A DNA stretch of 49,508 bases. It comes from Microbacteriaceae bacterium. GTDB lineage: Bacteria > Actinomycetota > Actinomycetes > Actinomycetales > Microbacteriaceae. Within the stretch, counting starts at the first letter, position 1; the number at the start of each line of letters is the position of its first letter. The translations under genes were made by a program, and so were the position numbers. The stretch covers positions 1-49,508 of the forward strand of contig CANGNZ010000005.1 in the NCBI GenBank assembly GCA_947455435.1, in the 5' to 3' direction. This document shows, piece after piece, positions 1 to 49,508 of the stretch. The notes under the pieces were generated by a model, which saw nothing but the letters and a program-made list of their open reading frames with translations, did not search any database and was not told where the DNA came from.

Positions 1-562
1 GCCCGTAGGTTATCTCGAAAGATAGGTCGTTCTCCCATCTCATCGAGGTGATCAGGTCGCCTTCGAAGTGGTAGCGCGTGAAGGTGCGGGTGGGTGATTG
101 GTCGAAGGTGCCAAGGTCGTAGGTTTGCGAGTCGACCTTCTTCAATACGAAATCAAAAACGACGCCGTCTGCATTCTTATGCGACCCAATTGGTACAAGG
201 CGTTCAACATAGGCCGATGCTAGGCAAAGCGGATCACCGTCTGGCCAACCTCCGATACCGTACTCTCCTTTCGCAAGGGTCATCTGGTTGAGATAGTCGT
301 ACTGGTTTTCACCCGCCTTTGGCGGGAAACTGTAAATTGTCTGCTTGGTGCTTGGAATATGAATCGCCATTCCATTTGCTTGGCCAAGCTTGCAGCTTCT
401 CTCAATGATTGCGATTAGCCTGTCGACCTCTGGATTACCTGTCTGTGGCTTCACAACCAAGGTGGGCGTCGGAGTTGCAGTCGGTTTTGCTACCGGTGAA
501 CCTGAACAACCGGCTAGCAATAAAGTTGTGGCAGCAATCGCTGCGAGTCTTCCCCAGATCAT
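1..562 (-). CDS. Putative secreted lipoprotein, 3' end beyond the window
   Basis: An open frame runs from an ATG at 562 to the left edge without a stop, so the C-terminus lies outside the window. The 187 visible residues start with a short hydrophobic signal segment ending in a lipobox (LLLAGC), so Cys-19 or thereabouts should be lipidated and the protein anchored outside the membrane. A Ser/Pro/Thr-rich linker follows (PTATPTPT), then a folded domain with no motif I recognise. An in-frame stop lies just upstream of the ATG and fixes the start. It begins right after the terminator of the tRNA-Ala gene, so it probably has its own promoter. Function unknown. Confidence 0.7.
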   Translation of the reverse strand, partial: MIWGRLAAIAATTLLLAGCSGSPVAKPTATPTPTLVVKPQTGNPEVDRLIAIIERSCKLGQANGMAIHIPSTKQTIYSFPPKAGENQYDYLNQMTLAKGEYGIGGWPDGDPLCLASAYVERLVPIGSHKNADGVVFDFVLKKVDSQTYDLGTFDQSPTRTFTRYHFEGDLITSMRWENDLSFEITYG

Positions 563-585
563 GATGAAAGTCTAAGACTGTGGGT

Positions 586-616
586 AAAGAAAAAGACCAG
601 CCATTTCTGACTGGTC
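586..616 (-). terminator. Rho-independent terminator after tRNA-Ala
   Basis: On the minus strand GACCAG and CTGGTC form a stem around a 10-nt loop, followed by TTTTTCTTT. It lies 12 nt past the 3' end of tRNA-Ala and would end the tRNA-Ile/tRNA-Ala transcript. Confidence 0.7.
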
Positions 617-627
617 CTTCTCCTTTG

Positions 628-700
628 TGGAGACTAGGGGGGTCGAACCCCTGACCCCCTGCTTGCAAAGCAGGTGCTCTACCAACTGAGCTAAGTCCCC
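628..700 (-). tRNA. tRNA-Ala (anticodon TGC)
   Basis: A 73-nt cloverleaf reads from 700 to 628. The acceptor stem GGGGACT/AGTCTCC has one G-U pair. The anticodon loop is TTTGCAA (anticodon TGC), the T arm has GGTTCGACC, and the discriminator is A. CCA is not encoded. tRNA-Ile followed by tRNA-Ala downstream of gyrA is the usual actinobacterial arrangement. Confidence 0.95.
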
Positions 701-727
701 TTGATCGATTGCTTTCGCAATCTTTCG

Positions 728-801
728 TGGGCCTAGGAGGACTTGAACCTCCGACCTCTTCATTATCAGTGAAGCGCTCTAACCACCTGAGCTATAGGCC
801 C
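728..801 (-). tRNA. tRNA-Ile (anticodon GAT)
   Basis: A 74-nt cloverleaf reads from 801 to 728. The acceptor stem is GGGCCTA/TAGGCCC, the D arm has AGCTCAGGTGG, the anticodon loop is CTGATAA (anticodon GAT), the T arm has GGTTCAAGTCC, and the discriminator is A. CCA is not encoded. It lies 27 nt upstream of tRNA-Ala and is probably co-transcribed with it. Confidence 0.95.
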
Positions 802-822
802 TTAGAGCCTTTTCAACTTTAC

Positions 823-851
823 GCGAATATTCGCTTCGGTTCAAACCGAAA
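823..851. repeat. Two adjacent perfect inverted repeats between DUF3566 gene and tRNA-Ile
   Basis: GCGAATATTCGC (823-834) is a perfect 12-bp palindrome. It abuts TTCGGTTT-C-AAACCGAA (835-851), an 8-bp inverted repeat with a single central base. They fill most of the 63-nt spacer upstream of the tRNA genes. No T-run follows on the minus strand, so a simple terminator is unlikely; an operator or tRNA promoter element is possible. Confidence 0.5.
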
Positions 852-864
852 AATGATATTCGTT

Positions 865-1239
865 TTAGTTGTTGGTGAAACCTACAGCCAAACCGCCGGT
901 GATGCGGGCGATTGCGTTGTAGATCAGTGCAAAAACACCACTCAGAATCGTTCCGGCAAAGATGTTGATTAGGGCGATGATGAAACCGTAAGTGATCATC
1001 TGAGGAAGGCTGATAAGCGAACCACCCTCACCAACACCGACCTGGCTGAGCAGGCTGTTGACTGCGCTGCTCGAAAGAACAAACCAGAGGGCGGCGAAAC
1101 CGATGATTACGGCGATGCCTAGACCAAGGTTGATCCAGAAGCCCATGCGAACGGCCGACCAGAACTCGATTTGAACGAGCTTTAGCTTGACCTGCTTGGT
1201 TGGTGTTGAACTTGGGCTTTTGCGGCTGAATCTGCTCAT
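865..1239 (-). CDS. DUF3566 transmembrane protein
   Basis: This 124-residue protein has two hydrophobic segments (about residues 33-57 and 82-108) joined by a short Gly/Ser-rich loop, after a basic N-terminus of about 20 residues. Length, topology and position directly after gyrA match the DUF3566 family, found in most actinobacteria; its biochemical role is not established. The start ATG overlaps the gyrA stop by 4 nt (ATGA), so translation is probably coupled and the gene belongs to the gyrB-gyrA operon. Mycobacterial relatives carry long disordered N-termini that this version lacks. Confidence 0.88.
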
Positions 1240-3773
1240 TCTGCTGACTCTCCTTCTGGGGCAACTTCGGCAACTTCAGTAGTTTCTTCTGCAGTTGATT
1301 CTAGGTTTCGCTCTGAGTTCTTGGCTAGACCAAGAACCGAGTCTTCGTCGTCGAAACGAGCAAAGACAACGCCCATGGTGTCGCGACCCCTGGCTGGGAC
1401 CTCGCTCACCTGAGACCTGACAACTTTACCGCTGTTCAGAACAACGAGGACTTCGTCTTCATCGTTCACAATCAACGCACCGACTAGGTCGCCACGCTTC
1501 TCTTCGAGCTTGGCCACCTTGATGCCGAGGCCGCCGCGGTTCTGTGGTCGGTATTCGCCCACTGCCGTGCGCTTGGCGAAGCCACCTTCGGTGACAACGA
1601 AGACGAAGGTGTCGTCGGCGTCGTTGATGACGTCTGCGCTGAGCAGGTAGTCGCCTTCTCTAAAGTTCATACCGATAACACCCGAGGTGTCGCGACCCAT
1701 CGGGCGCATGCTTTCGTCGTTAGCCGAGAAGCGGATGCTCATGCCCTTGTGGCTGACAAGTAGCAGGTTGTCTTGCTCAGAAACCAGCATTGCGCTCACC
1801 AGTTCGTCACCTTCGCGAAGCTTGATCGCGATGATTCCACCGGTGCGGGCGGTGTCGTAGGCATCGAGAGCAGTCTTCTTTACGAGACCTTCGCGGGTGG
1901 CGAGAATCAGGTAAGGAGCCGCGTTGTAGTCCTTCATGTCGAGAACCTGAGCTACCGACTCGTCTGGCTGAAGCGAAAGCAGGTTGGCTACGTGCTGACC
2001 CTTTGCGTCACGCCCGGCCTCTTGAACCTCGTATGCCTTGGCGCGGTATACGCGACCCTTGTTGGTGAAGAACAGGAGCCAGTGGTGAGTGGTGGTGACG
2101 AAGAAGTGCTCGACAACGTCGTCGGCTCGAAGGCTCGCGCCCTTGACGCCCTTGCCGCCGCGGTGCTGCGAACGGTAGTTGTCGCTCTTGGTGCGCTTGA
2201 TGTAGCCACCGCGGGTGAGTGAGATGACCATCTCTTCTTCAGGAATCAGGTCTTCCATGTTCATGGTTCCGTCGCCGGTGAACACGATCTCGGTGCGGCG
2301 GTCGTCGCCGTGGCGCTCAACAACTTCGGCGAGTTCTTCGCTGATGATCGAGCGCTGGCGAACTGGGTCGGCGATGATCGCCTTGTAGTCGACGATTAAG
2401 GCTTCAAGTTCGGCTGCTTCATCGATGATCTTTTGGCGCTCAAGTGCTGCGAGCTGTCGAAGCTGCATGTTCAAGATGGCGCGGGCCTGAAGTTCGTCGA
2501 TCTTTAGCAACTCGATCAGTCCATCGCGAGCTTCGTCAACCGTGGCGCTCTTGCGAATCAACGCGATTACAGCGTCGAGAGCGTCGAGTGCTTTTAGGTA
2601 ACCGCGAAGAATGTGGGCACGCTCTTCGGCCTTGCGCAGTCTGAACTGGGTGCGGCGAACGATTACCTCGATCTGGTGCTCGACCCAGTGGCGAATGAAG
2701 CCGTCGACGCTGAGGGTGCGAGGAACGCCATCGACTAGGGCCAACATGTTGGCGCCAAAGTTTTCTTGCAGTGGGGTCATCTTGTAAAGGTTGTTTAGAA
2801 CGACCTTTGCGACGGCGTCCTTCTTCAAGACGATGACAAGGCGCTGGCCGGTGCGACCAGAGGTTTCGTCGCGAATGTCGGCAATGCCGGTTAGCTTGCC
2901 TTCTTTCACTAGCTCGGCAATGCGCTGAGCGAGGTTGTCTGGGTTCACCTGGTAAGGCAACTCGGTGACCACTAGGCAGGTGCGGTTGTGCAGTTCTTCG
3001 ACGTTAACTACGGCACGCATCGTGATCGAGCCGCGGCCGGTTGTGTATGCGTCGATGATTCCACGGGTGCCAAGAATCTGGGCGCCGGTAGGGAAGTCAG
3101 GGCCCTTGATGCGCTGCATCAGCGCGGCAAGAAGCTCTTCTTGGGTTGCGTTCGGGTTCTCAAGGAACCACTGTGCACCAGAGGCAACTTCGCGCAGGTT
3201 GTGCGGCGGAATGTTGGTAGCCATACCAACCGCGATACCGATCGAACCGTTGATGAGCAGGTTCGGGATTCGGCTTGGCAGGATTGTTGGCTCTTGGGTG
3301 CGGCCATCGTAGTTGTCTTGAAAGTCGACGGTTTCTTCGTCGATGTCGCGAACCATCTCGAGCGCGAGGTTCGCCATGCGGCACTCGGTGTAACGAGGGG
3401 CAGCGGCTGGATCGTTTCCAGGCGAACCGAAGTTGCCCTGGCCAGAAACTAGCGGGTAACGAAGAACCCAGTCCTGAACCAAACGAACGAGGGTGTCGTA
3501 GATCGCGCCATCACCGTGCGGGTGAAACTGACCCATGACGTCGCCCACAACACGAGAACATTTGCTGAACTGCTTGTCTGGGCGGTAGCCGCCGTCGTAC
3601 ATCGCATAAAGCACGCGGCGGTGAACTGGCTTTAGGCCATCACGAACGTCTGGCAGCGCGCGTCCGACAATAACGCTCATCGCGTAGTCGAGGTATGAGC
3701 GCTGCATTTCGACCTGAAGGTCGACCTGCTCTACGTGGTCGAAGGTGCTCGGTGTGGTTGTTTCGTCAGCCAT
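1236..3773 (-). CDS. gyrA: DNA gyrase subunit A
   Basis: The breakage-reunion subunit of the A2B2 type II topoisomerase that introduces negative supercoils. The 845-residue protein has the winged-helix/tower core with catalytic Tyr-128 in the APRYTE motif. The quinolone region [10 protein letters not shown] spans about 84-93. The C-terminal beta-pinwheel starts near 500, with a GyrA box QHRGGKG at 536-542 (His at the second position, usually Arg or Lys), and an acidic tail follows. The residue matching E. coli Ser-83 is Gly-89 (codon GGC); the residue matching Asp-87 is kept. It starts 18 nt after the gyrB stop, with one operon likely. The tail overlaps the DUF3566 gene. Confidence 0.99.
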
Positions 3774-3791
3774 TGTTTTCTTCTCTCAGGC

Positions 3792-5756
<1,965 letters not shown>

Positions 5757-5815
5757 TTAGGCCCTTAGAAAGGCGCTCCGTTGAGCGACTGATATTCGGG
5801 GTAGCTAACGCCTAA

Positions 5816-5821
5816 ATTCTA
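5816..5821 (-). promoter_or_regulatory. Candidate -10 element of the gyrB promoter
   Basis: TAGAAT on the minus strand lies about 87 nt upstream of the gyrB ATG, inside the 116-nt gap after DUF721. No good -35 hexamer is visible 17-18 nt upstream, so this rests on the -10 match and position only. A small hairpin (CGCTC/GAGCG) lies in the predicted 5' leader. Confidence 0.3.
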
Positions 5822-5845
5822 CCTTCGCGCGCCGACATTCCTCGG

Positions 5846-6328
5846 TTATCCATAGGTGTCGCGAGGGCCTCTTCCGGGCACCGATCTCGGGCCCTTCTTC
5901 CAGCTCGGAGCGGCTGGGCCGAGCATCTTCAAGGTCGATATGCCGAGGTCGGGGTAGGCGTCATTGAGGCGTTCCAAAATGGTGCCTTGCATAAGGCGCA
6001 ACTGGGTTGCCCAGGCCGTCGATTTGCATCGAATAGTTAGAGTGCCGTCGATTAGGGTTTCGGGAATCGAGCTTTCGGCTGTCTGCTCGCCAACCAATTC
6101 GGGCCACCGGTTAAACAGATCCGCCTCGGCTAATTCGCCATTCCAGCTGAACTCGCTGAACAGTGCATCGACCGACGCCAGGGCAGTGACCGGGTCACGG
6201 CCACCCTCGAAAGGTTTCGAACCCCCGCGTTCTTTGCGCTCCTTGATGCGTTTGGCATCGCGACTCAATCGGCCGGTGACTGCCTCGCGCATGCGCCAAT
6301 AAAACTCTTGCGCAAAATCACTCGCCAT
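5846..6328 (-). CDS. DUF721 / DciA-like protein
   Basis: This 160-residue protein belongs to the DUF721 family by sequence pattern (FNRWPELVGEQTA..., then RCKSTAWATQLRLMQ) and by location between recF and gyrB. The best-studied family member, DciA, loads or stimulates the replicative helicase DnaB in bacteria lacking DnaC or DnaI; actinobacterial members are thought to do the same. The N-terminal third is basic and probably disordered, and the conserved KH-like domain covers roughly residues 60-140. Its ATG overlaps the end of recF by 11 nt, so the two are translationally coupled. DnaB is encoded in the same window at 26.35 kb. Confidence 0.85.
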   Translation of the reverse strand: MASDFAQEFYWRMREAVTGRLSRDAKRIKERKERGGSKPFEGGRDPVTALASVDALFSEFSWNGELAEADLFNRWPELVGEQTAESSIPETLIDGTLTIRCKSTAWATQLRLMQGTILERLNDAYPDLGISTLKMLGPAAPSWKKGPRSVPGRGPRDTYG

Positions 6329-7478
6329 TTGCGATCACCCCGTTTTCGACTCTAAACATCTTTGCATTGAGCAAGGCCGGCACGTCTTCTGCGACTGCCG
6401 CGGTAATCAACACCTGCTCATTATCGGCAACTAATTCGGCGAGCCTGGCTCGTCTCCCGGCATCGAGCTCGGCGAATACATCGTCGAGGATCAGAATCGG
6501 GTCGCCTGTCCGCGTCTCTTCACGCAGCAATTGCATTGAAGCCAGTCGAAGAGCTAGCGCGTAAGACCATGACTCGCCGTGGCTGGCGTAAAGCTTTGCC
6601 GCCTTACCGCCGAGCAAAAGAACCAGGTCGTCGCGATGAGGCCCAATTAGAGTGATTCCACGCTCGAGCTCTTTGGCTCTCACCGAGGCAAGTTTTTCGC
6701 GATACATGGTTTCTACGCCCGCTCTTTCTGTGAACGAAAGGTAGGGGAGTTCTTCGTCTTCGTCTAGAACCTGTGCTCCCACCAGGCTTGATCGAACCAT
6801 GACTGTCGGTTCGTTGTTGCTTATCGCGATGTCCTGATATGCCTTGGTTAAAAACGGCCTGATGCGCTCGATCAAGTCGAGCCGGGCATTCACTATTTCT
6901 GAACCTAGTCGAACCATTTGGTCGTCCCATGCATCTAGCGTGCTGAGAGCGTTCCCGCGGGTGCCGGTTTGCCTGGCCGTTCTGAGCAGGGTGTTGCGCT
7001 GCTTGAGCACGCGGTCGTAGTCGCTATAAACGCCTGCAAATCGCGGCCAAATCTGCACGACCAGCTCGTCGATGAAGGCGCGTCGATTGCTCGGGTCCTT
7101 TTTGACGATATCCAAATCCTCAGGGGCAAAAACCACGGTGTGCACCACGCCAAGGACATCTCGGACTCGCTTCGAATCGGATTTGTTAATTCGAGCGCGA
7201 TTAGGGGTGTCCCTGTTTAGTTCGACTTCAACCAATACGTCGCGGTCGTCATGTGAAACAAGCGCGCGAATGATCGATTGGGGTTCATCGTGCTGAATTA
7301 GCGGCTGGTAACCGGCAACCCTGTGCGAGCTGAGGGTGGCAAGGTAGGCGATTGCCTCGACAAAGTTGGTTTTACCCTGGCCGTTGAACCCGACTAATAG
7401 GTTCACACCTGGGTGAAGGGCAAGGTCGGTAGCCGTGTGGTTTCGAAAATGCGAAAGGGTGAGGTGTCTAACTAACAT
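6318..7478 (-). CDS. recF: DNA replication and repair protein RecF
   Basis: An SMC-like ATPase of 386 residues that acts with RecO and RecR to load RecA at single-strand gaps. It shows Walker A GFNGQGKT (residues 30-37), a middle helical arm, the HGESWSYALALRL signature region near the C-terminus, and Walker B in DPILILDDVFAELD followed by a conserved RR. Length fits the family. It follows gnd after 30 nt and overlaps the DUF721 gene by 11 nt. The context dnaN-gnd-recF is usual for actinobacteria. Confidence 0.97.
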   Translation of the reverse strand: MLVRHLTLSHFRNHTATDLALHPGVNLLVGFNGQGKTNFVEAIAYLATLSSHRVAGYQPLIQHDEPQSIIRALVSHDDRDVLVEVELNRDTPNRARINKSDSKRVRDVLGVVHTVVFAPEDLDIVKKDPSNRRAFIDELVVQIWPRFAGVYSDYDRVLKQRNTLLRTARQTGTRGNALSTLDAWDDQMVRLGSEIVNARLDLIERIRPFLTKAYQDIAISNNEPTVMVRSSLVGAQVLDEDEELPYLSFTERAGVETMYREKLASVRAKELERGITLIGPHRDDLVLLLGGKAAKLYASHGESWSYALALRLASMQLLREETRTGDPILILDDVFAELDAGRRARLAELVADNEQVLITAAVAEDVPALLNAKMFRVENGVIANGE

Positions 7479-7508
7479 CTCACCCTCTCGACTTAAATTT
7501 CGTTTAGC

Positions 7509-8393
7509 TTATTCGGCTTTCTTAACCGCGTGACCACCGAACTGGTTGCGAAGTGCGGCGACTGCCTTCATTGCCGGTGAGTCTTCCTGACGGCTTGAGA
7601 AGCGTGCGAAGAGAGATGCTGTAATAGCTGGCATCGGCACTGCGTTGGCAATAGCTTCTTCAACCGTCCAGCGGCCCTCACCCGAGTCGTCCACGTAGCC
7701 GCGGATCTTGTCTAGGTGGGTGTCTTCTTCTAGAGCGCGAACCATTAGGTCCAGTAGCCACGAGCGAACAACGGTTCCGCGCTGCCATGCCTTGAAGGTT
7801 CCAGGAACATCCTTGATGATTTCTTTCTTCTCAAGAAGTTCGTAGCCCTCGGCGAATGCCTGCATCATCGCGTACTCGATGCCGTTGTGAACCATCTTGG
7901 CATAGTGGCCGGCACCGTGGTCGCCAACGTGAACGAATCCTTCGCTGACTTCACCCTCTGGGCGTAGTGCGTCAAAAATTGGCATTGCCTGCTTGACTAG
8001 CGACTCAGGGCCACCAACCATTAGGCCATAACCGTTTTGGAGACCCCAAACGCCACCTGAAACGCCACAGTCAAGGTAGCCAATACCCTTTTCTGCGAGT
8101 TCTGCTGCGTGGCGAATGTCGTCTGAGAAGCGTGAGTTTCCACCGTCGATGATTAGGTCGCCTTCGCTCATAAGGGCGGCGACTTCGTTGATAACGGAGT
8201 CTGTTGCAGCTCCGTGAGGAACCATTACCCAAACAATCTTTGGGGTCGGTAGCGCCGCGACCATCTCGGCGAGGCTGTCTACATCGCTGACGGCGCGGTC
8301 ACGTGCGTATCCGGTTACTTCTACGCCGTTGTTGCGTAGACGGGTGCGCATGTTGCCACCCATTTTTCCTAGACCAACGAGTCCAATATGCAT
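7509..8393 (-). CDS. gnd: 6-phosphogluconate dehydrogenase, decarboxylating, short (YqeC/GndA-like) type
   Basis: Oxidises 6-phosphogluconate to ribulose-5-phosphate and CO2 with reduction of NAD(P), in the oxidative pentose phosphate pathway. The 294-residue protein starts with the Rossmann motif GLVGLGKMG and has the family IIDGGNS and CGVSGGVWG motifs. The catalytic Lys and Asn lie in GHYAKMVHNGIEY, and DDSGEGRWT follows near the C-terminus. About 295 residues is the length of the short type, which is often NAD-preferring; cofactor use here is inference. It sits between dnaN and recF, a conserved actinobacterial position. Confidence 0.95.
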   Translation of the reverse strand: MHIGLVGLGKMGGNMRTRLRNNGVEVTGYARDRAVSDVDSLAEMVAALPTPKIVWVMVPHGAATDSVINEVAALMSEGDLIIDGGNSRFSDDIRHAAELAEKGIGYLDCGVSGGVWGLQNGYGLMVGGPESLVKQAMPIFDALRPEGEVSEGFVHVGDHGAGHYAKMVHNGIEYAMMQAFAEGYELLEKKEIIKDVPGTFKAWQRGTVVRSWLLDLMVRALEEDTHLDKIRGYVDDSGEGRWTVEEAIANAVPMPAITASLFARFSSRQEDSPAMKAVAALRNQFGGHAVKKAE

Positions 8394-8417
8394 CTTTATT
8401 GCCTTTCGGGTTCTTGC

Positions 8418-9563
8418 CTAGCGAGCCAGAGGGCTTCGCGGCTGTAGCAGGTAACGGAAGTTGTCTTCTTCGGTCTTTTCTTTTGATCCGTGGCTAGACA
8501 ACAAGACCGGCCCTGGCTTGTTTGGATTTTCGCTTCGAACAAAAGCAACCTTGACGAACTCACTGTGGATTCCGGTTAGACCGTCAATCAGTAGCTGAGG
8601 CTTAAGTTCTAGAGCGATTTGTTCACCAGAAAGTTCGGCGTTGATGCTTTCTGAAGCTTGTGCGGTTTCGTTTCCGGTGGCCTCTAGGGTTAGTGAGCCA
8701 TCTTCGAAAATGAATCGGATGAAGTCGTCGCGCTCTAGAACCAATGAGACTCGGCGGGCCGAATCAATTAGTTCGTGGGTGGCGACGATTGCGAAGTTTG
8801 GAATCTCATCTGGGAACAGACCTCTCACTGCTGGGAAGGTTCCCTTGAGTAGAAGCGAGGTAACCGAACGATTTCCGGCCTTGAAGCCGATCATTTCACG
8901 ACCCTCGGTTTTGTTGATTGCGATGGTGATGTCACCCTGGTTTGCAAAGCTCTTTGATACTTCGCGAAGAGTTTTGGCCATTACCAGTGAAGATGATGAT
9001 CCCGTGGACGCATCAGCTCGCCAGGTTAGGTCGCGCTTTGCTATGCGGTAGCGGTCGGTTGCCATCATGGTGATGGTCTTATCTTCGGTTTCTAGCAAGA
9101 TTCCGTTTAGCTGAGGGGTTGAGTCTTCCTTTGAGGCTGCAGCAACAACCTGGTTCACTGCGCTCTCAAATTCATCGGCTGACACAACACCAGAGGCTTC
9201 CGGCAGCTCCGGAAGGTTTGGGTACTCTTCGACAGGCATGGTCAAGAGTGTGAACTTGGCCTGGCCACACTTGACGAGGACCTTGTTTGCATCTAGCGAC
9301 ATTTCGATTGGTGCGTTAGGAAGCTTGCTTGTGATGTCGCTCATCAGGCGACCCGAAACTAGAGCGCGACCAGAGGTCTCGACTTTGGCAACGATCTCTA
9401 CTCGTGCAGAAACTTCGTGGTCGTAGACGCTGAGACGAATTGCGTTCGCATCTGCCTCGATCAAGATCGCGTTGAGAATCGGGAGAGTCTTCTTCTGAGG
9501 GAGCATGCGAACAGCGAATGAGACTGCTTCGCTTAGTGCGTCTCTGTTTACCTGGAACTTCAA
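8418..9563 (-). CDS. dnaN: DNA polymerase III sliding clamp (beta subunit)
   Basis: Forms the homodimeric ring that tethers DNA polymerase to DNA. With a TTG start at 9563 the product is 381 residues and begins MKFQVNRDAL, which matches the usual clamp N-terminus and length; GGGGAC lies a few nt upstream as ribosome-binding site. The frame stays open to 9620, but the extra residues have no family counterpart. Three clamp folds are spread along the chain, and the central ATDRYRIAKRDL is well conserved. The C-terminal PRSPLAR tail departs from the common ending (MPMR/VMPMRL-like). A 24-nt gap separates it from gnd. Confidence 0.96.
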   Translation of the reverse strand: MKFQVNRDALSEAVSFAVRMLPQKKTLPILNAILIEADANAIRLSVYDHEVSARVEIVAKVETSGRALVSGRLMSDITSKLPNAPIEMSLDANKVLVKCGQAKFTLLTMPVEEYPNLPELPEASGVVSADEFESAVNQVVAAASKEDSTPQLNGILLETEDKTITMMATDRYRIAKRDLTWRADASTGSSSSLVMAKTLREVSKSFANQGDITIAINKTEGREMIGFKAGNRSVTSLLLKGTFPAVRGLFPDEIPNFAIVATHELIDSARRVSLVLERDDFIRFIFEDGSLTLEATGNETAQASESINAELSGEQIALELKPQLLIDGLTGIHSEFVKVAFVRSENPNKPGPVLLSSHGSKEKTEEDNFRYLLQPRSPLAR

Positions 9564-9887
9564 AATGTCCCCTGTCTTTAGTGGCTTGGCCTGAACGTCA
9601 ATCTTGCCACAAACGGCCAAAGGTTCAGTAATTCGTTATGGGTGAGCTATTTAATCTTTTCTTTTTAACAACATCATTAACCCTCGTGGAAACTGTGGAC
9701 AAATCCATGTCTCTCATAGTTTTTATGGAAACTACAACGGTGAAAGATGTATACACAACTGTGTGTAAGTCTGTGGATAACCCTTAGGCCTGTGGATTAG
9801 ATTTTTGGAGTACACAGCCCGTTTACCGCTTATTCACTGGTTTAGAAGAGTTATCCCCAGTTATCCACAGGGTTGTGAACAGGTGGA
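9564..9887. other. oriC: Origin of replication (oriC), dnaA-dnaN intergenic part
   Basis: The 324-nt gap holds several DnaA boxes. Perfect matches to TTATNCACA are at 9861-9869 (TTATCCACA) and 9772-9780 (reverse). TTGTCCACA-type is at 9694-9702 (reverse). One-mismatch boxes are at 9760-9768, 9791-9799, 9830-9838 and 9851-9859. An AT-rich tract at about 9636-9682 (long T and A runs) is a candidate unwinding element. Boxes occur in both orientations with irregular spacing. The position between dnaA and dnaN and the divergence of gene direction around dnaA/rpmH support oriC. Confidence 0.85.
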
Positions 9888-11297
9888 TTAGCGTTGATCC
9901 GCGCGAATTCGACCGATTATGTCGGTCACCTGGTTGTAGATGTAGCGTCTGTCATTCATCATCGCTGTTATCTTGCGGGTTGCATACATGACTGTGGTGT
10001 GGTCACGTCCACCAAAAATTTGGCCAATCTTAGGTAGTGAAAGAGGGGTCATTTCTCGGCAAAGGTGCATGGCTATCTGGCGAGCCATAGCGATCGCGGC
10101 AACACGGGAGTTTCCATACAGGTCATCTGGGCTGATCTTGAAGTAATCGCTAACTGCGCGAATGATGTCGGCCGCCTGAACGCTGGTATCTTCTGAAACC
10201 GACGGAACATTCTTAAGAACTGTTTGAACCAACTGCATGTCGATCTGGTGCCTAGAAAGGTTTGCGAAGGCGGTAACTCGAATCAGAGTTCCCTCCAGCT
10301 CACGCACGTTACTCGAAACTCTCTCGGCGATGTATTCGAGAATGTCGTCGGTTACTCGAACCTTCTCTGTTTCGGCCTTTTTACGCAGGATCGCAATACG
10401 GGTCTCGAGAGCCGGCGCCTGAATGTCTGTCTTTAGGCCCCACTCGAATCGTGAAAGCATGCGGTCTTCAAAGCCAACCAACTGGCTCGGTTGAACATCG
10501 CTCGTGATAACAACCTGTTTGTTGTGGTTATGCAGGGCGTTGAAGGTGTGGAAGAAGGCTTCCTGGGTTTCTGACTTTCCAGAAAGAAACTGGATGTCAT
10601 CGATCAAGAGGATGTCGATGTTTCGGTACTCGTTGATGAACGCGTTCGAGTTGTTGTTTCGAATGCCGTTGATGAAGTCATTGGTGAATTCTTCGCTTGA
10701 AACATAGCGAACCTTGAAACGTGGGTAAAGGCTCATGGCCTCATGGCCGATTGCGTGGAGAAGGTGGGTTTTACCAAGACCAGATTTACCGTAGATGAAG
10801 AGCGGGTTATAAGCACCAGCCGGCTTGTCGGCTACTGCGAATGCAGCGGAGCGGGCAAGAATGTTGGTCGAACCCATTACGAAGTTGTCGAATGTGTACT
10901 TGGGGTTTAGGCGAGTCTCGAAACCTGAACTGTTCGGAGTTCTGGCAGGCTCGAAAGTTGGCGAGGCAGCAACGGTCACTTCGTCGAACTCAGAAGGATT
11001 GTTTGTCGTGGAACCGAAGACCGGTTCGATGTCTGGGTTGGTCGTTACGCGAAAATTAGCAATTCCCTGGTTATCTGCGTTTGCTCGCAGCAACTCTTCG
11101 ATGATTGGGCGAATTCGCTGATCAAGCATCGATCTGGCCAAGTCATTTGGCACCTCGAGGTAGATGCAGTCGCCAATTGCCCCCTGCACTTCGGCAAGCT
11201 CAAGGAAGCCCCGCATTGCCGGACTGACTCTTTCATCCACAGCCAGGGCAGCGCGCGTGCTGGCCCAGAGGGCAGCAGTTACGCCGTCTTCAGCCAT
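9888..11297 (-). CDS. dnaA: Chromosomal replication initiator DnaA
   Basis: An AAA+ ATPase of 469 residues that binds DnaA boxes, melts the origin and recruits the helicase. Domain I spans about 1-80, and a variable acidic Ser/Thr-rich linker (domain II) runs to about 130. The AAA+ domain has Walker A GKSGLGKT (170-177) and Walker B ILLIDDIQF with Asp-233/234. Domain IV at the C-terminus has the DnaA-box-binding signature GGRDHTTVMYA. The ATG at 11297 is preceded by AAGGGGA. The linker is short compared with Streptomyces DnaA. DnaA boxes lie on both sides of the gene, pointing to autoregulation. Confidence 0.99.
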   Translation of the reverse strand: MAEDGVTAALWASTRAALAVDERVSPAMRGFLELAEVQGAIGDCIYLEVPNDLARSMLDQRIRPIIEELLRANADNQGIANFRVTTNPDIEPVFGSTTNNPSEFDEVTVAASPTFEPARTPNSSGFETRLNPKYTFDNFVMGSTNILARSAAFAVADKPAGAYNPLFIYGKSGLGKTHLLHAIGHEAMSLYPRFKVRYVSSEEFTNDFINGIRNNNSNAFINEYRNIDILLIDDIQFLSGKSETQEAFFHTFNALHNHNKQVVITSDVQPSQLVGFEDRMLSRFEWGLKTDIQAPALETRIAILRKKAETEKVRVTDDILEYIAERVSSNVRELEGTLIRVTAFANLSRHQIDMQLVQTVLKNVPSVSEDTSVQAADIIRAVSDYFKISPDDLYGNSRVAAIAMARQIAMHLCREMTPLSLPKIGQIFGGRDHTTVMYATRKITAMMNDRRYIYNQVTDIIGRIRADQR

Positions 11298-11329
11298 TCG
11301 GGTTCCCCTTGCGATTCATGAGTCAATAG

Positions 11330-11391
11330 TTTTCCACAGCCTATGCGACTTGTGCACACCTGTGGATAACTAGATTTTGGGTTGTGGAAAA
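11330..11391. promoter_or_regulatory. DnaA boxes upstream of dnaA
   Basis: Within 100 nt of the dnaA start are TTTTCCACA (11330-11338), TTGTGCACA (11350-11358), a perfect TGTGGATAA (11361-11369) and TGTGGAAAA (11383-11391). Such boxes at the dnaA promoter usually serve autoregulation and may form the second half of a split origin. Confidence 0.65.
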
Positions 11392-11527
11392 CCTCGCGGG
11401 TTAATGCCACTGAGGTATTCAACCGAATATGCGAATGCAATTGCAAATCGTATCGGCGTGTCTAAACCAAACTGTTACAAATCCCTATGCGATGCTTTTG
11501 GACCCGAAAAATATTTAGGCAAAGAAC

Positions 11528-11557
11528 TTGACCCAGAGGGCTTGCATGCCATAGGTT
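11528..11557 (+). promoter_or_regulatory. Probable rpmH promoter
   Basis: TTGACC (11528-11533), an 18-nt spacer and TAGGTT (11552-11557) predict a start near 11564, about 92 nt upstream of rpmH. The rest of 11392-11655 shows no convincing gene. Confidence 0.45.
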
Positions 11558-11655
11558 TAACAGGTTGCTTTGCCTTGGATCGGCGAAGCTGCTAAATCGG
11601 CGGAATCATCCGCTACCAACCAAGATCCAACAATCAAGCTTTGGAGTGATCACCA

Positions 11656-11793
11656 ATGAGCAAGCGTACCTTTCAGCCGAACAACCGTCGTCGTGCAAAG
11701 ACCCACGGTTTCCGTCTCCGCATGAAGACCCGTGCCGGCCGTGCCATCTTGGCAGCGCGTCGTCGCAAGGGCCGTGTAGAGCTTTCGGCCTAA
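11656..11793 (+). CDS. rpmH: 50S ribosomal protein L34
   Basis: This 45-residue, highly basic protein begins [19 protein letters not shown] and has the L34 pattern of RTRAGRAIL followed by an RRRKGR cluster. It is a structural protein of the large subunit. GGAG lies 11 nt upstream of the ATG. It is the first gene of the rightward group next to the origin (rpmH-rnpA-yidD-yidC), a placement shared by most bacteria. Confidence 0.98.
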
Positions 11794-11805
11794 ACAACTA
11801 ACCTG

Positions 11806-12156
11806 GTGCTCGCACGCGAGAACCGCCTAACCTCAGCAGACGACTTCAAGTCGACTATGAAGGCAGGCAACAAGCAGGTAAGCGACCACGTAATCATCTA
11901 CCTAAAGCGGGATGAGGCAAGTCCTCATGCCCGCTTTGGTTTTGTGGTGGGTAAACCAGTTGCGGGTGCCGTCGGTAGAAACCTAGTGAAGCGTCGCCTT
12001 CGCAGTGTTGCAGCCGAAATCCTGAAACAAAACCCAAGCGAGTACTCGATCGTCATGCGGGCGTTGCCCGGCGCGGCAGAGCTCGACTGGAATAGACTTC
12101 GAGAAGAAGCAAAGACAGCTGTCGAGCGGGCTTTTCAGCGAAAGGCCAAGGCATGA
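11806..12156 (+). CDS. rnpA: Ribonuclease P protein component
   Basis: The protein cofactor of RNase P, which trims 5' leaders from pre-tRNAs. The 116-residue product starts at a GTG (11806), 12 nt after rpmH, and opens with MLARENRLTSADDF, typical of the family. The RNR-type motif appears as GRNLVKRRLRSV around residues 48-60. The stop overlaps the yidD start by 4 nt (ATGA). Confidence 0.97.
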   Translation: MLARENRLTSADDFKSTMKAGNKQVSDHVIIYLKRDEASPHARFGFVVGKPVAGAVGRNLVKRRLRSVAAEILKQNPSEYSIVMRALPGAAELDWNRLREEAKTAVERAFQRKAKA

Positions 12157-12455
12157 ATGCCCTGGTTTGGGTCTGGTTGGCACCGCGAAATGCAGTCATC
12201 CTGTTTTTGAAGGGCTACCGAAAGTTCATCTCACCTATTTATGGCGATGTCTGTAGGTACCACCCAACCTGTTCGGCCTACGGGCTCGGCCAGGTTCAGC
12301 AGCGCGGCGTATTTGCTGGCGTGGTTTTTACCACCTGGCGTATTCTGCGGTGCAATCCCTTTTCTAAGGGCGGTGTCGATCCGGTAAAGCCGGGCTCGGG
12401 CGCCTTCTTAGTAAAAGAAAACGGTTTTGTTACACCCCAACCAAGGAAGGGCTAA
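12153..12455 (+). CDS. yidD: Membrane protein insertion efficiency factor YidD
   Basis: A 100-residue YidD-family protein. The family motif YRKFISPIYGDVCRYHPTCS is present with its three conserved cysteines (CRYHPTC, and Cys in RILRCNPF), and the stretch GGVDPV follows. Family members are thought to help YidC-dependent insertion at the membrane. The ATG overlaps the rnpA stop by 4 nt and yidC starts 5 nt after the yidD stop, so the three are one operon. Confidence 0.96.
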   Translation: MNALVWVWLAPRNAVILFLKGYRKFISPIYGDVCRYHPTCSAYGLGQVQQRGVFAGVVFTTWRILRCNPFSKGGVDPVKPGSGAFLVKENGFVTPQPRKG

Positions 12456-12460
12456 ACCAG

Positions 12461-13399
12461 ATGCCTGATATTCTCTGGCCCATTAAGTGGCTCATTGAGC
12501 TAATTCTTACTGCGTTCCACACCACGTTCACCGCGATCGGCCTGCACTCTAACTGGGGTGTCACCTGGGTTCTTTCGATCGTGTTCCTGGTGCTGGTTGT
12601 TCGAACCGCCCTGATTCCAATCTTTGTGCGCCAGATCAAGAGCCAGCGCAACATGATGCTGGTTCAGCCCGAACTCGCCAAGCTTCAGAAGAAGTACAAG
12701 GGAAAGACCGACCGCGAGTCACGCGAAAAGTTTGCCCAGGAGCAGATGGCTCTCTACAAGCGCACCGGCTCTAACCCTTTGAGCTCCTGCTTGCCAATGC
12801 TCATGCAGATGCCTATCTTCTTCAGCCTGTTCAGCACCCTGCAAACCGCTTCTCGCGGCCACAAGGGCGTTGGCGTCATGAGCGAAGAGCTTTCAAAGTC
12901 ATTCCAAGAGTCGTCGTTTCTCGGTGCACCTCTTCAGCACTCGCTCAGCACAGCAAACGGAAACGTTTCGGTTTGGGTCCTCGGTGTGACAATGATCGTC
13001 GCGATGACCGCCTCGCAGTTCATCACTCAGAAGCAGATCATGGCCAAGAACCAGAATGCTGCCACCCAGACCAGCCAGTACATGCAGACGCAGAAGATCA
13101 TGCTTTACGCGTTCCCGCTAATCTTCGCAGTATCAGGCATCGCGTTCCCGCTAGGACTCATGTTCTACTGGCTAACCTCCAACTTTTGGACCATGGGTCA
13201 GCAGTACTTTGTGATCCGTCGCATGCCAACCCCGGGCTCACAGGCGTTCGAAGAGCGCCAGCAGCGCCTTGCCAAGAAGGGCAAGCTTGCCGAGGTTATT
13301 GAAGAGCTCGAGAGCGAAGCCGAGACAATCGACATCGTTCGCGAAAACAGCCAGCGGGCCCAGCCTGTAAGTAAAAAGCGCACTAAAAAGCGCAAGTAG
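12461..13399 (+). CDS. yidC: Membrane protein insertase YidC/Oxa1
   Basis: Inserts and folds inner-membrane proteins, alone or with SecYEG. The 312-residue protein lacks the large periplasmic domain of Gram-negative YidC, as usual for actinobacteria. The predicted membrane segments lie near 8-27, 32-54, 104-128, about 165-190 and about 225-250. The conserved positive groove residue is in VVRTALIPIF, and the coiled-coil cytoplasmic hairpin follows (QPELAKLQKKYKGKTDRE). The C-terminus is Lys/Arg-rich, a trait linked to ribosome contact. The jag gene follows after 7 nt. Confidence 0.97.
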   Translation: MPDILWPIKWLIELILTAFHTTFTAIGLHSNWGVTWVLSIVFLVLVVRTALIPIFVRQIKSQRNMMLVQPELAKLQKKYKGKTDRESREKFAQEQMALYKRTGSNPLSSCLPMLMQMPIFFSLFSTLQTASRGHKGVGVMSEELSKSFQESSFLGAPLQHSLSTANGNVSVWVLGVTMIVAMTASQFITQKQIMAKNQNAATQTSQYMQTQKIMLYAFPLIFAVSGIAFPLGLMFYWLTSNFWTMGQQYFVIRRMPTPGSQAFEERQQRLAKKGKLAEVIEELESEAETIDIVRENSQRAQPVSKKRTKKRK

Positions 13400-13406
13400 G
13401 AGAGAA

Positions 13407-13934
13407 ATGTCTGAAAACGAGACCCCAGAAGTAATTGAAAAAGTAGTTGCCGAAGAAACTTCGGACGCTACCGATGTCAAGGCTCTAGAGGCAGAGGGCG
13501 ACATTGCCGCCGACTACCTTGAAGAGTTCCTAGACATCTACGACCTGGAAGGCGACATCGACATCGATGTTCGCCAGGGACGTGCGTACCTTGAGATCAG
13601 CGCAGAAGAAGACAGCAACCTTCGTCTCATCTCTGAGCCTGAGACCGTTGAGGCGCTGCAGGAGCTAACTCGTCTAGCCGTTCAGGTGAAGACCAACAGC
13701 TTTAGCCGTCTGATTCTCGATGTCGGTGGTTCACGCCAAAAGCGTGTAGACGACATCACCCGCATCGTTACCCGCATCATCGACAAGGTCAAAGACCTCG
13801 GCGAGGCTGTGCCGATGAAGCCAATGTCTTCTTACGAGCGCAAGATTGTTCACGACCTTGTTGCTGAAGCCGGCTTGGTCTCTGAGTCTGAGGGCGAAGG
13901 CAAAGACCGCCACATCGTGGTCAAGCCCGCCTAA
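13407..13934 (+). CDS. jag: RNA-binding protein Jag/KhpB (R3H domain)
   Basis: A 175-residue protein with a strongly acidic N-terminus (about 1-50), a KH-like domain (about 50-110) and a C-terminal R3H domain (about 110-175). The R3H signature is MSSYERKIVHDLVAE with the Arg and His of R-x3-H at the expected spacing. Jag/KhpB proteins bind RNA and are usually encoded next to yidC. AGGAGA precedes the ATG. A strong bidirectional terminator follows the stop and ends the rpmH-jag operon. Confidence 0.94.
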   Translation: MSENETPEVIEKVVAEETSDATDVKALEAEGDIAADYLEEFLDIYDLEGDIDIDVRQGRAYLEISAEEDSNLRLISEPETVEALQELTRLAVQVKTNSFSRLILDVGGSRQKRVDDITRIVTRIIDKVKDLGEAVPMKPMSSYERKIVHDLVAEAGLVSESEGEGKDRHIVVKPA

Positions 13935-13944
13935 TAGGCATTTG

Positions 13945-13977
13945 AAAAAGGCCGGGGCTGAAACCCCGGCCTTTTTC
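13945..13977. terminator. Bidirectional rho-independent terminator after jag
   Basis: AAAAAGGCCGGGG and CCCCGGCCTTTTT form a perfect 13-bp stem around CTGAAA, with an A-run on one side and a T-run on the other. It separates the rpmH-jag operon from rsmG. Confidence 0.92.
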
Positions 13978-13985
13978 TTTGTCGA

Positions 13986-14001
13986 TGTTTCACGTGAAAC
14001 A
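13986..14001. other. parS: parS site 1
   Basis: TGTTTCACGTGAAACA, a perfect copy of the 16-bp ParB-binding palindrome, lies between the jag terminator and the likely rsmG start. If the ATG at 13985 were used it would be translated as FHVKH. Confidence 0.97.
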
Positions 14002-14017
14002 TGGAAGATTGGTAGTC

Positions 14018-14638
14018 ATGGCAGTAGAAAAAGAACCGGTAGTCGCCAAGGACATCTTTGGCGATCGAATCGAATTGGCCCGCGCCTACGCCGCGGCGCT
14101 AGCCCGCGACTCTGACACGCTCGGTTTGCTTGGCCCTCGGGAGCTAGAGATCATTTGGTCGAGGCACATTCTCAATAGCGCCGTAGTTGCGCAGTTGGTG
14201 GCCGACGGCAAAACCGTTGCCGATGTCGGTTCAGGCGCCGGTCTGCCTGGCATCCCGATGGCCATTGCTCAACCGAACGCCCACTTCACACTTATCGAGC
14301 CCATGGAGCGTCGTTCTGAATGGTTGAAACTTCAGGTTGAAGAACTAGGTCTCACGAACGTGGAGGTCCTGCGCGCCAGAGCCGAGGAGGTCGGCAGCGT
14401 CTATGACATCGTCACCGCAAGAGCAGTATCTAACCTCTCAAAGCTGCTAAGACTCACGATTGATCTCATTCGCGGCGGCGGTGAACTCCTTGCCCTCAAG
14501 GGTTCGAAGGCTGGTGATGAGATAGCCGAGGCGCAGAAGCTAGCCAAGAAGATGAAGATCTCGGGCTTTGATTTACTAACAGTTGGGGCAGAACATCTGG
14601 CCGACCCTACAACTGTGGTCAGAACTAGGCTAATCTGA
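14018..14638 (+). CDS. rsmG: 16S rRNA (guanine-527-N7)-methyltransferase
   Basis: A class I SAM-dependent methyltransferase that modifies G527 of 16S rRNA; loss in other bacteria gives low-level streptomycin resistance. The 206-residue product has the family region GPRELEIIWSRHILNS, the SAM-binding VADVGSGAGLPGIP, and TARAVSNL further on. I chose the ATG at 14018 (MAVEKEP) because GGAAG lies about 10 nt upstream and homologs begin near here. The upstream ATG at 13985 (MFHVKH...) overlaps parS and follows directly on the terminator T-run with no Shine-Dalgarno; it cannot be excluded. Confidence 0.95.
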   Translation: MAVEKEPVVAKDIFGDRIELARAYAAALARDSDTLGLLGPRELEIIWSRHILNSAVVAQLVADGKTVADVGSGAGLPGIPMAIAQPNAHFTLIEPMERRSEWLKLQVEELGLTNVEVLRARAEEVGSVYDIVTARAVSNLSKLLRLTIDLIRGGGELLALKGSKAGDEIAEAQKLAKKMKISGFDLLTVGAEHLADPTTVVRTRLI

Positions 14639-14666
14639 ACCTTTGGAAACTCACCGGAGAGCAGAT

Positions 14667-14819
14667 TTGACCACCTCAGAACATGCATCGACCGCGGCAG
14701 AAGCCTCGTCGGTCACTAAGCCATCAGTAGTAGCCGGTTTGGGCTACCCTGCTGGCCGCGAAGAGGTTAGCCCCGAACCGACTGGTTGGCAGGAGGTTGT
14801 TTCACGTGAAACATCCTGA
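14667..14819 (+). CDS. 50-codon leader ORF overlapping parA (possible displaced ParA N-terminus)
   Basis: A TTG at 14667 preceded by GGAGA opens a 50-codon frame rich in Ala, Ser and Glu, ending with a UGA at 14817-14819. It crosses parS site 2 in the frame that reads VSRET. It overlaps the start of parA in another frame; a +1 shift at its stop codon would join it to the ParA frame as VSRETS-DDLGTPLAREL. From memory, mycobacterial ParA proteins contain VSRET in-frame near their N-terminus, so this may be an ancestral N-terminal extension split off by a frameshift, a translated leader, or the result of a sequencing error. Confidence 0.4.
   Translation: MTTSEHASTAAEASSVTKPSVVAGLGYPAGREEVSPEPTGWQEVVSRETS
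14798..14813. other. parS: parS site 2
   Basis: A second perfect TGTTTCACGTGAAACA, 812 bp from the first, overlapping the parA start region. Both sites are within 4 kb of dnaA, as expected for origin-proximal ParB loading. Confidence 0.97.
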
Positions 14820-15699
14820 TGATCTGGGCACCCCGCTCGCCCGAGAGCTCTACGAGAATGCCGAACGACTAGCAAGTGCCGACACCCAGCGCCTACCTCG
14901 CCCGGCTAAGACTCGCATCTTTACGATCTCAAACCAAAAAGGTGGCGTTGGTAAGACCACGACAGCGGTCAATATCGCTGCAGCGCTCGCATCAAAAGGC
15001 CTAAGTGTCCTGGTAATCGACCTCGATCCCCAGGGAAACGCGTCCACGGCGCTCGGAATCGAGCATCACGCCGGCGTCGAGAGCATTTATGAAGTATTGA
15101 TTGCCGATGTTCCGCTTGAGAACGTCATTAAAGTCAGCCCTGAGATGCCGGGCCTCACCTGTGTTCCTGCAACAATCAACCTCACGGGCGCCGAACTAGA
15201 GCTGGTTTCGATGGTCGCTAGAGAGCAGCGTCTTCGCACCGCGATCGAAACTTATCTCGAAACGACCATGTCGCCGCCGGATTACATTTTTATCGACTGC
15301 CCACCGAGTCTTGGCCTGCTAACAATTAATGCCTGGGTTGCCGCGCGTGAGGTTCTTGTGCCGATTCAGTGTGAGTACTACGCACTCGAGGGTGTCGAGC
15401 AGCTTGAAAACTACATCAACATGATCAAAAAACAGCTAAATCGCGAACTCGTGATCTCCACGGTGCTGCTGACCATGTTCGACAGCAGAACCAATTTGGC
15501 CATGGACGTCGCCAACGAAGTGCGAAACCACTTCAAGACCGAGGTGCTAAACAGCGTGATTCCTCGTTCGGTGCGAGTTTCAGAGGCGCCAAGTTACGGC
15601 AAAACTGTCATTTCTTACGACCGGCGTTCACCAGGTGCAATTTCGTACCTTGAGGCCGCCATTGAAATCGCCACCAGAGGAGCACAACTTGGCAGATAG
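14806..15699 (+). CDS. parA: Chromosome partitioning ATPase ParA
   Basis: A deviant Walker A ATPase that drives segregation of ParB-bound origins. It has KGGVGKTT with the signature lysine, the DLDPQGNAST motif, and IDCPPSLGLLT as Walker B region. The GTG at 14806 is the best start because AGGAGG (14791-14796) lies 9 nt upstream, whereas the TTG at 14797 touches it. The product is 297 residues. It overlaps parB by 11 nt, so ParA and ParB are translationally coupled. parS site 2 overlaps the start, which may let ParB influence its own expression. Confidence 0.96.
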   Translation: MKHPDDLGTPLARELYENAERLASADTQRLPRPAKTRIFTISNQKGGVGKTTTAVNIAAALASKGLSVLVIDLDPQGNASTALGIEHHAGVESIYEVLIADVPLENVIKVSPEMPGLTCVPATINLTGAELELVSMVAREQRLRTAIETYLETTMSPPDYIFIDCPPSLGLLTINAWVAAREVLVPIQCEYYALEGVEQLENYINMIKKQLNRELVISTVLLTMFDSRTNLAMDVANEVRNHFKTEVLNSVIPRSVRVSEAPSYGKTVISYDRRSPGAISYLEAAIEIATRGAQLGR

Positions 15700-16615
15700 A
15701 AAGAGTGGCCTAGGCCGCGGAATCGGCGCATTGATCCCGACCGAGCCGGTTGAACGCCCAATCGACGTATTTTTCACCGAGGGCGGCAGCCAGGCAGAGA
15801 ATCTTGTGCCTGTGCCAGGTGCCCGCTTTGGTTACCTAGACCTTGCCGCCATCGTTCCTAACGCAAAGCAACCACGAAGCGTCTACGAACCAGAAGCCTT
15901 TGGTGAGCTCGTCCACTCGATCAAGGAACTTGGCGTTCTTCAGCCAATCGTTGTCCGTGAGCTTTCTGAGGGTTCATACGAACTGATTATGGGCGAGCGC
16001 CGCCTGCGCGCTTCCAAAGAAGCCGGTCTGAGCAAGATCCCTGCGGTTATTCGTGAGACCGCCGATGAGAACATGCTTCGCGACGCGCTTCTAGAAAACT
16101 TGCACCGAAGCGACCTAAACCCACTCGAAGAAGCGAGCGCCTACCAGCAGCTTCTCGAAGACTTCGGCATCACTCAGGAGGAGTTGGCCGAGCGAATCGG
16201 GCGCTCCCGCCCGCGCATCACCAATACGATTCGCCTTTTGAAGCTGCCTGCGCAGGTTCAACGCAAGGTAGCCGCCGGGGTTTTGAGTGCCGGTCACGCC
16301 CGCGCCCTGCTTGGCGCCGCCAGCGAAGAACGCATGGTTGAGCTTTCGAACAAGGTAATCAACGAGGGTCTTTCTGTCCGCTCGCTAGAGGAGCTTGTCG
16401 CCATTGACCGCCCTGAGGCCAAGCGCGGCAAGATTCAGCCGGGCAAGCGCCAGGATTCTTTGAAGGGCATCGCCGATCAGCTTGGCGACAAGCTTGGCAC
16501 CAGCGTGCGAATCAGCATCGGCAAGGCAAAGGGCCAGATTGTGATCGATTTTGCTTCGGTTGCCGATTTGAACCGCATTATTGCCGAGATGAACATTGAA
16601 CTAGACCCGCACTAA
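15689..16615 (+). CDS. parB: Chromosome partitioning protein ParB
   Basis: A CTP-dependent DNA clamp that loads at parS and spreads. From the TTG at 15689 (AGAGGAG 6 nt upstream) the product is 308 residues and begins MADRKSGLGRGIGALIP, the usual ParB N-terminus that contacts ParA. The CTP-binding region includes GERR (102-105) and ENLHR (136-140). A helix-turn-helix spans about 161-182 (ITQEELAERIGRSRPRITNT), and a dimerisation domain forms the C-terminus. The frame is open upstream to 15635 but that stretch overlaps parA and has no family counterpart. Confidence 0.97.
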   Translation: MADRKSGLGRGIGALIPTEPVERPIDVFFTEGGSQAENLVPVPGARFGYLDLAAIVPNAKQPRSVYEPEAFGELVHSIKELGVLQPIVVRELSEGSYELIMGERRLRASKEAGLSKIPAVIRETADENMLRDALLENLHRSDLNPLEEASAYQQLLEDFGITQEELAERIGRSRPRITNTIRLLKLPAQVQRKVAAGVLSAGHARALLGAASEERMVELSNKVINEGLSVRSLEELVAIDRPEAKRGKIQPGKRQDSLKGIADQLGDKLGTSVRISIGKAKGQIVIDFASVADLNRIIAEMNIELDPH

Positions 16616-16624
16616 TTCGTTTGG

Positions 16625-16641
16625 GCCCTAACGATTAGGGC
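16625..16641. terminator. Hairpin between convergent parB and ddl
   Basis: GCCCTAA and TTAGGGC form a perfect 7-bp stem with loop CGA in the 29-nt gap. The flanking T-richness is weak, but its position suggests a shared terminator. Confidence 0.5.
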
Positions 16642-16644
16642 TAT

Positions 16645-17616
16645 TTAGCCGCGTGCTCGTAGCGCGGCCTCTGCCAGCGAGTAATAAACCTCGCCTAGCG
16701 AGTGGCCAGCTGCAAGCACAGCCTGCGGCAACAGCGAGGTCTCGGTCAGGCCAGGCAGCACGTTGGCCTCCAAGAACCACGGGGTGCCCTTTTTGTCTAC
16801 GATCATGTCTACTCGTGAAAGATGGCGAAGACCGAGCGCGTTATGGGCCTTAATCGCCATTGCAGCGGCTCTCTCGGCCACAGCCTTAGTCAGGCGCGCA
16901 GGAACGTAGTAATTGGTTTCGCCAGCCGTGTAGCGCTCCTGGTAGCCGAAATGACCATCTAATGGCTCGATTTCTACGGCAGGCAAGGCAATTGGCCCGG
17001 CACCCAGGTCGATAACGCTGATTGCCAGCTCGGTGCCCTCGACCATTTTTTCGATGATGGCCACGTCGCAGTAAACATAGGCATCGATCATCGCCTTCGA
17101 TAGCTGATCAACCTTTTTCACCAGGGTCACGCCTTGCGCCGAGCCAGAACGAGCGGGTTTTACGACCAGCGGCAGCGAAAGAGCGTTGGTTATCGCCTTC
17201 AAAACGCCTTCGGCATCGAGTTCTTTGAAGGTTTCTTTAGGCAAAGTAACCGAGGGAGGGGTTTGAATGCCCTGTGCTGCTACCAAAATCTTGGCAATTG
17301 ATTTATCCCAAGCCAAACGAGCAGATTGCGGGCTTGCGCCTACAAATGGGACGCCTGTGAGCGCCAAGATGTCGCGAAGCGCACCGTCCTCGCCACTTGC
17401 GCCATGCAAAACCGGCCAGATTACGTCTGGCTTATCTTTTTTGATGTTGGCGAGCAAGTTTTCATCTGGTTCGCGAATTTCTACGCTTGCGCCAAACTCT
17501 GTTAGTGCGTCAGCAACCCTGCGGCCAGATTTTAGCGAGACGTCGCGCTCGTGTGAGATTCCACCGGCCAGAACCATGATTCGCAGCTTGCCCGATTGTT
17601 TTGGCTTTGGAATCAT
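16645..17616 (-). CDS. ddl: D-alanine--D-alanine ligase (ATP-grasp)
   Basis: Joins two D-alanines for peptidoglycan precursors. The 323-residue protein has the family motifs in order: LAGGISHERDVSLKSG near the N-terminus, VLHGASGEDG, the ATP-grasp lysine and serine loop VKPARSGSAQGV, the omega-loop tyrosine in GYQERYTAGETNYY, and metal-binding RVDMIVD and EANVLPGLTETS. The retained Tyr in the omega loop argues for D-Ala-D-Ala rather than D-Ala-D-Lac. It overlaps the aminotransferase gene by 4 nt and converges on parB. Whether this is the only Ddl of the genome cannot be seen here. Confidence 0.88.
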   Translation of the reverse strand: MIPKPKQSGKLRIMVLAGGISHERDVSLKSGRRVADALTEFGASVEIREPDENLLANIKKDKPDVIWPVLHGASGEDGALRDILALTGVPFVGASPQSARLAWDKSIAKILVAAQGIQTPPSVTLPKETFKELDAEGVLKAITNALSLPLVVKPARSGSAQGVTLVKKVDQLSKAMIDAYVYCDVAIIEKMVEGTELAISVIDLGAGPIALPAVEIEPLDGHFGYQERYTAGETNYYVPARLTKAVAERAAAMAIKAHNALGLRHLSRVDMIVDKKGTPWFLEANVLPGLTETSLLPQAVLAAGHSLGEVYYSLAEAALRARG

Positions 17617-18857
17617 TTTTTGCCCTTCTTGCCGAAAGTCTCGAGGAGCTCGGCCTGTAGGTTGATCACGGTTGAAAGTCTCTTTATTCCGAGATTAATG
17701 CGCTCCGGGGTCGGGTACGAGTAGCAAATGCGTAGCCTGTTTTGCCCTGTTCCGTCGCCGTAAAACGCGGTGCCTGGTGTGTAGGCCACCAACTCCTTCA
17801 CGGCGAGTGGGAGCATGGCCTTTGAGTCTATGCCTTCTGGCAGGGTGACCCAAAGGTAAAAACCGCCGTCTGGGCGTGTGGTTTCGAGGTTGGGCAGATA
17901 CTCGGCCATGGCATCTAGCGCTGCGTCCCGGCGTTCGCGGTAAACACCGCGGAACGTTTCGACCTGGCCCTGCCAGTCGGCATGTTCCAAATAAGAAGAA
18001 ATCATCATCTGACTAAACGATGACGGGCACAAAATTGCAGATTCGTTAGCCAAAACGAGTTTGTCGCGAATCGCTGGCGGTGCTAGGACGTAGCCAACAC
18101 GGAATCCTGGCGCCAAAATCTTCGAAAACGACCCCAAATAAACAATTCCTTCTTCGTCCATCGAACGAAGCGCGTCTGGCACCGGCTTGTCGAAGTAGAG
18201 CAGGCCGTATGGGTTGTCCTCAAGGATCAAAATATGGTTTTTCTTGCAAAGCTCAAGAATCTTCGCTCTTCGAGCCTTGGCAAGTGTCACACCTGAGGGG
18301 TTCGCGAAGTTTGGCACCAGATATAGGAACTTGATTTTGCGACCCTGAGCCTTGAGCGACTTGATTGCCGACTCGAGTGCCTCGGGGATCATGCCGTCAT
18401 TGTCGGTGAGCACATGTTCCACGTGAGCTTCGTAGTGCCTGAAAATGCCTAGAGCACCAACATACGAAGGCCCCTCGGCCAAAACCACGTCGTCTTTGTC
18501 TAGAAACAAGCCGCTGAGCAGCTCGAGCCCGTGCTGCGAACCGGTGGTGATCACAATATCTTCAACCGATGAACGGATGCCTTCGAGAGCCATGAGTTCA
18601 CGGGTTTGGTCTCGAAGCTTCAGGTCACCCTGGCCACCGCCATACTGAATCGCCAAGTCACCCTGCGATTTCATCATCGATTCGTACGCGTCGCTAAGCA
18701 GATCTTTTGGCAAAGCCGAAACGAATGGCATTCCCCCGGCCAGCGAGACAACTTCTGGCCGCGAAACCACGGCAAAGAGTGCACGAACCTCAGAAACAGA
18801 GAGGTTGTGGGCGCGGGCAGAATAGGCGTCTAACCAAGTGTCAAGGTTTTTGCGCAT
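17613..18857 (-). CDS. PLP-dependent aminotransferase, class I/II (2-aminoadipate/MocR-like fold)
   Basis: A 414-residue fold-type I aminotransferase. The PLP lysine is Lys-246 in GSFSKILAPGFRVG. Other family marks are the TTGSQHGLELL cofactor region, VPNFANPSG, and EDNPYG. The pattern resembles LysN-type 2-aminoadipate and related broad-specificity aminotransferases, often named only 'PLP-dependent aminotransferase family'; substrate unknown. It lacks the GntR DNA-binding domain of true MocR regulators. It overlaps ddl by 4 nt, so the two may be co-translated, and it lies between ddl and trxA, a neighbourhood seen in other actinobacteria near parB. Confidence 0.88.
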   Translation of the reverse strand: MRKNLDTWLDAYSARAHNLSVSEVRALFAVVSRPEVVSLAGGMPFVSALPKDLLSDAYESMMKSQGDLAIQYGGGQGDLKLRDQTRELMALEGIRSSVEDIVITTGSQHGLELLSGLFLDKDDVVLAEGPSYVGALGIFRHYEAHVEHVLTDNDGMIPEALESAIKSLKAQGRKIKFLYLVPNFANPSGVTLAKARRAKILELCKKNHILILEDNPYGLLYFDKPVPDALRSMDEEGIVYLGSFSKILAPGFRVGYVLAPPAIRDKLVLANESAILCPSSFSQMMISSYLEHADWQGQVETFRGVYRERRDAALDAMAEYLPNLETTRPDGGFYLWVTLPEGIDSKAMLPLAVKELVAYTPGTAFYGDGTGQNRLRICYSYPTPERINLGIKRLSTVINLQAELLETFGKKGKK

Positions 18858-18914
18858 GCGGCCCCCGTTCAGGCGTGTTTCAGGTCAACGCGCCATTGGG
18901 TTTGTCTATAAAGA

Positions 18915-19235
18915 CTAGCCGATGAAGTCTTTTAGGTCAGCCATAAGAGCGACCTTTGGCTTAGCGCCAACAATCGACTTAGCAGGCTGGCCGTTCTCGA
19001 AGACGATTAGCGCCGGGATGCCAGTGATTCCGTACTGCATGGCGATCTGCGGCTCGTTGTCTACGTTGAGCTTGTAAACCTGAAGCTTGTCAGCGTTCTC
19101 GGCAGCGATTTCGTCTACGATCGGCGAAACCTGGCGGCACGGGCCACACCATTCGGCCCAGAAGTCGACTAGGACTGGCTTGCTCGATGAAAGTACTTTG
19201 CTCTGCCATTCGGCGGTGGTGATGTTTTCGGTCAT
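18915..19235 (-). CDS. trxA: Thioredoxin
   Basis: A small cytoplasmic disulfide reductase of 106 residues with the active site WCGPC (Trp-29, Cys-30, Cys-33), the cis-proline region GITGIPALIVF, and normal thioredoxin length. It receives electrons from the thioredoxin reductase encoded 30 nt upstream; the pair forms a redox operon. Such trxB-trxA pairs near the origin are typical of actinobacteria. Confidence 0.97.
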   Translation of the reverse strand: MTENITTAEWQSKVLSSSKPVLVDFWAEWCGPCRQVSPIVDEIAAENADKLQVYKLNVDNEPQIAMQYGITGIPALIVFENGQPAKSIVGAKPKVALMADLKDFIG

Positions 19236-19265
19236 GATCGGTTTCCTTTTGTCCTAGTTAGAAAT

Positions 19266-20186
19266 TTAGTGGGCGGTTAGGTAGTGCTCTGCGTCTAGCG
19301 CTGCGACACACCCAGAACCGGCGGCGGTGATTGCCTGTCGGTAGGTCGGGTCGATTACATCGCCGGCTGCAAACACGCCTGGGAGGCTGGTCTTCGACGA
19401 GCGACCTTCAACGTGGATGAACTTTTCTGGGGTGAGTTCGAGCTGGTCTTCGACCAACCAGACTCGTGGGTCGTTACCGATTGCGATGAACAGGCCGTCT
19501 AGGGCTAATTCGCGCTTATCACCGGTGACGGTGTCTTCGAGAGTTACAGCCTCGAGCTTCGTTTCGCCCTTGAGCTCAGCCACAGCCGAGTTCCAGATCA
19601 CTTCGATCTTCGGGTTGTTTAGTGCACGCTCCTGCATGATTTTCGAAGCCTTGAAGCTGTCGCGACGGTGAATCAGATACACCTTGTCCGCGAAGCGGGT
19701 TAGAAAGTTCGCTTCTTCCATGGCCGAGTCGCCACCGCCAACTACCGCGATGGTCTTTTGTCTGAAGAAGAAGCCGTCGCAGGTTGCACACCACGAAACT
19801 CCGTGGCCAGAAAGTTCCTTTTCACGCGGCAAACCAAGCTCGCGATAGGCCGCTCCGGTTGCCAAGATGACAGCCTTGGCTTCAAAGGTCTTTCCTTCGC
19901 CGGTCTTGATGATTTTTACATCTCCACGAAGATCCACTTCGACAACGTCGTCGAGCAGAATTTCGGTGCCAAAACGCTCGGCTTGGGCTTGAAAGTTTGC
20001 CATTAGGTCTGGGCCCATCAGGCCCTCTGGGAAGCCAGGGAAGTTTTCTACTTCGGTGGTCTTCATAAGTTCGCCACCGGCTTCAACCGATGAGGCGATA
20101 AGTAGCGGGTTTAGCCCTGCGCGCGCCGTGTAAATGGCCGCGGTGTAGCCGGCTGGGCCGGAACCGATGATGATTACTTCGCGCAA
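19266..20186 (-). CDS. trxB: Thioredoxin reductase (NADPH)
   Basis: A flavoprotein of 306 residues that reduces thioredoxin with NADPH. The FAD motif GSGPAGYTAA is at about 8-17, the redox-active CATC is at 133-136, the NADPH motif GGGDSAMEEA follows, and the second FAD motif GVFAAGDV is near the C-terminus. The start is TTG at 20186 with AGGAGA about 8 nt upstream. It follows murJ by 37 nt and precedes trxA. Confidence 0.97.
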   Translation of the reverse strand: MREVIIIGSGPAGYTAAIYTARAGLNPLLIASSVEAGGELMKTTEVENFPGFPEGLMGPDLMANFQAQAERFGTEILLDDVVEVDLRGDVKIIKTGEGKTFEAKAVILATGAAYRELGLPREKELSGHGVSWCATCDGFFFRQKTIAVVGGGDSAMEEANFLTRFADKVYLIHRRDSFKASKIMQERALNNPKIEVIWNSAVAELKGETKLEAVTLEDTVTGDKRELALDGLFIAIGNDPRVWLVEDQLELTPEKFIHVEGRSSKTSLPGVFAAGDVIDPTYRQAITAAGSGCVAALDAEHYLTAH

Positions 20187-20223
20187 GGGGATCTCCTGTT
20201 AGTTACACAACTAATAGTCGATT

Positions 20224-21861
20224 TTATCGGCGGATTATTCCCCTAATGGCCTTCAGCGAGGTGTCGGCTTCGGGAACATTCAAAAACTTTAGAACGACTG
20301 CATAGACGGCGAGCATTACCAAGCCAACAGCACCCGAAGAGACGAGCGCACCGACAACGGTTTTGAGTGCGAACGAGCCGGCAACCAAACCCCCGAAAAG
20401 GTTCATCGTTACCAAGCCAACGCCGCCTGCGAGAGCTGCGGCGAGGATCATCGAAACCAGTGCGCCCGAAAGTTTTAGCCCTTCGAAAGCGCCGATTCGC
20501 TTGCGCAGCACGCGGTAAGCGATGATCGCCTGAACGGTGATGCTGATGCTGTTAACCAAAGCCATCGAGGCAACTAGCCACTGGGCTGGCACGGTGAGCG
20601 CGACTGTTATGGCACCGGCAATAAAAAGAGCGATTTGGGCAACAGTGAATATGAAAGGGCTCTTGGTGTCTTCGAGCGCGTAGAAGGCACGTTGCAACAT
20701 GAAGACGAAGCTGAACGGAATCAAACCGAACATCATTGCGATCAGGACGTTGCCGAGCGCGACGGTCGACGGGTACTCACCCACGAACACTCGCGAAATC
20801 GGGTAGGCGAGCACCATGAGCACGGCAGTAGACAGGGCGCTGATTGCGAGGATCGCCCGAAGGCTCTTGCCCAGGTCTGCCTTGAGTTCTTTGAATTTCT
20901 TAGCCGCTGCGTGAGTTGAGATCTTGGTGAACGAGGCGGTCGCAATCGAAACCGTTGCAATTGAGTGAGGGAGCATGAAAATCAACCATGCGATCGAAGA
21001 AGCGGCCACAGACGCAATCGCGATCTTTGGGTCTGCGTTCTTTTCGCGGTGGCTAACCGCTTGTGAAGCGATGATGGTTTGCACGAGTCCGCCGATTTGA
21101 GTGATCAGGACCATGCCGAGCGTCCAGGTCGCCGCCTTCAAGGCTGGGCGCAAGCCAACCCCGCGCCACTCGAAGTTGAGCTTGAACTTGAGGCCGATCC
21201 GCTTCCAGAACGCAAACAGGATCACGGCTTGGGCCGCGACGCCCAAGGTAGCTGTACCGGCTAGAAGGGCGATTTCGCCGGGGCCCCACATGGTTACGAC
21301 CCTGAAACCGGTTGGGTCTGCACCAAAAATCGAGATGAACGCTCCAAGGCCGACAATGGCAACCAGGTTGTTGAGCACCGGTGCCCACATGAAAGGGCCA
21401 AAGGCGCTTCGCGCGTTGAGCACCTCACCGAGAAGCGAGTAGAGCCCGTAGAAAAACAGTTGTGGCAGGCACCAGTAGGCAAAGGCTGTTGCCAGAGCGA
21501 GTTGGTTGCTTGACCAACCTGCGGTGTAGAGGCTCACCAATAGCGGTGCGGCCGCGGTGGTGATTACCGTCACGGCAAAAAACATTGTGATGATCAAGGT
21601 GAGCAGGCGGTCGATGTAACCCTTGCCGCCGTCTTTGTGGCTGCGGGCGCGAACAATCTGAGGCACCAGCACCGCGTTGAGCACGCCACCGACGATGATC
21701 GCGTAAACGTTGTTGGGCAACTGGTTGGCAACACCGAAGGCATCTGCCGCGTTGGTAGTCACACCGATGGTGAGTGCGAGCATGACGGCACGAACAAAAC
21801 CGAGAATGCGCGAGACGATTGTGCCCGAGGCCATGATCATCGAAGATCTTGCGAGGCTCAA
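20224..21861 (-). CDS. murJ: Lipid II flippase MurJ (MviN)
   Basis: A 545-residue polytopic membrane protein of the MOP superfamily, with about 14 hydrophobic segments, that moves lipid II across the membrane for wall synthesis. Family marks include the N-terminal SRILGFVRAVMLA and the first-loop ANQLPNNVYAIIVGG. The mycobacterial homolog carries a large C-terminal pseudokinase domain; this version ends after the membrane part. Its ATG overlaps the stop of the upstream DUF6049-like gene by 4 nt. Confidence 0.95.
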   Translation of the reverse strand: MSLARSSMIMASGTIVSRILGFVRAVMLALTIGVTTNAADAFGVANQLPNNVYAIIVGGVLNAVLVPQIVRARSHKDGGKGYIDRLLTLIITMFFAVTVITTAAAPLLVSLYTAGWSSNQLALATAFAYWCLPQLFFYGLYSLLGEVLNARSAFGPFMWAPVLNNLVAIVGLGAFISIFGADPTGFRVVTMWGPGEIALLAGTATLGVAAQAVILFAFWKRIGLKFKLNFEWRGVGLRPALKAATWTLGMVLITQIGGLVQTIIASQAVSHREKNADPKIAIASVAASSIAWLIFMLPHSIATVSIATASFTKISTHAAAKKFKELKADLGKSLRAILAISALSTAVLMVLAYPISRVFVGEYPSTVALGNVLIAMMFGLIPFSFVFMLQRAFYALEDTKSPFIFTVAQIALFIAGAITVALTVPAQWLVASMALVNSISITVQAIIAYRVLRKRIGAFEGLKLSGALVSMILAAALAGGVGLVTMNLFGGLVAGSFALKTVVGALVSSGAVGLVMLAVYAVVLKFLNVPEADTSLKAIRGIIRR

Positions 21862-22337
21862 GCGGCGACCTTCTTTTTGCGCAAGGTGCGAACAACACCT
21901 GCAACACCGAGAAGGACAACCAAGACCACTAATCCGCCAACCAAAACAAACTCAAGGTCAGAGTTGATGTGCATATTTAGTTTCACGTTTTTCGTTAGGC
22001 GAACCCCGGTGGTGCTCGTAAGCCAAACCTCAAGCTCGACGTCGCCACTCGAGATCGCCTTCACCGGAACCTTGGCGGTGTAGGTGCTGAAGCCAGGCAC
22101 AACCGCAGCGGTTGCCTCGGGCATCGTTACCTTCGAATTGTTGGCACTCACGTGAATCAGCACGCGCGCTTGGCTGTCGTAATCATTTCGGATGATGATC
22201 GGCAGGCGAGAGTCCTTGGCGACCATGTTGATGTCGCTGGCATTGACAATCTTGATGTCGTATGTGTCTGCGGCTGTGGCTGGGTTAGCTGCGAAGAATC
22301 CCAAGGCAACAAGCAGGGCGGCGAGAATTCGCTTCAT
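21858..22337 (-). CDS. Short DUF6049-like membrane-anchored protein
   Basis: This 159-residue protein has a signal peptide (MKRILAALLVALGFF... ending near ATAADT), an extracellular beta-rich domain with LPIIIRNDYDSQARVLIHV, and a C-terminal membrane segment followed by RTLRKKKVAA. In actinobacteria the gene between mutT4-like NUDIX and murJ usually encodes a DUF6049 protein of 700-800 residues; the pattern here resembles only its C-terminal domain. Start at 22337 is chosen for GGAG about 9 nt upstream and the signal peptide. It overlaps both neighbours by 4 nt. Function unknown; a link to MurJ-dependent wall synthesis is inferred from context. Confidence 0.7.
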   Translation of the reverse strand: MKRILAALLVALGFFAANPATAADTYDIKIVNASDINMVAKDSRLPIIIRNDYDSQARVLIHVSANNSKVTMPEATAAVVPGFSTYTAKVPVKAISSGDVELEVWLTSTTGVRLTKNVKLNMHINSDLEFVLVGGLVVLVVLLGVAGVVRTLRKKKVAA

Positions 22338-22801
22338 CGATTTCGCTCCACCCATTCGATGACTCCGCGAGCCATCTTGCGTTCGTTTTCGTGGGCAAGA
22401 ATACCCGAGAGGTCGTCGAGGGCTACCCATTTGATATCGACAGCCTCGTGGTCTGGGTCGTTTTCGACCGTTAGTTCGCCGCCGATTTGGCGCATCAAGA
22501 AGTGGTGCACGGTTTTGTGAATCAGCTTGCCGCTCGCCTGAAACTTGTAGTCGATCACGCCGAGGGGGGCGATGATTTCGCAAATCAAGCCGGTTTCTTC
22601 GGCGACCTCACGAATCGCTGCGACTTCAATCGTTTCGTCGCCCTCTGGGTGCCCTTTCGGAACACACCACTCGAGGCGGTTGCTTCGGGTCTGCCGACCA
22701 ATCAACGCAACCATGTTGCTGCCATCTGCAGCCAGCACAAACCCGCCGGCGGAGGTCTCTTCGACCTGCCTACCTCTTGGCTGCATCGGGTTCGGTTTCA
22801 T
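22334..22801 (-). CDS. NUDIX hydrolase (MutT4-like)
   Basis: A 155-residue NUDIX protein with the box GHPEGDETIEVAAIREVAEETGLI-type pattern (G-x5-E-x7-REVAEETGL) at about residues 50-72. Members hydrolyse nucleoside diphosphates linked to another moiety. Position divergent from the CCA enzyme and upstream of the murJ cluster matches mycobacterial mutT4. Start ATG at 22801 is 43 nt from the divergent ATG of cca, and no Shine-Dalgarno is visible, so the mRNA may be leaderless. The frame continues upstream to 23041 but that overlaps cca and is not family sequence. Substrate unknown. Confidence 0.88.
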   Translation of the reverse strand: MKPNPMQPRGRQVEETSAGGFVLAADGSNMVALIGRQTRSNRLEWCVPKGHPEGDETIEVAAIREVAEETGLICEIIAPLGVIDYKFQASGKLIHKTVHHFLMRQIGGELTVENDPDHEAVDIKWVALDDLSGILAHENERKMARGVIEWVERNR

Positions 22802-22844
22802 TAGACAAAGCCTAAACCCGCAACCCTGTGGCACACTAAAAGCC

Positions 22845-24263
22845 ATGCAAACGGTTGCCCAAGCGCTCGCCAATCTCGAGCGCATCACTAACGAGCCGTT
22901 GTTTGTCGAACTCGGCAAACGGTTCGGCGAGGCTGGCTTCGAGCTCTCGCTCGTGGGTGGCCCGGTTCGCGACGCATTCTTGGGTCGCAAGGCTCCCGAC
23001 CTCGACTTCACCACCGACGCCCGTCCAGACGACATCATCAAGGTTCTAAAGGGTTTTGTTGATGCTCACTGGGACATCGGCCGCGAGTTTGGAACGATCG
23101 GTGCCAGAGTCGGCAACGACCAGATCGAAATCACCACTTACCGTGCCGACAAATACGAGCCCGAGAGCCGCAAACCAGAGGTGGCCTTCGGCAACGACCT
23201 GAACGAAGATCTCTTTAGACGCGACTTCACAATCAACTCGATGGCGCTTCGCCTACCTTCGAAAACATTTGTTGACCCTTTCAACGGTTTGCAGGACCTC
23301 TTGGCCGGGGTTATTCGCACGCCGGGCAAACCCGAGGACTCATTCAGCGACGACCCACTGCGCATGATGCGTGGCGCCCGGTTCGCCTCGCAGCTCGGGT
23401 TCGAAATCGAACCGGCAACCTTCGACGCCATGGTTGCTATGGCCGCGCGCATCGAAATAATCTCTGCTGAGCGCGTCCGCGATGAAATCGTAAAGCTCAT
23501 GCTTGGCGAAAACCCGCGCAAGGGTCTTACGGCGCTTGTCGATTCAGGGCTCGCAGAGCTCGTGTTGCCAGAACTTCCTGCGCTCCGCCTCGAGGTCGAC
23601 GAACACCACCACCACAAGGACGTCTACGAACACACACTCACCGTTGTTGAGCAGGCGATTGACTACGAAAAGAATTACGGGCTCGAAGGCGACTTTGTGC
23701 TTCGCTTTGCCGCTTTGCTGCACGACTGCGGCAAGCCGAAGACTCGCAGGCTCGAGCCGGGGGGCGGTGTGAGCTTCCACCAACACGATCTAGTTGGCTC
23801 GCGCCTCGCCAAAAAGCGCATGCAGGCGCTCAAGTTCGACAACGAAACCATTCGGGCCGTCGGCCGCCTGATTGAGCTTCACCTTCGCTTTTTTGGCTAC
23901 GGTGACCAAGGCTGGAGTGACTCGGCAGTGCGCCGCTACGTTCGCGACGCCGAAGACCTGCTTGAGCGCCTTCACGCTCTAACCCGTGCAGACGTAACTA
24001 CGCGCAACAAGCGCAAGGCCGACCGGCTTTCGTTTGCATACGATGACCTAGAAAACCGCATCGCAGCGCTTCGCGAGCAAGAAGAACTCGATTCGCTGCG
24101 CCCAGACCTTAGCGGCGAAGAAATCATGGCAATTCTCGACCTCAAGCCAAGCCCTGAGGTTGGCGAGGCAAGAGCGTTTCTCATGGAACTTCGCCTAGAG
24201 GAGGGTTCAATCGGCCCCGAGGCCGCAAAAGAACGCTTGCTCGCCTGGTGGTCTAGCAGGTAG
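22845..24263 (+). CDS. cca: CCA tRNA nucleotidyltransferase
   Basis: Adds or repairs the CCA end of tRNAs, needed here since the two tRNA genes in the window lack encoded CCA. The 472-residue protein has the class II polymerase head with GGPVRD (38-43) and metal-binding DLDF (52-55), the RRDFTIN motif, and a following HD domain with LLHDCGKPK. The presence of the HD domain matches actinobacterial members (mycobacterial PcnA). Start ATG 22845 fits MQTVAQAL. The frame extends upstream to 22572 but overlaps the divergent NUDIX gene. No Shine-Dalgarno, so leaderless initiation is likely. Confidence 0.95.
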   Translation: MQTVAQALANLERITNEPLFVELGKRFGEAGFELSLVGGPVRDAFLGRKAPDLDFTTDARPDDIIKVLKGFVDAHWDIGREFGTIGARVGNDQIEITTYRADKYEPESRKPEVAFGNDLNEDLFRRDFTINSMALRLPSKTFVDPFNGLQDLLAGVIRTPGKPEDSFSDDPLRMMRGARFASQLGFEIEPATFDAMVAMAARIEIISAERVRDEIVKLMLGENPRKGLTALVDSGLAELVLPELPALRLEVDEHHHHKDVYEHTLTVVEQAIDYEKNYGLEGDFVLRFAALLHDCGKPKTRRLEPGGGVSFHQHDLVGSRLAKKRMQALKFDNETIRAVGRLIELHLRFFGYGDQGWSDSAVRRYVRDAEDLLERLHALTRADVTTRNKRKADRLSFAYDDLENRIAALREQEELDSLRPDLSGEEIMAILDLKPSPEVGEARAFLMELRLEEGSIGPEAAKERLLAWWSSR

Positions 24264-24274
24264 AGTAGACAGGT

Positions 24275-24360
24275 TGCCCATATCTTTGGGCAGCGATGCT
24301 TATTTACCCTCCTGTTATGGAAGTCCCATAACCGTTTAGTCCGAAGGAGGTGGGTTAGTT
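24275..24360 (+). promoter_or_regulatory. Leader of the rpsF operon with two hairpins
   Basis: TGCCCA-6nt-TGGGCA (24275-24292) may terminate cca transcription. GTTATGG-5nt-CCATAAC (24314-24332) is followed by CCGAAGGAGG, the Shine-Dalgarno of rpsF. In other phyla the S6:S18 complex binds an rpsF leader with a conserved CCG; whether this leader does so is only inference. Confidence 0.4.
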
Positions 24361-24759
24361 ATGCATCCATACGAGCTCATGGTTATCCTCGACCCGTCAG
24401 TCGAAGAACGTACCGTTGCTCCAAGCCTCGACAAATTCCTTAACGTAGTTCGCAATGGTGGAGGCACCATCGACAACGTTGAAATCTGGGGAAAACGTCG
24501 TCTGGCCTACGAAATCAACAAGAAGACCGAAGGCATCTACGCCGTCGTGAACCTGAAGGCAACTTCTGCCGACATTCTCGAAGTAGATCGCCAGCTACGA
24601 CTTTCAGAAGCCGTCATGCGTACCAAGGTTCTTCGTGCAGACGAAGCTGTCGTCAGCATCAAGCCGATTGATGTTCCAGAGATCACTGCTGCAGAGATCG
24701 CTGACACCAAGCCTGCTCGTGCTCCGCGCAAGCCAGCTGCCAAGAAGGACGCTGAGTAG
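24361..24759 (+). CDS. rpsF: 30S ribosomal protein S6
   Basis: A 132-residue S6 protein that pairs with S18 on the small-subunit platform. It begins [16 protein letters not shown] and has [18 protein letters not shown], both family hallmarks. The core ends near residue 95; the tail (about 100-132) is Ala/Lys/Pro-rich and probably flexible, longer than the common 96-101-residue form. AAGGAGG is 9-10 nt upstream. First gene of rpsF-ssb-rpsR-rplI. Confidence 0.97.
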
Positions 24760-24764
24760 CCAAA

Positions 24765-25253
24765 ATGGCCGGCGAACTAAACGTAACGATTGTTGGCAAC
24801 CTTGCCGACGATCCTGAGCTGCGTTACACCCAGGGTGGAGTAGCGGTTGTTAGCGTTCGCGTGGGTTCAACCCCTCGCACGTTCAACCGTCAGACCAACG
24901 CATGGGAAGACGGCGAGACCGTGTGGGTGCGTTGCACCGCATGGCGCGAGCTAGCAGAAAACGTTGCTCAGTCGCTTACCAAAGGCACCCGCGTTATCGT
25001 GACCGGTCGACTAAAGGCCCCTTCGGCCTATCAGTCGGCTGCTGGTGAGGCTCGCGCCTCGCTTGAGCTAGACATCGACGAAATCGGTGGCTCGCTTCGC
25101 TACGCAACTGCCTCAATCACCCGTCGTGCCCGTGAGGGCGGCGCAGTAGCCGAGACCCCTTGGGGCGACTCGGGTGCTGCCAAGGCACCTAAGGCAGCAG
25201 ATGACTGGGCAAACCCAGGCGCAGCTGCCGGCGCAGACGACACCCCGTTCTAA
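24765..25253 (+). CDS. ssb: Single-stranded DNA-binding protein
   Basis: A 162-residue SSB with an N-terminal OB fold (about 1-110, including NLADDPELRYTQGG and VWVRCTAWRELAENVAQSL), a short disordered linker and the acidic tip DDTPF that docks replication partners (consensus DDDIPF). It protects single strands during replication and repair. The gene starts 5 nt after rpsF, in the conserved rpsF-ssb-rpsR order. Confidence 0.97.
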   Translation: MAGELNVTIVGNLADDPELRYTQGGVAVVSVRVGSTPRTFNRQTNAWEDGETVWVRCTAWRELAENVAQSLTKGTRVIVTGRLKAPSAYQSAAGEARASLELDIDEIGGSLRYATASITRRAREGGAVAETPWGDSGAAKAPKAADDWANPGAAAGADDTPF

Positions 25254-25276
25254 TTCGAAAACTTTAGGAGTATCAA

Positions 25277-25540
25277 ATGGCTGGAAAGTCCAACGACACT
25301 CGTCGCAAGCCAAACCGCAACGCAAAGAATGCGAAGCTTGCGCCAGTGAAGTCAATCAAGGTTGGCGTTATCGACTACAAAGATATCGCTACCCTGCGTA
25401 AGTTCATCTCGGACCGCGGAAAGATCCGCGCCCGTCGCATCACCGGTGTTTCTGTTCAGGAACAGCGTCTAATCGCCCGTGCCATCAAAAACGCTCGCGA
25501 AATGGCTCTTTTGCCATACTCGGGCGCTGGCCGTAACTAA
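25277..25540 (+). CDS. rpsR: 30S ribosomal protein S18, cysteine-free form
   Basis: An 87-residue S18 with the core [19 protein letters not shown] and a REMALLPY end. It has no cysteine, so the zinc-binding CxxC found in the usual actinobacterial primary S18 (CVFC-type) is absent. Zinc-free S18 is normally a Zur-controlled paralog; here it is in the primary ssb-rplI location. TAGGAG lies upstream of the ATG. Confidence 0.97.
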
Positions 25541-25553
25541 GGAGTAGGAAGAT

Positions 25554-26006
25554 ATGTCGAAGGTTATTCTGACCAACGAGGTCTCCGGCCTAGGTTCTGC
25601 AGGCGACGTCGTTGAAGTAAAGAACGGTTACGCTCGTAACTTCTTGATCCCGAAGGGCTTTGCAGTCGTTTGGAGCAAGGGTGGCGAGAAGCAGGTTGAG
25701 TCGATTCGCGCAGGCCGCGAAGCACGTGCACTTGCAACCGTTGAAGAGGCACAGACCCTCAAGGCTCGCCTTGAAGAGAAGCCAATCCGCATCGCCGTAA
25801 AGGCCGGTAAAGAGGGTCGCCTATTCGGCGCCGTCAAGACCGCCGACGTCGTTGCAGCTATCGTTGCCGCTGGTCTTCCAGAGGTCGACAAGCGCAAGGT
25901 TGAGTTTGTTGCTCCAGTTCGCGTAACTGGCAACCACGAAGCCACCGTTCGCCTACACGGCGACGTAGTTGCTACCGTAACCCTTCAGGTTGTGGCTGCA
26001 AAGTAA
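25554..26006 (+). CDS. rplI: 50S ribosomal protein L9
   Basis: A 150-residue L9 with the N-terminal RNA-binding domain ([37 protein letters not shown]), a long connecting helix, and the C-terminal domain ([15 protein letters not shown]). Last gene of the rpsF operon, 13 nt after rpsR, and closed by a strong terminator. Confidence 0.97.
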
Positions 26007-26021
26007 CCATATCCACTAGGG

Positions 26022-26055
26022 CGGCGCCGGGTTTCGACCCGGCGCCGTTTCTTTT
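26022..26055 (+). terminator. Rho-independent terminator after rplI
   Basis: CGGCGCCGGGT and ACCCGGCGCCG form a perfect 11-bp stem with a TTCG loop, followed by TTTCTTTT. It ends 5 nt before the first DnaA box of the dnaB upstream region. Confidence 0.93.
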
Positions 26056-26059
26056 ACCC

Positions 26060-26282
26060 TGTGGATAACTTGTGTATAACTAGGGTTTCAGCGTGTCTAA
26101 TTACGGCGCGTCGCAAACTCTAAGGTCGAAGTTTAGACTTTGCAGAAATAGTTTTTACACAGGCTGCAACCCTTGTATTCATTGGGGGAGCAGTTAGTTA
26201 TGCACAAATTGTCCACAAGTTGTCCACAGGTTATGCACAGTTCGAACGGCGTGTCTCCACAGTTCTCCACAATCTATCCACA
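26060..26282. promoter_or_regulatory. Phased DnaA-box array upstream of dnaB
   Basis: Two perfect reverse boxes lie at 26060-26068 (TGTGGATAA) and 26071-26079 (TGTGTATAA), 11 bp apart. After a 26153-26161 TTTTACACA come forward boxes at 26198 (TTATGCACA), 26209 and 26220 (TTGTCCACA), 26231 (TTATGCACA), then GTCTCCACA at 26253, TTCTCCACA at 26263 and CTATCCACA at 26274. Starts are 11, 11, 11, 22, 10 and 11 bp apart, all on one strand, one helical face. The 345-nt gap 26007-26351 holds no gene. Role unknown: DnaA-controlled dnaB promoter, DnaA reservoir or an origin element. Confidence 0.85.
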
Positions 26283-26351
26283 GGCTCGGTTCGCTTTTAA
26301 AGTGTCGATGGTGAATGCTAGACAAGTCTTAGTGCGCAATAGGAGGTAGCC

Positions 26352-27719
26352 ATGGCTTTCACACCAGCCCCAAAGGGTGATCAAATCGGTGCGGTAGACC
26401 GCGTATTGCCTAACGACCAGCAGGCAGAGCAGTCGGTCCTCGGCGGCATGCTGCTTTCGCAGGACGCCGTCGCAGACGTATTCGAATACATCAGTGCACA
26501 CGACTTTTATGCCCCCAAGCACGAGCTGATCTTCAGCGCCATCTACTCCCTTTATGGTCGAGGCGAACCAACCGACGTAATCACAGTCACAGCAGAGCTA
26601 ACCCGCACCGGAAACCTGGTTCGCGCCGGTGGCGCCGACTACCTGCACAGCCTCACCAGCGTTGTGCCAACTGCAGCAAACGCGGGCTTCTACGCCAAGA
26701 TTGTGCAAGAAAAGGCAGTACTTCGACGCCTGGTTGAAGCCGGGACCTCAATCGCGGCGATGGGTTACACCAATGAAGGCGAAGTCGAAGACCTCGTCAA
26801 TCAAGCTCAGGCCGAGATTTACGCGGTTGGCTCCTCGGCATTCAGCGAAGACTATGTGCCACTAAATGTCTCGCTCGAGGCAGCAGTTGAAGAAATCGAG
26901 CTCGCCCAGAAGCGCGGCGGTGAAATGGCTGGCATCGCTACAGGCTTCCACGACCTAGACCGTCTAACCCACGGCCTACACGGCGGCCAGCTGATCATCC
27001 TCGCCGCCCGCCCAGGTGTTGGCAAGTCAACCCTCGCCCTCGACTTTGCGCGCCACGCTGCCATCAAGCAGAAGGCTCCCGTCTTGTTCTTCTCGCTCGA
27101 AATGAGCCGAGCCGAAATCGCCTTGCGCCTGCTTAGTGCCGAGGCAGACGTTCGACTGCAAAACATGCGTGGCGGCACGGTTGGCCAAGACGAATGGAAG
27201 AAGTTGGCCCACGCCCGTGGCGGCCTAAACGACAGCCCGCTTTTCATCGACGACTCGGCAAACCTCACACTCGTCGAGATTCGAGCCAAATGCCGCCGCC
27301 TGGCCTCAAGCCTTGGCCTCAAGTTGATCGTTATCGACTACATACAGCTCCTAACCTCGGGCAAAAAGGTCGAATCGCGCCAGCAAGAAGTCTCTGAGTT
27401 CTCACGTTCGCTGAAGCTTCTTGCCAAAGAGCTCAACGTACCTGTAATTGCGATCTCACAGCTCAACCGAAACTCTGAGCAAAAGACCGACAAAAAGCCA
27501 GAAATCTCACACCTTCGCGAGTCTGGCTCGCTCGAGCAAGACGCCGACGTCGTGATCCTGCTCCACCGCGAAGACATGGGCGTAAAAGACAGTCCACGTG
27601 CCGGCGAAGCCGACATCATTCTGGCTAAGCAGCGCTCCGGCCCTACAGACACAGTCGCGGTCTTGTTCCAAGGCGCGTACTCTCGTTTTATGAACATGAG
27701 CAAAAAGACGCCAGAGTAA
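26352..27719 (+). CDS. dnaB: Replicative DNA helicase DnaB
   Basis: The hexameric 5'-3' helicase of the replication fork. The 455-residue protein has the N-terminal collar domain (about 15-120), a linker helix, and the RecA-like motor with Walker A RPGVGKST (220-227), FFSLEMS, and IVIDYIQLL as Walker B region. It contains no intein, unlike several mycobacterial DnaB proteins. AGGAGG lies 6 nt before the ATG. The stop overlaps the next ATG by 1 nt. DnaB loading probably involves the DUF721/DciA-like protein at 5.8 kb. Confidence 0.98.
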   Translation: MAFTPAPKGDQIGAVDRVLPNDQQAEQSVLGGMLLSQDAVADVFEYISAHDFYAPKHELIFSAIYSLYGRGEPTDVITVTAELTRTGNLVRAGGADYLHSLTSVVPTAANAGFYAKIVQEKAVLRRLVEAGTSIAAMGYTNEGEVEDLVNQAQAEIYAVGSSAFSEDYVPLNVSLEAAVEEIELAQKRGGEMAGIATGFHDLDRLTHGLHGGQLIILAARPGVGKSTLALDFARHAAIKQKAPVLFFSLEMSRAEIALRLLSAEADVRLQNMRGGTVGQDEWKKLAHARGGLNDSPLFIDDSANLTLVEIRAKCRRLASSLGLKLIVIDYIQLLTSGKKVESRQQEVSEFSRSLKLLAKELNVPVIAISQLNRNSEQKTDKKPEISHLRESGSLEQDADVVILLHREDMGVKDSPRAGEADIILAKQRSGPTDTVAVLFQGAYSRFMNMSKKTPE

Positions 27720-28219
27720 TGCGCAAGCTTCAAGCCCTAAAAGCCGTAGGCGCGGCGATTGGCGCCTCCGGCGTCATCTTCAATCGGGGTAACGCCGACG
27801 TGGCCTCAATAGCCGTTCTTGTCTTCGCAGCACTCGTCTTTGCGATCGACACAATCGCCTACCGCCACCGAGGATTCGTCGCTGCAATGAATCTGCTTGG
27901 TTTGGTGCTCACAATTACCTTCGCTTCGCTAATGGGCAAGCTTCCGTTGGCCTTTGATCGTTTCTACATGCTCGTTCTCATTGCAACCCTTTTTCAGTTG
28001 CTCGCCGAAATCGCCATCAACTTCGGCAATGGTTGGTTCAAAAAGGGAAACACCGACCACATCATCAACTGGTCACTCCATCTCATTGTTTGGTCGCTAT
28101 TCGTTTGGCTAGCACTCGACACAATCGGCGCAATCGGCATCTTCGGTGTTTACTGCGGGATCCTGGCAGTTCACTGGGGCATCGACGCCGTCGGACCCAA
28201 GCCGCTAAAACAGGATTAG
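27719..28219 (+). CDS. Four- to five-segment membrane protein of unknown function
   Basis: This 166-residue protein is mostly hydrophobic, with predicted membrane segments near 25-45, 55-75, 80-100 and 120-155. A basic N-terminus (MRKLQALK) and basic tail suggest both ends in the cytoplasm or an odd topology. No motif recognised. It overlaps the dnaB stop by 1 nt (TAATG), so it is translated from the dnaB transcript. Confidence 0.7.
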   Translation: MRKLQALKAVGAAIGASGVIFNRGNADVASIAVLVFAALVFAIDTIAYRHRGFVAAMNLLGLVLTITFASLMGKLPLAFDRFYMLVLIATLFQLLAEIAINFGNGWFKKGNTDHIINWSLHLIVWSLFVWLALDTIGAIGIFGVYCGILAVHWGIDAVGPKPLKQD

Positions 28220-28228
28220 GCTAGAAAC

Positions 28229-28453
28229 ATGGCCCCCATCAAAAAGATTCTCGGCGTGCGCGTCTACCTAACCCTTTCGGCTATCGCTGGCGTAATCACC
28301 GGTTTCATTGCCTGGGGTGGCCTTCGCGACCTAGGCAAGACACTGATCTGGGGCGGCCTGGCTTTCATCGTCGTCTTGGTTGCCATAGCAACCCTCGACC
28401 TAAGCATGCGCGGGGCTGAGCCTCAAGACCCTAACGAGCCTCGACTTAAGTAG
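28229..28453 (+). CDS. Small two-segment membrane protein
   Basis: This 74-residue protein has two hydrophobic segments (about 11-31 and 38-58) with a short connecting loop, and a polar tail ending DPNEPRLK. No family recognised. It starts 9 nt after the preceding membrane protein, probably in the same operon. Confidence 0.65.
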   Translation: MAPIKKILGVRVYLTLSAIAGVITGFIAWGGLRDLGKTLIWGGLAFIVVLVAIATLDLSMRGAEPQDPNEPRLK

Positions 28454-28458
28454 CCTCT

Positions 28459-29388
28459 ATGCAGCAGCGGCTGGTAATCGCCGGTGGCTCTGGAGCCCTC
28501 GGCCAAGGTGTGGCAAACCACTTCGCCATGCGAGGTTACGACGTAACCATTCTGACTCGCAAAATAAAGCCAATCTCAAGATTCAAACAACTCGTTTGGA
28601 ACGGGCGAAGTGTTGAAGCGTCTTGGGGTCGATCGCTAAAAGGCGCGATTTTGCTGAACTTAGCTGGCGAGCTTGTAGACAAAGTGCCAACTAACAAAAA
28701 CGTTGACTTGCTCGCAAGTTCACGCGTTGAACCAACCAAAACTCTCGTGCACGCCTCTCGAAAGTTTGGCGCCCCAAAGCTTTGGCTACAGATGAGCACT
28801 TTGGCAATCTATGGCGATGCTGGCAGCGTAGAACTAGACGAAACTGCTCAGCCAGCCAGCGGCCCAAGGCAGATGGCTGGGGTGGCTCGCGCGTGGGAAG
28901 CTGCCGCTAGTGGGTCAGGTAGCCAACGTCTCGCAATTCTCCGCACCGCAGTTGTTCTGCAGCGTGACACACCCGCCCTAGATCGTCTTGTTAGGATCAC
29001 CAAACTCTTTCTCGGCGGCAGAGTTGCCTCTGGCAAGCAATGGGTTTCGTGGATTCACTTCGACGACTTCATCGGTGCCCTAGAGCACATCATTGGAGAC
29101 GAGAAGATTTTCGGGGCGATTCACCTGACTAGCCCAAACCCGGTAACCAACGACGCCCTCATGAAAACCTTGAGGTCGCTACTCCATAGACCTTGGACGC
29201 CGCCAACACCGGCAATAGCCATTCGAATAGGCGCGTGGTTGTTGTTTAGAACCGACTCGGCGCTTGCCCTCACTGGTCGCAGAGCCGTGCCAGCAAAACT
29301 ACAGAAAAATGGGTTTGATTTTCAATACCCAGAACTTGAGACCGCGCTAAAAGACTTACTTAGCGCCGAAGCGCGTAGCCAGCTCTGA
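28459..29388 (+). CDS. TIGR01777-type NAD(P)-dependent epimerase/dehydratase family protein
   Basis: A 309-residue extended-SDR protein related to YfcH/TIGR01777. The N-terminal GGSGALGQG is the nucleotide-binding glycine motif, LLNLAGE is the second conserved stretch, and the C-terminal part (from about 245) has the DUF1731 pattern PTPAIAIRIG...GRRAVPAKLQKNGFDFQYPELETAL. Substrate not known for the family. The short-chain Tyr-x3-Lys is not clear (STLAIYGDAG lacks the Lys). Its 3' end overlaps convergent purB by 33 nt. Confidence 0.85.
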   Translation: MQQRLVIAGGSGALGQGVANHFAMRGYDVTILTRKIKPISRFKQLVWNGRSVEASWGRSLKGAILLNLAGELVDKVPTNKNVDLLASSRVEPTKTLVHASRKFGAPKLWLQMSTLAIYGDAGSVELDETAQPASGPRQMAGVARAWEAAASGSGSQRLAILRTAVVLQRDTPALDRLVRITKLFLGGRVASGKQWVSWIHFDDFIGALEHIIGDEKIFGAIHLTSPNPVTNDALMKTLRSLLHRPWTPPTPAIAIRIGAWLLFRTDSALALTGRRAVPAKLQKNGFDFQYPELETALKDLLSAEARSQL

Positions 29389-30747
29389 GGCTAGGCCGGT
29401 GTAAGTGTTTGGTCGCAAGGCAATAAGGCGATCCTTGGCCTCCTGCGAGATGTCTAGCCCGGTGACGAACTCAATCAACTCTTGGTGGCCAATGCGCTTG
29501 CCGCGGGTTAGGTCTTTTAGAAGTGCGTACGGGTCGGCAATCTGTGAGCGACCAGCGGCAACCTCGGCGCGAATCACGGTCTGAATCGCTTCGCCGAGAA
29601 CCTCCCAGTTGTCTAGCAAGTCAGACTCGAGAACACCATTCGAAAGCTCGATTTCACCCAAACCGCGGGTCACGTTGTCGAGCGCCAACATGCTGTGGCC
29701 AAAGCCGAGGCCGATGTTGCGCTGCGAAGAGGAGTCGGTGAGGTCACGTTGCAGGCGGCTGGTCACCAAGGTTGCTGCGAGCGAGTCCAAGATAGCGTTG
29801 GAAAGCTCAAGGTTTGATTCTGCGTTCTCGAAGCGAATCGGGTTGATCTTGTGGGGCATGGTTGATGAACCGGTCGCGCCAGCCTGGGGAATCTGCTTGA
29901 AGTAACCAACCGAGATGTAGCTCCAGATGTCGGTGCAGAGGTTGTGCAGAATGCGGTTGAAGAGTGCAATGCGAGAGTAAAGCTCTGCCTGCCAGTCGTG
30001 TGACTCAATCTGGGTGGTTAGCGGGTTCCAGGTGAGGCCAAGTGAACCAACGAAGTCTTGAGACTGCTTCACCCAGTCAACCTCTGGGGCAGCAACCACG
30101 TGCGCCGAGAACGTGCCGGTTGCGCCCGAGAACTTGCCGAGGTATTCAGTATTTTCGACTCTTGCGATCTGGCGGTTCAGGCGGTGAACGAAAACAGCAA
30201 GCTCTTTGCCCATGGTTGTTGGGGTGGCCGGCTGGCCGTGGGTGCGTGAAAGCATGGCGGCGTCAACGTACTTCTTAGCGAGCTCATCGAGCTTGGCAAC
30301 CATGGCTTTAGCCTTTGGCAGCCAGACATTGTTCACGGCGTCTTTGACCGTTAGGGCATAAGAAAGGTTGTTGATGTCTTCGCTGGTGCAACCAAAGTGG
30401 GTTAGTTCGTGAAGGTCTTCGCGGCCCAACTTGGTGAGCGCGTTGCGAATGAAATATTCGACCGCCTTCACATCGTGCTTGGTGACAGCCTCGGTGGCGG
30501 CAAGTTCGGCGACGTCTGCGTCTGAGAAGTCGGTTGCAAGTTTGCGCAGCTGCTCGGCCTCAGGGGCGAGAACAGGGTTAGCCGTGCCCAGGAGTGCTCT
30601 GTTCGCGAGCTGAATCAGCCACTCAACCTCAACGTGAATTCGAGCACGGTTCAGGCCGGCTTCACTCAGGTATTCGCCGAGGGTGCCTACGGCAGCACGG
30701 TAACGGCCATCGAGCGGGGAAAGTGGTTGCGCAGATAGATTGGTCAC
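29356..30747 (-). CDS. purB: Adenylosuccinate lyase
   Basis: Catalyses two purine steps: release of fumarate from SAICAR and from adenylosuccinate. The 463-residue protein begins with LSPLDGRYRAAVGTL, and has the fumarase-superfamily signature SSTMPHKINPIRFENAE with the catalytic serine loop, and SRTHGQPATPTTMGKE. Length suits the E. coli-like PurB branch rather than the 430-residue branch. It stands alone on the minus strand, and its 3' end overlaps the epimerase gene. Confidence 0.97.
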   Translation of the reverse strand: MTNLSAQPLSPLDGRYRAAVGTLGEYLSEAGLNRARIHVEVEWLIQLANRALLGTANPVLAPEAEQLRKLATDFSDADVAELAATEAVTKHDVKAVEYFIRNALTKLGREDLHELTHFGCTSEDINNLSYALTVKDAVNNVWLPKAKAMVAKLDELAKKYVDAAMLSRTHGQPATPTTMGKELAVFVHRLNRQIARVENTEYLGKFSGATGTFSAHVVAAPEVDWVKQSQDFVGSLGLTWNPLTTQIESHDWQAELYSRIALFNRILHNLCTDIWSYISVGYFKQIPQAGATGSSTMPHKINPIRFENAESNLELSNAILDSLAATLVTSRLQRDLTDSSSQRNIGLGFGHSMLALDNVTRGLGEIELSNGVLESDLLDNWEVLGEAIQTVIRAEVAAGRSQIADPYALLKDLTRGKRIGHQELIEFVTGLDISQEAKDRLIALRPNTYTGLASELATRFGAK

Positions 30748-30825
30748 AGGACTATTTTGCCCTAGTTATCCACCGCCTTTGGGGTTTGGGCGTAGTTGAC
30801 CGCAAAACTGGGCATTCTTTTGGGC

Positions 30826-31002
30826 ATGACGCAAGTGGATCAAGAACTGGTGGCTCTGATAGCCAAACTTCACGCGGCCTTCCCCGAGGCCCACCTCTGG
30901 AATGGCTCGGCGGCTAGAGCCTGCCAAGCAGAAATACAAAAACTGGTGGACGAACTGCACAGACTACGCGCCAACCTGATCGCGTTGCCGTGGCTGGGTT
31001 AG
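30826..31002 (+). CDS. Small WXG-like helical protein
   Basis: This 58-residue ORF from the ATG at 30826 is predicted helix-turn-helix hairpin with WNGSAARACQAEI in the turn, resembling the W-x-G turn of WXG100/ESAT-6-like proteins, though it is shorter than the usual 95-100 residues. A TTG at 30796 would add 10 residues. The ORF overlaps the downstream hydrolase start by 13 nt, so the two are probably coupled. No secretion system gene is visible in the window. Identity as a WXG family member is inference. Confidence 0.6.
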   Translation: MTQVDQELVALIAKLHAAFPEAHLWNGSAARACQAEIQKLVDELHRLRANLIALPWLG

Positions 31003-32180
31003 TTGGCTACGGGGGAGACCCTGCAGTAGTTGCCAGCCGTGCCGAGATCGAAAGGGTTGCGGGTCAACTGGGAGCCGTAGGCGATGACCTGTTTGGCCGA
31101 ATCCTGCACCTCCTGCCGAACCCAATCGAGCGAGCGCAGGTAGACGCCGCGCTTCCGAATATCGAATACCGAATACACAAAACCAGACTCGCGCTCGCCG
31201 TGGCAGCCGAAAACTACTTCAGTGCCGATGCGCGCGTAGCGCATTCGCTCGAGGCGGTTGGCCACGCGATTCGAAACCATCCGTGGTTGATCAACCTGAT
31301 ACCGAAGTCAGCACTCGCCAAAATCGAAGCTGGTGGAGCCGTGGCTTTTGGTGTTGCCCAGTTTGCGCCAGGCGACTTTGGCTCGCAATCAGCCAGGTTT
31401 CTCTCATCGAGCACCGACCTCGGCAAGAAGGCCGATTCTGCACAGGCTCTCGGTTTGCTGAATGACAAAAAAGTTGAGTTTCACTTGGTGCCGACAGCCT
31501 CGAGAGCGCCAATCCGTTCGCTGGCAGATATTGGTTCGCGAATAGATGAGGTCAATCAGGCAAAGAAGCAGATTCTCGTAGAAACCTATGTGGCCGCCAA
31601 TGGGCAGAGAACACTTTTGGTCTATTTTCCGGGCACGCAGAGCCTCTCGCCAATCGCCGGTGAAAACCCGTTCGATCTTTCAACCGACACAGCCCTTGCA
31701 ACCGACCCTAAACATTCAGAACTGTTGAAGGCAATCAGGCTGGCGTTGAACAAGTCCGGGGCAAGCGGAGCGCACGTGATTATCGCGGGCTATTCACTTG
31801 GTGGCATCGCCGCAGCCCAACTCGCTGCACAGGGTGGCCTAGATGTTTCTGGTGTGATCACGATAGGTTCGCCCGTCGGGCAGGTTCATGTTCCTGGCGG
31901 TGTCCCTGTTTTATCGATTCAGCACAGCAACGACCCGGTTCCTGCGGCAACCGGCCAAAGCAACCCACTCACGCAAAACTGGGCAACGGTTTCGCGAGAG
32001 GCCAGCCTGCCGGTCGGGGCACCAGCGCTAGAAGCGCACGAGTTGAATCGCTACCGAGAGACTCTAGGCATGGTCGATGCCACCACTTTGACTGGGGTCA
32101 GTCGCGTGCGCGAACTAATACTTGGTCAGCTGGTCTATGGCGAATTACAGAAAGCCGAAACCTTCGAATTCGATCGCTAG
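30990..32180 (+). CDS. Alpha/beta hydrolase (lipase-like) with helical N-terminal domain
   Basis: A 396-residue protein starting at GTG 30990. The first 100 residues are helical, with features like WXG/LXG-type leader domains. The hydrolase part has the nucleophile elbow GYSLGG (Ser-269), a probable acid in HSNDPVPA (Asp-315) and a probable His in EAHELNRYRET (His-350), giving a complete triad. No signal peptide is visible, so export, if any, would use another route. It overlaps the upstream WXG-like ORF by 13 nt and ends 4 nt into a convergent gene. Substrate unknown. Confidence 0.75.
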   Translation: MAGLVGYGGDPAVVASRAEIERVAGQLGAVGDDLFGRILHLLPNPIERAQVDAALPNIEYRIHKTRLALAVAAENYFSADARVAHSLEAVGHAIRNHPWLINLIPKSALAKIEAGGAVAFGVAQFAPGDFGSQSARFLSSSTDLGKKADSAQALGLLNDKKVEFHLVPTASRAPIRSLADIGSRIDEVNQAKKQILVETYVAANGQRTLLVYFPGTQSLSPIAGENPFDLSTDTALATDPKHSELLKAIRLALNKSGASGAHVIIAGYSLGGIAAAQLAAQGGLDVSGVITIGSPVGQVHVPGGVPVLSIQHSNDPVPAATGQSNPLTQNWATVSREASLPVGAPALEAHELNRYRETLGMVDATTLTGVSRVRELILGQLVYGELQKAETFEFDR

Positions 32181-32608
32181 CTGGCGCTCGAGATCGACTT
32201 CTTGGTAACCGACTTGGCGATCATTGAGAACACGCTCATGATTAGTGAGCCCAAAATCGCCCAACCGAGTGACTGAATAGTCAAGCCTTCGCGGGTGAAA
32301 CCTTCGATCGTGAAAACCTGGTCGGCGAAAAGGCTCGAAAGCCAAGCGACGAAAAGTAGTAGAGCACCGTTGATCACAATCGAGATCAAACCGAAGGTGA
32401 GTAGGTAGATCGGGAACGCGACAACCTTGACGATGGGCCTGATGATCGAGTTAACCGCGCCAAAAATGGCCGCGACCACAAGGAATGAGCCGATTTTGGT
32501 CCACAAAGACGCCTCGCCGTAAGGCACTAGGTGGATTGCCGGAATCAGCAGAGTGACAACGTAAAGGCCAATTGCGTTGATAACGGTGGTAATAAGAAAA
32601 CGCTTCAT
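32177..32608 (-). CDS. Phage holin family 4 (YvlD-like) membrane protein
   Basis: This 143-residue protein has four hydrophobic segments (about 5-22, 38-58, 64-95 and 110-130) and the YvlD/Phage_holin_4_2 pattern: ALGLY-like N-terminus, FGAVNSIIRPIVKV and FPIYLLTFGLISIVINGALL. Despite the name, such proteins are widespread chromosomal membrane proteins; no phage genes are near. Its stop overlaps the convergent hydrolase by 4 nt. Confidence 0.88.
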   Translation of the reverse strand: MKRFLITTVINAIGLYVVTLLIPAIHLVPYGEASLWTKIGSFLVVAAIFGAVNSIIRPIVKVVAFPIYLLTFGLISIVINGALLLFVAWLSSLFADQVFTIEGFTREGLTIQSLGWAILGSLIMSVFSMIAKSVTKKSISSAS

Positions 32609-32646
32609 ATGAGCATTGTGCCACTAGACCAAGTAAATTGGTCTTC

Positions 32647-33771
32647 GTGACCGCGCATGACTCAAACAGCGTTCCCATGGTTCAGTTCTTGAACCCTGAG
32701 GGAGAGTTTGGTGTGCCCAAGGGCCTCGAAGCCTATGGCAAATACCTAGACGCCCTAACCGAGGCCGACTACCTAAAGTTTTATCGCGACATGGCTCGCA
32801 TGCGCCGCTTCGACCTCGAAGCCAATGCACTTCAGCGCCAGGGTCAGCTTGGCCTATGGATTCCGGCCATTGGCCAGGAGGCTGCCCAGATCGGTTCGGG
32901 TTATGGCGTGCGCGGCAACGACCATATCTTCCCTAGCTACCGCGAACACGGCGTAGCGATCACCCACGGCATCGAGCTCATGTCGATTCTGAAAATGCTG
33001 CGCGGTGTAAACCACGGTGGCTGGAACCCAGAAGAAACCCGTTTTCACCTTTACGCAATCGTGCTCGGCACCCAGACTCTCCACGCCACCGGCTATGCCA
33101 TGGGCGTCGCGTTCGACGGCAAGGTCGGCACCGGCAACAAAGACGAAGACCTAGCCGTAATCACCTACGTTGGCGACGGCGCAACCGCCGAAGGTGAAGT
33201 CTCTGAGTCGTTCTTGTTTGCCGCAAACAACAAGAGCCCACTCGTTTACTTCTGCCAAAACAACCAGTGGGCAATCTCAAGCCCGACCGCTTCACAAACC
33301 ACCGTGCCCCTGTTTAAGCGCGGTGCCGGCTTCGGTGTTCCTGGCGTTCGAATCGACGGCAACGACGTCCTCGCAAGTTACGCCGTAACCGCGAAGCACA
33401 TGGACGACGCCCGCGAAGGCAGCGGCCCGTTCTTTATCGAGGCACTCACTTATCGAATCGGCGCTCACACCTCGAGCGACGACCCGACCAAATACCGCGA
33501 CCAGGCCGAGGTCGATCACTGGGTTGCCCGCGACCCGCTGAAGCGTTTCGAAAAGTTCCTTCGCCGGCAAGGCGTTGGCGAAGACTTCTTCACCGAGGTT
33601 GAGGCAGCCGGTGAGGCTCTGGCAACCGAGATTCGCGACGCGACTTTCGCTCTCACAGAGCCACCGATTGAGAACATGTTTAACCATGTTTATTCAGAGC
33701 CGCACCCGCGCATCGACGAACAGTTCGAATGGCTCAAGCGTTACGAAGCATCTTTCGGGGAGGGCAACTAA
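32647..33771 (+). CDS. pdhA: 2-oxoacid dehydrogenase E1 component, alpha subunit
   Basis: Thiamine-diphosphate-dependent decarboxylase subunit of a pyruvate or branched-chain 2-oxoacid dehydrogenase. The 374-residue form (GTG 32647) has LQRQGQLGLWIPAIGQEA near the substrate channel, the thiamine motif GDGATAEGEVSES...NNQWAIS, and the phosphorylation-loop-like RIGAHTSSDDPTKYR. A TTG at 32638 is an alternative start. A -10-like TAAATT ends 7 nt before the GTG, so the transcript may be leaderless. It overlaps the next gene by 1 nt. Sequence resembles the branched-chain (Bkd) branch more than the E1 homodimer AceE. Confidence 0.93.
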   Translation: MTAHDSNSVPMVQFLNPEGEFGVPKGLEAYGKYLDALTEADYLKFYRDMARMRRFDLEANALQRQGQLGLWIPAIGQEAAQIGSGYGVRGNDHIFPSYREHGVAITHGIELMSILKMLRGVNHGGWNPEETRFHLYAIVLGTQTLHATGYAMGVAFDGKVGTGNKDEDLAVITYVGDGATAEGEVSESFLFAANNKSPLVYFCQNNQWAISSPTASQTTVPLFKRGAGFGVPGVRIDGNDVLASYAVTAKHMDDAREGSGPFFIEALTYRIGAHTSSDDPTKYRDQAEVDHWVARDPLKRFEKFLRRQGVGEDFFTEVEAAGEALATEIRDATFALTEPPIENMFNHVYSEPHPRIDEQFEWLKRYEASFGEGN

Positions 33772-34754
33772 TGAGCAACATCGTTGAACTCTCAATCGCT
33801 AAGGCAATCACCGCCGGCCTTCGCAAGGCACTCACCGACAACGAGAAGGTTCTCGTATTCGGCCAGGACATCGCGCAGCTCGGTGGCGTGTTTCGCGTAA
33901 CCGAAGGCCTTCACGCCGAGTTCGGCCAGAAGCGCGTCTTCAACTCACCAATCGCCGAGGCCGGCATCGTCGGCACCGCAATCGGTTTGGCAATGCGCGG
34001 CTACCGCCCGGTCGCCGAGATTCAGTTCGACGGCTTCATCTTCCCGGCCTTCAACCAGATCACCAGTCAGTTGGCAAAGCTTCAGAACCGCTCAGAGGGT
34101 TACATGAACATGCCGGTCGTGATTCGCGTGCCTTACGGCGGCGGCATCGGCGCGGTCGAGCACCACTCCGAAAGCCCAGAAGGCTACTTCGCCAGAACCG
34201 CTGGGCTTCGCGTTCTCAGCCCGAGCAACCCTAACGACGCCTACTGGATGATCCAGGAGGCAATCGCTTCGACCGACCCGGTGATGTTCTTCGAACCTAA
34301 GCGTCGCTACTGGCAGAAGGGCCCAGTCAACCTTGACGCCCCGCCTCAGCCGACCTACCAGGCCAGAGTTCTTCGCGAAGGCACCAACGTGACCCTCGCC
34401 ACCTACGGCCCGATGGTCGCCACCGCTCTGCAGGCAGCAGAAATCGCTGCCGAAGAGGGCACCAGCATCGAGGTCATCGACCTTCGCTCGCTCAGCCCAA
34501 TCGACTTCGGCACGATCATCAACTCGGTTAAGAAGACCGGACGCCTTGTCGTCGCCCACGAAGACAGCACCAACCTCAGCATCTCGAGCGAAATCTCGGC
34601 ACGAATCACCGAAGAGGCTTTCTACCACCTTGAGGCTCCCGTGCTTCGCGTTGGTGGCTTCGATGTTCCTTACCCTTCGGCCAAGCTCGAAGAGATGTTC
34701 CTCCCCGACGCCGACCGCATTCTCGAAGCCGTCGACCGAGCATTGGCTTATTAG
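33771..34754 (+). CDS. bkdB: 2-oxoacid dehydrogenase E1 component, beta subunit
   Basis: A 327-residue partner of the alpha subunit; together they form the heterotetrameric E1. It has [19 protein letters not shown] near the N-terminus, [20 protein letters not shown], and [19 protein letters not shown] in the active site. The frame reaches back to 33729, but the ATG at 33771 has GGGGAGGG upstream and matches the family N-terminus. Confidence 0.93.
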
Positions 34755-34762
34755 GAGTTTCG

Positions 34763-36103
34763 ATGTCAACTATTGCTAACTTTCCGCTACCAGACGTCGG
34801 CGAAGGCCTAACCGAAGCCGAGATCGTTTCATGGAAGGTGAAGCCTGGCGACACCGTAAAGGTGAACCAGATCATCGTCGAAATCGAAACCGCTAAGTCG
34901 CTCGTTGAGCTCCCTTGCCCATTCGCCGGCACCGTCTCAGAACTCCTCTATAAAGAGGGAGACACCGTCGAGGTTGGCAAGCCGATCATCAGCGTCACCG
35001 TTGCCGATGGCGCAGTAACCAGTGCGGTTGCAGTTGCCGAGCAGGCCGCCACTGCTCATCAGGCCGTTGCCGACACTGCCGCAAGCGTTAGTGCCGAAGA
35101 GAAGCAGCCAAACCTTGTTGGTTACGGGGTCGCCCACTCAGTTGGCGGAACCCGTCGCCGTCGCGGTGAGGGAGTCACCCCAGCTGCAACCCCAGCAGCC
35201 GCACCCGTCAGCTCGGCAACCACCTCGATCCCAGTCATCGAGGGTTCTGTTCTTGCCAAGCCTCCGGTTCGAAAACTGGCCAAAGACCTCAACGTCGACC
35301 TCACTCAGGTGATCGGCACCGGCCCTGCCGGCGAAGTCACCCGCGAAGACGTTGTTGGCGGAGCCTCGCAGGCCAAGGTGTTCAGAAACCTAACCACACC
35401 AGCGCCTCCGAGCGAGCGCGAAGAGCGAATCCCGGTCAAGGGCGTCCGCAAGGCAATCGCCAACGCGATGGTCTCATCAGCTTTCACCGCCCCTCACGTG
35501 AGCATCTTCGTCGACGTCGATGCGACCCGCACCATGGAATACGTCAAACGCCTCAAGGCCTCGACCGACTTTGCCGGCGTTAAGGTCACCCCGCTACTGA
35601 TCATGGCTAAGGCAATGATCTGGGCTATTCGCCGCAACCCGATGGTCAACTCAACCTTCACCGCCGAAGAGATCATCGTTCACAACTTCGTCAACTTCGG
35701 CATCGCGGCAGCAACCCCTCGCGGCCTGATTGTTCCGAACATCAAGGACGCCGACAAGATGTCGATGCTCGAACTCGCGAAGGCGATTGAGCAGCTGGCC
35801 GCAACCGCTCGTGAAGGCAAGACAACTCCTGCCGACATGAAGGATGGCACAATCACCATCACCAACATCGGTGTCTTCGGTGTCGACACCGGAACCCCGA
35901 TCTTGAACCCAGGTGAAGTCGCAATCGTTGCCCTCGGCTCTATTCGACCAAAGCCTTGGGTGGTCAACAACGAGATTCAGGTTCGACAGGTGACCACAAT
36001 CGGCGCCACCTTCGACCACCGAGTCGTCGACGGCGACGTTGCATCAAGATTTGTTCAAGATGTAGCATCTGTAATCGAAGAGCCAGCGCTGCTGCTCGAC
36101 TAA
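34763..36103 (+). CDS. bkdC: Dihydrolipoamide acyltransferase (E2), single lipoyl domain
   Basis: The core of the complex, which passes the acyl group from E1 to CoA. The 446-residue protein has one lipoyl domain (1-80) with the lipoylated Lys-45 in IETAKSLVE, an Ala/Pro linker, a peripheral E1/E3-binding domain (about 168-205: [14 protein letters not shown]), and the catalytic acyltransferase domain with HRxxDG in [13 protein letters not shown] upstream, 8 nt after E1 beta. No E3 (lipoamide dehydrogenase) gene follows; one must be elsewhere. Confidence 0.95.
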
Positions 36104-36127
36104 CAAACACCACTAACAGGGGGAACC

Positions 36128-36901
36128 ATGAGATTCACTAAACAACCAATTTTCGCGGCGGCGCTTGCTCTATTTGCAGTCAGCGCGGTGGTTTCTTGGT
36201 ACAACGTACCCACGGCGTTTGGCCTGGTTCATTGGTACGGCCAAATTAGCCCTGAGCAACTGGTTCCTCTGACCATAGACATCACCTATCGCCTTGCCTC
36301 TGTCTTTGGCGCTCTAGCGGTTGTCATCTGGGGGGTTATAGCTAAGGACGTCCGTTCGGCAAAGTGGGCAGCATTTGCATTGGGTCTTTTTGGCCCATTC
36401 GCATCGATTGCTCTAGGTGCTTACTGGATCAGCCAGGGTTCAGAGCCTATCAAGGCATTTTTCTCGCCTGAAGGTTGGGAATTGGCTGCCGACATCGCGA
36501 TTTGGGTTGAGATTGTCGCGGTAATTCTCTTTGTTGTCGGTCTTGTGATCCGAAAAGACAAACCAAAGACTGCGGCCGAAGTCTCGGTTAACCGTTTCGA
36601 CCCAGAAACCGGCCTCCCACTGGCAGCACCTGCATCGGCAGCGGCAGCCCCTAGCTCAGCGGGCGCTCTAAGCAACATGCCTACCATCGCTTTAGTGCTC
36701 GCCTTCTTCGTGCCACTAGCTGGCGTGATTGTTGGCCACATCTCGTTGAACCAGATGAAGCAGGGCTTGATTTCATCGGCAAACCAGAGCACTGCGAAAA
36801 CCGCAACGATTCTGGGCTATGTGTTTATTGGCCTTGGTTTCATTTTTGGAATTATATTTGCCGTCGTTTACGGCATCATGCTCAGCAATCTCTATCGCTA
36901 A
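36128..36901 (+). CDS. DUF4190 membrane protein
   Basis: This 257-residue protein has four hydrophobic segments in its first 145 residues, a cytoplasmic linker (RKDKPKTAAE... with an Ala-rich stretch), and a C-terminal DUF4190 domain of two membrane segments (ALVLAFFVPLAGVIVGHISL, then AKTATILGYVFIGLGFI). AGGGGG lies upstream of the ATG. Function unknown. It lies just before the zinc-uptake cluster but is separated from it by a clear promoter. Confidence 0.78.
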   Translation: MRFTKQPIFAAALALFAVSAVVSWYNVPTAFGLVHWYGQISPEQLVPLTIDITYRLASVFGALAVVIWGVIAKDVRSAKWAAFALGLFGPFASIALGAYWISQGSEPIKAFFSPEGWELAADIAIWVEIVAVILFVVGLVIRKDKPKTAAEVSVNRFDPETGLPLAAPASAAAAPSSAGALSNMPTIALVLAFFVPLAGVIVGHISLNQMKQGLISSANQSTAKTATILGYVFIGLGFIFGIIFAVVYGIMLSNLYR

Positions 36902-36907
36902 AACTTA

Positions 36908-36937
36908 TTGACACTCATTATCAATAACGCGTAGTCT
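36908..36937 (+). promoter_or_regulatory. znuA promoter with overlapping Zur/Fur-type operator, leaderless start
   Basis: TTGACA (36908-36913), an 18-nt spacer and TAGTCT (36932-36937) place transcription start about 7 nt later, exactly at the GTG of znuA (36944). TTGACACTCATTATCAATAA (36908-36927) overlaps the -35 and reads as an imperfect Zur/Fur-type palindrome. A bound repressor would block the promoter. Confidence 0.72.
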
Positions 36938-36943
36938 GGACGC

Positions 36944-37831
36944 GTGTTAAGAAAACTATCGTTCGTTCTTGCCTCGGCTCTGCTACTTAGCGGTTGCTCG
37001 ACTGCGCCAGAACCGAAACCTTGGACGGCCGGCAGCGGCCCAATCAAGATTGTTGCCAGCACCGACGTTTGGGGTTCGGTGGCAAACCTGGTTGCCGGCA
37101 ATACTGCAACCGTTAGTGCTCTGATCTATAAGAACACCCAAGACCCACACTCGTTCGAACCATCGGCTCGTGACCAGTTGGCTATAAACCAAGCAGACAT
37201 CGTGATCATGAACGGTGGTGGCTATGACGACTTCATGACCAAGCTGATTGCCGCCGACCCAACACCGCCGATCGTCGTAAATGCCTTCATGGCCTCTGGC
37301 GACGACCAAACTCGAAACGAACACATTTGGTATGACGTAGACCAGGTGGGCGATGTTGCCGCTGTCATTGGCGGGGCGATCGAAGCCATAGACAAAACCA
37401 AGTCTCGGCAGGTTTGGGCTTCGGTTGACTTGTTCAAGTCGAGGCTCGCTCAGCGCAAGGCACAGCTAGACAAGATCAAGGCGGCAAACTCTTGCGGTCG
37501 GGTTTTCGCAACCGAGCCAGTGATCGACTATTTGCTCGCAGACGCCGGTTGCCAAAACGTGACGCCGGTTGCCTTCTCAAGGGCAATCGAAGAGGAGCGC
37601 GATGTTCCGCCCGCAGTCATGAAGAAGGCAAAGCAGGAGCTGGGCGTTCCTGGGACCAAACTGGCAATCAACGAATCGGTTACCTCCCCGCAAATTCAAG
37701 AGCTTTACTCGGTTCGATCGGGCGGTTACGAATTTGGCGAACTGCTGCCCGAAAACACCGACGAAGGCAAGATCAATGGCGACTACTTTTACATGCTTAA
37801 CGGAGCTATCGCGTTCTTGGCGGGGTTCTGA
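36944..37831 (+). CDS. znuA: Zinc ABC transporter, substrate-binding lipoprotein
   Basis: A 295-residue cluster A-I binding protein. The lipobox LLLSGC sets lipidated Cys-18. Two metal-ligand histidines are visible, His-69 in TQDPHSFEPS and His-127 in NEHIWYD; the third and fourth ligand sites are less clear, with Glu in ATEPVIDYLL a candidate. The absence of the His-rich loop seen in E. coli ZnuA is normal for actinobacteria. GTG start 36944 lies at the predicted transcription start. The stop overlaps znuC by 1 nt. The gene context (zur) argues for zinc over manganese. Confidence 0.9.
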   Translation: MLRKLSFVLASALLLSGCSTAPEPKPWTAGSGPIKIVASTDVWGSVANLVAGNTATVSALIYKNTQDPHSFEPSARDQLAINQADIVIMNGGGYDDFMTKLIAADPTPPIVVNAFMASGDDQTRNEHIWYDVDQVGDVAAVIGGAIEAIDKTKSRQVWASVDLFKSRLAQRKAQLDKIKAANSCGRVFATEPVIDYLLADAGCQNVTPVAFSRAIEEERDVPPAVMKKAKQELGVPGTKLAINESVTSPQIQELYSVRSGGYEFGELLPENTDEGKINGDYFYMLNGAIAFLAGF

Positions 37832-38628
37832 TGACTAAACCGGTGCTCAGCGTGAAGAACGCATCTTTGGCTTTTGGCGACAAGGCACTTTGGCAAGGTC
37901 TCAACCTCGATGTCGCGCCAGGTGAGTTCATCGCGGTTCTTGGCACCAACGGTTCGGGCAAGACAACTCTTATGAAGGCGATTCTTGGGCAACAAAAGCT
38001 GAACTCGGGTTCTATCGAAATCGGTGCCAAGCCGGTCAAGCACGGTTCGCGCGATGTTGGTTACATTCCTCAACACCGCGCAGTCGATGCGTCCACGCCC
38101 TTGCTTGCTCGTGACCTGCTAACCCTCGGGCTAAGCGGTCATCGCTATGGAATCCCGCTGCATGCCAAGCGCGACCGCGCACGTGTCGAGCACATCTTGG
38201 GCTGCATCAACGGGTTCGACCTGGCCCGCAAGCCAATCGGTGAACTCTCTGGTGGCGAATTACAAAGATTCCGCGTTGGGCAGGCCGTGATCAACGAGCC
38301 AGACCTGATTCTTGCCGACGAACCCTTAAGCGCCCTCGACCCTGCTCAGCAAAAGATCGTTGCCGACTTGCTCGACCAGGAGCGCAAAGAGCACAGCGCC
38401 GCGGTGTTGTTTGTCACGCACGACGTCAACCCGATACTTTCGATGGTCGATCGCGTGCTCTACCTCGCCAACGGGAGCTACCGTATTGGTACTCCAGACG
38501 AGGTGATGCGTTCAGAGGTTTTGAGTGAGCTTTACGACACCGAGATTGATGTGGTTCGAAACCAGGGACGCATCGTTGTGGTCGGCACCCAAAGTCACCA
38601 CCACCACGATGAGGAGGAATGGAAGTGA
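37831..38628 (+). CDS. znuC: Zinc ABC transporter, ATP-binding protein
   Basis: A 265-residue ABC ATPase with Walker A GTNGSGKTT, signature LSGGELQRF, Walker B LILADEPLSALD and the H-loop VTHDVN. The C-terminal tail SHHHHDEEEWK is His/Glu-rich and might bind zinc. The stop (TGA) overlaps the likely GTG of znuB. Confidence 0.94.
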   Translation: MTKPVLSVKNASLAFGDKALWQGLNLDVAPGEFIAVLGTNGSGKTTLMKAILGQQKLNSGSIEIGAKPVKHGSRDVGYIPQHRAVDASTPLLARDLLTLGLSGHRYGIPLHAKRDRARVEHILGCINGFDLARKPIGELSGGELQRFRVGQAVINEPDLILADEPLSALDPAQQKIVADLLDQERKEHSAAVLFVTHDVNPILSMVDRVLYLANGSYRIGTPDEVMRSEVLSELYDTEIDVVRNQGRIVVVGTQSHHHHDEEEWK

Positions 38629-39449
38629 TTTTCGATTTCTCAAACTATGACCAACTGATTCCGCTGGTCACAAACTCTTTGATCGCTGCAGCCTTGCTCG
38701 GCTTGGTCGGTGGCCTGATCGGCATTTTCGTGATGACGCGTGATATGTCATTCGCGGTTCACGGCATCAGCGAGCTTTCGTTCGCGGGGGCTTCGATTGC
38801 CCTATTGGTTGGCATGGACGTCGTTGCTGGGTCGATCGCTGGCTCACTGGTGGCCGCGCTAATCATCGGCGTGCTCGGTTCTAGAGCTAAAGACCGCAAC
38901 TCGATTATCGCCGTGTTGATGCCATTCGGTCTCGGGCTTGGAATCCTCGCGCTATCGCTCTACCCAGGCCGCGCCTCGAACAAGTTCGGCTTGCTCACCG
39001 GGCAGATTGTTTCGGTGAACGGCACATCTCTCGAGTGGTTGGCAGGCATAGCGATTCTTGTAGTTTTGTCGCTCGCCGTAATTTGGCGCCCGCTGCAGTT
39101 TGCCTCGCTTGACCCGGAGGTTGCCGAGGCTAGAGGGGTAAAGACCGGCGCACTGTCTGTCGCCTTCTTGGTTCTGTTGGGTCTAGCGGTTGCGGCGAGC
39201 GTCCAAGTGGTTGGTGCCTTGCTGGTTCTCTCGCTACTGGTGACTCCGGCAGCTGCAGCACTGCGGGTAACCTCGTCACCAAAGCTCGCGCCAGTTCTGA
39301 GTGTTGCATTTGCCCTGACTGCCTCTGTTGGCGGAATCCTTTTGGCACTCGGTGGCGGCTTGCCGATTAGCCCATACATCACCTCGATCTCGTTCTTTAT
39401 CTACCTGACCTGCAGACTGATCGCTTATGTGGGAAAGGCGCGCAAATGA
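38625..39449 (+). CDS. znuB: Zinc ABC transporter, permease
   Basis: The 274-residue membrane channel of the ABC-3 family with about 8-9 segments. Family patterns are MTRDMSFAVHGISELSFAGAS and LLVLSLLVTPAAAALRV. I prefer the GTG at 38625 because AGGAGG (38612-38617) is 7 nt upstream and a GTGA overlap with znuC results; the ATG at 38619 would be 1 nt from the Shine-Dalgarno. The 3' end overlaps zur by 4 nt. Confidence 0.93.
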   Translation: MIFDFSNYDQLIPLVTNSLIAAALLGLVGGLIGIFVMTRDMSFAVHGISELSFAGASIALLVGMDVVAGSIAGSLVAALIIGVLGSRAKDRNSIIAVLMPFGLGLGILALSLYPGRASNKFGLLTGQIVSVNGTSLEWLAGIAILVVLSLAVIWRPLQFASLDPEVAEARGVKTGALSVAFLVLLGLAVAASVQVVGALLVLSLLVTPAAAALRVTSSPKLAPVLSVAFALTASVGGILLALGGGLPISPYITSISFFIYLTCRLIAYVGKARK

Positions 39450-39826
39450 CCGTGAAAAGAAACACCTGGCAAAAGGACGCCGTGCGACATGCCCTGAGTG
39501 AGGCAATCGGTTTCGTCAGCGCAGGGCAGTTGCACCTGGTGCTCAAGAACCACGGTTCAACTATCGGCTTGGCAACCGTTTATCGCGCGCTCGCCGACCT
39601 AGCCGCCAGCGGCGAGGCAGACTCGCTGCAATCTCAAGAAGGCGAGCTGCTCTACCGAGCTTGCACCACCGAACACCACCATCACCTGATCTGTAAGACC
39701 TGCGGAAAGACCGTAGAAATCGAAGCAAACGAGGTTGAAGCCTGGGCTGAGAAGGTCGCAAAGCAGCACGGGTTTCGCGAACCGAGCCACACGGTTGAAA
39801 TATTTGGCGTCTGCAAAGACTGCTAA
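39446..39826 (+). CDS. zur: Fur-family zinc uptake regulator Zur
   Basis: A 126-residue Fur-family repressor. The N-terminal winged helix carries STIGLATVYRALADL. The C-terminal dimerisation domain has the HHHH metal motif (EHHHHLICKTCGK) and a four-cysteine structural zinc site (CKTC and the final CKDC). Transcribed with znuACB and overlapping znuB by 4 nt, so the operon controls its own repressor through the operator at 36908. Fur (iron) is possible in principle, but the zinc transporter context favours Zur. Confidence 0.9.
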   Translation: MTVKRNTWQKDAVRHALSEAIGFVSAGQLHLVLKNHGSTIGLATVYRALADLAASGEADSLQSQEGELLYRACTTEHHHHLICKTCGKTVEIEANEVEAWAEKVAKQHGFREPSHTVEIFGVCKDC

Positions 39827-39838
39827 TCAAATAAAAAC

Positions 39839-39868
39839 TTGCTTAAGGCTTCTTTTCTCGCCTAAACT
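39839..39868 (+). promoter_or_regulatory. Probable promoter of rpmB-rpmG-rpsN
   Basis: TTGCTT (39839-39844), an 18-nt spacer and TAAACT (39863-39868) predict a start near 39875 and an 86-nt leader, with a small GTTGC/GCAAC hairpin at 39875-39889. No operator matching the znuA box is evident; AATGATTTCAT at 39890-39900 is only a fragment. Confidence 0.45.
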
Positions 39869-39960
39869 TGAGAAGTTGCTTAGTGCAACCAATGATTTCA
39901 TCCAAGCCAAAAGCGAATTCCTCAAACGAGGCGCGTTGTGGCTTGCCTAAAGGAGAAGAA

Positions 39961-40197
39961 ATGGCAGCCTACTGTCAGGTGACTCAGACTGGCCCTCAGT
40001 TCGGCCACGCTGTATCGCACGCTCAGAACAAGACCAAGCGTCGCTTTAACCCGAACATCCAGAAGAAGACCTACTTTGTTCCTTCACTGAAGCGCAACGT
40101 AACCCTCAGCCTCTCGGCTCGCGGTATCAAGGTCATCGATGTTCGTGGCATCGAGGCAGTTGTTGCCGAGATTCTAGCTCGCGGCGAGAAGATCTAA
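39961..40197 (+). CDS. rpmB: 50S ribosomal protein L28, zinc-free type
   Basis: A 78-residue L28 that begins [15 protein letters not shown] and has [15 protein letters not shown] single Cys is present where zinc-binding forms have CxxC near the N-terminus, so it is the zinc-independent form. AGGAGAAGAA precedes the ATG. First of rpmB-rpmG-rpsN. Confidence 0.96.
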
Positions 40198-40210
40198 GGA
40201 GGCCTGCTAA

Positions 40211-40381
40211 ATGGCTAAGAAAGACAAGGACATTCGTCCGATCATCAAGATGAAGTCGACCGCCGGTACTGGTTTCACTTACGTGACCAAGAAGAACCGT
40301 CGCAACGACCCGGACCGTTTGGTTCTAAAGAAGTACGACCCAGTAGTGCGCCAGCACGTCGAATTCCGCGAGGAGCGTTAA
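40211..40381 (+). CDS. rpmG: 50S ribosomal protein L33, zinc-free type
   Basis: A 56-residue L33 with [20 protein letters not shown] and [11 protein letters not shown]. It has no cysteine, so it is the zinc-independent form. AAGGAGG lies 7 nt before the ATG. Part of rpmB-rpmG-rpsN, the set that in other actinobacteria replaces zinc ribosomal proteins under low zinc. Confidence 0.96.
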
Positions 40382-40384
40382 TCC

Positions 40385-40690
40385 ATGGCTAAGAAGAGCA
40401 AGATCGCTAAAAACGAGCAGCGCAAGGTTATTGTCGAGCGCTACGCAGCAAAGCGCCTCGAACTAAAGAAGGCCCTCGTTGACCCAACCAGCACCGACGA
40501 GCAGCGCGAAGCAGCTCGCCTAGGTCTACAGAAGCTTCCTCGTGACGCATCGCCAGTTCGCGTTCGCGGACGCGACGCAATCGACGGCCGCCCACGCGGT
40601 TACCTCGCCAAGTTCGGCGTTTCGCGTGTTCGCTTCCGTGACATGGCTCACAAGGGTGAGCTACCTGGCATCACCAAGTCTTCTTGGTAA
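40385..40690 (+). CDS. rpsN: 30S ribosomal protein S14, zinc-free type
   Basis: A 101-residue S14 that is the long, cysteine-free form (the zinc form is 61 residues with two CxxC). It has the C-terminal [19 protein letters not shown]. The gene starts 3 nt after rpmG. A terminator follows. Confidence 0.96.
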
Positions 40691-40704
40691 CAGCTTTCTG
40701 AAAG

Positions 40705-40732
40705 AACCGTCACCATCGGGTGGCGGTTTTTT
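40705..40732 (+). terminator. Rho-independent terminator after rpsN
   Basis: AACCGTCACC and GGTGGCGGTT pair over 10 bp with one U-G, loop ATCG, followed by a T-run. It closes the ribosomal gene set. Confidence 0.93.
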
Positions 40733-40768
40733 CGTTTCTCGGCATAAGATTTGTGGCAGGGGGAAACC

Positions 40769-41239
40769 ATGCACAAACGCCAAATCTTCGGACTAGTCTC
40801 ATCGATCGTTCTTTTCTTGGGAGCGTTCTTTCCGATCGTCCAGTTCAGCAGCACCTTCGGCGGTAGCAATTCGGTTAGCTACTTCGACGTCAAAGACTCT
40901 TATGGCAAGTTGATTGTGCTTTATGCGATTGTGGGCATCGTCTTGTCTGCTCTGCGCCAAGAGCGCTGGGTGATCATTCCGGCTGGCCTCGCATTCTTGC
41001 AGTTGGCTTATGCGCTTTACGACTACAACAACCAGTTGCACTCGGTCACCGACAACTCTTATTTGGCTGCGTTGCTTAGCTCAACAGTGAAGCTGGAGCT
41101 CTCACCCGTTGGTTGGGTTTTGATGTTCGCTGGGGCAATTGGTTTGGCACTGACTCCCTACCTACCGCTCAATGGCAGCACCGGCTACAAGCTGCCAAAG
41201 GGCAAGAGCTCAAGCGACGACATCGACCTTTTCATTTAG
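40769..41239 (+). CDS. Membrane protein of unknown function
   Basis: This 156-residue protein from ATG 40769 (AGGGGGA upstream) has four hydrophobic segments near 8-25, 48-65, 69-87 and 112-135, an extracellular loop after the first (FSSTFGGSNSVSYFDV), and a polar acidic tail. No family recognised. It follows the rpsN terminator, so it has its own promoter. Confidence 0.7.
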   Translation: MHKRQIFGLVSSIVLFLGAFFPIVQFSSTFGGSNSVSYFDVKDSYGKLIVLYAIVGIVLSALRQERWVIIPAGLAFLQLAYALYDYNNQLHSVTDNSYLAALLSSTVKLELSPVGWVLMFAGAIGLALTPYLPLNGSTGYKLPKGKSSSDDIDLFI

Positions 41240-41269
41240 TTTGTCGGTGGTGCGACCTATCGTTTACGG

Positions 41270-41716
41270 ATGGGTTTTCTAAGGTTCTTCAGCTTCGAGC
41301 ACGCCGACTTCAAAATAACGACCGAGCGTCTTGGTATCGCAATCTTTTGCGCAATTCTCACGGTCGGTTCAACCTTCGCCCCTGTCATCAACACTCCCCA
41401 CATCTCGCTAACCGACTACCCGTCTGACTTATCAGACAGCCGCGGGTTTTTGCTGCTGGTCGAGGTATTGAGCATCGGGTTCAATATGATCAGCTTGCGC
41501 AATTGGGCAGGCGCGTGGCTAGGAGTGACTCTGTTCACGCTGATTGTTGACTTGTATAGGTCTTTCGAAATCATCGATGCAATCAATGCGTACCTTGGCC
41601 AAGATCCCTCACTTCATTACACGCAGCACGCCGGCTTGGCGTGGGGCTGGTGGCTCATTATTCTGGGCCCAGCCATCATGACCTTGGTCTGGGTGCTCGA
41701 TTACATTCGCGATTAG
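41270..41716 (+). CDS. Membrane protein of unknown function
   Basis: This 148-residue protein has four hydrophobic segments near 22-40, 62-78, 82-98 and 123-143. A TATCGT 6 nt upstream of the ATG could be the -10 of a leaderless transcript. It resembles the preceding gene in length and topology but not obviously in sequence. No family recognised. Confidence 0.65.
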   Translation: MGFLRFFSFEHADFKITTERLGIAIFCAILTVGSTFAPVINTPHISLTDYPSDLSDSRGFLLLVEVLSIGFNMISLRNWAGAWLGVTLFTLIVDLYRSFEIIDAINAYLGQDPSLHYTQHAGLAWGWWLIILGPAIMTLVWVLDYIRD

Positions 41717-41724
41717 CCCAAAAA

Positions 41725-41785
41725 CCTTTATAAATAAGGGGCGCAACACGCCGAAACAAATGAACCCCTTATAAATACAGGGGTT
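41725..41785. repeat. Paired inverted repeats with TATAAAT loops upstream of hup
   Basis: CCTT-TATAAAT-AAGG (41725-41739) and AACCCCT-TATAAATAC-AGGGGTT (41763-41785) share the same loop core. The second stem is a perfect 7-bp repeat. They occupy the 122-nt gap before hup and may be operator sites or HU self-regulation elements. AGGAGG follows next to the hup ATG. Confidence 0.55.
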
Positions 41786-41838
41786 TATCGTTATAGGCGA
41801 CACAACGTCAATACATTTACAAGTCCAGGAGGACAAAA

Positions 41839-42123
41839 ATGGCTAACACTCTAAACAAGGGCGACCTAGTAGCTGCTATTGCTGCACACACCGGTGAGTC
41901 ACAGGCAGCCGTCAACCGTGTTGTTGACGCACTGTTCGAGACCATCGCAAAGACCGTTGCCAAGGGCGACAAGGTCACCATCCCAGGTTGGATCTCTGTA
42001 TCGAAGGGCCACCGTGCCGCTCGTCAGGGCCGCAACCCACAGACTGGTGCAACCATCCAGATCGCTGCTGCAAACACCGTAAAGGTTTCTGCAGGCGCAA
42101 AGCTAAAGGCAGCTGTCAAGTAG
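41839..42123 (+). CDS. hup: DNA-binding protein HU
   Basis: A 94-residue nucleoid protein with MANTLNKGDLVAAIA, the long helices and the beta arm (GRNPQTGATIQIAA, the intercalating proline in GRNPQTG). It ends KLKAAVK without the Lys/Ala-rich tail of mycobacterial HupB. AGGAGG lies about 8 nt upstream, and two TATAAAT-loop repeats precede it. A terminator follows. Confidence 0.98.
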   Translation: MANTLNKGDLVAAIAAHTGESQAAVNRVVDALFETIAKTVAKGDKVTIPGWISVSKGHRAARQGRNPQTGATIQIAAANTVKVSAGAKLKAAVK

Positions 42124-42140
42124 TCTTTGACCCAAGCCTG

Positions 42141-42173
42141 GAAGGCGTCGACTTCGGTCGGCGCCTTTCGCTT
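42141..42173 (+). terminator. Rho-independent terminator after hup
   Basis: AAGGCGTCGAC and GTCGGCGCCTT pair over 11 bp with one wobble and a TTCG loop, then TTTCGCTTT. Confidence 0.8.
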
Positions 42174-42193
42174 TAACCGCTAACCTTTTGAGC

Positions 42194-42658
42194 ATGACCG
42201 ACAAACAGCGAAGCAACACCTTTGTTACCACTCAATTTGTGCTTATTGCGTTGCTTATGTTTTGGCCAGATCAACAAGGCGGCTGGGGACTCGTGGACGT
42301 GCCGGTAACACTTGTCGGTGTCGCGTTAGTTTTAACTGGCCTTTTTGTTTTGCTGTTTTCGGGCATCAGCCTCGGACGCTCTCTCACAGCATCGCCGATT
42401 CCTAAAGCGAAGGCGGAGCTGGTTCGCCGGGGTTTCTACAAATACTTCAGGCACCCAATTTATACAGGTCTGCTTTCGTTCGCGCTTGGCATAGGTCTCG
42501 CGGCAGGCCCAGCGCCTCATATGCTCTTCGTCATTGCTTTGTTTGCGCTGCTCAACTTTAAAGCGAGATGGGAAGAGAAGCTTTTGCTTGCGACTTATCC
42601 GGATTACAAGGACTACATGTCAAAGACCGGAATGTTTCTGCCTAGGCTTAACGGGTGA
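42194..42658 (+). CDS. Isoprenylcysteine carboxyl methyltransferase (ICMT)-like membrane protein
   Basis: This 154-residue membrane protein has about four hydrophobic segments and the ICMT/PEMT family pattern: GFYKYFRHPIYTG, followed by RWEEKLLLATYPDYKDYM. Such proteins methylate a small-molecule or lipid carboxyl/amine with SAM; the substrate here is unknown since bacteria lack prenylated protein targets. TAACCT 7 nt before the ATG suggests a leaderless mRNA. It overlaps the next gene by 4 nt (GTGA). Confidence 0.83.
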   Translation: MTDKQRSNTFVTTQFVLIALLMFWPDQQGGWGLVDVPVTLVGVALVLTGLFVLLFSGISLGRSLTASPIPKAKAELVRRGFYKYFRHPIYTGLLSFALGIGLAAGPAPHMLFVIALFALLNFKARWEEKLLLATYPDYKDYMSKTGMFLPRLNG

Positions 42659-44616
42659 ACAAACCTAAGACAGTCGCCGCAATCGTTGTTGCACTCGCTG
42701 GCATTCTGCTGTCGATTTGGCTTGGCATGACGTTATCGGGTGCCGCAGCGCCACTGGCACTGGCCGACCCAGGAGTTTTTGTGCGCTGGGCAGCGCCACT
42801 GGCCAAGGGTGTCACAAACCTTGCCATGGCCGTCACAGTGGGCACGTTGGCTCTTGCCGCTTGGGGCTTACCAGACGGCTCTAAACGACTCAAGAAGGCT
42901 CACGAAGTTGCTGGCATGAGCGGCATTGCCTGGGTTCTGTTTGGCTTCTTCGACATCATCTTCAGATTTTCGGCGATCACCGATTCAACGATCGACTCTT
43001 CGGCCACGTTTTCGGCAGGGCTATGGCAATTCATCACGGAGGTTCCGCTCGGTCAGGCTTTAGGCATCTCGCTTTGCTTCGCCGCGGTTGCGTCCATCGG
43101 TGCTTTGATGCTCTCATCTTTGAGGTCAACGTTGTTCTTGGCTGCGATAGCGGTTGCCGCGATTGTTCCCGTGGCACTCACCGGTCATGCTGCCGGCCAG
43201 GTAAACCACGGCACTGCCGTGAACGCAATTGGCATGCACCTGGTTGCCATCACCATTTGGCTCGGCGGCTTGATTGCAGTGCTGATTTTGCGCAGCAAAG
43301 AGAATGACAAGAACTTCGAACTTGTTTCGCGCTACTCGACGCTAGCCTTTTGGGCTTTCGTGATCACGGCAATCTCTGGCGTTGCCTCGGCGTGGGTGCG
43401 ATTGATCAAGTTTGAGAACCTGTTCACCACCTATGGCGCTTTGATTCTCGGCAAGGTCGCGGTGCTACTGGTTTTGGCCGGCTTCGGCTTTATTTATCGA
43501 CGCAGGGTTATTGCCAAGATTAAGACTGGCGGCACAGCGTTGTTCACCAAGCTCGCTCTGGTTGAGTTGGGATTCATGGGTGTTGCCGCAGGCCTAGGAA
43601 CCGCGCTCTCGGTAACGGCTCCGCCAGTTGGCTCAACCTCAGGCGGGGTTATGACCCCCGCACAGATTTTGACGGGTGAACTTTTACCCCCAGAACTCAC
43701 GGCAACGGGCTGGTTTACTTCTTGGTCGATCGACATCCTCTGGCTGACCATTTGTTTGGCGCTTGCGGCTTTTTATCTGTTTGGGGTTTACCGCCTGCGC
43801 AAGCGCGGCGACTCGTGGCCGATTTACCGCACGGCCTCATGGCTGGCTGGCTTGGCTTTGCTGTTCTACATAACTAATGGCGCAATGAACGTCTATGAGC
43901 ACTACCTATTCAGCGTGCACATGATCGCCCACATGATGTTGACAATGGCCGTGCCAATCTTCTTGGTGCCCGGAGCTCCGGTGACTTTGTTGTCGCGAGC
44001 ATCGGTGAAGCGCCACGACGAATCCCGTGGCCTACGTGAGTGGGTGCTGTGGGCAGTGCACACACCTTGGGCGCGCTTCTTCGGTAACCCGCTAGTTGCC
44101 GCCGGAATGTTTGCGTCCTCGCTTATCGTTTTCTATTTCACGCCCATCTTCGGTTGGGCAACCCGCGACCACCTCGGCCACGAGTGGATGATCGTTCACT
44201 TTTTGATCACCGGCTACCTGTTTGTGCAGTCGCTTATTGGAGCGGATCCTGGGCCAAAACTGGCCAGCTACCCTATTCGTCTTATGGTTTTGATTCTGAC
44301 TCTCACTTTTCACGCCTTCTTCGGCTTGGCGCTCATGCAAGGCGAGAGCCTTCTATTGGCCGATTGGTTTGGCGCAATGGGTCGAACCTGGGGCGATACA
44401 CCCCTGGGTGATCAACAAACTGGTGGCGCAATAGCGTGGGGTATCGGCGAAATACCGTCGGCAGTGCTTACCATAATCGTCTCAAGGCAATGGTTTAAGG
44501 CTGACACCCGCGAGCAAGTTCGCGCAGACAGAGCATCAGACCGCACGGGGAACCAAGACATCGAAGATTACAACGCAATGCTGGCTAAGCTGGCGGGTCG
44601 TAAAGAGGAACGTTAG
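42655..44616 (+). CDS. CopD-CtaG fusion, copper-linked membrane protein
   Basis: A 653-residue polytopic protein. The N-terminal half is a CopD-type domain (eight segments, to about 335, with GHAAGQVNHGTAVNAIGMHLVA), and the C-terminal half is caa3_CtaG (from about 350, with NVYEHYLFSVHMIAHMMLTM and VPGAPVTLLSRA). CopD takes part in copper uptake and CtaG-type proteins in cytochrome oxidase copper delivery. Such fusions are usual in actinobacteria. GTG start. A soluble polar tail follows. Confidence 0.93.
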   Translation: MNKPKTVAAIVVALAGILLSIWLGMTLSGAAAPLALADPGVFVRWAAPLAKGVTNLAMAVTVGTLALAAWGLPDGSKRLKKAHEVAGMSGIAWVLFGFFDIIFRFSAITDSTIDSSATFSAGLWQFITEVPLGQALGISLCFAAVASIGALMLSSLRSTLFLAAIAVAAIVPVALTGHAAGQVNHGTAVNAIGMHLVAITIWLGGLIAVLILRSKENDKNFELVSRYSTLAFWAFVITAISGVASAWVRLIKFENLFTTYGALILGKVAVLLVLAGFGFIYRRRVIAKIKTGGTALFTKLALVELGFMGVAAGLGTALSVTAPPVGSTSGGVMTPAQILTGELLPPELTATGWFTSWSIDILWLTICLALAAFYLFGVYRLRKRGDSWPIYRTASWLAGLALLFYITNGAMNVYEHYLFSVHMIAHMMLTMAVPIFLVPGAPVTLLSRASVKRHDESRGLREWVLWAVHTPWARFFGNPLVAAGMFASSLIVFYFTPIFGWATRDHLGHEWMIVHFLITGYLFVQSLIGADPGPKLASYPIRLMVLILTLTFHAFFGLALMQGESLLLADWFGAMGRTWGDTPLGDQQTGGAIAWGIGEIPSAVLTIIVSRQWFKADTREQVRADRASDRTGNQDIEDYNAMLAKLAGRKEER

Positions 44617-44617
44617 T

Positions 44618-45985
44618 TTGCAACAGGTAGCACTTTCAGCAGAGCAGTTGGCTCTTTACGAATACATCGAAAACGAAGACACCAACATCTTCGTCACCGG
44701 TCGCGCGGGCACTGGAAAGTCGACCTTGTTGACCTACCTAGTTGAGAACACCAAGAAGAAGGTTGCCGTGGTTGCGCCAACCGGTGTCGCCGCCTTCAAC
44801 GTTGGAGGCACAACGATTCACTCGTTGTTCGGTATTCCGCCAGGCCTACTCGGCAACCAAGAGTTGAAGCACCACCTCGGACACCGAGCGCGTGAAGTTC
44901 TAGGGGCCATCGACATGCTCGTCATCGATGAAGTCTCTATGGTGAATGCTGACCTCATGGATGCCATGGAGACGATGCTCACTCTTGCCCGCGGAAAATC
45001 CAAAGGCCCCTTTGGTGGTGTCCAAGTGGTCTTGTTCGGTGACCCGTACCAGTTGGCTCCCGTGCCACCGAATGACCCAGCAGATCTCGTGTATCTGAAT
45101 GAGAAATATCGCAGCCACTGGTTCTTCGATGCCCACTGCTGGGACAAAGCGCCCCTTGAGCGTTACGAGCTGCACGAGAACTTTCGCCAGAGTGACCCAG
45201 AGTTCATCGAAATTTTGAATGCGATCCGCGACGGCTCCTGCACCCAAGATATGCTCGACACCCTGAATGCGATGGGCAACAAGTACCCAAAGGACGAAGA
45301 AACCATTCGGCTGGTCACGCTCAACAGCACGGTGCAAAAACACAATGCCCAGCGCCTAGCCGCGATCCCTGGCATGCCGTCGAAGTTGCCAGCCGATGTG
45401 CCCATCGGTGAACTCAAGAACTTTGGCAAAACACCTCCCGGCGAACCTGAGCTCGTGCTCAAGGTCGGCGCTCAGGTGATGTTCATCAAGAATGACGACC
45501 AAAACACCAAAAAGAACGATGGGCCGATGGTTCGCCGTTGGGTCAACGGCACTCTCGGCAAAGTGGTCTCAATTAAGAACCAAGATCACATAGTCGTAGA
45601 CGTCGAAGGCGAAGAGTTCGAGGTTGGTCGTTCAACCTGGGAGAAGATTCGTTACGAGCTGTCTGAGGAGTTTGACGAAATCACTCAGCGCTTCAAAGAA
45701 ACGCTGGTGCCGGTCACCACTGCAGAGTTTCGACAGGTGCCCCTGCGCCTAGCCTGGGCAGTGACCATTCACAAGTCGCAGGGACTCACCTACGACGAGA
45801 TCGTTGTTGACATGGGCAGCAACGCCTTCAGCCCTGGCCAGACCTATGTGGCCCTGAGCCGGGTTAAGTCACCGGCCGGCTTGCACCTAACTCGCAGAAT
45901 TCAGATGACAGACGTCATGGTCGACAAAGACGTAGTGCGGTTTATGACCGAAGGCCGTGGGCCTTCGTTCGACAAACTCGTCTAA
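44618..45985 (+). CDS. Pif1/RecD-like helicase (SF1B)
   Basis: A 455-residue ATPase starting at TTG 44618. Walker A GRAGTGKS lies at 28-35, followed by VAPTGVAAFNVGGTTIHSLFG, the Walker B region MLVIDEVSMV, and FGDPYQLAPVPP; the UvrD-like C-terminal part has AVTIHKSQGLTYDEIVVD and YVALSRVKS. The arrangement matches Pif1-like helicases which unwind DNA 5'-3'. Its 3' end overlaps convergent esterase gene by 4 nt. Biological role not known here. Confidence 0.92.
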   Translation: MQQVALSAEQLALYEYIENEDTNIFVTGRAGTGKSTLLTYLVENTKKKVAVVAPTGVAAFNVGGTTIHSLFGIPPGLLGNQELKHHLGHRAREVLGAIDMLVIDEVSMVNADLMDAMETMLTLARGKSKGPFGGVQVVLFGDPYQLAPVPPNDPADLVYLNEKYRSHWFFDAHCWDKAPLERYELHENFRQSDPEFIEILNAIRDGSCTQDMLDTLNAMGNKYPKDEETIRLVTLNSTVQKHNAQRLAAIPGMPSKLPADVPIGELKNFGKTPPGEPELVLKVGAQVMFIKNDDQNTKKNDGPMVRRWVNGTLGKVVSIKNQDHIVVDVEGEEFEVGRSTWEKIRYELSEEFDEITQRFKETLVPVTTAEFRQVPLRLAWAVTIHKSQGLTYDEIVVDMGSNAFSPGQTYVALSRVKSPAGLHLTRRIQMTDVMVDKDVVRFMTEGRGPSFDKLV

Positions 45986-47079
45986 AGCAAGTTCAACCAC
46001 CAGTTGATTGGGTGCTCAACGCGCCCAGCCCACCAGTCTTCGTTGTGGCCGGTCATCGGGTAGATGGCACCAATAAAGTTTTCGGTAGGCATTTTCGAAA
46101 CGAATCGAGCGTGGAACGGCGCGTATTCGGCGTCGAGTTCAACGGTGCCGGTGTCGCTCCAAACTCGGTGCTCGCCATCCATCGGCAGGTGTTTAACGAA
46201 CCAGTCGACCATCGCGTCGCCACCGATCGGCCAGTGGGTGGAGTAGGCGAGAGCAGTGCCGTAAACCTTCGGGTATTTCACCATTCCGTAAAGCGAGGCA
46301 AGCCCGCCCATGCTCGAGCCGGCGATTGCCGTGCGCGATGGGTCTAGCTTGATCGCGTAAAGGTCACTCAAAACCGGCAGAATCTTTTCGGCAATCAGTG
46401 CCTGGTAGGTGTTGCCCATCTTCGAATAGCCTTCGCGCGGCAGCATATGCACGGGGATGTTTTCCAGAGCAGAAGGGTTCTCGGTAACAAAGTCTTCGGG
46501 CCCGAGCTCGAGGACTCGGTCTTCACCGCGGCCCTGCCAAACGCCGATGATCAGCGGCTTGTTTGCCGACTGCACTCGCTTAGGCATGGCATCGATTACG
46601 CGCCAAGTTGCGCCGTAGCTGGCATGCTCAGCACGAAACAGGTTGTGGCCGTCGTGCATCACAAGCACAGGTGTCTCGGCGTTCAGTGTGGGTGGCACCC
46701 AGACGTCCACGCGGTGCCCATCAAACTCGTACTGGTCGAGTCGGCCACCTCCCAACGCAGCCTTTTCGACTAGGTGAGCTCGGATCGCAAGAAAAAGCGG
46801 AAAGACAAACGAAAACGCGGTCACGAAACCAAGAGCCACCAGTAGAGGCCACCACTTGAAGCCGATCTTGCGGCTCTCGAGAACTACAAAGGTCATGCCG
46901 GCAAAACCTCCGATTAGCAGGTCGAGCGAATAAACCCAGTCGACGGGGCTGGTGAAGCCATCTGCGAGGTAGTTGCCTCCGCTGAGAACTGCCTGTGAGT
47001 TAAACCAGAGGGCTGTTCCGAGTCCAAATACTGCGAATATTGAATACAGGACTTTTTGCGAGCGTGCCGTTGTTGTCAT
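45982..47079 (-). CDS. DUF2834 membrane domain fused to an esterase D-type hydrolase
   Basis: This 365-residue protein has an N-terminal membrane part with three segments (about 11-29, 47-65, 76-98) matching the DUF2834 pattern (WFNSQAV, DLLIGGF, LESRKIGFKWW, FPLFLAIR). From about 115 it is an esterase D/enterochelin-esterase-type hydrolase (VLVMHDGHNLF) with GSSMGG (nucleophile Ser-256). His in PMTGHNEDWW is the probable catalytic His. Start ATG 47079 has AAGGA 8 nt upstream. The enzyme domain would be on one face of the membrane; substrate unknown. Fusion of these two parts is uncommon. Confidence 0.85.
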   Translation of the reverse strand: MTTTARSQKVLYSIFAVFGLGTALWFNSQAVLSGGNYLADGFTSPVDWVYSLDLLIGGFAGMTFVVLESRKIGFKWWPLLVALGFVTAFSFVFPLFLAIRAHLVEKAALGGGRLDQYEFDGHRVDVWVPPTLNAETPVLVMHDGHNLFRAEHASYGATWRVIDAMPKRVQSANKPLIIGVWQGRGEDRVLELGPEDFVTENPSALENIPVHMLPREGYSKMGNTYQALIAEKILPVLSDLYAIKLDPSRTAIAGSSMGGLASLYGMVKYPKVYGTALAYSTHWPIGGDAMVDWFVKHLPMDGEHRVWSDTGTVELDAEYAPFHARFVSKMPTENFIGAIYPMTGHNEDWWAGRVEHPINWWLNLL

Positions 47080-47111
47080 GTTGGTAATCCTTACACAACG
47101 AGAGACAACAC

Positions 47112-49271
47112 TTGAAGCGCTTCGCACCATTCGTAATCAAATACGCCAAGACCTCGCTGTTCGGCTTCATCGCCTTAGCAGCCATCGCCACCGCACTCGG
47201 TTTGCAGGCGTTCTCCTCGCTTGAGGCCGGCGGTTACGAAAACCCAAAGTCCGACTCAACCAAAGTAACCAAGCTTCTCGCAAGCGAATTCAAGCAACAG
47301 ATCCCAGAAATCGTCGCAGTTGTCGACTTCGGTAAACCGGTTGCCAGCCCGGCCAGTGAGGTGAAGGCAGCCGAGCTCCTCACCAAGATGGCGTCGACCG
47401 AAGGTGTCGACAAGGTTTCTTCGTACTTCACCTTGGGTCACCCAGCAACCCTTGTTTCAAAGGACGGCCATGCGGCCTACTTCTTCGTTCAGCTAAAGCC
47501 AAGCGCGGTGAAATCCGACGTGGCCGCCAACTTTGAAAACACCTACGCCAACGGTTTCAAGGGCGCAAAGCTCTACCTCAGCGGTTCGGCGATCATCACC
47601 AGCGAAATCAACGGGACGATCTCTAAAGACCTTTCGAACTCCGAAATGGTGGCCGTGCCAATCGTCATCATTCTGCTGCTCTTCGTCTTCGGCTCACTCG
47701 TGGCCGCCGGCCTCCCTTTGCTAATAGCAGGTCTCTCGATTGGCGGCTCGCTTTTTTTCGTTTGGCTTTCAACCCAGGTGACCACCACTTCGGTGTTCTC
47801 GATCAACCTGATCACTGCGATGGGTCTAGGCCTCGGTATCGACTATTCGCTGCTCATGGTGAACCGCTTCAGAGAAGAGCGCAAACTTGGTCACTCCGTC
47901 GAACACGCGGTGGCTAACACCGTTGCGACTGCCGGTCGAACGGTTCTTTTCAGCGGTCTAACCGTCTCAATTGTCACCGCCGCTATGTGGTTTTTTCCGC
48001 AGACCTTCCTTCACTCTCTCGCCCTCGGCGGCGTCGCTGTAGTTGTGGTTTCGGTTGCAGCTGCGTTGATTCCGCTGCCAGCAGCCCTCAAGCTACTGGG
48101 CGACCGCATCAACAAGGGCAAGGTTCTCAAGGGCGACCTTTCGCCAAAAGACGTGGGCCTCTGGAACACGATCTCACGCTTCGTAATGAAACGCCCGGTC
48201 GCCGTCCTAGTAGTGACTGTTCTTGCGCTCGGTAGCCTGATGACGCTTTCGAACGGTGTTGTGTTCAGCCAGGTGGACGACCGAATCCTGGCCAAAGATT
48301 CGAGAGCGGTGATCGCCTCAAACCAGGTGCGCGAGCGCTTCGCTGGCCGCGAAGGTTCCCCCGTAGAAATCATCGTCAAGAGTGGCAGCGAGGCTGCGGT
48401 TGTGAAGTACGCCGAGAACCTTTCGCGCCTAGCCTCGGTTGAGCGCGTGCAAACCGCTTCTGGCATGGCGATCAGTGGCCACACCGCCGAAACCTTTGCA
48501 CCAATGTTTGCCGACTACATCAAGGGTGACTACGAACGCATCGTCGTGATTCACAACGTCGAACCGCGCTCGCCGGCGGGCTACGACTTCACTGTGAAGG
48601 TTCGAAACCTTGCCCACCCTGGCCTCAGCAACGTACTCATCGGTGGCAGCGCCGCCATCTACACCGACGCCCAGAAGGGCATCGAAGACAACCTGTTGCC
48701 GGCCGTGATTTGGATCGTGCTCGCGACACTCGTCTTGCTGTTCCTCTTCACCGGCTCGGTGCTTCTGCCGATCAAGGCTGTTCTGCTCAACGTGATCTCG
48801 CTTGGCGCCGTCCTTGGCGTGCTCAACTGGGTGTTCGGCAAAGGGAGCCTGCCTTGGCTCACCGGTAACTTCGTCAACACCGGCACCATCGACACGTCGT
48901 CGCTGGTTCTTCTAGCGGTCATCGCCTTCGGTCTCTCGATGGACTATGAGCTTTTCTTGCTCAGCCGAATCAAAGAGCAGCACGAACACGGCCTCTCGAC
49001 AACCGAGTCGGTTGCTCTCGGCCTTCAGCGCTCCGGGCGAATCATCACCGCAGCAGCCCTCGTGCTCGCGGTTTCGTTCGCAGCTTTCGCGTTTGGCGGC
49101 GTCAGCATCATGAAGATGCTCGGTGTCGGCATCTCGCTAGCGATCTTGATTGATGCAACCATCGTTCGAGCACTCATGGTGCCGGCCCTAATGCGCCTGT
49201 TTGGCGAATGGAACTGGTGGGCGCCTAAGTGGCTAAAGGTTGTCTATGACCGCTTTGGGCTAAAAGACTAG
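47112..49271 (+). CDS. MMPL/RND-family transporter
   Basis: A 719-residue membrane protein with two related halves, each with a leading segment, an extracellular domain and five more segments (12 in total). The proton-relay Asp-Tyr pair is GLGIDYSLLMVNRF in the first half and FGLSMDYELFLLSR in the second. MMPL proteins export lipids or siderophores in actinobacteria; the cargo here is unknown. Starts at TTG 47112, divergent from the DUF2834-esterase gene across 32 nt. The 3' end overlaps the right-edge gene by 4 nt. Confidence 0.92.
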   Translation: MKRFAPFVIKYAKTSLFGFIALAAIATALGLQAFSSLEAGGYENPKSDSTKVTKLLASEFKQQIPEIVAVVDFGKPVASPASEVKAAELLTKMASTEGVDKVSSYFTLGHPATLVSKDGHAAYFFVQLKPSAVKSDVAANFENTYANGFKGAKLYLSGSAIITSEINGTISKDLSNSEMVAVPIVIILLLFVFGSLVAAGLPLLIAGLSIGGSLFFVWLSTQVTTTSVFSINLITAMGLGLGIDYSLLMVNRFREERKLGHSVEHAVANTVATAGRTVLFSGLTVSIVTAAMWFFPQTFLHSLALGGVAVVVVSVAAALIPLPAALKLLGDRINKGKVLKGDLSPKDVGLWNTISRFVMKRPVAVLVVTVLALGSLMTLSNGVVFSQVDDRILAKDSRAVIASNQVRERFAGREGSPVEIIVKSGSEAAVVKYAENLSRLASVERVQTASGMAISGHTAETFAPMFADYIKGDYERIVVIHNVEPRSPAGYDFTVKVRNLAHPGLSNVLIGGSAAIYTDAQKGIEDNLLPAVIWIVLATLVLLFLFTGSVLLPIKAVLLNVISLGAVLGVLNWVFGKGSLPWLTGNFVNTGTIDTSSLVLLAVIAFGLSMDYELFLLSRIKEQHEHGLSTTESVALGLQRSGRIITAAALVLAVSFAAFAFGGVSIMKMLGVGISLAILIDATIVRALMVPALMRLFGEWNWWAPKWLKVVYDRFGLKD

Positions 49272-49508
49272 TTCCAACCCAAGCGGGTTCGAACAACCTC
49301 TGCCTGAGCTTCTTGCCTGTCGCTAAACCCGCCAAGCCCGAGCACAAAATCGAGCTGAGCGCGAGCCGAGTCCTCGACAGGCAACTGAAGAATGTGGTCT
49401 AGTCGAGCACCTTCGGCAGGGTATTGCTTTTCAACCCGGCGAAAGCGGTCGAGGTTGTCTTCGATGCCCTCGGTGCCGGCAACCGGCGTCAAGCGGTCGC
49501 GAACAAAA
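49268..49508 (-). CDS. Partial gene at right edge, C-terminal fragment
   Basis: An open frame enters from the right edge and ends at 49268. The 79 visible residues (VRDRLTPVAGTEGIEDNLDR near the edge, RTRLGWN at the end) are C-terminal. An internal TTG at 49492 is not needed as a start, since the frame is open beyond it. I do not recognise the family. The stop overlaps the MMPL gene by 4 nt. Confidence 0.6.
   Translation of the reverse strand, partial: FVRDRLTPVAGTEGIEDNLDRFRRVEKQYPAEGARLDHILQLPVEDSARAQLDFVLGLGGFSDRQEAQAEVVRTRLGWN

Follow-up and report, generated by a model that had tools for sequence, protein, structure and literature searches.

Binding of DnaA upstream of dnaB, the gene of the replicative helicase, has been described in mycobacteria: According to the accessible sections of a report from 2020, it was detected in vitro for Mycobacterium tuberculosis and by ChIP for M. 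smegmatis, and dnaB is under-expressed in M. tuberculosis with a mutant DnaA whose binding upstream of the gene is reduced (PMC7738170). The same sections cite Caulobacter as a precedent for DnaA binding at this place (Hottes 2005, via PMC7738170). Because the binding has thus been in print since 2020, a coupling of DnaA to dnaB is not new, and the earlier note on the DNA studied here was mistaken in presenting a link between helicase supply and DnaA as such. In Escherichia coli, DnaA prefers pairs of boxes that are 2–3 bp apart, as stated in the available part of PMC11317965. Furthermore, a LexA/RecA-independent class of promoters has the published consensus tTGTCRgtg - 8 nt - TannnT (PMC5656591) or, for the same class, TGTCGG-10N-TA-3N-T (PMC8151990). 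In mitomycin-treated M. tuberculosis, dnaB is called partly PafBC-dependent in the latter paper; since the drug still led to over-expression of the gene with both RecA and PafBC down, PafBC is not its sole input in this organism (PMC8151990).

Against this background, we analyzed a stretch of 49,508 nucleotides (the window) within a 1.35 Mb draft genome that is assigned to the Microbacteriaceae by its dnaB: The nearest named records are uncultured Micrococcales and Microbacteriaceae bins, some of them under the name Aquiluna, and the best match is 90 percent identical at DnaB. From 26060 to 26282, i.e., within 223 bp, the gap between rplI and dnaB contains nine DnaA boxes (Table 1), if boxes are called with at most one mismatch to TTWTNCACA, whereas 100 composition-preserving shuffles of the window yielded a maximum of three in any 223 bp. 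The dense, ordered array that the earlier note had seen before dnaB is therefore real, and at least two boxes lie near the dnaB start, above chance, as is expected of a DnaA-regulated promoter. Within the forward array, the spacing is 11 bp except for a step of 32 bp from 26231 to 26263. The step would divide into 22 + 10 if the weak 9-mer at 26253 were included; this 9-mer, listed as a box before, has two mismatches and was not called by any pattern applied, whereas the six other forward boxes of that list were all recovered. The two reverse boxes had been described as perfect, 11 bp apart, and directly behind the rplI terminator: R1 is exact and the spacing holds, but R2 is one base off, and a terminator consensus scan called nothing at the inverted repeat (26023–26046) that is visible by eye.

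Table 1. Features of the window; distances are given to the promoter motif upstream of dnaB.
Feature	Position	Strand	Basis
dnaA-dnaN gap, probable oriC	9621..9887		boxes; weakest sampled 40-mer of window
Gap upstream of dnaA, four DnaA boxes	11298..11805		box pattern
rplI, ribosomal protein L9, directly upstream gene	25554..26006	+	Pfam PF03948, PF01281
G+C-rich inverted repeat with T-rich tail, likely rplI terminator	26023..26046	+	read by eye
DnaA box R1, TTATCCACA, exact consensus, 243 bp before motif	26060..26068	-	
DnaA box R2, TTATACACA, one base off consensus, 11 bp from R1	26071..26079	-	
Conserved inverted repeat, genus consensus about AACCYTNAGG...GTTTAGGGTTT	26116..26141		alignment
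DnaA box F0, TTTTACACA, 150 bp before motif	26153..26161	+	
DnaA box F1, TTATGCACA	26198..26206	+	
DnaA box F2, TTGTCCACA	26209..26217	+	
DnaA box F3, TTGTCCACA, 83 bp before motif	26220..26228	+	
DnaA box F4, TTATGCACA, 72 bp before motif	26231..26239	+	
CGGCGTGTC element between F4 and F5	26247..26255	+	alignments, GGCGTKT counts
Weak DnaA-box-like 9-mer GTCTCCACA, two mismatches to TTATCCACA	26253..26261	+	read by eye
DnaA box F5, TTCTCCACA, exactly 40 bp from box start to TGTC of motif	26263..26271	+	
DnaA box F6, CTATCCACA, starts 29 bp before TGTC of motif	26274..26282	+	
PafBC/RecA-NDp type promoter motif TGTCGATG-N8-TAGACA	26303..26324	+	9/11 consensus positions
Ribosome binding site AGGAGG	26341..26346	+	read by eye
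dnaB, replicative helicase, 455 aa	26352..27719	+	Pfam PF03796, PF00772

In the whole draft genome, tandem box pairs at 11 bp with at most one mismatch are confined to the rplI-dnaB gap (five of five); at two mismatches, four further pairs appear, three of them outside this gap. Likewise, seven perfect TTNTNCACA direct pairs no more than 30 bp apart were found, five in the rplI-dnaB gap and two before dnaA. The boxes of the dnaA-dnaN gap had been called fewer and irregular in comparison: They do lie in mixed orientations, and perfect TTWTNCACA matches are indeed fewer (two versus five in the rplI-dnaB gap), but with up to one mismatch both gaps contain nine.

A search of relatives, which the earlier note had suggested, retrieved the array and its 11-bp spacing both in the genus and in other genera of the class. 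A strong dnaB match was obtained in 34 of 36 genus genomes (own genome included), G015 and G022 giving weak matches only and being treated as lacking dnaB. Among the 33 genomes with enough upstream DNA, L012 with its 132 bp being left out, the minimum is four distinct boxes upstream of dnaB, where one of the two genus box counts used a looser pattern; another locus, L218, had no upstream sequence. In a closed relative of the same genus (G006, 1,430,433 bp), the densest TTNTNCACA cluster lies upstream of dnaB with seven in 300 bp, followed by the dnaA-dnaN gap with five and by at most two at every other place listed. For 80 named loci of the Microbacteriaceae and Micrococcaceae, a set that seems to share genomes with the genus set (e.g., L039 and L012), we counted on average 5.46 box matches in up to 500 bp upstream of dnaB and 0.083 in other 500-bp stretches, palindromic sites being counted twice on both sides of the comparison; at least one box is present upstream of dnaB in 80 of 80. 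The first genus count doubles palindromic sites as well, and the second genus count and the class, helical-phase, and register counts merge them. Palindromic boxes of this kind, TTGTGCACAA, readable on both strands, occur upstream of dnaB in L050, L051, and L032.

Of 98 class genomes from other genera, 89 carry one or more boxes in the 600 bp preceding dnaB, and 65 carry two or more, compared with 6 and 1, respectively, in the next 600 bp, which served as control; nine of the 98 have no box in the first 600 bp by the pattern used. A member with a box exists in 39 of the 42 families covered, a member with two in 29. Beyond the class but within the phylum, one box within 600 bp was seen in 9 of 40 and two in 3 of 40; the link between dnaB and the boxes therefore looks limited to the class. 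Moreover, when 7-mers of the class regions upstream of dnaB are ranked by over-representation, each of the top three overlaps the DnaA box, the leading one being TCCACAG (85 of 98 regions versus 6.4 in shuffles), and boxes diverge less than other bases in nine of nine pairs of relatives, with the boxes defined in one of the two sequences. They also remain with dnaB in 60 of 64 other-genus loci in which rplI was undetected, that is, without a tblastn match within 1200 bp.

The distances between successive forward-strand boxes cluster at 11–12, 22–23, 32, 43–46, and 55–56 bp. For a period of 11.0 bp, this corresponds to a mean cosine of 0.83 in the genus (32 loci, 119 distances; largest null 0.20) and of 0.78 in other genera (127 loci, 152 distances; largest null 0.19), based on 2000 nulls with distances blurred by 6 bp and with loci taken as independent though relatives share ancestry. 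The same period is seen at the genus dnaA promoter (0.77) and oriC (0.73; 20 loci and 31 distances each), and among genus relatives with full upstream DNA the gap upstream of dnaA holds two to five boxes, for which steps of 11, 22, and 32 bp are common. Consequently, the 11-bp ruler is not special to dnaB: DnaA sites of this group generally follow it. A copy of CGGCGTGTCT is present in the dnaA upstream gap of the own genome and of three others.

At dnaB, the boxes additionally keep a fixed register with promoter elements. The promoter motif of the window departs from the consensus at the G after R and at the last T. In 30 of 32 genus genomes, a box lies exactly 40 bp before TGTC, and further boxes precede TGTC by 83 bp (24/32), by 72 bp (19/32), and by 28 or 29 bp (21/32); farther upstream, a box is located 148–151 bp before the promoter motif in 17 and a reverse box 242–244 bp before it in 21 of the 32. 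These counts comprise the genus genomes with TGTC-N12-TA near dnaB, and L037, which is devoid of the motif, is excluded. The distance from the motif to dnaB varies in the 32 genomes between 49 and 110 bp, measured to the start of the protein match, which is not always the start codon. A second set, L052–L118, consists of Microbacteriaceae and Micrococcaceae and includes L058, apparently of the own genus and looking the same as L033. Here, 39 of 56 loci have a TTG 16 bp after the start of the last box, and 31 of 56 have TANNNT 40 bp after it, with a TTG-TANNNT spacer of 18 bp and with 11 of the 67 loci excluded for want of an anchor; the PafBC-type motif is found at variable distance from the array, 47 cases yielding 17 different values. 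Such a fixed box position relative to promoter elements is what a DnaA-regulated promoter would be expected to display. A sigma-70 scan called no promoter in the rplI-dnaB gap. In both sets, the proximal boxes lie just upstream of promoter-like sequence, and their placement is consequently activator-like.

Two further elements of the gap are conserved. Upstream of dnaB, GGCGTKT occurs in 30 of 33 regions from the genus, in 60 of 67 from the L052–L118 set, and in 34 of 98 from the rest of the class (control: 9 of 98); in the form GGCGTTT or GGCGTGT, it precedes the last box by 27 bp in 48 of 56 L052–L118 loci. We rejected GGCGTKT as an element shared by dnaA and dnaB or as a general partner of DnaA sites, as only 5 of the 22 regions upstream of dnaA in the genus contain it. 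WhiA was considered as a possible link for GGCGTKT. The second element, the inverted repeat at 26116–26141, is located upstream of F0 in the window, occurs in its consensus form once in the G006 genome, and resembles a binding site for a further dimeric factor.

The PafBC-type motif is itself conserved to a graded extent. At least 8 of 11 positions are matched in 25 of 33 genus regions (3.0 percent of shuffles), in 52 of 67 L052–L118 regions (1.4 percent), and in 38 of 98 other class regions (2.2 percent); fewer than eight are matched in 60 of the 98 class regions, only seven in 7 of the 33 genus members, and one of the 33 has no candidate upstream of dnaB. Genome-wide counts with one mismatch amount to 34 versus 16 in the control for G000 and to 29 versus 34 for G006; with enrichment over control unclear, we rejected the derivation of a PafBC regulon from the motif alone. 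A pafB-pafC-like pair is present: Contig C30 encodes two adjacent WYL-WCX proteins, the second with HTH_PafC, and neither of them matches NCBIfam at E 0.001. In view of its similarity to the consensus, the dnaB promoter motif is likely a PafBC element that would provide a second input from DNA damage. Exact motifs were also observed elsewhere. One, at 41242–41263, stands directly upstream of an ORF (41270–41716) with no NCBIfam or Pfam match, a possible damage-response gene; another (L381, G000:C4:5367) is situated between hisC and a divergent 221-aa ORF, which could be lexA, judging from its place; a third (L382, G006:C1:1267132) lies beside nucS and is directed away from it.

We consider it likely that the rplI-dnaB gap is a control region of dnaB, in which a cooperative DnaA array probably activates transcription and a PafBC-type element contributes a second input. 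As read from the arrangement of the sites, DnaA would bind the array as a cooperative oligomer on one face of the DNA, with six forward boxes in 11-bp register and with the outlying forward box and the reverse pair as anchors. F5 and F6 would thereby place DnaA directly behind RNA polymerase on its upstream side; the promoter, for which we take the motif, has a weak −35 region. Plentiful free DnaA, probably in its ATP-bound state, would then increase dnaB transcription, so that helicase supply would track initiation capacity, and PafBC acting on its element in the same promoter would add control by DNA damage. Among the three options offered by the earlier note, a DnaA-controlled dnaB promoter is the one best supported, namely by the conservation of the array, its register with the promoter motif, and the DnaA binding in mycobacteria.

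The sign of regulation is not fixed by sequence alone, and the DnaA oligomer might conversely silence dnaB until initiation consumes DnaA, in the manner of the several E. coli promoters that are named as repressed by DnaA in the introduction of PMC11317965. F5 and F6, however, are positioned upstream of the promoter elements and not over them, and the M. tuberculosis mutant with diminished binding at dnaB, as described in the accessible sections of PMC7738170, under-expresses the gene. We therefore regard repression as unlikely and activation as the probable effect.

Alternatively, the array could be a titration or nucleotide-switch site akin to datA or DARS that lowers free DnaA and thus times initiation, with dnaB as a mere neighbor. 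It is the largest box cluster of G006, and its proximity to oriC implies early replication; a Streptomyces box cluster near oriC reportedly restricts initiation (Smulczyk-Krawczyszyn 2006). The distance between dnaA and dnaB, computed for 24 of the 29 genomes in which dnaA was searched, amounts to 267 kb in G046, which has one box, and lies between about 16 and 130 kb in the 23 others; in one genome the two genes are on different contigs. Since the two genes are this close in all but one of the 24, promoter control and near-origin titration are incompletely separated. Titration, however, requires no base-exact lock to the promoter motif, as seen in 30 of 32 genus genomes, or to the TTG −35, as seen in 39 of 56 L052–L118 loci; besides, the boxes stay beside dnaB in the 60 of 64 loci with rplI undetected, and fewer than two boxes are found at dnaB in 33 of 98 other-genus class genomes. 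Because the boxes are in register with promoter motifs, we consider titration improbable as the main role, and it may be a secondary role or a side effect of the array.

It is less probable still that DnaA acts as a roadblock or insulator behind the rplI terminator, preventing read-through of the ribosomal operon into dnaB. The reverse pair directly follows the rplI inverted repeat, and the introduction of PMC11317965 refers to obstruction of polymerase by DnaA, but the dnaB-proximal boxes hold their register with the promoter motif and the boxes persist in those 60 of 64 loci without detected rplI upstream. For the array as a whole this explanation is very doubtful; for the reverse pair, read-through blocking could account.

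For an origin at the dnaB gap, duplex stability and GC skew were evaluated. In the window, no sampled 40-mer is weaker than the weakest of the dnaA-dnaN gap, and 0.09 percent are weaker than that of the rplI-dnaB gap (26118–26157); in G006, the corresponding values are 0.00 percent (rounded) and 0.85 percent. Stability thus favors the dnaA-dnaN gap, although for the window the contrast is not sharp. The raw cumulative GC skew of G006, a check put forward in the earlier note, forms a local trough close to dnaB, at about 1415 kb, where it is slightly lower than at dnaA; as fourfold-site skew follows gene strand and the dnaA and dnaB sites, 15–18 kb apart, are too close for it to separate, skew is indecisive on the origin. 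A second or part origin, the last option of the earlier note, is highly improbable in spite of the dense and ordered boxes, the skew trough, and the fairly weak 40-mer, since the weakest 40-mers are in the dnaA-dnaN gap in both genomes checked and G038 keeps five boxes at dnaB about 130 kb from dnaA. Elsewhere in the window, a gene at 5846–6328 that adjoins gyrB scores 129 bits with the DUF721 model NF002871, below the cut-off of 246; we take DUF721 to be the family of the helicase operator DciA.

To our knowledge, the matching of helicase supply to initiation has been little studied. With its fixed boxes, spacing, and motif distance, the locus could serve as a test bed for same-face DnaA oligomerization in gene regulation, apart from origin melting. 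It also points to a DnaA site outside oriC that most of the class has retained, and suggests a single promoter at which DnaA converges with the DNA-damage activator PafBC. More tentatively, and with considerable doubt on our part, the dnaB regions may form a class-wide switch, in which a same-face DnaA oligomer, the 11-bp ruler, and the promoter register are joined in many lineages by PafBC and a GGCGTKT-binding factor. In that case, both initiation capacity and fork damage would determine how much DnaB is made, and the dnaB promoter would read out the oligomer state of DnaA away from oriC. Searches of open-access literature, outside of which most subscription journals lie, brought up no description of the phased array, of its register with the promoter, or of its occurrence throughout the class, and the evenly spaced box layout across much of the class looks new.

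Among known systems, E. coli datA and DARS and the near-oriC clusters of Streptomyces resemble the array in being box clusters outside oriC. A register with promoter elements is not known to be a feature of these clusters. In the available part of PMC11317965, E. coli nrdA, polA, and purH, genes of replication or nucleotide supply, are preceded by paired boxes 2–3 bp apart; dnaB is absent from the box pairs tabled there, whereas the dnaB array described here comprises four consecutive boxes and two more in one 11-bp register. The element TGTCRG-N10-TANNNT is shared with the PafBC/RecA-NDp promoters of mycobacteria, as far as the excerpts of PMC5656591, PMC8151990, and PMC6789036 describe them; its fixed distance from a DnaA array, which holds in the own genus, is not seen for the mycobacterial promoters in these excerpts. 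In the DnaA regulon of Caulobacter crescentus, which belongs to a different phylum, DnaA is bound upstream of dnaB, as cited in PMC7738170. In M. tuberculosis (Rv0057 region) and M. smegmatis, the counterpart is a DnaA site upstream of the replicative helicase gene. The accessible sections of PMC7738170 give no array, spacing, or promoter register for this site, and DnaA binding was demonstrated there by pull-down and ChIP, whereas the present array is known from its sequence. Of the five DnaA-bound regions listed in the same sections, three, i.e., oriC, rpmH-dnaA, and dnaB, match the three box-rich places of the window (PMC7738170).
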